From a virus, in IMG/VR virus record IMGVR_UViG_3300037010_000944, positions 1 through 28,252 of that record: a stretch of 28,252 bases of DNA. One strand, 5' to 3'. The notes beneath the pieces were generated by a model. The model searched no databases and was not told the DNA's origin. It saw only the letters and a list, made by a program, of their open reading frames with translations. The number at the start of each line of letters is the position of its first letter. Positions within the stretch are counted from its first letter, which is position 1. Positions 1 through 28,252 of the stretch are shown here, piece by piece. The position numbers were made by a program, and so were the translations under genes.

Positions 1-887
1 CCTGGACCATAATACATAGCTACGTGGCCTGTCCCTCCATCTCTATTAAACACAACAATATCTCCCTTTTGAGCATTTGAAATACCACCAGATACTGGAT
101 TCCCATATCCTGTATAACTTCCAGCAGCAAGAGATTGGTTAAATTTAAAACAATTTCGCTTTAACATAGCTCCAGTGAACGCAGCACACCAAGCTGTTTT
201 ATCACCACTTATATCAGGAAACCCCACATCTCCATATAGAGCATTTATATTTGGGTTGTTACCTGTTTCAGTCCACTGTCCAGTTTTTGCTTCAGCTAAT
301 ACATTATCCAATGCAGTTCCTAAATCCCCACCAGATGAACAATTTGGATTAGATATAGCAGCAGCAACAGGTTGAACAGGTGGTGCGCTTGGATCATCCT
401 CCATTTCTGGATGTCCAGCTACACCATTTTCAATGTTTGCTGGGGTGTTATACTTGCTGGTATTATTTAGATTGTGATTATATGTTTGTTGTTGATGGTG
501 GGTAATTGTTACTTTTTGTTCTGGAGAATTCCCCACAAAGGTTGAGGTGGGTGGTGGTGGGTTGGTATTAGCGGTTGCTGGACTGCTACTGCTCCCGCCA
601 CCCTCATTTGCAAATACGGTAAATTGTCCTAATACCATATTCAAATCCCCACATATTCGCAAATCTTTATCACGGTGCACTGCAATTCCTCCAACAAACA
701 CGTTAGGACTTCCTTGGACTGATAGAGGAACACAATGTATAAAATCATCTGGACAGTGGGAATCAGGACTTGCTAAATTCCCAATAACTATTACGGGTTT
801 GTTGTTTATTGATACAGTTGTTTGAGTAGCATGTATTTCACCATATCCAGCTGTATCTGGATCATTTTCTACGCTTATTAGTGGCAT
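1..887 (-). CDS. PAAR spike-tip protein fused to a C-terminal CHAP/NlpC-P60-type amidase domain (3' end outside window)
   Basis: The frame stays open from ATG at 885-887 to the left edge, giving 295 visible residues. Residues about 1-95 look like a PAAR spike tip, with a segment around 59-80 (GSPNVFVGGIAVHRDKDL) close to the canonical PAAR core. Residues 95-185 are a Ser/Thr/Pro/Gln/Asn-rich linker. From about 185 a cysteine-amidase domain of the TIGR02594/CHAP type follows, with a probable catalytic Cys234 (AWCAAF) and His288 (TGHVAMYY). The protein would sit at the tail spike apex and open peptidoglycan during DNA entry. The family roles are known; the fusion is read directly. GAGG lies 8 nt before the ATG. 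The gene follows RNase H but has its own T4-type late promoter. The C-terminus is missing only because the window ends. Confidence 0.8.
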   Translation of the reverse strand, partial: MPLISVENDPDTAGYGEIHATQTTVSINNKPVIVIGNLASPDSHCPDDFIHCVPLSVQGSPNVFVGGIAVHRDKDLRICGDLNMVLGQFTVFANEGGGSSSSPATANTNPPPPTSTFVGNSPEQKVTITHHQQQTYNHNLNNTSKYNTPANIENGVAGHPEMEDDPSAPPVQPVAAAISNPNCSSGGDLGTALDNVLAEAKTGQWTETGNNPNINALYGDVGFPDISGDKTAWCAAFTGAMLKRNCFKFNQSLAAGSYTGYGNPVSGGISNAQKGDIVVFNRDGGTGHVAMYYGP

Positions 888-892
888 ATGTT

Positions 893-927
893 GTACCTCA
901 TATTAAACTGGTATTTATATGAGGTAC
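893..927 (-). promoter_or_regulatory. RBS-sequestering hairpin overlapping the late promoter
   Basis: GTACCTCATAT and ATATGAGGTAC form a perfect 11-bp inverted repeat with a 13-nt loop. The 3' arm (minus-strand RNA) contains the GAGG ribosome binding site of the PAAR gene. The 5' arm overlaps the start of the TATAAATA box, so RNA started at the late promoter would lack it. Read-through RNA from RNase H would form the stem. This resembles control of T4 lysozyme and I-TevI. Confidence 0.65.
912..919 (-). promoter_or_regulatory. T4-type late promoter TATAAATA for the PAAR gene
   Basis: An exact TATAAATA is read on the minus strand between the RNase H stop and the PAAR start. By T4 late-promoter spacing (box at about -13 to -6), transcription would start near 906, giving a leader of about 19 nt that carries the GAGG ribosome binding site. 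Location upstream of a structural gene fits late expression. Confidence 0.75.
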
Positions 928-940
928 TTCGTAATTTTCG

Positions 941-1870
941 TTACAAACTGAGCATGGGAACAAATAACTCTATACTTTCTCGTATTTTTACCAATTGAAA
1001 CCGTCCAGTAAATTGTAAGATATGGAAGTAAGAGAATTTCTTCTTTGTTTGCTCGGCTGCATCTAATGTAGCATCCATTAGATGCCTAATGTCTGGTGGC
1101 TGCTTTTCCAAATCTATTAAAATTTGGTTATGTTTGAACATTTGGTTTACAGTAAATTCTTCTTTATCTTGATTTGTCCATTTTTCAGCCATGAAGTTAA
1201 TAAATTTATAACCATCTCCATCTAAAGCATCATTGTACACCTCTTTGATTCGAGTTGAACGAACCATAGGATATGCGGACTGTATATTATCGGTGCTATC
1301 ACCTCTAACACACTTATGAAATAAATAATATTCAGCATCATTATCAAAGTTCTCAAGGGTATTTTGAACCTTGTCAGTAATAGGAGATATTAATGTCACA
1401 TTTGGAAATTTCATCAATTGGGCCAAATCACTATCAGCTGATACTAACACAATATCACTATCTAAATTTCGTTGAATAAACCCAGCCAATAAATCATCTG
1501 CTTCCAGTTCATCATTAAATAATGTCACAACAGTAGTGTGATTTATAATCAACTCTTCAAATTCAGCCAAATGAGCAATAAATTGTTCATATTTAAGCTG
1601 TTGACTTGGAGTCATATCTTTTCTTCTGTTGCCCTTATATGGTTTTAAATAAGGGTGGGCGGCTGTATATGTTTTCCTCCAACTAGACCTATCAAAAGCC
1701 ATAACGACTTTTTTTGGTCTATATTGTTTGAAATACTTATTAAGAGTGGTGAGCGCCATATGCATACTCATTCCACTAATAACAGACTCTTCTTCATTAG
1801 AATTAGCATAAAAAGACCGATACAACAAATTACTAATATCCAAACACAAATAATCACACGATTTTGCCAT
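941..1870 (-). CDS. rnh: RNase H / FEN1-family 5'-3' exonuclease (T4 Rnh-like)
   Basis: A 309-residue protein close in length to T4 RNase H (305). It removes RNA primers from lagging-strand fragments with the clamp and polymerase encoded next to it. Visible FEN-family metal ligands are Asp11 (LDISNLLYRSFY), Asp60 (AFDRSSWRK), the ELEADDLL acid cluster at 121-128, VSADSD at 143-148 and RGDSTDN at 189-195. The basic segment after Asp60 (PYKGNRRKDM) matches the DNA-binding bridge region. AGGAGG lies 4-5 nt before the ATG, so the start is firm. It is the last gene of an early minus-strand replication cluster. The next gene downstream is a late gene with its own promoter. Confidence 0.9.
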   Translation of the reverse strand: MAKSCDYLCLDISNLLYRSFYANSNEEESVISGMSMHMALTTLNKYFKQYRPKKVVMAFDRSSWRKTYTAAHPYLKPYKGNRRKDMTPSQQLKYEQFIAHLAEFEELIINHTTVVTLFNDELEADDLLAGFIQRNLDSDIVLVSADSDLAQLMKFPNVTLISPITDKVQNTLENFDNDAEYYLFHKCVRGDSTDNIQSAYPMVRSTRIKEVYNDALDGDGYKFINFMAEKWTNQDKEEFTVNQMFKHNQILIDLEKQPPDIRHLMDATLDAAEQTKKKFSYFHILQFTGRFQLVKIRESIELFVPMLSL

Positions 1871-1878
1871 ACTTCCTC

Positions 1879-2301
1879 CTATAGATAGTCACTTACAGTT
1901 TTCTTACTTGCAGTTTCAACAACTCGAGATTCGAATTTATCAACCAAATCTTGATACATTAGTGCAAGCCATTTCTGTACAGCAACATCTTCATCCGAAG
2001 CTGATATCCCATTTTCTTTTAAATATTGAATAAACGCATCATTCCAATCCAAATTGATTACAATGCCCTTTATTTCATCAATAGATTCTCCTATAACTTC
2101 TACCCACGGATCAGGGCTATTTCGTTTATCGTCATATTTTTGTTGTTTCTCTCTCAGTATTGTTAGCTCTGATGAAGCCTCTTCTAACCGAGCCTCCACA
2201 AGAGCCCTATCTTCTCGTTCAGCTGTTAGCAAATGCTCTAACTGATCCAATCTACTTTCAACTGATTGTTTTTTCTCTTTTGATTTGTTGAACCACCACA
2301 T
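1879..2301 (-). CDS. Conserved hypothetical protein with N-terminal coiled coil
   Basis: This 140-residue protein lies between the clamp and RNase H genes, only 8 nt from RNase H, so it is probably co-transcribed. Residues about 8-60 are heptad-like and rich in Glu, Lys, Leu and Arg, consistent with a coiled coil. Residues 65-125 form a conserved-looking block with DPWVEV and LDWNDAFIQYLKENG. From memory it resembles short hypothetical proteins near replication genes of T4-like marine phages, but no function is known. The SD AAGGA precedes the ATG. Its position suggests a replication accessory role, which is inference only. Confidence 0.7.
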   Translation of the reverse strand: MWWFNKSKEKKQSVESRLDQLEHLLTAEREDRALVEARLEEASSELTILREKQQKYDDKRNSPDPWVEVIGESIDEIKGIVINLDWNDAFIQYLKENGISASDEDVAVQKWLALMYQDLVDKFESRVVETASKKTVSDYL

Positions 2302-2329
2302 AATAATATCCTTTTAATTATGTTTGTTT

Positions 2330-3082
2330 TTAATTTCGTGCCATAACATACACATCAAGTCCATTAACTGTAAATATTAATGTACCTTTGGCTGTTATAG
2401 AACATTTTCCTGTTTGATTTGTTTTAAAAATAGGTAACAATAAATCAATTGGATATTTGTAAGAGAATGATGCAGGGGTATCATCACCAATTGATTCCAT
2501 AGTTGTGGCAAAATGATATTCCAAAGTATCCCCATTAATATCTGTGATGTCTAATGAAACACCTGATTTACTTCCATTAAATGATACCTCATCAGTCTTC
2601 ATTGCTACTTTTCCTTTAGCTATCATATTGATTGCTTCTGGAGTGATGTTTATTTCGTAGGTACTTACTCCAGCCCTTACTTTAGGTGCTTTTATAGTCT
2701 GTGGACTAGCACACCTATAATCAATGGTAGTATTCCGGCCTTTCATCATTAAAGACTTAACCCACATAGGCGTTTCTGACGCAACTGTTCCCACTTTTCC
2801 AAACCCAATTAAATTGGAATTACCAGTTGTTACTGCTTCAATTGAAAACCCATCTTGAGATTTTGCAAGTTCCAGGCGAGCTATAAACACCTCAATTCTA
2901 TTAAGTCCTAATGAACCACACGATAGCGGTGGGACACCCACATCTTGATAAAGCACTACGGTTTGTTCGTCGGACATTGCTCTAACTTTTCCTGGTTCAA
3001 TAATTATATTGCTTATATTAACCAATTTTGCTGTAGTAATTACAAGCCGTATAAAGGCTATTTCTTCTGCTGTTAATGTCAT
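2330..3082 (-). CDS. 45: DNA polymerase sliding clamp (T4 gp45-like)
   Basis: This 250-residue protein is somewhat longer than T4 gp45 (228). It would form the trimeric ring that tethers the polymerase and, in T4, also activates late transcription. The assignment rests on overall pattern: short beta strands, a C-terminal stretch YKYPIDLLLPIF followed by a closing strand ending in DVYVMARN, and placement among polymerase, RNase H and related genes, as in T4. The clamp-loader genes 44/62 are not in the window. A sigma70-like promoter lies just upstream, and AAAGGA precedes the ATG by 6 nt. Clamps diverge fast, so the call is good but not certain. Confidence 0.75.
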   Translation of the reverse strand: MTLTAEEIAFIRLVITTAKLVNISNIIIEPGKVRAMSDEQTVVLYQDVGVPPLSCGSLGLNRIEVFIARLELAKSQDGFSIEAVTTGNSNLIGFGKVGTVASETPMWVKSLMMKGRNTTIDYRCASPQTIKAPKVRAGVSTYEINITPEAINMIAKGKVAMKTDEVSFNGSKSGVSLDITDINGDTLEYHFATTMESIGDDTPASFSYKYPIDLLLPIFKTNQTGKCSITAKGTLIFTVNGLDVYVMARN

Positions 3083-3109
3083 ATTTAATCCTTTATCTAT
3101 GTAACATAT

Positions 3110-3138
3110 ATTATACTAGAAAATAAACTCAGATTCAA
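3110..3138 (-). promoter_or_regulatory. Sigma70-like early promoter of the clamp gene
   Basis: On the minus strand TTGAAT (3133-3138) and TATAAT (3110-3115) are separated by exactly 17 bp. The bases after the -10 box (ATATGTTACA) resemble those at other early promoters in this window. It would drive clamp, hypothetical protein and RNase H. Confidence 0.65.
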
Positions 3139-3529
3139 GCGTTTCTGCCATTTTTGATATGGGGATATATTCCACTATATCATATCCATGATTAGTTAAC
3201 CATTGTGACACCAAATGTCTATGGCAGAATTGATGTGGCAACTCATAACACAAAAGTGTTGCTTCTTCTGTTAATTCATCTACTACTTGTTGTGGATTTA
3301 ACTTATGTAATTGGTGATTGTATCGTTCAATATACACCTCCTTTGTTATAATACCTGACTTATACGGAGATACCATGGTATCCCAGCTAGGAGCTAAATT
3401 TGGATACCAATCATACCTCACCCCAAGATTAAACAAATATGTTCTCACTCTAGGGGTCAAACTGCAACTAATTGAGGTTAGTTTAGATAGGTGTGTTATA
3501 TCTGGTCCTTGGTAATAATAGGTATACAT
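3116..3529 (-). CDS. DUF488-like protein
   Basis: A 137-residue product using ATG at 3527-3529, which has GGGAG 7 nt upstream. The longer frame starting at 3553 lies inside the polymerase coding end and has no reason to be used. The C-terminal half carries the DUF488 signature ATLLCYELPHQFCHRHLV, with a Cys pair and CHRH. The N-terminal half has the usual SxxSLTP-like and SWDTMVSPYK segments. DUF488 proteins occur in bacteria and phages, and their biochemical role is not established. The start codon lies only 1 nt past the polymerase stop, so the two genes are translationally coupled. Confidence 0.75.
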   Translation of the reverse strand: MYTYYYQGPDITHLSKLTSISCSLTPRVRTYLFNLGVRYDWYPNLAPSWDTMVSPYKSGIITKEVYIERYNHQLHKLNPQQVVDELTEEATLLCYELPHQFCHRHLVSQWLTNHGYDIVEYIPISKMAETLESEFIF

Positions 3530-3530
3530 A

Positions 3531-6251
3531 TTAAAACTCCCATTCTTCTTCAAAAACTAAGCTGTCCTTCGATGGAGGACGTTTATCCACAGCTTTTAAT
3601 ATGTTTTGCAGTGGATTATCAACCAATTTTTCGACGTGCAATTTTCTATCAATTACAAAATTATCAGTAAACCAATCAGGAACAAATTCAGCATCAGTTG
3701 GTAACGCAATACTTTTAAATCTGCCACAAGGTACTTTCAAATTAAATACTTTGATCTTCATACCGGACATAATCGGAAAACTAACTTTATCTCCATATTC
3801 AACCAGCATTTGATTATAATGAATTGCTGCGGCAACGTGTCCTGGTAATCTAGTTCTGTAATCTAGTTCAAACTTTTCCGTGTACTCAACCACTCCTTTT
3901 ATGCCTTTTGGTAGACCAATATCCATAATATCAGGTCTGGTTAATAAATCTTGTTTATAGTCAACGATAGAATATGAAATGTCGCTCCACTCTTCCCCTT
4001 TTAGATATCGTTCAATAAACCTGTTCAACCGTTTAGATACTGCGACGGGCAAAGTTGTTTTCTTGGTATCTAGCCCCATAACCTTACATTTGTCGACAGT
4101 TTTACCTTCCACGTCCACTAAATGTAATATGTACCGTTTTTTCTCAACAAATATACCTCTATCTGCAACAACTTCTCTACCACATTTCACCAATGAGTCA
4201 AATTCTGGTTGACACAAAAATGATTTCTGCATAAATTCTTGATAAGAATTATTAACAACGTCAGCTACATAATCAGATGTTGCAATTGCCTCTGCAACAT
4301 TGGTGGCATATGTTTTAAAATACGTACTATCAGTATCACCAGATACGATACAATCAGATTGAAACTTTCCGTTAAAAATAGGTCCATCTAAGGCTGCATC
4401 GGGGGAGTGACCTTTCTCTATAGCTACCTTAGTGGTAGCATACATCGGAATTTCAATATCATACTTTCCTTCAAATATTTGATTAACAGTGCGACATTGG
4501 TGTTTTAAAATCATTCGTGAAGTACCTGTGGTGCTTTCACCCATTCTAACATCAAAAAACCTAAAGTGTAAGTTTGCCAACGCTCCATATAGTGAGTTTA
4601 ACTTGATTTTATATACATATTGCAACCTGTCATAATATGCTACCTTTTCCTCATCGTGAGCTATCTCAGCTTCTTTTTTCAGTTTTTGGTAGTATTTTCT
4701 TTGTGTAAACCAAGTGGTCAACACTGTTGGTATAATTCCAGGAGCATCTTGGTTAAATGCTGTTCCATAACCCGAAATAGCCCACTTCATTGCTATAAAA
4801 TATTCTTTCCACTCTGCTGCAGTTGCTGTTACTGATTCCTGTGTTTTTTCATACACAAAAGTCAATTCAACATCACTTCCTAATTTTATTTCAGTATAAG
4901 CATCAACAGTTTCAATAAATTGTCCCATTAACTTCTCAGGAGATATATTGATACTTCTAATAGCTGTTGGATATAATGAATTTATATCAATAGAACCAAT
5001 CATTTCATGCATGCCTATTTGAGGCAATAGAACTAACGCACCCTCAATTTGTCTATCAATTAAGGGCGTTTTTATGTTGTTTACAACTCGTTTAATAACA
5101 TGATGACAATGATTAACAATAGCTAATTCAGCTAATTTCAATGTGCCACTAACATGTTGGAACAATCCACACGATAGGTGATACATTTGGTTTGCTAATT
5201 CAACATATGCCAACTTTTGTTCAAACCCGTGTAATATTTCACTATCTCGAATGTTGTATCGTACAAAAAAAGCAAAATCATTAATATACAAAGAGTGCAA
5301 TGACCCTTCATAGTGAAGTTTAGGCAACAAAGGAACATCATTCTCATCAACTAATACGTCTTCTGAGATTGTTTCTAATTTGTATGATGGCTTCTCACTC
5401 ATTTCATACTTTTTATATAAAAGCATATAATCAGCCAACATTCTACCACTTAACTCTAATTTAATAAAAGTTTGTAGTACAGCGTTTGGATCTTTTGATT
5501 TAAATTTATTGAAATTATCCTCAACTTCTACAAATGTTGTGTCACCACCATCATAAAACGATAAATCTCGCAATCTTGAAACGCCTAATACAATTTCGAT
5601 ACGTTTGCCAATAAACGGAAAGTCAAACCGTTCTGAGTTCCAACCACACAATAAATCACTATCCTGTATCTCTGCTATGAACCATTCCAGTAGTTCTCGT
5701 TCATCTTTACAAATGTGGAATACTGTCTCATAAGACTTATCTAAGGGTACAATATCCTCACACGCCTGTCTTAACATCTCTTCAGTCCAATTAACTCCAT
5801 CGTTTGGAGGTACAGCCAAAGCAATCATAGTTTGAGTATGTTCGTGGAATATTGACATAGCATTGATTGGAGCATATGGATTTTTTGGTCCACTAAATCC
5901 CTGATCAAGGTTGTAATCTACCTCGATATCAAGAAAAGATACGTGAAGTTTTGGTGCAGGTATTTTATGATAAGTGTTCGATAACACTCTAATTTCTGTA
6001 GGAATATCACTTTCCCACATTTGTACGCCATGAGAGGCGAATTGTTTGCGTTTCTTGTAAAATAAACTTCTATCCCGTCCACAGTCCACTTTTGCAACTG
6101 AGGTATCGTATATAGTTTTATGTTTTCCATTTGGATCATCAACATAGAAATAATAAGGAGCATTATAATCAACAGTGGTTCTTTCGCCATCTGCTCCACG
6201 CTCCCACACTCTAACTACATCATCTAAAGTAATTGCTGAAAGGTAACTCAT
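3531..6251 (-). CDS. 43: Family B DNA polymerase with 3'-5' exonuclease (T4 gp43-like)
   Basis: This 906-residue replicative polymerase is close to T4 gp43 (898). Exonuclease motifs are complete: ExoI SFLDIE (Asp108, Glu110), ExoII GWNSERFDFPF (Asp210) and ExoIII YNIRDSEIL (Asp336). Polymerase motifs are also complete: motif A DINSLYPTAIRS (Asp422), motif B with KIKLNSLYGAL near 548-558, motif C SGDTDSTYF (Asp639, Asp641) and the later EKKRY. The acidic and aromatic C-terminal end (SLVFEEEWEF) could bind the clamp, as the C-terminal tail of gp43 does. The SD AAGGA lies 7 nt before the ATG. No intein or insertion is seen in this gene. Confidence 0.95.
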   Translation of the reverse strand: MSYLSAITLDDVVRVWERGADGERTTVDYNAPYYFYVDDPNGKHKTIYDTSVAKVDCGRDRSLFYKKRKQFASHGVQMWESDIPTEIRVLSNTYHKIPAPKLHVSFLDIEVDYNLDQGFSGPKNPYAPINAMSIFHEHTQTMIALAVPPNDGVNWTEEMLRQACEDIVPLDKSYETVFHICKDERELLEWFIAEIQDSDLLCGWNSERFDFPFIGKRIEIVLGVSRLRDLSFYDGGDTTFVEVEDNFNKFKSKDPNAVLQTFIKLELSGRMLADYMLLYKKYEMSEKPSYKLETISEDVLVDENDVPLLPKLHYEGSLHSLYINDFAFFVRYNIRDSEILHGFEQKLAYVELANQMYHLSCGLFQHVSGTLKLAELAIVNHCHHVIKRVVNNIKTPLIDRQIEGALVLLPQIGMHEMIGSIDINSLYPTAIRSINISPEKLMGQFIETVDAYTEIKLGSDVELTFVYEKTQESVTATAAEWKEYFIAMKWAISGYGTAFNQDAPGIIPTVLTTWFTQRKYYQKLKKEAEIAHDEEKVAYYDRLQYVYKIKLNSLYGALANLHFRFFDVRMGESTTGTSRMILKHQCRTVNQIFEGKYDIEIPMYATTKVAIEKGHSPDAALDGPIFNGKFQSDCIVSGDTDSTYFKTYATNVAEAIATSDYVADVVNNSYQEFMQKSFLCQPEFDSLVKCGREVVADRGIFVEKKRYILHLVDVEGKTVDKCKVMGLDTKKTTLPVAVSKRLNRFIERYLKGEEWSDISYSIVDYKQDLLTRPDIMDIGLPKGIKGVVEYTEKFELDYRTRLPGHVAAAIHYNQMLVEYGDKVSFPIMSGMKIKVFNLKVPCGRFKSIALPTDAEFVPDWFTDNFVIDRKLHVEKLVDNPLQNILKAVDKRPPSKDSLVFEEEWEF

Positions 6252-6273
6252 GCATCCATCCTTGAATGTAAAT

Positions 6274-6297
6274 AAAAAGGGGCTTACGCCCCCTTTC
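6274..6297 (-). terminator. Rho-independent terminator after the DsbA-like gene
   Basis: On the minus strand, GGGGC-GTAA-GCCCC is followed by TTTTTATTT. It lies between the DsbA-like stop and the polymerase SD. The opposite strand also has a pyrimidine-rich, T-rich tail. Confidence 0.7.
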
Positions 6298-6306
6298 TTT
6301 GTGTTT

Positions 6307-6621
6307 TTAATCTTCGTCTTCTAGGGGGTCAGTAACAGTTAATCTCCCACCTGAGAGTGCTTCATACATCAATTCAAAATGTTCTTGTTCTTCTTGTAAG
6401 TCTGCATAATTGCCCTTAAACATAGAGTTGGCAATTTTTCTAACAATTTTCTTATCCACACTAAAAACTGTTGCAGCTTCAGCAATTGTTTCACTGATTG
6501 CTTCTCTACTATCTTCCATTTGTTGCAAATAATGAGTAACAGTTACTATCATTTGCTTGAATTTCTTCAGTTCATCTGGATTGGTAAGAACGTTTACTGC
6601 TTCCTTTTGTTTTTTCGCCAT
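6307..6621 (-). CDS. dsbA: DsbA-like dsDNA-binding protein (T4 late-transcription helper family)
   Basis: The 104-residue product starts at ATG 6619-6621, with AAGGAG 7 nt upstream. The longer upstream frame has no ribosome binding site and crosses the promoter. The sequence begins MAKKQKEAV. Its middle and C-terminal part (VDKKIVRKIANSMFKGN, then an acidic EEQEHFELMYEAL) resembles my recollection of T4 DsbA, a small double-stranded-DNA-binding protein that binds late promoter regions. The match is by pattern only, so the family call is moderate. It is transcribed from a good sigma70-like promoter and followed by a terminator, forming a single-gene early unit. Confidence 0.6.
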   Translation of the reverse strand: MAKKQKEAVNVLTNPDELKKFKQMIVTVTHYLQQMEDSREAISETIAEAATVFSVDKKIVRKIANSMFKGNYADLQEEQEHFELMYEALSGGRLTVTDPLEDED

Positions 6622-6660
6622 TGTAAATCTCCTTTTTGATGGTTTGTATTGTAAACATAT

Positions 6661-6689
6661 ATTATACGAGGAATATAGTTTAAAATCAA
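6661..6689 (-). promoter_or_regulatory. Sigma70-like early promoter of the DsbA-like gene
   Basis: On the minus strand TTGATT (6684-6689) and TATAAT (6661-6666) are separated by exactly 17 bp. The downstream bases ATATGTTTACA closely match those after the -10 boxes at 3110 and 21532. Confidence 0.75.
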
Positions 6690-6711
6690 CACAATGTTTG
6701 TAGATAGGATA

Positions 6712-6732
6712 TCCCACCATTTATAGGTGGGA
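6712..6732 (-). other. Stem-loop at the 3' end of the rlpA-like gene
   Basis: TCCCACC and GGTGGGA flank a 7-nt AT loop just after the RlpA-like stop. No T-run follows on the minus strand, so it is not a standard terminator. It may protect the mRNA 3' end or help termination. Confidence 0.4.
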
Positions 6733-6739
6733 CATACAT

Positions 6740-7246
6740 TTATAACACTTCAATATGGACCATTGATGCTCCATTTTTACCGGGTGATAATTTGATATAT
6801 TCAGCAGCTCCTTGTGACAAATCCAACACTCTATTGGCAATATATGGACCTCGATCGGTAATTGTAACTATCACAGATTTTTTATTCTGTAAATTTGTTA
6901 CTCTTACTCGAGCAAATAGTGGTAAAGATTTGTGTGCAGCAGTTAATGCATACATATCAAAAATTTGTCCACTGGCTGTGCGCTTACCATGATGTTTTGC
7001 ACCATAAAATGATGCTAACCCCGTGGTTGAATACCCTTTAAATTTAGCAATCCTTGCTTCAATTGCTTTTTTTCTAGCAGCAACTTTTTTGGCCTTATTG
7101 GCCTTTTTGTCTGTGCTATTATTTGAATGTACTGATACATTCCCCTTATTGTGCGGTTTCTCTTTGGCCTGAGCCATACCACAACCTAACAACACCGCTA
7201 ACATCGTTACAGCAGTGAACTGAGTTAAATGATTTTGTTTTATCAT
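6740..7246 (-). CDS. RlpA-like exported double-psi beta-barrel protein
   Basis: The 168-residue product starts at ATG 7244-7246, 9 nt after AAGGAG; an ATG at 7250-7252 is only 3 nt from the SD. An N-terminal signal sequence is clear: a basic/polar start, a hydrophobic core (FTAVTMLAVLLG), then CGMAQA. It could be a lipoprotein (LLGC) or be cleaved after AQA. A Lys-rich linker leads to an RlpA/DPBB domain from about residue 73: GLASFYGAKHHGKRTASG, then TNLQNKKSVIVTITDRGPY and RVLDLSQGAAEYI. Bacterial RlpA is a lytic transglycosylase or septal factor. In a phage it could aid lysis or remodel the envelope. No SPOR domain is present. AT content matches its neighbours. Confidence 0.8.
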   Translation of the reverse strand: MIKQNHLTQFTAVTMLAVLLGCGMAQAKEKPHNKGNVSVHSNNSTDKKANKAKKVAARKKAIEARIAKFKGYSTTGLASFYGAKHHGKRTASGQIFDMYALTAAHKSLPLFARVRVTNLQNKKSVIVTITDRGPYIANRVLDLSQGAAEYIKLSPGKNGASMVHIEVL

Positions 7247-7395
7247 ACTCATTTTCTCCTTGTTCAATGATTTGAACGTTTTATTACTTACTCATTGATC
7301 TATAAAGAACATAGTTAATATTCTCGAAATCAGTATTAAACACAGGATAGACACATCATTATGTCACAACTTGTGTATATACATAATGGTTACAA

Positions 7396-7473
7396 CTATA
7401 AGCTGTATAACAATGATACCATTAAGTATACTTTAATAATGCACACCAATTTAATATGGTGTTGTTTTTTCAT
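7396..7473 (-). CDS. Possible 25-residue hydrophobic microprotein
   Basis: ATG at 7471-7473 lies 9 nt after GGAG and opens a 25-codon frame. It is basic at the N-terminus (MKKQHHIK) and then hydrophobic (LVCIIKVYLMVSLLYSL), ending in TAG. It sits 55 nt downstream of a strong sigma70-like promoter in the roughly 310-nt region between the 2OG-like and RlpA-like genes. It may be a small membrane peptide or simply a leader. The evidence is RBS, promoter and composition only. Confidence 0.35.
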   Translation of the reverse strand: MKKQHHIKLVCIIKVYLMVSLLYSL

Positions 7474-7527
7474 AATTAGGTTCTCCATAAAAAATGCTCA
7501 TTAATATATTATTAACGTAAGAAGTAT

Positions 7528-7556
7528 ATTATCATCATTTTCAATAATAAAGTCAA
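7528..7556 (-). promoter_or_regulatory. Sigma70-like promoter for the microORF and rlpA-like gene
   Basis: On the minus strand TTGACT (7551-7556) and GATAAT (7528-7533) are 17 bp apart. The promoter begins just past the stop of the 2OG-like gene, so it reads into the intergenic region and then the RlpA-like gene. Confidence 0.65.
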
Positions 7557-7560
7557 CATA

Positions 7561-8169
7561 CTAAAACCAACTGAGATAATTCCCAGGAAATTTACTTGGA
7601 TCGTATAGATACATAGATTGAGCAGATATGTGTATTCTAGCTTGTACTAAACTGCCAGCATTAACATTTGCTGTCACGTTTATAAAATGAGGATCACTTG
7701 GGTATACAATTAATGTTCCACGTTGTGGATTAAACCCAAAATGATGTTGTGGAAATTCTAACTTCCCACCATATACCTCATATTCAGGATCGAACTCCTG
7801 TTCATCTTGATAATCATTTAAAAATAAAATAGCAGATAAGTCTCTTGATCTGGTTCTTAACCATTTCCCTCTAACAAATACACTATTTTCAACTCCCATA
7901 GTTCCCTTACAACCTTCTGTATACCACTCAAATAATATAGGTTCTGTTCCTTTATAATGAATATCATAGTGAGCTTGTATCGAATGCATATGTAATTGCA
8001 GCTGTTCGTATATGATTTCTTCTGCTCTGTCATTAGATGTGATAGTTACCACATTTTTACCAGATGCGTCCACATTTGGTACTGTGAAATTGCACATTTC
8101 CAACAATTCTTCACACAATAATGGGGATACAAAATCTTCAATAACATAAAAAGGTGAGGTTTTTTTCAT
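7561..8169 (-). CDS. 2OG-Fe(II) oxygenase-fold protein with degenerate metal site
   Basis: A 202-residue protein of the prolyl-4-hydroxylase-like fold common in T4-like phages. The recognisable core is RSRDLSAILFLND, then YGGKLEFP, GFNPQRGTLIVYPSDPHFI and a C-terminal strand with AGSLVQARIHIS. In active enzymes an HxD iron-binding motif precedes the RDLSAILFLND strand. Here the aligned stretch TMGVENSVFVRGKW lacks that His and has Glu instead of Asp, while the distal His (PHF) and an Arg remain. The protein may therefore be inactive or use a different site. Its start is 3 nt after the stop of the RimB-like gene (ACGGAG as SD), so it is coupled to that gene and likely late. Confidence 0.65.
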   Translation of the reverse strand: MKKTSPFYVIEDFVSPLLCEELLEMCNFTVPNVDASGKNVVTITSNDRAEEIIYEQLQLHMHSIQAHYDIHYKGTEPILFEWYTEGCKGTMGVENSVFVRGKWLRTRSRDLSAILFLNDYQDEQEFDPEYEVYGGKLEFPQHHFGFNPQRGTLIVYPSDPHFINVTANVNAGSLVQARIHISAQSMYLYDPSKFPGNYLSWF

Positions 8170-8172
8170 ATT

Positions 8173-8730
8173 TTACTCCGTAATACTAATTTTATCAAAA
8201 TGGGTTAATAACTCTTGGAGAGTAATATTATGGCGAACCAGAATTTTCACAGCTTCTTGTACCACTGCACTTCTGTCCACAATTGGTTCTTGGGAAGGTT
8301 GTTCTGTATGTTCTGACTCATCAGCATCTTTATTAACATCAATAACAAAATTTCCTACCTTTAATGCATTTTGGCCGATAAGCACTTGACTGTCCATTTT
8401 GCTTCTATCATTCAGATTAAAGGATACAGCCTCCATCGGTTGTCCATTAATTTCAATATCTAATTTAATCATTGGACGAGTATTTCCACCTGCATCTGCT
8501 GACACAATTGTAGTGCTACCATCTAGTTCAGTGGTAATAACACCATCCGAAATAGCTGGACAACGAAATGAAATACTATTATTTGATTGATTTGGTTGTA
8601 AGTCAGTAGCATGCAAGGAGCATATTGTTGCTCCTGTGTCTACTTTACCTTCCACACTTTTATTGAAAGTTGTAAAATTTACTACAACTTCATTACCTAT
8701 AACATTAGGTGTTTGATTTTCTTGGTTCAT
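8173..8730 (-). CDS. RimB/retropepsin-like aspartic protease-fold protein
   Basis: The 185-residue product starts at ATG 8728-8730, 9 nt after GAGG. An in-frame TTG five codons upstream overlaps the SD and is not needed. The first 125 residues match the RimK-associated ATP-dependent zinc protease/RimB family (retropepsin fold). They show KVDTGATICSLHA with the catalytic DTGA, then NDRSKMDSQVLIGQNALK and a closing FVID strand. The C-terminal 50 residues are acidic and then helical (VVQEAVKILVRHNIT). Similar genes are frequent in T4-like marine phages. A role in virion protein processing is possible but unproven. Expression should be late, from the TATAAATA box upstream. Confidence 0.7.
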   Translation of the reverse strand: MNQENQTPNVIGNEVVVNFTTFNKSVEGKVDTGATICSLHATDLQPNQSNNSISFRCPAISDGVITTELDGSTTIVSADAGGNTRPMIKLDIEINGQPMEAVSFNLNDRSKMDSQVLIGQNALKVGNFVIDVNKDADESEHTEQPSQEPIVDRSAVVQEAVKILVRHNITLQELLTHFDKISITE

Positions 8731-8735
8731 ATTAT

Positions 8736-8781
8736 TTGTCCTCAATAAGCACTATTATTTATAACAATGTAAAAAGGACAA
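8736..8781 (-). promoter_or_regulatory. Late promoter TATAAATA with RBS-sequestering hairpin
   Basis: An exact TATAAATA is read on the minus strand at 8763-8756, with an expected start near 8750 and a 20-nt leader. TTGTCCT (upstream of the box) and AGGACAA (which includes the SD of the RimB-like gene) form a 7-bp inverted repeat. Only read-through RNA would contain both arms. The 32-nt loop makes this stem weaker than the others. Confidence 0.6.
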
Positions 8782-8788
8782 TTTACTA

Positions 8789-9091
8789 TTATACGCCAGG
8801 AGTAGAATTGCCAGTACTTCCAGGGGTCGTTACGCCTGGTTGAACTTGTGGGTTTTGTTGATTTTGTTGGTTTTGTTGTTTATTAGCAACAGTATCATCG
8901 GCTTGTTTTCTCTTTAACAACGGTGCCAATCTTTTTTGTAGTTGTTGCTTTTGTGCAATTAATGGTTGGGTTCGTTGATTAATTTGAATTTCTAAGTTAG
9001 CCAAAGCTGTTTGCATATCAGTAATCATCTTATCTGTATTTGCATCCTCTGCTAATATATCCACAAACACCTTGAACGTAAATTGTTTCAT
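8789..9091 (-). CDS. Small coiled-coil protein with Gln/Pro/Gly-rich tail
   Basis: This 100-residue protein begins MKQFTFKVFVDIL. Residues 15-65 are a heptad-rich helix (ANLEIQINQRTQPL, then KQQLQKRLAPLLKRK). The last 30 residues are low-complexity Gln-Asn repeats ending in Gly/Thr/Pro. AGGAC precedes the start, and a possible late-promoter variant CATAAATA lies at 9121-9128. I do not recognise the family. Its position among late genes suggests a minor virion or assembly protein, which is inference. Confidence 0.6.
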   Translation of the reverse strand: MKQFTFKVFVDILAEDANTDKMITDMQTALANLEIQINQRTQPLIAQKQQLQKRLAPLLKRKQADDTVANKQQNQQNQQNPQVQPGVTTPGSTGNSTPGV

Positions 9092-9120
9092 AGTTTATTG
9101 TCCTATAATCATTGGTATAG

Positions 9121-9151
9121 TATTTATGAGTTGGTTAGTTGACCAACTCAT
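9121..9151 (-). promoter_or_regulatory. Late-promoter variant CATAAATA abutting a 10-bp hairpin
   Basis: CATAAATA is read on the minus strand at 9128-9121, upstream of the 100-residue gene. ATGAGTTGGT and ACCAACTCAT (9126-9151) make a 10-bp stem with a 6-nt loop just after the 381-residue gene. It may mark the 3' end of that mRNA. Here the arms do not include the downstream SD. The one-base difference from the consensus lowers confidence. Confidence 0.45.
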
Positions 9152-9159
9152 ATCTTACG

Positions 9160-10305
9160 TTATTTGGAGCGAGACATAATAAATTTTGCAATATCTGATG
9201 GGGCCACTCGTCCTCTCAATGGCTGCTGTTTCTTAGTTGGTGCTGGTGAAGCATAAGTACGCTCCTCCTCTTCATGTGAGGTCCCACCTTTATTGTTATA
9301 TTGATTGTCGTACTCAGCAGGACTAAAATCATATTGTGGTTCTTGAGCTGGACGTTCATTTTCTTTTCCACTTTCCATATCATGTCCCCACTTAGCTAAT
9401 TGAGCCAACCGCTTAGCTTCTTTTTCTTTAATTGTCTGAGCTTTTTGTTGTTCTTCCATATCCAAAAACTGCTCTTCTTGTCTCACTCTTGCCATTGCTT
9501 GATTTTTTGCTTCAGATGCTTGTTTAGTATTTGCTTCAGCTTCTCTTGCCTGTGCTTCAGCCTTGCGGGCCTGGGCATCTGCTCTCATCATATCAATAAC
9601 TTGGGTTAAAAGAGTAGTAACTTGGCCCGTATCCTCAGCTGGAGGTAGTGGATCTTCTGGTGGTAAATCACCTTCTGGAGGTAAATCACCTTCTGGGGCA
9701 GCTTCGTCACCTTCTGGTGGGACTCCACCCGCAAGTTCTTGCCCCTCCTCATCATCTTCTTCAAGAGCTGGCCAATCCACATCCACAATAGTATATCTGT
9801 CTTTCAACTTAAACAACACTTCTGCTATTTCAGGACCTACATCATGTGTATCCTTATCACCTAATAGATGTTGGATATCTTGTTCAAACCCTTGGGATTG
9901 GTCTGTTGGAATTGTTACTTTTACAATTCCACCATTAGCATCGACAAGTCCGAAGGTGGTGGTATCTCGATGATCAACACTTTCTTTATCTTCAAGAGAT
10001 TTTAATTTTGCAATGGCCCCAGTAGTATCAAACGTTGTGGTGGCTCCAGGAATAGCCAAATCCTCAAACATAGCACTAAAGGCTTCTTTGAGGCCAATTG
10101 TTTTCTTTTTCTTTTGAAACTTGCTTGCTTGTTTAGCCGTGTATTTTATAACTTGGGGCTTTGCAGATGCAGAAATTGTTCGTTTGATGGCAGATGCAAA
10201 TAATGGCATACTGCAAGATGCTACACATCCTGCACCTACAGCCCCACCAGCATCATCTTCTGAAAGAAGGTTTCTTAATTTGATTTGTTCTATGTGTTTG
10301 TTCAT
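9160..10305 (-). CDS. Acidic/low-complexity probable structural or scaffold protein
   Basis: A 381-residue protein I do not recognise. Residues 1-70 are hydrophobic then basic (GGAVGAGCVASC, then KYTAKQASKFQKKKK). Residues 75-175 look globular. Residues 178-225 are an acidic Pro-Glu-Gly repeat region with tandem EGDLPP units. Residues 230-305 are a long Ala/Glu/Lys/Gln-rich helix, probably a coiled coil. The tail is charged and disordered. This domain order is typical of head-core or internal virion proteins, but that is inference. AGG precedes the ATG by about 8 nt and sits inside a regulatory hairpin with an exact late promoter. Confidence 0.65.
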   Translation of the reverse strand: MNKHIEQIKLRNLLSEDDAGGAVGAGCVASCSMPLFASAIKRTISASAKPQVIKYTAKQASKFQKKKKTIGLKEAFSAMFEDLAIPGATTTFDTTGAIAKLKSLEDKESVDHRDTTTFGLVDANGGIVKVTIPTDQSQGFEQDIQHLLGDKDTHDVGPEIAEVLFKLKDRYTIVDVDWPALEEDDEEGQELAGGVPPEGDEAAPEGDLPPEGDLPPEDPLPPAEDTGQVTTLLTQVIDMMRADAQARKAEAQAREAEANTKQASEAKNQAMARVRQEEQFLDMEEQQKAQTIKEKEAKRLAQLAKWGHDMESGKENERPAQEPQYDFSPAEYDNQYNNKGGTSHEEEERTYASPAPTKKQQPLRGRVAPSDIAKFIMSRSK

Positions 10306-10306
10306 A

Positions 10307-10356
10307 TTGTTAACCTATTGAAAACTTATTTGATAAGTGTATTTATAGGTTAACAA
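10307..10356 (-). promoter_or_regulatory. Late promoter TATAAATA with 12-bp RBS-sequestering hairpin
   Basis: An exact TATAAATA is read on the minus strand at 10347-10340, with an expected start near 10334. TTGTTAACCTAT and ATAGGTTAACAA (10345-10356 and 10307-10318) form a perfect 12-bp inverted repeat. The 3' arm holds the AGG of the ribosome binding site. The 5' arm overlaps the first three bases of the box, so late RNA cannot form the stem. Confidence 0.7.
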
Positions 10357-10378
10357 CTAAACCAGTATTGATTATTTT

Positions 10379-10624
10379 TTACTCAACAGTTGTTGGTTCT
10401 TCTGTTAGTAGTGGAGCTACACTTGTTTGAATGTCTTGTAATAATTTATTTTGAAAATCAGCCAATGCTGCCCTTGCTTTCATAAGTGCAGCATAGGCTT
10501 CCACTTCATCTTGACGAGCACTGTCAATCAACTGAACGATATATTGTGATTCAGGTGATAAACTAGAAACTTCATAGTTGGTATCTTCAATTGTGATAGA
10601 TGTGGTTTGTGTAACAGGTAACAT
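10379..10624 (-). CDS. Small hypothetical protein, DUF6447-like
   Basis: The 81-residue product starts MLPVTQTTSITIEDTNYEVSS, followed by LSPESQYIVQLIDSARQDEV and a helical Ala/Leu-rich segment. The layout of a short strand with TIEDTNYEVSSLS followed by a helix resembles the DUF6447 type of small phage/bacterial proteins, as I recall it. Function is unknown. AAGGAGATATT gives a strong ribosome binding site. A weak GATAAATA box lies about 20 nt upstream of that SD, so late expression is possible. Confidence 0.55.
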   Translation of the reverse strand: MLPVTQTTSITIEDTNYEVSSLSPESQYIVQLIDSARQDEVEAYAALMKARAALADFQNKLLQDIQTSVAPLLTEEPTTVE

Positions 10625-10671
10625 AATATCTCCTTATATTTTAATTTATTTATCGTTAGTGTTTTTGGGTA

Positions 10672-11964
10672 CTAAATTAAGTCTGCCAATGACTTTCGTT
10701 TGCCTGGTACTAATACAGGCACAGATTCCACCAACTTTTGTGTTTTGCTAGCTGGTTGGTTTAAAATCCGCAAGTTTTTATTGTCCCACACAAGATCGAC
10801 AGTTTGCCCTACAGCATCACTACTACGGGACTTCGTAAAAATCCACATCATGTCACCAGCAGCCTTCATCGGAGGAGTCATAACAATATAAATCATCCAA
10901 TCTACTGTATTTACTTTTGTTAATCCACCAGCAATATGACTATGATTTAAACTTTCCGCCTCCACTGCTTGTCTATTTAACTGAGATGCTGTTGCTCCCA
11001 TCATATTATAATCCAATAATATGTCCCGCAATTGTTCTGTGGAGCGTTTATCTTTTTCTGACACGTTGTCTGCTGATACTTTCTCATTAGGTGACATAAG
11101 ATCTAAATAATCAACGATCAATAATGTTGGTAGACTTTTATTTTTAAGCTCATATTCTTTTAAATATGCACGAATTGCGTTAGCATTCGTACCAATAGGC
11201 ATACGCTTGATTGTTATCTTACCATTTGTTCCTTTGAGTTTGACTACTCCATCAACAATTTTAGGAATATGATGATCCCAATTTACCGAAGACACTCCAG
11301 TAAACATAGTATCAAACCGTTGAGATACCAACTGTTCTGACATTTCTAAAGTTAGATACAGTACCTCGATTCCTTGGTTAGACATATTCACTGCTAAATT
11401 AGCTAATGATATAGATTTACCACCGCCTGAATTAGCTGCTAATAATAACATTTCAGTTAAGGCTAATCCACCACCCATTGCATCATCAACTTCTGTCCAC
11501 CCAGTTGATATTCTAGGTGGGGTTTTGGCGAATTCTGTAAGTCGAGCTTCTGGATCAGCAAAATAGTCAACGCCTAAATCAGCATCTAATGATACTTGAA
11601 CTGCATTTTTAATTAATTGTTCAATTTGGTCTTGTTTATCAGTACCAATGAGTGCTGCTGATTCAATTACTGCCAACTCAAGAGCTTTTACCTTACAGAA
11701 TTGTTCGATTTCATCTGAACAATACGATATTTGGTCTCGAGTAATTATAGGAGCGTCTAACTGTATCCCCGTTTCAGCAAAAATCTGATTTGTATTTGGT
11801 GTATTATTATACTTGGTATAGTAATCCTGTAGAAAGGCAACTACCTTTCTATATTCAGGATTAAAATAAGTTGATTGTATTATTGATCTACATACTGCAA
11901 AGGTATCTGCAGAAGATACCAAATACTCCAATAGTAGTTTTTGTTTATTCCCTGTTATAATCAC
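10672..11964 (-). CDS. 41: Replicative DNA helicase, DnaB/RecA family (T4 gp41-like)
   Basis: A 430-residue protein, slightly shorter than T4 gp41 (475). It would form the hexameric 5'-3' helicase at the fork and pair with the primase at 26755-27786. Visible motifs are Walker A AANSGGGKS (Lys183), the LYLTLEMSE block near 202-210, Walker B LLIVDYLDLM (Asp285), an ATASQLNRQ sensor block and a C-terminal KSRSSD arginine-finger-like region. The start codon is GTG at 11962-11964, 7 nt after GGAG. The frame MIITGNKQK follows directly. A sigma70-like promoter lies upstream. No intein is present, though this gene often carries one in phages. Confidence 0.88.
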   Translation of the reverse strand: MIITGNKQKLLLEYLVSSADTFAVCRSIIQSTYFNPEYRKVVAFLQDYYTKYNNTPNTNQIFAETGIQLDAPIITRDQISYCSDEIEQFCKVKALELAVIESAALIGTDKQDQIEQLIKNAVQVSLDADLGVDYFADPEARLTEFAKTPPRISTGWTEVDDAMGGGLALTEMLLLAANSGGGKSISLANLAVNMSNQGIEVLYLTLEMSEQLVSQRFDTMFTGVSSVNWDHHIPKIVDGVVKLKGTNGKITIKRMPIGTNANAIRAYLKEYELKNKSLPTLLIVDYLDLMSPNEKVSADNVSEKDKRSTEQLRDILLDYNMMGATASQLNRQAVEAESLNHSHIAGGLTKVNTVDWMIYIVMTPPMKAAGDMMWIFTKSRSSDAVGQTVDLVWDNKNLRILNQPASKTQKLVESVPVLVPGKRKSLADLI

Positions 11965-11989
11965 ACTATATCTCCATTAGTATAAAGTT

Positions 11990-12019
11990 ATTATACTATG
12001 ATTTATATGATTTATACAA
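11990..12019 (-). promoter_or_regulatory. Sigma70-like early promoter of the helicase gene
   Basis: On the minus strand TTGTAT (12014-12019) and TATAAT (11990-11995) are 18 bp apart. Two near-late TATAAATC strings occur in the spacer and -35 region and are probably chance. A small hairpin (AGTATAA/TTATACT) overlaps the -10 box and start region. Confidence 0.5.
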
Positions 12020-13016
12020 CAAGAATTTGAGGGTGTGTGGTTTTAATAGAAGTATCTCTTACGTATACTTTCCCGTAATTATACATAATTCCATTTGAAG
12101 TTGCGCTTTCACTACTAAAGTCAACATACTTATCATATATTCTGTCAACTGCACCATATGGAGGATTTGCCCCCAAAATTAATACCGAACCAGGGTCTAT
12201 ATTAATATAATTTGTATGTGTCAGATAAAAGAATCCACCAGCAGGAGGAATTTGTCCCGACAAAAATAGAGCTGTTACTTTGGGATTGTTGACGATGTCA
12301 ATGCTCCGAACGTGGTAATTTTTGCCATTCAAAAACACTTGACCAACACCAGCCCAAGGTGAAGTAGCTGTTGGAACAATTGTGATTCCTTCGTATAGTA
12401 CAGTTATTGGCGATCCATTTGGAACAATAAAAGTTATTGATATATTGACAACAGGTGCATCTGATAATGTGCAGATTGTTAACACACCGGTATTGGTTGA
12501 TGCTTGAGTGGATGCAGTGGTATCAACTACAACAGGTATTGGCATTGGATTAGTTACATTTTGTGACGCCATTGCTACACACTGTGCTATTCCTTTCTCA
12601 ACCTTTGGAAATGTTAGGATGGTGGTATATGGATTTACAGTATTTCGATCAAATATCCCTGTGTATGGGACTAATTGAGACACACCATCAATATCTCGAT
12701 ACACAGAGATATTTAAATTTGGTTGACATTGTAAATTGTGTGGTATTGACCACTGTAATGAATCAATATACTGAATATGGTCATATACCAATTGGTGCAC
12801 AACCCAATCTTGCAAATTAGGCACAGAGGGGGTTAATGTTGGAGTATCCATGATATCTTTAGTAAGAGTAACTCTATTCAGCCTACCATTACAGTTGGCA
12901 GTAATAGTACAACGAGATAATACATCTATTCCTTTTCTGTTAGTCGGCACCCTACACTTGCGGTTGCACACACTACACTGATATACTGAGTCTCCTCGTA
13001 CTATTACCTTAGGCAT
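12012..13016 (-). CDS. Probable virion protein with N-terminal zinc-ribbon-like cysteines
   Basis: A 334-residue protein I do not recognise. Residues 14-43 contain CSVCNRKCR and two further Cys residues (SRCTITANC), suggesting a small zinc-binding or disulfide knuckle. The remainder is rich in Thr, Val, Ile, Asn and Pro and looks like a beta-rich structural protein (for example VVNISITFIVPNGSPITVLY and GQVFLNGKNYHVRSID). The start ATG is 1 nt past the stop of the LSm-like gene, so it is coupled to it and likely late. It could be a decoration, baseplate or fibre-associated protein; that is inference from composition. Confidence 0.6.
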   Translation of the reverse strand: MPKVIVRGDSVYQCSVCNRKCRVPTNRKGIDVLSRCTITANCNGRLNRVTLTKDIMDTPTLTPSVPNLQDWVVHQLVYDHIQYIDSLQWSIPHNLQCQPNLNISVYRDIDGVSQLVPYTGIFDRNTVNPYTTILTFPKVEKGIAQCVAMASQNVTNPMPIPVVVDTTASTQASTNTGVLTICTLSDAPVVNISITFIVPNGSPITVLYEGITIVPTATSPWAGVGQVFLNGKNYHVRSIDIVNNPKVTALFLSGQIPPAGGFFYLTHTNYINIDPGSVLILGANPPYGAVDRIYDKYVDFSSESATSNGIMYNYGKVYVRDTSIKTTHPQILVV

Positions 13017-13017
13017 T

Positions 13018-13305
13018 TTAGATACCTACAATTTGTATTTTAGACGTACGTTTGTAATATGCCTTTTCGATCTCTGACGGAATGGTAACACACTCAGAAC
13101 AAATTGCATGTTTATAAAAAATGTGGTCACCTGTTGCATTACAGGCACTCATGGGAACCAAGATTAAACCATAGGTATCAGGACCTGTTTGTTGTGGTTG
13201 AATACCTAGTGGTTCAGATAGAACATAACTTTCCTCTGTTTCTTTTTTTAAACTGCCAATTAGTTCATATCCGTTAACCAATGTAAATGCTTTTAATGTG
13301 CTCAT
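13018..13305 (-). CDS. Small LSm-like beta-barrel phage protein
   Basis: This 95-residue protein starts MSTLKAFTLVNGYELIGSL, then ETEESYVLSEPLGIQ and LILVPMSAC. The succession 'NG-x-E-L-I-G-x-L ... YVL-x-x-PL' is the Sm1-like strand pattern seen in a family of small proteins common in T4-like marine phages. Those are annotated as hypothetical or LSm-like. A role in RNA binding is suggested by fold only. AAGGAAAC precedes the ATG. A CATAAATA late-promoter variant lies at 13328-13335. Confidence 0.55.
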   Translation of the reverse strand: MSTLKAFTLVNGYELIGSLKKETEESYVLSEPLGIQPQQTGPDTYGLILVPMSACNATGDHIFYKHAICSECVTIPSEIEKAYYKRTSKIQIVGI

Positions 13306-13327
13306 GTGTTTCCTTGTTAGGTTGTAT

Positions 13328-13335
13328 TATTTATG
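13328..13335 (-). promoter_or_regulatory. Probable late-promoter variant CATAAATA
   Basis: CATAAATA is read on the minus strand 23 nt upstream of the LSm-like start, directly after the preceding gene's stop. The expected start would leave a leader of about 17-20 nt, like the exact late promoters. TGTTCC upstream can pair with the SD region GGAAACA with one bulge, a weaker version of the sequestering hairpins seen elsewhere. Confidence 0.45.
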
Positions 13336-13881
13336 TTAGTGGAACAGGTGTTTGTAGTCCGGCAATACACTTGCCCGAATTACGTAGTAATAAGGTATAC
13401 CATAAAAGATTATTTCAGCAGTAGAATACAATCCCCAATATAAATTGGATGTAGAGTATGTATACTTGAGTAGGTCTGTCACAATATCTATTACTTTGTT
13501 GTTATCATGGAACATTTCAAATAAGGTATCCATAACATGCTGGTAATCTTTACTTGAATTTGTAACTTCAGTACTGTACAAAAATTTATACGAGTTAATT
13601 GGAAACACGTAAAATAAATCTAAGTCGGCAGTATACGCAGTAGGGGAGGGATAAGCAAATACTGCTCTCTGTCTTAACATTGGTACACTAGGTTCAAATG
13701 CTTTATTAAAGTAGGAAGAAACTTCATCTACCTCCTTCTTTAATCTAACCTTAACCTTTTGCACATCCTGATAAGTTGACGGCAATGCTTTATATAATGG
13801 AATTTCACCAGACTCTTCTAAAAATATAGAACAATCTCGTTTAATTATATTGATGTGGTGTGATAGCGTTTGTTCATCCAT
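13336..13881 (-). CDS. Hypothetical protein
   Basis: A 181-residue protein, helical in its first 70 residues. The C-terminal half is notably rich in Tyr and Phe (DLDLFYVFPINSYKFLY, then YWGLYSTAEIIFYGIPYYYV). No family is recognised. The Shine-Dalgarno site is weak: the closest GGA is about 14 nt before the ATG. A late-promoter variant and an inverted repeat lie upstream. It clusters with two other probable virion genes, so a minor virion role is plausible but unsupported by motifs. Confidence 0.6.
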   Translation of the reverse strand: MDEQTLSHHINIIKRDCSIFLEESGEIPLYKALPSTYQDVQKVKVRLKKEVDEVSSYFNKAFEPSVPMLRQRAVFAYPSPTAYTADLDLFYVFPINSYKFLYSTEVTNSSKDYQHVMDTLFEMFHDNNKVIDIVTDLLKYTYSTSNLYWGLYSTAEIIFYGIPYYYVIRASVLPDYKHLFH

Positions 13882-13893
13882 ATATTATAAAGT

Positions 13894-13943
13894 ATCCACA
13901 GACAGTAATGTTCCCCTTTGATTGGGTATTTATGTCTGTGGAT
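13894..13943 (-). promoter_or_regulatory. 11-bp inverted repeat overlapping a CATAAATA late-promoter variant
   Basis: ATCCACAGACA and TGTCTGTGGAT form a perfect 11-bp inverted repeat with a 28-nt loop. CATAAATA (minus, 13934-13927) starts inside the 5' arm, so RNA begun there (near 13921) would lack that arm. The geometry matches the RBS-hiding hairpins at 893, 8736 and 10307. Here the 3' arm holds only a weak GTGGA, so the effect on translation is less clear. Confidence 0.5.
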
Positions 13944-13959
13944 GCTTACAGAAAACTAC

Positions 13960-14244
13960 TTAATCAGCTTGGTTGATAAGTTGTACTACTTCATCAATAA
14001 ACTCATTACACTCAGCAATGTTTTTTTGCAGGATGCTTGGGTGACACATCATCACCTCATTTAATTTGTATGCAAACTCTGTTTGCAACAGATATGCCCG
14101 ATTTGGCCCACTTTTTTCTGTTCTAGCTGCTCGCTCAAGTGAGCTGCAAGCCATATTAAAAGTTTTGCACAGATATCGCACGATTGCACTGATATCTTTA
14201 ATAGGTGCTTGTGGTTTTGGTGCTTTGTTGTATGGTTCAGCCAT
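13960..14244 (-). CDS. Small hypothetical protein
   Basis: The 94-residue, mostly helical product begins MAEPYNKAPKPQAPIKDISA. No family is recognised. AAGGAC precedes the ATG by 8 nt. A sigma70-like promoter about 70 nt upstream suggests early expression, and the gene diverges from the dCMP deaminase gene. Cys31 and Cys38 flank MACSSLERAARTEK. I can say nothing firm about its role. Confidence 0.55.
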   Translation of the reverse strand: MAEPYNKAPKPQAPIKDISAIVRYLCKTFNMACSSLERAARTEKSGPNRAYLLQTEFAYKLNEVMMCHPSILQKNIAECNEFIDEVVQLINQAD

Positions 14245-14312
14245 GTTGTTTGTCCTTATTTAGAGGATTGAAAGAAATTGTGGTGTCAATATTTACTTAA
14301 TTGACTCGACAT

Positions 14313-14340
14313 ATTATACACAAAAAATTTTATTTTACAA
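14313..14340 (-). promoter_or_regulatory. Sigma70-like promoter in the divergent region
   Basis: On the minus strand TTGTAA (14335-14340) and TATAAT (14313-14318) are 16 bp apart, reading toward the 94-residue gene. An opposing weak plus-strand candidate (TTTACT, 17 bp, TATACA) overlaps it. No convincing promoter was found close to the dCMP deaminase start. The region 14245-14467 otherwise holds no gene. Confidence 0.45.
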
Positions 14341-14467
14341 CGCATCGGTAATATCTATACTTTATAATATATAATGCTTTACGATAACACATGTTGGTTG
14401 TCCTGGGAAGTTGTATTTTTTTCTGTAAAAAGTTACAATTATTAAATACTTTTTATAGAAAAAATAC

Positions 14468-14887
14468 ATGAAAGTTACAGAACAAATAGCATACATGAAC
14501 ATGGCACACATCATATCAACATTGTCCCATTGTCACAAACGAAAGGTGGGATGTGTAATCGTAACAGTATCAAACCGATTAGTTGTTGGATATAATGGTT
14601 CAGCACCAGGTGACTGTAACTGCTGCGAAGATCCGGCTGGGAATACATTGCCCAATATAATACATGCTGAACTTAATGCCTTGAATAAGGTTGATACAGG
14701 AGATGTGACAGGAGCTACTCTATTTGTCACATATTGTCCATGTATTCCATGTATGAAGCAAATTATACAACATGGAATTAAAGAAGTATTTTTTGGGTCA
14801 TATCCAACAAAACAATCAGAGATTGATTTTATGAACAATAGTGGGATTATTTGTTCATACCTTGCCCCCACCATTATAGGAGTTTAA
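14468..14887 (+). CDS. cd: dCMP deaminase
   Basis: A 139-residue protein that would convert dCMP to dUMP, feeding thymidylate synthesis alongside the ribonucleotide reductase downstream. The zinc-dependent deaminase core is complete: HAELNAL with His66 and catalytic Glu68, and CPCIPCMK with zinc ligands Cys92 and Cys95. An additional Cys cluster (GDCNCCED, 48-54) could hold a second zinc, as in the T4 enzyme. It is shorter than T4 Cd (193). The ribosome binding site is weak (TAGAAA). A 176-nt gap to nrdA holds imperfect stem-loops (about 14900-14934 and 14944-14965) but no gene. Confidence 0.88.
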   Translation: MKVTEQIAYMNMAHIISTLSHCHKRKVGCVIVTVSNRLVVGYNGSAPGDCNCCEDPAGNTLPNIIHAELNALNKVDTGDVTGATLFVTYCPCIPCMKQIIQHGIKEVFFGSYPTKQSEIDFMNNSGIICSYLAPTIIGV

Positions 14888-15063
14888 CTTAACTATACTT
14901 GGGATTTCAACCATTGTAAGTAAATATAATCCCAGGCAGTCAACCCAAATTATTTTTAATTGGGGATTTACAAATTACAAAAATGGGGACTGGTGACAGT
15001 AGAATAGGATTTATTCTTTTTACCCCTCTTAAATACACAACCAACAAATGGAGTTAGGAAATA

Positions 15064-16881
15064 ATGTCGAAGGAACAGACAGTTTTACACGGAATCACAG
15101 TTGATTATTCAAGAGATAACAACTATGACATTATCGGGCTTGAACGGTTGCGTGATTCATACATGCAACAAGGTGAAGTAAGTCCACAAGAACGGTTAGC
15201 ATACGTTAGTTACAAATTTTCCAGCAACCCCGAACATGCACAACGACTATATGATTATTCAAGCAAATTTTGGTTTGGATATGCGACTCCCATTTTATCA
15301 TTTGGTAGAAACGGGTACGGTTTACCCATCTCATGCTTTTTAAATACCGTCACTGATAGTAAAGAAGGATTAGTGGACACCCAATCTGAAACTAATTGGT
15401 TAAGTATGATGGGCGGTGGTGTTGGAGTGTATTGGGGCATCCGTGGCCAAGACGAAAAATCAGTTGGTGTCATCCCCCATATGAAAATATATGACGATTC
15501 AACCTTAGCATACAAGCAAGGAACAACTCGTCGTGGCAGCTATGCTATGTATTTAGATATTAGCCACCCAGATATTATTGAATTCTTGGAGATGCGCAAA
15601 GAAACTGGTGACCCTAGAAGAAAGTGTCTTAATTTACACTATGGGGTTAATATCCCAAACACTTTCATGCAAATAATAGAAAACAGCATGAAAGACCTCA
15701 ACTTTGACGACTCGTGGGAACTAAAAGACCCTTCCACAGGAAAGGTTCATGATGTTGTCAGTGCTAGGTATTTATGGGAAAAGGTGTTAGAACTTCGTGC
15801 TGGACAAGGTAGGGGCGAACCATATATTCACTATATCGATAACAGCAACGATGCGCTTGATCCACACTTAAAAGCTCAAGGGTACAAAATTAAACAATCA
15901 AACCTGTGTTCAGAAATTTTATTACACACAGATGAGTTTAAAACCGCTGTGTGTTGTTTAAGTTCTATCAATTTGGATCATTGGGATGAATACTGTGATA
16001 ATTATCAATTCTTCAAAGATATTATGGAGATGTTGGACAACGTATTGCAATATTTTATTGATACTGCCTCACCTCGTATTAGTAGAGCAGTTCTATCTGC
16101 TGTGGAAGAAAGAAGTATTGGGTTAGGAGTAATGGGATTCCATTCTTACTTACAACAAAATGGTATTCCTTTTGATGGCGTGATGGCAAAAGTTGCAAAT
16201 CTGCGAATATTCAAACAATTTCAACAAATGAGAGACAGAGCCAATCTTGAACTGGGAGCTGAAAGAGGCTCACCAAAACTGATGGAAGGTACAGGGAAGC
16301 GATTTGCCCACACTTGTGCATTAGCTCCAACTGCAAGTAATGCACTTATTTGTGGTAATGTTAGTGCTAGTGCTGAAATGTGGAGAGCTAACGCTTTTAG
16401 ACAAGATACGATGAGTGGAACATTTATTCAAAAGAACACATATTTGGATAAGTTGATACATGAAAAAGTAGCAGCATCTTCTGATAAGTTGGACTATGAT
16501 GAAATTTGGATTAATATAGTTCAAGACGAAGGTAGTATCCAAAATATTGATATTTTCACTGAATTGGAAAAAGACATTTTCAAAACTGCAGCCGAAGCTG
16601 ATTCTATGTGGGCAGTTGAGCACGTAACAGATAGACAACCTTTTATTGATCAAGGACAGAGCTTTAATATATTCATTAGACCAGATATAAGTATCAAAAG
16701 GTTGCATGCTATTCACTTTAGTGCTTGGAAGAAAGGAGCAAAGACGATGTATTATGTACGAGCAGAGAAACTTGCAAACACTGAGAAAGTATCACAACGG
16801 ATTGAACGCCGAAGAATTGAAGATGATATCGATTTAGTGGCTATCGTAAACGACGAAGAATGTCTTTCTTGTCATGGTTAA
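15064..16881 (+). CDS. nrdA: Ribonucleoside-diphosphate reductase alpha subunit, class I, without ATP-cone
   Basis: This 605-residue catalytic subunit reduces NDPs to dNDPs with NrdB. Redox and radical residues are present: Cys91 (PISCFLN), the NLCSE loop at 280-284 with Cys282 as the thiyl site, Cys297/298 before LSSINL, and a C-terminal Cys600-x2-Cys603 pair (ECLSCHG) that would shuttle electrons. The PTAS segment of the substrate site is also visible. Typical class Ia alpha subunits exceed 740 residues. The roughly 90-residue N-terminal ATP-cone that senses dATP is missing, so dATP feedback at that site is probably lost. GGAG lies 10 nt before the ATG. Confidence 0.93.
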   Translation: MSKEQTVLHGITVDYSRDNNYDIIGLERLRDSYMQQGEVSPQERLAYVSYKFSSNPEHAQRLYDYSSKFWFGYATPILSFGRNGYGLPISCFLNTVTDSKEGLVDTQSETNWLSMMGGGVGVYWGIRGQDEKSVGVIPHMKIYDDSTLAYKQGTTRRGSYAMYLDISHPDIIEFLEMRKETGDPRRKCLNLHYGVNIPNTFMQIIENSMKDLNFDDSWELKDPSTGKVHDVVSARYLWEKVLELRAGQGRGEPYIHYIDNSNDALDPHLKAQGYKIKQSNLCSEILLHTDEFKTAVCCLSSINLDHWDEYCDNYQFFKDIMEMLDNVLQYFIDTASPRISRAVLSAVEERSIGLGVMGFHSYLQQNGIPFDGVMAKVANLRIFKQFQQMRDRANLELGAERGSPKLMEGTGKRFAHTCALAPTASNALICGNVSASAEMWRANAFRQDTMSGTFIQKNTYLDKLIHEKVAASSDKLDYDEIWINIVQDEGSIQNIDIFTELEKDIFKTAAEADSMWAVEHVTDRQPFIDQGQSFNIFIRPDISIKRLHAIHFSAWKKGAKTMYYVRAEKLANTEKVSQRIERRRIEDDIDLVAIVNDEECLSCHG

Positions 16882-16899
16882 ACAATAATACACACATAA

Positions 16900-16924
16900 G
16901 ATGGTGGACACGATGTCCACCATC
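16900..16924 (+). other. Intercistronic hairpin between nrdA and nrdB
   Basis: GATGGTGGACA and TGTCCACCATC form a perfect 11-bp stem with a 3-nt CGA loop. No T-run follows, so it is not a terminator. The nrdB SD (AAGGA) lies 10 nt downstream. It may stabilise the nrdA 3' end or set the nrdA:nrdB ratio by RNA processing. Confidence 0.55.
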
Positions 16925-16944
16925 ACTACCCAAAGGAATAACAA

Positions 16945-17994
16945 ATGACCAAAAAGAAAATTAAATTAACAGACAGTAGAGATGCTTTTAAACCTTTTCA
17001 ATACCCTGAATTTTATGATTTGTGGCTTAAACATGAACAAATTCATTGGAGCCATTCTGTTGTGGCAATGCAACAAGATATCAGAGATTGGAAAAATGCT
17101 CCGGATAACCAGAGAAATTTCTTAACTCAAATTTTGCGATTGTTTACCCAAGGGGACATCGATGTTGCAGGTGCTTATATTGATAATTACCTTCCAATCT
17201 TCCCACAACCTGAAATTAGAATGATGTTGTTAGGGTTTGCAGCAAGAGAGGCAGTTCACATTGCAGCATATAGTCACCTGATGGAAAGTTTGGGTTTTGA
17301 AGACTCTGTTTACACAGATTTCTTTCAATATCAAGAAATGGCAGCAAAGCATGATTTTTTCAAACAAATTTCTGGAACAGATCATAACCAAATCGTTCAA
17401 CAAATGTGTGCTGTTAGTTCGTTTACTGAAGGTATGCAATTATTCAGCTCATTTGCAATGCTATTAAACTTTGGTCGTAATAATATGTTTCCTGGTATGA
17501 CAAAAATTGTTACTTGGAGTATTATTGATGAAAGTTGTTTAATTAAGGATACAGAGGTATTAACCCCTACAGGGTGGAAACCAATTCAACACCTTTCACT
17601 ATCAGACCAGTTGCTACAATTTGACATCAATACTGGAAATACTGAATTTGTACACCCCACTAATCTAACACACACTACTAGAACAGAGTCATACGTGTTT
17701 GAGTCTGATGATATCTACCAACATACAACATCTGATCACAGGATGATAACAAAGAGTGGTGAAAAATTTGTGGATATTACAGCAGATATGATAAATGAGG
17801 ATAATAACCTATTGATAATATCTGGCTCTAAGTTATCAGGAGATGATATATTAACAGATGAGGACAAGGCAACTATTGAATTAATCATAACTGCCCAATA
17901 TCCTGTTCAATGGATTTATGACAAAATTCCATTTGTATCATCTGAATGGGCCCATTCAGCAGTAGAATATTATTTAATGTTGACAACTCGTTAA
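16945..17994 (+). CDS. nrdB: NrdB N-terminal part fused to split-intein N fragment
   Basis: Residues 1-197 are the N-terminal two-thirds of the ribonucleotide reductase beta subunit. They carry the first ExxH (Glu102, His105), the radical tyrosine Tyr109 four residues later, and Glu162 (FTEGMQLF). The extein ends WSIIDES. At Cys198 (codon 17536-17538) an intein starts with CLIKDTEVLTPTGWKPI (block A), followed by the TxxH of block B (TTSDHRM). The 152-residue intein fragment ends at a TAA, and the rest of NrdB is encoded about 900 nt downstream. Splicing in trans would be needed to complete the second diiron ExxH (Glu196, then Cys-His from the other half). The SD AAGGAATAACAA precedes the ATG. 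Confidence 0.9.
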   Translation: MTKKKIKLTDSRDAFKPFQYPEFYDLWLKHEQIHWSHSVVAMQQDIRDWKNAPDNQRNFLTQILRLFTQGDIDVAGAYIDNYLPIFPQPEIRMMLLGFAAREAVHIAAYSHLMESLGFEDSVYTDFFQYQEMAAKHDFFKQISGTDHNQIVQQMCAVSSFTEGMQLFSSFAMLLNFGRNNMFPGMTKIVTWSIIDESCLIKDTEVLTPTGWKPIQHLSLSDQLLQFDINTGNTEFVHPTNLTHTTRTESYVFESDDIYQHTTSDHRMITKSGEKFVDITADMINEDNNLLIISGSKLSGDDILTDEDKATIELIITAQYPVQWIYDKIPFVSSEWAHSAVEYYLMLTTR

Positions 17995-18016
17995 TTGGAG
18001 TATCATCGTCCAGTAA

Positions 18017-18024
18017 TATAAATA
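18017..18024 (+). promoter_or_regulatory. T4-type late promoter TATAAATA for the GIY-YIG gene
   Basis: An exact plus-strand TATAAATA lies in the gap between the split-intein halves. By T4 spacing the start would be near 18030, 27 nt before the endonuclease ATG. T4 I-TevI, also a GIY-YIG enzyme, has its own late promoter inside the td intron. Confidence 0.75.
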
Positions 18025-18059
18025 CATACACAAACCAAGTTACCACAGGAGAGTGTATG
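18025..18059 (+). promoter_or_regulatory. Start-codon-sequestering hairpin of the GIY-YIG gene
   Basis: CATACAC (18025-18031) and GTGTATG (18053-18059) are perfectly complementary. The 3' arm contains the ATG, and AGGAG is in the 21-nt loop. The late start near 18030 removes nearly all of the 5' arm. Read-through RNA from nrdA-nrdB would therefore hide the start codon, and late RNA would not. Confidence 0.6.
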
Positions 18060-18905
18060 CATTACATAATATACAAGACAACAAATACTACTAATGGAAA
18101 GATTTATATTGGGTTACACAAACAACTTGCGTTAGATTTTGATGGATATTATGGAAGTGGAACAATATTAAAACGAAGTATTGATAAACACGGAATTGAT
18201 AATTTTAAAAGGGAGACATTGTTTGTGTTTGATACCTTAGCTGAAGTAAGAGCCAAGGAGAAAGAATTGGTAACTGAGGAGTTTTGTACCAGGTCAGATA
18301 ATTATAATATTTCTGTTGGTGGAACAGGAGGTAACACCACAGCAGGTTTAACACCACAACAGAAGATGCTCATAAGCGAAAAAACCAAACAGGTAAAATT
18401 AGAAAAAGGCTCCAACATTTATAGTGGTGAGAAGTTAAAAAATGCCCAAATTAGAATGAAAAATATACGAATTCAACCTGATAATAGAGGGTTATGTAGG
18501 TCCCAGGAATTAAAGGATAGGTGGTCAACTACCAAAAAAGACAAACACCTAAAGTGGATTACAGATGGTGACACATCTAGGTTGATTCACTCAACTGATA
18601 TCATACCAAATAGTTGGAACATTGGTCGAGATCCTAACTATAAACGGTTTACTGCTCACACACAAGAATCTAAAAATATTATATCTAAAAAAATTAAAGG
18701 AGACAAATGTTATAATAATGGGATAGTCAATTTAAAGTTAAAAGTAGGACAATCACCTCCAGATGGGTTTAAATTAGGTATGATACAACACCATCTTCCC
18801 AAACATTGGATAACCAATGGTACAATAAATAAAAAACATTTAACCAACACCTCTATACCAACCGGTTGGTATAGAGGTCGAACCATAGGAAAAAAATATG
18901 AATAA
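18057..18905 (+). CDS. Free-standing GIY-YIG homing endonuclease inside the split-intein gap
   Basis: The 282-residue product starts at ATG 18057-18059, 5 nt after AGGAG. The longer open frame upstream overlaps the intein N fragment and lacks an RBS. Residues 1-85 are a GIY-YIG nuclease domain: YIIYKTTN, then GKIYIGLHK, YYGSGTILKRSIDKHG and a conserved acidic KEKELV helix. Residues about 165-282 hold three copies of a roughly 30-residue W/Y-x-x-(N/D)G...P-x-(G/S)W/F-x-x-G module, likely DNA-binding. It would cleave intein-free nrdB alleles and spread the locus. Its end overlaps the start of the next gene by 8 nt, indicating coupled translation. Confidence 0.85.
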   Translation: MHYIIYKTTNTTNGKIYIGLHKQLALDFDGYYGSGTILKRSIDKHGIDNFKRETLFVFDTLAEVRAKEKELVTEEFCTRSDNYNISVGGTGGNTTAGLTPQQKMLISEKTKQVKLEKGSNIYSGEKLKNAQIRMKNIRIQPDNRGLCRSQELKDRWSTTKKDKHLKWITDGDTSRLIHSTDIIPNSWNIGRDPNYKRFTAHTQESKNIISKKIKGDKCYNNGIVNLKLKVGQSPPDGFKLGMIQHHLPKHWITNGTINKKHLTNTSIPTGWYRGRTIGKKYE

Positions 18906-19503
18906 CACAATTTTAGAAGCATTCAATACACTCGCCAATGTAGCAGGTGGTACAATAAAGGACAATCAGCTTATTAAAACCCCTACTACTAAATTTAATA
19001 AACAACACATTACCCACGAGCCTTTAGAGTTCTATTGTGCTACTGTGCCTGGTACTGCATTTGTAATTAGGTCAAAAGGAAAAATATCAGTAACTGGTAA
19101 TTGCCACTGTGAAGGTATGACCAAATTATTCAGAACATTCATCAAAGAAAATAGAGAAATTTGGACAGATGAACTAAAAGCACAGTTATATGGCATCGCT
19201 GAAAAAATGGTCGAATTGGAAGATGGATTTATTAATTTGGCATATGGGGTAATGGACGGAAGTGAGTTTAAACTCCCCCTTTATAAAGAGGACATGCACA
19301 AATATATCAGATATATTGCTGATAGACGACTAATTGCTTTGGGGTTGAAAGGTATCTTCAAACACAAAAAGAATCCTCTGCCTTGGATTGACGAAATGTT
19401 AGTGTTACCTTCACATAGTAACTTTTTTGAACAAGAAGAGAGCTCCTATAGCAAGGGCGCTCTTACAGGCAACTGGGATGACGTGTGGGGTACTGTGTCA
19501 TAA
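18898..19503 (+). CDS. nrdB: Split-intein C fragment fused to NrdB C-terminal part
   Basis: Residues 1-68 are the intein C fragment: block F-like LEFYCATVPGTAFVIRSKGK and block G SVTGN, with terminal Asn68 followed by the +1 Cys. The penultimate residue is Gly rather than the usual His. From Cys69 (codon 19102-19104) the sequence resumes NrdB with CHCEGMTKLFR, supplying the His of the second ExxH, and ends with an acidic, aromatic tail (NWDDVWGTVS) of the kind that docks into NrdA. The ATG has AGGA 7-8 nt upstream and overlaps the endonuclease stop. Trans-splicing would give a NrdB of 331 residues. Confidence 0.88.
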   Translation: MNNTILEAFNTLANVAGGTIKDNQLIKTPTTKFNKQHITHEPLEFYCATVPGTAFVIRSKGKISVTGNCHCEGMTKLFRTFIKENREIWTDELKAQLYGIAEKMVELEDGFINLAYGVMDGSEFKLPLYKEDMHKYIRYIADRRLIALGLKGIFKHKKNPLPWIDEMLVLPSHSNFFEQEESSYSKGALTGNWDDVWGTVS

Positions 19504-19507
19504 CTCG

Positions 19508-19536
19508 TTGATTTATTGACACGAATATAGTAAAAT
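19508..19536 (+). promoter_or_regulatory. Candidate sigma70 promoter upstream of the Vsr-like endonuclease
   Basis: TTGATT (19508-19513) and TAAAAT (19531-19536) are 17 bp apart. Transcription would begin near 19543, inside the 5' arm of the terminator hairpin, leaving RNA that cannot fold the full stem. Confidence 0.45.
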
Positions 19537-19568
19537 CCCAGTTAATACAAATTAACTGGGATTTTTTT
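19532..19568 (+). terminator. Rho-independent terminator of the nrdA-nrdB unit
   Basis: A 15-bp perfect stem (arms 19532-19546 and 19551-19565) with loop ACAA is followed by a T7 run. The next gene's ATG starts directly after the T-run. The only SD-like GGGA for that gene is in the 3' arm, so the hairpin also hides the ribosome binding site. Confidence 0.85.
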
Positions 19569-20651
19569 ATGGCTACAAAAACAGAAGCATTCATCGGCAA
19601 GGCGTCAGCTATTCATCAACACAAATATGATTATACATTAGTTGAGTATATTAACAATTCGACTAATGTGATAATTATATGTCCCATCCACGGAAGATTT
19701 ACTCAACGTCCAGGAAACCATTTAAGCGGTGCTCAATGTAAGGAGTGCTCAAAGCTCAATAGAGCCGCTACAAATTTAGAAAAATATGGCCATCCAAATA
19801 TTGCTCACGGCACAAAGAAAGATAAAATATCAACTACCAATATCGAGCGGTATGGTGTATCACAATCTGCTGCAAGTTCAAATAACATCAAAAAACGAAA
19901 ACAAACATTGTTGGGTAGATATGGGGTAGATAATCCATCTAAAATCTTACAATTTCAAGAAAAACGAAAACAAACCTTTTTAGATAGATATGGAGCTGAT
20001 AACCCATCTAATGTATTGTTGTTTCAAGAAAAACGAAAGCAAACTTTTTTAGATAGATATGGAGTACCAAGCTCATTTAAACGTTTAGATAGCATAGAAA
20101 AGAGTCGCAACACTTGTATACAACAATACGGAGTGCCACACCACACCCAACGAAATATTAGTCCAACAATTTTAAATAATATATCTGATTTTGATTGGTT
20201 ATATGACCAATATATCACTCAACAAAAATCAGCTACAAAAATAGCAATCGAGCTAGGGGTGACAACAAAAACAATATGCACTTACCTGAAGAGACAAGAA
20301 ATAACATTACGAAGAATGGTTAAATTCTCGTGGATGTGCATTGATTGGTTGGATTCTATAATGGACAAAGATAACATATTAATTGTACATTCTCTCAACA
20401 GTGGAGAATACAATATACCAAATACCAAACTACATGTGGACGGGTTTTGTGAAGCAACAAATACTGTGTATGAATTTCACGGGGATTATTGGCACGGAAA
20501 TCCAACTAAGTACCACCCTGATAGACTTAATACTACTACAAATTCCACAATGGGTGAGCTATACAAAAAAACCATTGAACGGGAAGAAAAAATTCGAGAA
20601 CTTGGATATGAATTGGTGATTATGTGGGAATCTGATTTTAACAACCACTAA
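19569..20651 (+). CDS. Vsr-like (EDxHD-type) homing endonuclease with modular repeats
   Basis: A 360-residue protein. Residues 1-60 match the N-terminal zinc-ribbon module of phage endonucleases: KYDYTLVEYINNSTN, CPIHGRF and CKEC. Residues 70-195 contain about five repeats of roughly 24 residues, each with a (R/Q)YGV core often followed by DNPS, and EKRKQTFLD between them. Residues 212-245 look like a helix-turn-helix (SATKIAIELGVTTKTI). Residues 250-360 form the nuclease core, with HVDGFCE, YEFHGDYWHGNP and a C-terminal EKIRELGYELVIMWE, as in the Vsr-related homing enzymes first noted beside fractured genes. It lies immediately downstream of the split nrdB, a typical site. RBS access is restricted by the terminator hairpin. 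Confidence 0.82.
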   Translation: MATKTEAFIGKASAIHQHKYDYTLVEYINNSTNVIIICPIHGRFTQRPGNHLSGAQCKECSKLNRAATNLEKYGHPNIAHGTKKDKISTTNIERYGVSQSAASSNNIKKRKQTLLGRYGVDNPSKILQFQEKRKQTFLDRYGADNPSNVLLFQEKRKQTFLDRYGVPSSFKRLDSIEKSRNTCIQQYGVPHHTQRNISPTILNNISDFDWLYDQYITQQKSATKIAIELGVTTKTICTYLKRQEITLRRMVKFSWMCIDWLDSIMDKDNILIVHSLNSGEYNIPNTKLHVDGFCEATNTVYEFHGDYWHGNPTKYHPDRLNTTTNSTMGELYKKTIEREEKIRELGYELVIMWESDFNNH

Positions 20652-20676
20652 ATAAACCCCAATTGGGTTTTATTTT
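20651..20676 (+). terminator. Terminator-like hairpin after the Vsr-like gene
   Basis: An AT-rich stem, AATAAA and TTTATT flanking CCC-AATT-GGG with one mismatch, is followed by TTTT on the plus strand. It lies at the stop of the Vsr-like gene and also ends the opposing pseudogene, so it may work in both directions. Confidence 0.55.
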
Positions 20677-21506
20677 ACCCCCTCTTCCAATAAAAGCCAA
20701 TATATAACTTGTTGGCTTTTATTGCTCCAGATATCGCTCCACTATATAACCCAAACTGTTTTTTCAATTTCTCCCATAGTATTCCAAACTTTAACAAGTT
20801 CACCATCTATTGTTAGTTGTTGAACTTGTTTTCCACTCCTTTTAGATGGAGTTAATCTAATATCATTTAACTCTTTTATGTTGATTAATTTATTATCTAG
20901 TACATCCAAATCACCAACCAATCTCCAATAAAACCTCCAACAGTTTGATACTTATATTTTCTAACTGCTACGCTAATATTTCTCCAAGATTTTATCTCCA
21001 AATCAATGCCTGCTTGTCTCGACGATTTCCATTCTTTTATAACTTCTCCTGTTATAGCATCTATTTGATAGATTTGTTTATCAGTAGCGTTTCCACCAGG
21101 GTTATTTTCTTTCATCTTTTGTTGATGTTGTTCTGTGTGTTTAGTAGGAATAATTTCTCCTGCTTGGATTAGTGCTTTTCTTGTTTGACTTATTCTTTGT
21201 TGGAAGGTTCGTTATATTTGTGTTTATATCCTCTTCCCCCTGCCTCTAAATTTAAACACATTTTATCATTTAAGATATCTTCTGTTAGTATTTGATTTTC
21301 AACCAAAAATGCTTCTTCTCTTGTCAGACACATTTGTAGTATTTCCCTGGAAAAACATCTCTACCATATTTTTTGATGTAGTTTAACATTTTAATACCAG
21401 AACCGAGGTAATTATCAGTTAGAATGTTGGTGGAATGAACCGCAATATAAAAATGTTGGGTTAATATACAAGTTGTTTTGTACACACAATGGTATTGTTT
21501 AGTCAT
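20675..21506 (-). pseudogene. Decayed GIY-YIG/NUMOD homing endonuclease with four frameshifts
   Basis: From ATG at 21504-21506 the minus strand reads a GIY-YIG start: HCVYKTT, then DNYLGSGIKMLNYIKKYG. Coding then jumps frame at four places: an A5 run at 21351-21355, a T3 run at 21196-21198, an A4 run at 20930-20933 and a T6 run at 20759-20764 (plus-strand bases). Joined, the pieces give REILQMCLTREEAFLVEN, then a NUMOD3-like KALIQAGEIIPTKHTEQH stretch, and two NUMOD1-like modules (IYQIDAITGEVIKEWKSS; VQQLTIDGELVKVW), ending in FYWKRG and TAA at 20675-20677. Each break is a single-base change in a short homopolymer: three losses and one gain. The element lies opposite to nrdB and just upstream of the disrupted HAD gene. 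Confidence 0.85.
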
Positions 21507-21508
21507 TG

Positions 21509-21537
21509 TTGATTTAATTTAAAATATATATTATAAT
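21509..21537 (+). promoter_or_regulatory. Sigma70-like early promoter of the HAD gene
   Basis: TTGATT (21509-21514) and TATAAT (21532-21537) are exactly 17 bp apart. The downstream ATATTTTTACA resembles the early promoters at 3110 and 6661. It reads into the HAD and 2H genes, with AAGGA and ATG at 21560-21574. Confidence 0.7.
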
Positions 21538-21571
21538 ATATTTTTACACAACAATCAACAAGGAACCAAAA

Positions 21572-22109
21572 ATGATAATCAGAGATAGAATAGAGGAGGA
21601 AGGTTCACATAAATTTAAAATTTATGTGGACCTTTGAAAAACTTGATGGAGTAATGGTTGACTTTAGCAAATTTGCTGAAGAAGTGATCGGACACCATCC
21701 CAAAGATTGGGAGATGGACAGAAACGTAAAAAAATCATTTTGGAAAGGAGTGGACAAGTGGGTTAAGGATGGTAATAAGTTTTTTGAACTTATGGATCCA
21801 ATGCCAGATGCTTTTCATTTGTGGGCATATATTGAAAAATATCACCCTACTATATTATCAGCTACTGGACACACCAGACACGCTGAAATAGAGAAAAGAA
21901 ATTGGGTACACAATCATTTAGGACCATCTGTTCCAGTTATTTTAACTGTTGCTGCTGCAGATAAGGCTAATTACATAACACATGACAAGTGTATATTGAT
22001 TGACGACCGTATGAAAGCAATTGCGCCTTGGAGAGACAGAGGCGGAATTGGTATTTTACACACAAGTGCACTAGATACAATTGCACAGCTTATTGAATTG
22101 GGATTATAG
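21572..22109 (+). CDS. HAD-family 5'(3')-deoxynucleotidase-like gene with 10-nt interruption in the DxDG motif
   Basis: ATG at 21572-21574 lies 7 nt after AAGGA. The first 21 codons end IYVDL, then TGA (21635-21637). The +1 frame resumes DGVMVDFSKF and runs 154 residues to the TAG at 22107. That part is typical of phage NT5C-like HAD phosphatases: a TGHTRH motif with Thr/Ser after strand 2, a Lys in AAADKANY, and the metal-site ILIDDR. Skipping 10 nt (CTT at 21632 to CTT at 21642) restores IYVDLDGVMVDF, including nucleophile Asp20 and Asp22, in a 175-residue product. The alternative ATG at 21624 has its SD about 20 nt away, lies in a stem, and lacks the nucleophile. It is either recoded by ribosome bypassing or a recent pseudogene. 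Confidence 0.7.
21599..21644 (+). other. Candidate translational bypass element with upstream stem
   Basis: An inverted repeat with 18-nt arms (21599-21616 and 21618-21635, two G-U pairs if RNA) ends at the take-off codon. CTT (21632-21634) is followed by TGA, and an identical CTT (21642-21644) precedes the resuming frame. The matched-codon and stop layout is like that of T4 gene 60, on a much smaller scale. Confidence 0.5.
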
Positions 22110-22110
22110 C

Positions 22111-22500
22111 ATGGGATATATAGCGTTTGAATTAGATGAACAATCCAGAACTAAAATATTGGACTATTTTGCCCCAGCTCATCCAGATGTTATAGGTCAC
22201 CACATTACACTTGAGTTTGGAGTGCCTGAACCAACTAAGGAAAAGTGGAAGGAACTACACAAAAAATACGCAACAGCTAAGATCACTGGGGTTGCACAAA
22301 ATGAAAAGGCAAAAGCATTAACCGTGTCATTTGACGGAAATGAGCGTAGGGATGATGGGAAATATTTTCACATCACACTTTCAATTGATAGATCATCGGG
22401 AGTTAAACCAGTATATTCCAACCAATTATTGGTGGATGAACCAATATGGAATGTTGGATTAATTGTTTTTGTTACTGGAACTGTTAAATTTTTCAAATAA
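22111..22500 (+). CDS. 2H phosphoesterase (HxT/HxT) protein
   Basis: The 129-residue product starts at ATG 22111-22113, one base after the HAD stop; the upstream frame extension overlaps HAD and has no RBS. Two H-x-T motifs define the 2H phosphoesterase superfamily: HHITLEFGV (His31, Thr33) and FHITLSID (His87, Thr89), spaced as expected for the two-lobed fold. Members hydrolyse 2',3'-cyclic phosphates, ligate RNA 2'-5', or, as T4 Acb1 (gp57B), cleave cyclic oligonucleotides to block CBASS immunity. Which of these applies cannot be told from motifs. Coupling to a HAD phosphatase may suggest nucleotide or RNA-end processing. Confidence 0.75.
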   Translation: MGYIAFELDEQSRTKILDYFAPAHPDVIGHHITLEFGVPEPTKEKWKELHKKYATAKITGVAQNEKAKALTVSFDGNERRDDGKYFHITLSIDRSSGVKPVYSNQLLVDEPIWNVGLIVFVTGTVKFFK

Positions 22501-22525
22501 AAAGGGGGCCTAGGCCCCCTTTTTT
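22501..22525. terminator. Bidirectional terminator between convergent genes
   Basis: GGGGGC-CTAG-GCCCCC (22504-22519) is flanked by A-run and T6, giving a U-tail in both directions. The T-run overlaps the stop codon of the topoisomerase medium-subunit gene. It ends the plus-strand HAD/2H unit and the minus-strand topoisomerase unit. Confidence 0.9.
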
Positions 22526-23867
22526 AATACTTTCCTTTGGTGTATTTCTGTAGTACTTCATTCAACTCTTGCATGTATATTTCTCGTTGCCTATCTTTGC
22601 TTCCAATGATATTTTCATATTCTAGCTTAAGAGTATTTGCTTCCTCTAATAACCTTAATGTTTTAGTATATTCATCTTTTGTAAATCTGTACACCGGCAA
22701 ATCTGCAATATAATCAATATACACCACACCAATTTCTACAAGAAGTTCTTTCAATTCAGACCGAGATTGGGTCTTTTTTGATATCCCTCCTATGTTATTA
22801 TCGATAGCAGTAATTATGTCTTTATATTTTTGAATATCTACTTCTAATAGCGATAATAAGCGTAAATATCTGTCTACATAGAATGCCAATCTCCATTTTG
22901 TAAATCTAGCTAATAAATCTAAAGGCGTTAAATTTAACACCGCTGAATGATTAAAATCTAACACATTAAGATTCTCAATGTGTCGCACAGTCAACCCTAA
23001 TAACAGTAGTAATGATTCATTGGTATGAGTAGCCAAATATCCTTTGTGGAATTTTACAGTAATGTTAACAGTGTCTCGTGAACCATCTGTATAGTCCACA
23101 ATATTACCTTTTTCGTATTCACTTTCGAGTTTTGAAATTACTTTTTTGTGAGTTTGTCCATATGGTATCTTGTCAATTAATACTGTGGTAGCTGTTAATA
23201 TTTTTACATTCCCACTAAAATAATACGCAATACCTCCATCGGTAATTATAGAATCATGAGCAGTGTTATCTGATGGAGTAAACTCTGGAAATATTTCATC
23301 CAAGTCTTCAACACTCGTCCCTTGTAATATTTTTAATTGAGCTCGGATAATATCTCCCAAGTCTCTAGGTAAAATATTTGTGGCAAATCCAACTGCAATA
23401 CCTTCTGCTGGATTTACCAACGCTAGTGGTACTAGTGGTAGAAAATGTTTTGGTTCTTTTTCTGTACTATCGTAGTTATCCACCATTGGAACAATTTCAA
23501 TATCTCGCATTACAACATCTTTAGTGAAAGCAGATAATGTTACAGAGGTATATCTGGATGCACCATAAGCAGTGGCATCCAATAAAGTTCCAAATGCACC
23601 AGTTCCTTTAAATAAAGGTATATTATTACCATACGGTGCAGTAATTGTGTTTATTGAACCATCAGGGGCATCATGTGGATGAATCGGCAAGGTAGCTCCT
23701 GCTAATGTAGCAGATTTCCATTTGTGTCTATCTCTAGCTGTCCATAGCACTCTTCTTGCTCCTGATTTTAATCCATCAGTAATAGATGGAATTGCTCTCA
23801 TTTGCATTACAAAGAGTGCATATTCTCTTCGTTGTTGGTTAATATATTCTGAACTTGTCCCTGTCAT
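22524..23867 (-). CDS. 52: Type II DNA topoisomerase medium subunit (T4 gp52-like)
   Basis: A 447-residue protein (T4 gp52 is 442) that supplies the DNA-breaking ParC/GyrA-type core. The catalytic tyrosine is Tyr106 in YGASRYTSVTLS, preceded by the conserved DGLKSGARRVLW near 31-42 and FKGTGAFGTLLDA. Residues 155-180 (VNPAEGIAVGFATNILPRDL) match the type IIA tower entry. There is no GyrA-type C-terminal wrapping domain. The C-terminal 100 residues are helical/coiled. AGGTG lies near the ATG. It is 10 nt from the upstream metallophosphoesterase, in a unit with the large subunit, so both subunits are probably made together. Confidence 0.93.
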   Translation of the reverse strand: MTGTSSEYINQQRREYALFVMQMRAIPSITDGLKSGARRVLWTARDRHKWKSATLAGATLPIHPHDAPDGSINTITAPYGNNIPLFKGTGAFGTLLDATAYGASRYTSVTLSAFTKDVVMRDIEIVPMVDNYDSTEKEPKHFLPLVPLALVNPAEGIAVGFATNILPRDLGDIIRAQLKILQGTSVEDLDEIFPEFTPSDNTAHDSIITDGGIAYYFSGNVKILTATTVLIDKIPYGQTHKKVISKLESEYEKGNIVDYTDGSRDTVNITVKFHKGYLATHTNESLLLLLGLTVRHIENLNVLDFNHSAVLNLTPLDLLARFTKWRLAFYVDRYLRLLSLLEVDIQKYKDIITAIDNNIGGISKKTQSRSELKELLVEIGVVYIDYIADLPVYRFTKDEYTKTLRLLEEANTLKLEYENIIGSKDRQREIYMQELNEVLQKYTKGKY

Positions 23868-23877
23868 ATTACACCTA

Positions 23878-24579
23878 TTATAAATTAGTTTGATTTTTTG
23901 GGTTTAGATACGCATGGGCAACATCCACAACATCTTTCATATTTTTTGGTGTATAATTAGTGTGTTCCACACATACATTTATATTCCATGGCATTAAAGT
24001 GTGTTGATGAATATGACCATGAACATTAACACAACCAGGAGGGACATTGTCCAATGGATAATGTGTCAATAATAATTGATAGTCCACATCAACATCTTGA
24101 ACTGTAATAGTCATACATGAAAATTGTTCATCAAATTTCAAATTGTTTAATTTTCCTTTATTGTCCATATCATGATTGCCAATCACATGAATCTTGTGTC
24201 CTGGAATTTTTTGCAAGATTTGATTCATACCAGACACGTCACCAAATGTAATATCTCCACACCAAATAACAATATCATTTGCTTGAACTGTATTGATATA
24301 ATTACCTATCAAACACTTGTTCATTAAATCCACTGATGGAAATGGTCGCCCCGAATACTTAATAATATTCTTGTGGTTAATATGAATGTCACTCCAAATC
24401 CAAACCTGTCTTCCGTCTGTTGTTTTTCCGTTGTTATCGATGATAAGGGGTACATCTGTTATTGGTGGTATATTCCAATGTTCTGGGTTCCTTGCTTTTC
24501 GTCTTCCACCGTGTGTTACATCAGGAAGTTCTAAATCCAAAATATAATGAGCCAATAGTGTAGTATTTGTAAATTTCAT
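23878..24579 (-). CDS. Calcineurin-like metallophosphoesterase
   Basis: A 233-residue protein with all five phosphoesterase motifs: SDIHINH (Asp64, His66), CGDITFG (Asp109), GNHD (Asn135, His136), a THYPL His173 and HGHIHQH (His187, His189). A basic N-terminal extension (GGRRKARNPEHW) precedes the domain. Such phage enzymes resemble the UDP-2,3-diacylglucosamine/YfcE-type superfamily. The substrate could be a nucleotide or phosphodiester and is not known. It lies between the two topoisomerase subunit genes with short gaps (10 and 17 nt), implying co-expression. GAGG precedes the ATG by 9 nt. Confidence 0.87.
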   Translation of the reverse strand: MKFTNTTLLAHYILDLELPDVTHGGRRKARNPEHWNIPPITDVPLIIDNNGKTTDGRQVWIWSDIHINHKNIIKYSGRPFPSVDLMNKCLIGNYINTVQANDIVIWCGDITFGDVSGMNQILQKIPGHKIHVIGNHDMDNKGKLNNLKFDEQFSCMTITVQDVDVDYQLLLTHYPLDNVPPGCVNVHGHIHQHTLMPWNINVCVEHTNYTPKNMKDVVDVAHAYLNPKNQTNL

Positions 24580-24596
24580 GTTTTAATTCCTCTATT

Positions 24597-26501
24597 TTAT
24601 TCTATAATAGTTGTGAGCCACGCTTTTCTTAAATCGGCATTTTTACCAAATAACAATTCCATTACCTCTTTCATTTTGCCATCATCCACAAACGGTATGA
24701 CTGATTTCTCGATGTCTCCTAGTATCATTTCCCAATCTACTTTTGACATACTACCCAAACCTTTCATGTATGTAATTTCCCAACCCTTGTACTTGGTTTT
24801 TACTTTTTCATAATCAGATTGTGTTGTAAAATGTATTCTTTTTCCACCCTTTGAAGCAACAACGTTTGGTGCAACTAATCTATAAAAGATAGGAGGGCAG
24901 TTTGGGTCAAATAATTCAGGCCAAAATTTAAAAAACAAACAAGCAAGTAGTGTAAAAATATCGTCACCATCTCTATCAGCATCTGTTGCAGGGATAATAT
25001 ATCCATAGTTTAACTTACTTCTATCAGCAGGTTTTCCTGGTGTAAGACCTATTACTGCTAATAACTCTGTAATTTTGCCCATCTTCAATGCTTGAGCTGG
25101 TGTACAATCCCACACATTGTTGATCTTCCCTGTCAATGCGAATGCTGCAATTGTGTTTGGGTCTCTTGCTTCTGATATTTGAGATTTTGCTGACAACCCT
25201 TCCGTAATTAACAGTCTACATAGTTTGCGGTCAGTGCTAGTAGCATCCAACAATCCATCAACTTTAATGCGTTTGCGTAGTTGTTTTTCATGAGCGCCAA
25301 TAGCTTTTGAATTTTCATTAAGGTGATGTCGGTCATTAGCTCGAGCTAACACCTCTTCTAACCAAACATTGGTTGTTTTTGCAAACGTTTTCCAACTAGA
25401 ATCCACAGCACTTGTGAATTCTTTTCTCATATCAGGACCAGTTAATCTAGTCTTTGATTGACTGTCATACTCAGGGTTTTTAACCTTCAAATTAGCCAAC
25501 ACCAACAACCCTTTTCGAATATCATTTCTGGTAATTTCAGCTTTTAATTTTTTAGCTTCTTTTAATAAATGATTTCCTACTCTATCAAATAGAACATTGA
25601 AAAATTGTGTGTTACACTTTCCACCATCAAATAACAATGAACTATTGACCCAAGTAAACATTTGCTCATCAATCCCATCATGGCCATTGCATATAATATA
25701 AATATCCCCGTGAACATTTTCATCATTTACACTAAAAGTAAAAGTATCTTTTCCTACTGCAATCCTATCAATATACTCTTGTACACCTCGTTTATAACGA
25801 AACTTTTCTCCATTGTATTCAACACTTATATTTGGATTTGTCATCGCAATTTCAACTGCTCTATTGCGAATTAAATTGTCCGGTAGTGATATATCCGAAA
25901 ACACCAACGGATCTAGTTGAAAGCTTAATTCTGTTCCTGTGGTCTTTGCAACCAACTCAGTAATTTTAGGCCTTGATGCTTTATTTGCACCATCAACAAA
26001 TTTCTGGTAGTATTTTTTATTGTCTCGATGTATGGTAATATCTAATTCAGAGCAACAAAAGTTTGTACAAGCTGCGCCCACTCCATTCATACCCTGGACA
26101 CCTATTTGCTTATCTTCAGTAAAGTTTCTACCCGAACGTAATGAACTAAACACTACTTCTGGAGTAAATTTCCCAGAACTATGCTTATCAATAGGTACAC
26201 CTCGACCATTATCACCAATTGTGTATTTTCCTGTTTCAGGTGATGCTTGAATTTTCAACAACTTAACCTTGGAAGAAATCTGGGCAAATTCATCCAAACT
26301 ATTATCAACGATTTCACCGAATGCCTTATACACCGCTGGTATAAATGTAACATCTTCAATTTGTAATACTGGGCTAGATAACAATGGTATAGAAAATGTG
26401 GTTGGATTGCCACTACCGAAGTATACAGGGTTGCGTAATCTAACATGCTCTCTATCGGTTAATATTTTTATATCTTCTGATGTATATGTTTTTTCTTTCA
26501 T
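24597..26501 (-). CDS. 39: Type II DNA topoisomerase large subunit, gp39 and gp60 regions in one gene
   Basis: A 634-residue protein covering both T4 gp39 (516) and gp60 (about 160). The GHKL ATPase has the N-box EIVDNSLDEFA (Glu63, Asn66), DNGRGVP at 97-103 and GVQGMNGVGAA at 134-144. A QSKTRLTG segment with the conserved Lys of the transducer domain is at 348-355. The TOPRIM domain has TEGLSAKS (Glu434) and DADRDGDD (507-514), so the metal site is intact. T4 splits this protein near the TOPRIM domain, with a 50-nt bypass in gene 60. Here it is continuous. The SD AGGAG is about 11 nt before the ATG. Confidence 0.94.
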   Translation of the reverse strand: MKEKTYTSEDIKILTDREHVRLRNPVYFGSGNPTTFSIPLLSSPVLQIEDVTFIPAVYKAFGEIVDNSLDEFAQISSKVKLLKIQASPETGKYTIGDNGRGVPIDKHSSGKFTPEVVFSSLRSGRNFTEDKQIGVQGMNGVGAACTNFCCSELDITIHRDNKKYYQKFVDGANKASRPKITELVAKTTGTELSFQLDPLVFSDISLPDNLIRNRAVEIAMTNPNISVEYNGEKFRYKRGVQEYIDRIAVGKDTFTFSVNDENVHGDIYIICNGHDGIDEQMFTWVNSSLLFDGGKCNTQFFNVLFDRVGNHLLKEAKKLKAEITRNDIRKGLLVLANLKVKNPEYDSQSKTRLTGPDMRKEFTSAVDSSWKTFAKTTNVWLEEVLARANDRHHLNENSKAIGAHEKQLRKRIKVDGLLDATSTDRKLCRLLITEGLSAKSQISEARDPNTIAAFALTGKINNVWDCTPAQALKMGKITELLAVIGLTPGKPADRSKLNYGYIIPATDADRDGDDIFTLLACLFFKFWPELFDPNCPPIFYRLVAPNVVASKGGKRIHFTTQSDYEKVKTKYKGWEITYMKGLGSMSKVDWEMILGDIEKSVIPFVDDGKMKEVMELLFGKNADLRKAWLTTIIE

Positions 26502-26515
26502 CTAGTTTTATTCTC

Positions 26516-26752
26516 CTAATTGCGGGAAGTGGCTTGTTGAGCTGCTATTAGCCTCTCAACATCATCCATTGCAAAATTTAAAGCACTTAATAATTGCAAT
26601 ACTGTTTGCCCAGCAGGCATCTGCCGGAGTATATTAAGTTTATCCAGAATTAAACCTTGTTGAGTACCAAGTTGTGTAACATTCATAGTATCCCACAAAT
26701 CTGTTCTTATATTAACTTCCCAATCTTCTTTTTTTATTTGTTCATATTCCAT
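26516..26752 (-). CDS. Small hypothetical protein between primase and topoisomerase
   Basis: The 78-residue helical protein begins MEYEQIKKEDWEV and ends AQQATSRN. Its AAGGA SD lies in the last codons of the primase gene and its ATG is 2 nt past the primase stop, so translation is coupled. The sequence (TQQGLILDKLNILRQMPAG) suggests a helical bundle. No family is recognised. Placement in the replication unit hints at an accessory factor, which is inference. Confidence 0.65.
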   Translation of the reverse strand: MEYEQIKKEDWEVNIRTDLWDTMNVTQLGTQQGLILDKLNILRQMPAGQTVLQLLSALNFAMDDVERLIAAQQATSRN

Positions 26753-26754
26753 TA

Positions 26755-27786
26755 TTATGTTCCTTTTTCACAATATAAATTTATTACTACCTTGGCTAAA
26801 TTACCCGAAACAGTATTCTGCATAATGGTACGTAATGTGTATAATAATCCATGCTTTCGAATAGAATCATTAACATCTTTGCAATCGTCACTTTTATCTA
26901 ATGTACTTATACTCCACCCCAAGTCAATTGCTTGTTCAGCTAAAATATGCCCTGACCCATACCTATCCGGTATTACTACTTTAGGTCTTCGAGATTTGTT
27001 TAACCACGTGATTTGGGATTTTGTTAATTTGTTGCCAAAAATTGCGACTCCTGATAATGCAGATGCATCAAACCAACCTTCTACAACATATAATGGATCC
27101 GTGTTGTACCCTTGTATTTGATCATACCCATACATTACATTATCCCTAGCTACTGATGCACTCAAATATTTCTTTTGGTGCAAATCTGTTAAATCCCTAC
27201 CTTGATAGAATATTAATTTGTTGTCTTTATATATTGGAATGATTAGTCGTCCGTACCATCTGGCATTAAGAACATGCTGTTGGTGCTTTACACAATGAAA
27301 TGGATAAGTTTTCCAATCGATCCCTCTGTTGGCTAAGTATTCAATAGAATACTGACACCAATCATCATCGGGATCATCCACTAATGGATAAAAGAAAGGT
27401 AGTAACGGGATTTCATCCGGCTCAATAGATTGATAAACAGATACAGCTTTAGAATATTCACCTGTAAGGGCGTCGAGAGTTAGTTTCCCCCAATCCACCT
27501 TAAGGATACCAAATGATTCAAATACTTCCACCATATTTTTTGATGGATTTTTATTTTCAGTTGGCTCATATACTGCAACATGTCCACAATTAAAACAATT
27601 ATATGTTCCACCATGTTCTGTAAACACAAATGCAGCTCGTTTACCTTTTTTACCATGGTCATTGCATACCTTACACAATACAGGATACCATCCCTTAGCA
27701 CTTGGAGGGTCTAAGTGTATATGTTGAGTGATTATTTGTTCAAATAGATTATTAGAAGAATCAACTGTTGACGGCTTCCTATCCAT
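26755..27786 (-). CDS. 61: DNA primase, DnaG-type (T4 gp61-like)
   Basis: A 343-residue protein, matching T4 gp61 (342). An N-terminal zinc-binding domain has Cys38-x2-Cys41 and Cys64-x2-Cys67 (VLCKVCNDHG; YNCFNCGH) for template recognition. The RNA-polymerase core follows, with RLIIPIYKDNKLIFYQGRDL, VMYGYDQIQGYN and a TOPRIM segment YVVEGWFDASAL (Glu236, Asp240). The second TOPRIM acid motif reads VIPDRYGSGH, an altered DxD with a single Asp274. It would act with the gp41-like helicase. A strong sigma70-like promoter lies upstream. The SD is GGAG about 6 nt before the ATG. Confidence 0.9.
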   Translation of the reverse strand: MDRKPSTVDSSNNLFEQIITQHIHLDPPSAKGWYPVLCKVCNDHGKKGKRAAFVFTEHGGTYNCFNCGHVAVYEPTENKNPSKNMVEVFESFGILKVDWGKLTLDALTGEYSKAVSVYQSIEPDEIPLLPFFYPLVDDPDDDWCQYSIEYLANRGIDWKTYPFHCVKHQQHVLNARWYGRLIIPIYKDNKLIFYQGRDLTDLHQKKYLSASVARDNVMYGYDQIQGYNTDPLYVVEGWFDASALSGVAIFGNKLTKSQITWLNKSRRPKVVIPDRYGSGHILAEQAIDLGWSISTLDKSDDCKDVNDSIRKHGLLYTLRTIMQNTVSGNLAKVVINLYCEKGT

Positions 27787-27794
27787 ACGCTCTC

Positions 27795-27843
27795 CAATAT
27801 TGATATAAAATACAATTATACATCAATATTGAATAAACTTCAA
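27795..27843 (-). promoter_or_regulatory. Sigma70-like primase promoter with flanking inverted repeats
   Basis: On the minus strand TTGAAG (27838-27843) and TATAAT (27815-27820) are 17 bp apart. CAATATTGAT (27795-27804) and ATCAATATTG (27822-27831) flank the -10 box as perfect 10-bp inverted repeats, each containing the self-palindrome CAATATTG. As the RNA would start near 27808, both arms cannot be in the mRNA, so a DNA operator is more likely than an RNA hairpin. Confidence 0.6.
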
Positions 27844-27851
27844 CTTTCTTA

Positions 27852-28252
27852 CTATTCTGATGAATTGTTCTCTATATAATCCATTAGTTTTGTGTATATC
27901 AACCGTTGATATCTTTTCCACTGTTGAAGTTTGTATTTTTGGAATTTTGGATTGTCAGTTGGAGCTAGTAACACCGATTTCATTTTATCAAACCGTTGAA
28001 CTATGCCAAAACTTTTGTTAAGACCTAACGTGCCTTTGGTGCTAATATTATTCAATACCTGTTTAATAATATCTGTTGGATGGCCTCTATCCTCTGCCCA
28101 CCAAATTAAACCAGATACAATATTTTGCGAATGTGCTTCAATCTCCACTTGCTGACTTAAGTATTTTTCCTGATCACCACTCCCCCCTGCTGACTTTATA
28201 AGGTGCTTATCTGTTGAGGTGAGGGTGTGTTGGTTGTTGCTGCGTTGGGACT
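27852..28252 (-). CDS. C-terminal part of a hypothetical protein (5' end outside window)
   Basis: The frame is open from the TAA at 27852-27854 to the right edge with no stop, giving 132 visible residues. The GTG at 28146-28148 is an internal codon and has no good SD. The visible part begins with a Ser/Thr/Asn-rich stretch, then GGSGDQEKYLSQQVEIEAHSQNIVSGLI. The EKY...EIEAHSQNIV pattern is like a block I recall from phage proteins of unknown function. The C-terminus is helical and basic (KLQQWKRYQRLIYTKLMDYI). No function can be given. Confidence 0.65.
   Translation of the reverse strand, partial: SQRSNNQHTLTSTDKHLIKSAGGSGDQEKYLSQQVEIEAHSQNIVSGLIWWAEDRGHPTDIIKQVLNNISTKGTLGLNKSFGIVQRFDKMKSVLLAPTDNPKFQKYKLQQWKRYQRLIYTKLMDYIENNSSE

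Follow-up and report, generated by a model that had tools for sequence, protein, structure and literature searches.

A ten-base insertion in motif I of a phage deoxyribonucleotidase gene, probably recent and inactivating

The window analysed here, 28,252 bases long, is a single virus record (IMGVR_UViG_3300037010_000944) and carries a nucleotidase gene whose catalytic motif I is interrupted by ten bases that begin with a stop codon. We favour, with somewhat better than even confidence, a recent inactivating insertion as the explanation, and to the same degree we would rank it above programmed bypass, a +1 shift, an artefact and a translational restart. According to this proposal, the ten bases would have entered the gene recently between the two halves of motif I, ribosomes setting out from the ATG at 21572 would release a 21-residue peptide at the TGA at 21635, and the intact enzyme would be absent or would arise in traces only, through chance +1 shifting or hopping. 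Too little time would have passed since the insertion for the remaining frame to show damage. The ten bases may have come from break repair or from slippage prompted by a hairpin, as is suggested by an endonuclease remnant next to the gene and by a hairpin at the insertion.

A split motif I in a deoxyribonucleotidase gene

The gene has its start and end in place, with a Shine-Dalgarno-like AAGGA (21560–21564, plus strand) 7 bases 5' of the ATG at 21572 and a TAG ending at 22109. The first open stretch (21572–21637, plus strand) comprises 21 codons, MIIRDRIEEEGSHKFKIYVDL, closing with K I Y V D L and TGA; frame translation and comparison with the closest relative, locus L021, assign it to the N-terminal portion of the nucleotidase, HAD nucleophile Asp included. 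This frame is the native one, given the similar start and N-terminus (MQVKEILENQNKYKIFVDL) of L021. Within the motif, GAC occupies 21629–21631, CTT (Leu21) 21632–21634 and TGA 21635–21637, and GAT GGA follows from 21645. The ten additional bases, TGAAAAACTT (21635–21644, plus strand, from sequence and alignments), can be placed equally well up to 3 bases leftward, and they are flanked by identical codons, one CTT preceding them and another (21642–21644, plus strand) closing them. As a consequence of the split, the D-x-D of motif I does not lie within one reading frame. The remaining nucleotidase frame (21645–22109, plus strand) runs from DGVMVDF to IELGL and TAG; it is open from an internal ATG (21624–21626, plus strand), from which it encodes 161 aa reading MWTFEKLDGVMVDF, and it contains a second internal start at ATG 21654.

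These elements, from the Shine-Dalgarno sequence and ATG through IYVDL, the TGA and both CTT codons to DGVMVDF, had been described in a first-pass annotation, and a coordinate and frame check confirmed all of them. The same annotation held that only a hop between the two CTT codons restores the motif. This stands as far as the exact motif is concerned, as the hop over 10 bases yields it with the predicted product IYVDLDGVMVDF; it does not stand for the gene as a whole, since shifting by +1 at CTT_TGA leads to IYVDL-EKL-DGVMVDF, open to the end with three extra residues in the motif (protein P0002), and a reading from ATG 21624 also exists. Readthrough of the TGA alone was ruled out by further stops downstream in the frame of 21572, and transcriptional slippage on AAAAA by the position of the TGA 5' of the A run.

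In a profile search the downstream protein matches phrog_2643, a 5'-3' deoxyribonucleotidase family, with an E value of 7.9e-27, which makes the gene a phage 5'-3' deoxyribonucleotidase of the HAD superfamily. Pfam returned no HAD match for the downstream protein and no match at all for the +1 reading, which was likewise without a sequence match in a phmmer search of the PDB. An AlphaFold model of the +1 reading has a HAD-like fold (pLDDT 87.7, pTM 0.82); intact relatives supplied the alignment behind the model, which says nothing on activity. It matches 11 PDB entries at E values of at most 0.001, with TM-scores of only about 0.5, and all 11 are HAD-type hydrolases by title, the deoxyribonucleotidase-like 3bwv among them. 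The gene after the nucleotidase (22111–22500) is conserved (phrog_36523) and weakly resembles a tRNA-ligase phosphodiesterase domain, with a score short of the Pfam cut-off.

Relatives, selection and neighbouring genes

The ten bases are absent from all 25 related environmental phage loci in IMG/VR and from all 10 aligned phage homologues (10 fetched of 141 matching records), and they are thus an insertion relative to these. Twenty of the loci came from a scan, each reading D-x-D-G-V without the insert, with L021 the closest at 80% identity; five more, reached through a neighbouring topoisomerase-like gene, are all intact. L029 and L030, as well as L036 and L037, look like near copies, so that the number of independent loci is slightly below 25. 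In the 10 phage homologues the two motif aspartates are always one residue apart, and position four holds G in 9 of them and Q in the other one. The insert thus parts two aspartates (D20 and D25, P0002 numbering) that never vary in either alignment and whose D-x-D spacing is unchanged in 10/10 and 13/13 other rows, which argues for inactivation, as does the absence of the insert from every relative. Conservation among homologues had been named in the first-pass annotation as a check on a bypass site, and none of those compared has the insert. Close DNA relatives in phage records were limited to short matches, all below 80% query coverage; a pattern search of genome contigs gave 90 matches with no relative among them, and exact-pattern scans of viral contigs gave nothing beyond a single 190-kb record. 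We also considered the hairpin 3' arm as the inserted segment, with CTTTGAAAAACTTGATGG as native motif, and ruled this out because it is IYVDL, read in frame 0, that is conserved.

A comparison with L021 across 153 codons gives a dN of 0.15 and a dS of about 2.2, which is near saturation, so the nucleotidase frame was constrained through most of the history shared with L021; the first-pass annotation was broadly right in seeing no decay. The resulting dN/dS of about 0.07 counts against an inactivated gene, and no relaxed constraint is apparent beyond a small difference in deviating sites. Among positions on which 70% or more of 17 outgroup sequences concur, 3 are altered in this gene alone (A111I, P113H and K150I) and none in L021 alone, a difference in the direction expected from inactivation; at a 50% cut the counts are 4 versus 2, and at 90% they are 0 versus 0. 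Such sites are too few for calling decay, and they would fit a kept function or a too-recent insertion equally. One extra residue precedes motif IV in the region 21985–22005 (THDKC-ILIDD versus PNR-ILIDD). This indel lies in a locally divergent stretch and measures 3 bases; its preservation of the frame is a further point against inactivation.

The combination of stop and matched codon was set against chance by placing random 10-base pieces of the genome at random codon junctions in 400,000 trials. The stop came first in 5.97% of trials, the end equalled the preceding codon in 2.04%, and both were found in 0.12%. The pattern, which was chosen for its look, is thus unusual for a random insertion, a point against simple inactivation, but it is not beyond chance, and any insertion that ends in the preceding codon lets a hop restore the motif. 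The insert shares 6/10 bases with the preceding decamer (22.7% of 5,619 CTT-ending decamers do as well) and 7/10 with the decamer form common in relatives, which 10.1% of the 5,619 reach; a tandem duplication of motif I DNA is a possible origin in view of these counts.

Directly upstream of the nucleotidase lies the remnant of a GIY-YIG homing endonuclease gene (20897–21506, minus strand) with apparently two frame changes, and this second, apparently frame-broken gene adjoining the first is in favour of inactivation. Its part at 21327–21506 matches phrog_314 at 9.9e-11 and homing endonucleases in 529 phage records; read by eye, the remnant continues in two other frames to about 20900, and the piece at 20900–21115 has no family match. 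An intact-looking endonuclease gene is located at 19569–20651. Further upstream (16945–19503) the ribonucleotide reductase small subunit is split into an N-part (16945–17994), which runs into an intein-like N-terminus (SIIDES followed by CLIKDTEVLTPTGW), and a C-part (18898–19503), which opens with an intein-like C-terminus (KGKISVTGN before C). The gene between the halves (17946–18905) encodes a GIY-YIG homing endonuclease, in a split-intein arrangement that we take to be a so-called 'fractured gene'. Inactivation is also favoured by the standing of the nucleotidase, which phrog_2643 places in the accessory class 'moron, auxiliary metabolic gene' and which is single-copy in the 190-kb relative; a second copy in that record was ruled out, as there is one match only. 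Just past the right end of the window, the 190-kb record (G001) encodes a permuted tmRNA of beta-proteobacterial type (129837–130164, minus strand; RF04321 115.6 bits, RF01850 95.2 bits, tag ANSENYALAA), also seen in locus L047 at 837–1164.

The hairpin and the competing explanations

An RNA hairpin of 17 bp with a 3-base loop (21599–21635, plus strand), which the first-pass annotation did not mention, ends, by its 3' arm, at the take-off CTT and the first T of the TGA. The 121-base fold around it has a z score of -4.36, with 0/200 shuffles as stable, and for the 37 bases that lead up to the second aspartate of the motif the folding energy is -18.8 kcal/mol here versus -8.6 to 0.0 in 20 relatives, none of which has the hairpin. 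The 190-kb record contains 18 hairpins that reach the score cut of this one (0, 1 and 0 in three shuffles), and 8 of them, counting the present one, coincide in whole or in part with listed ORFs, in some cases only at the ORF end. Positions within 2 bases of an end of the other 17 make up 0.09% of the genome, and the hairpin and the insertion are therefore probably linked, by origin or by function; an inactivating insertion leaves this coincidence unexplained. Strong hairpins inside genes are not rare in the 190-kb record, which means that they do not need a bypass. One of them, a perfect 17-bp hairpin at 77101–77138, is in an ORF (76285–77850, minus strand) whose frame is unbroken and which looks homing-endonuclease-like by eye; the strongest hairpin of the record, at 62404–62458, is intergenic and has a 26-bp stem with no mismatches (G-T allowed). 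The gene 60 5' stem-loop of phage T4 has been proposed, in the excerpted text of PMC5009743 and PMC11194080, to pull the mRNA while closing outside the ribosome. In a motor control that set a 14-base gap from free mRNA to the P site and drew its codons from ORFs encoding 150 aa or more, the refolding gain on a 10-base slide here was -4.4 kcal/mol, matched or beaten by 809 of 5,588 codons, and most of the 17-bp stem could close only after about 14 bases of slide. Although the hairpin resembles a bypass stimulator, this ordinary gain does not single it out as a zipper motor, and the modelled control speaks against a special hairpin role during a 10-base hop, which again suits inactivation.

A programmed bypass, as the first-pass annotation proposed, would have peptidyl-tRNA-Leu leave the CTT at 21632, skip 10 bases and re-pair at the CTT at 21642; by analogy, the TGA would be in the A site at take-off, and the hairpin, on closing again in the ribosome's wake, would favour forward movement. 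We regard this as unlikely. What stands of the proposal is the match of the two CTT codons and the stop directly 3' of the take-off codon, together with a hop that restores the invariant D-x-D spacing; what speaks against it is that none of the 25 loci and 10 homologues has the insert and that the hairpin's gain is ordinary. Strong in-coding hairpins occur elsewhere in the genome without a frame break. Also missing are the signals of gene 60: the gap, which is AAAAACTT-like and has only weak pairs 3' of it, holds no A-site stem-loop, the strong stem being 5' of the stop, and 21 codons precede the stop, compared with a KKYK signal 25–30 residues from the P site as reported in the excerpts of PMC5009743. 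The simple insertion that the annotation had named as its alternative fits these results better. In favour of a bypass are the constraint on the downstream frame and the position of the loop (21616–21618), about 15 bases 5' of the take-off codon, a distance that, given the dimensions of the ribosome, puts it near the mRNA exit. Stop-hops between matched codons are on record from synthetic constructs, as is the 5' stem-loop 'motor' of gene 60 (both in the excerpts of PMC5009743), and gene 60 likewise adjoins an apparently defective homing endonuclease gene, mobA, in the text available from PMC3014915. The latter describes the gene 60 gap as absent from other T4-related phages, so that absence in relatives does not refute a bypass here. 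The phage encodes a predicted tRNA-Leu with anticodon AAG, matching CTT, which is a minor Leu codon (7.7 per 1,000 versus 35.1 for TTA); the predicted tRNA and the codon usage would allow a hop without demonstrating one. Three tRNAs called as Leu (TAA, CAA and AAG) are found at about 172280–176869 of the 190-kb record, and in locus L049, with 75–76 bases each and without the long variable arm usual in bacterial tRNA-Leu. By analogy, a 10-base bypass might make the insertion in the motif harmless and might perhaps have been kept as resistance to the neighbouring, since decayed homing endonuclease, a notion as improbable as the bypass itself. Bonocora and others (2011) reportedly regarded the T4 gap and mobA as a mobile cassette and proposed the gap as resistance to the homing endonuclease.

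Frameshifting by +1 at CTT_TGA, adventitious or regulatory, is comparably improbable. It would give a full-length product with Glu-Lys-Leu between the motif I aspartates, IYVDLEKLDGVMVDF, in a reading open to the end, and CUU_U followed by an open +1 frame at UGA is what release factor 2 uses. The release factor 2 site has a Shine-Dalgarno-like element close upstream; here no such element stands just before the CTT, where the bases read TTTATGTGGAC by eye. CUU_U was by far the most efficient of 32 tested shift sites, and in synthetic constructs a stem-loop placed upstream can promote such shifting (both from the excerpts of PMC5009743). The product can be modelled with a HAD-like fold, but a fold drawn from intact relatives is no show of activity, and because the otherwise invariant D-x-D spacing is altered, an active enzyme from this product is unlikely. 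A sequencing or assembly artefact, for instance a chimera at the hairpin, seems to us more doubtful still: the insertion abuts a strong hairpin, where polymerases err, but the sole second record, IMGVR_UViG_3300036715_001865 (190,391 bases), differs from the window at 0 of 28,252 bases. Both may rest on the same reads, and the agreement is weak replication and a weak argument against an artefact. Moreover, 20 of the 26 ORFs of the relative G002 match the 190-kb record (one with a second weak match elsewhere), each in a single frame over the main match, and the assembly is thus not full of frame errors, in a test that is blind to breaks near gene ends, including the nucleotidase's own. Least credible is a restart after the TGA at ATG 21624 or ATG 21654, by which a protein devoid of catalytic activity would serve some other role. 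The two ATGs do share the downstream frame, yet neither has a Shine-Dalgarno sequence at the usual spacing, the hairpin encloses ATG 21624 within its 3' arm, and the product has a motif I without the nucleophile Asp, which is lacking in none of the relatives seen.

Comparison with known systems

If the gene is simply broken, it serves as a warning: about 0.12% of random 10-base insertions produce matched codons and a stop, a rate at which look-alikes of bypass sites are to be expected in large phage collections. If it is bypassed, the site would be a compact natural one, much shorter than that of T4 gene 60, and would reveal if a 5' hairpin suffices to carry the ribosome across a gap when no long nascent-peptide signal assists it. 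A literature search, with subscription journals mostly outside its coverage, found no further phage bypass cases beyond gene 60 and those named in a 2016 review.

Gene 60 resembles the present locus in being a phage gene with identical take-off and landing codons and a stop after take-off (excerpts of PMC5009743, PMC3014915 and PMC11194080), with a gap absent from relatives and a defective homing endonuclease gene close by (PMC3014915, in part). It differs in its gap of 50 nt rather than 10, in using GGA rather than CTT, in the stem-loop with the stop inside the gap, and in having 46 codons before the gap versus 21, with a long nascent-peptide signal in gene 60 only. The synthetic stop-hops of E. 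coli are likewise short hops over a stop between identical codons (PMC5009743, as excerpted), but they are engineered and 9 nt per residue, whereas the site described here is natural and frame-changing. The byps of Magnusiomyces capitatus mitochondria are also short blocks inserted in coding sequence, with 81 sites in one genome and decoding shown, compared with one site here. The release factor 2 gene prfB shares the CTT followed by TGA and the open +1 frame; unlike prfB, this gene lacks a Shine-Dalgarno-like stimulator, has an A after the TGA and would give a +1 product with an altered active-site motif. Frame-disrupted accessory phage genes share the single small insertion with a stop, the otherwise sound frame and the decayed neighbour, and the present gene departs from them in that its insertion has matching end codons and sits precisely where a hairpin ends.
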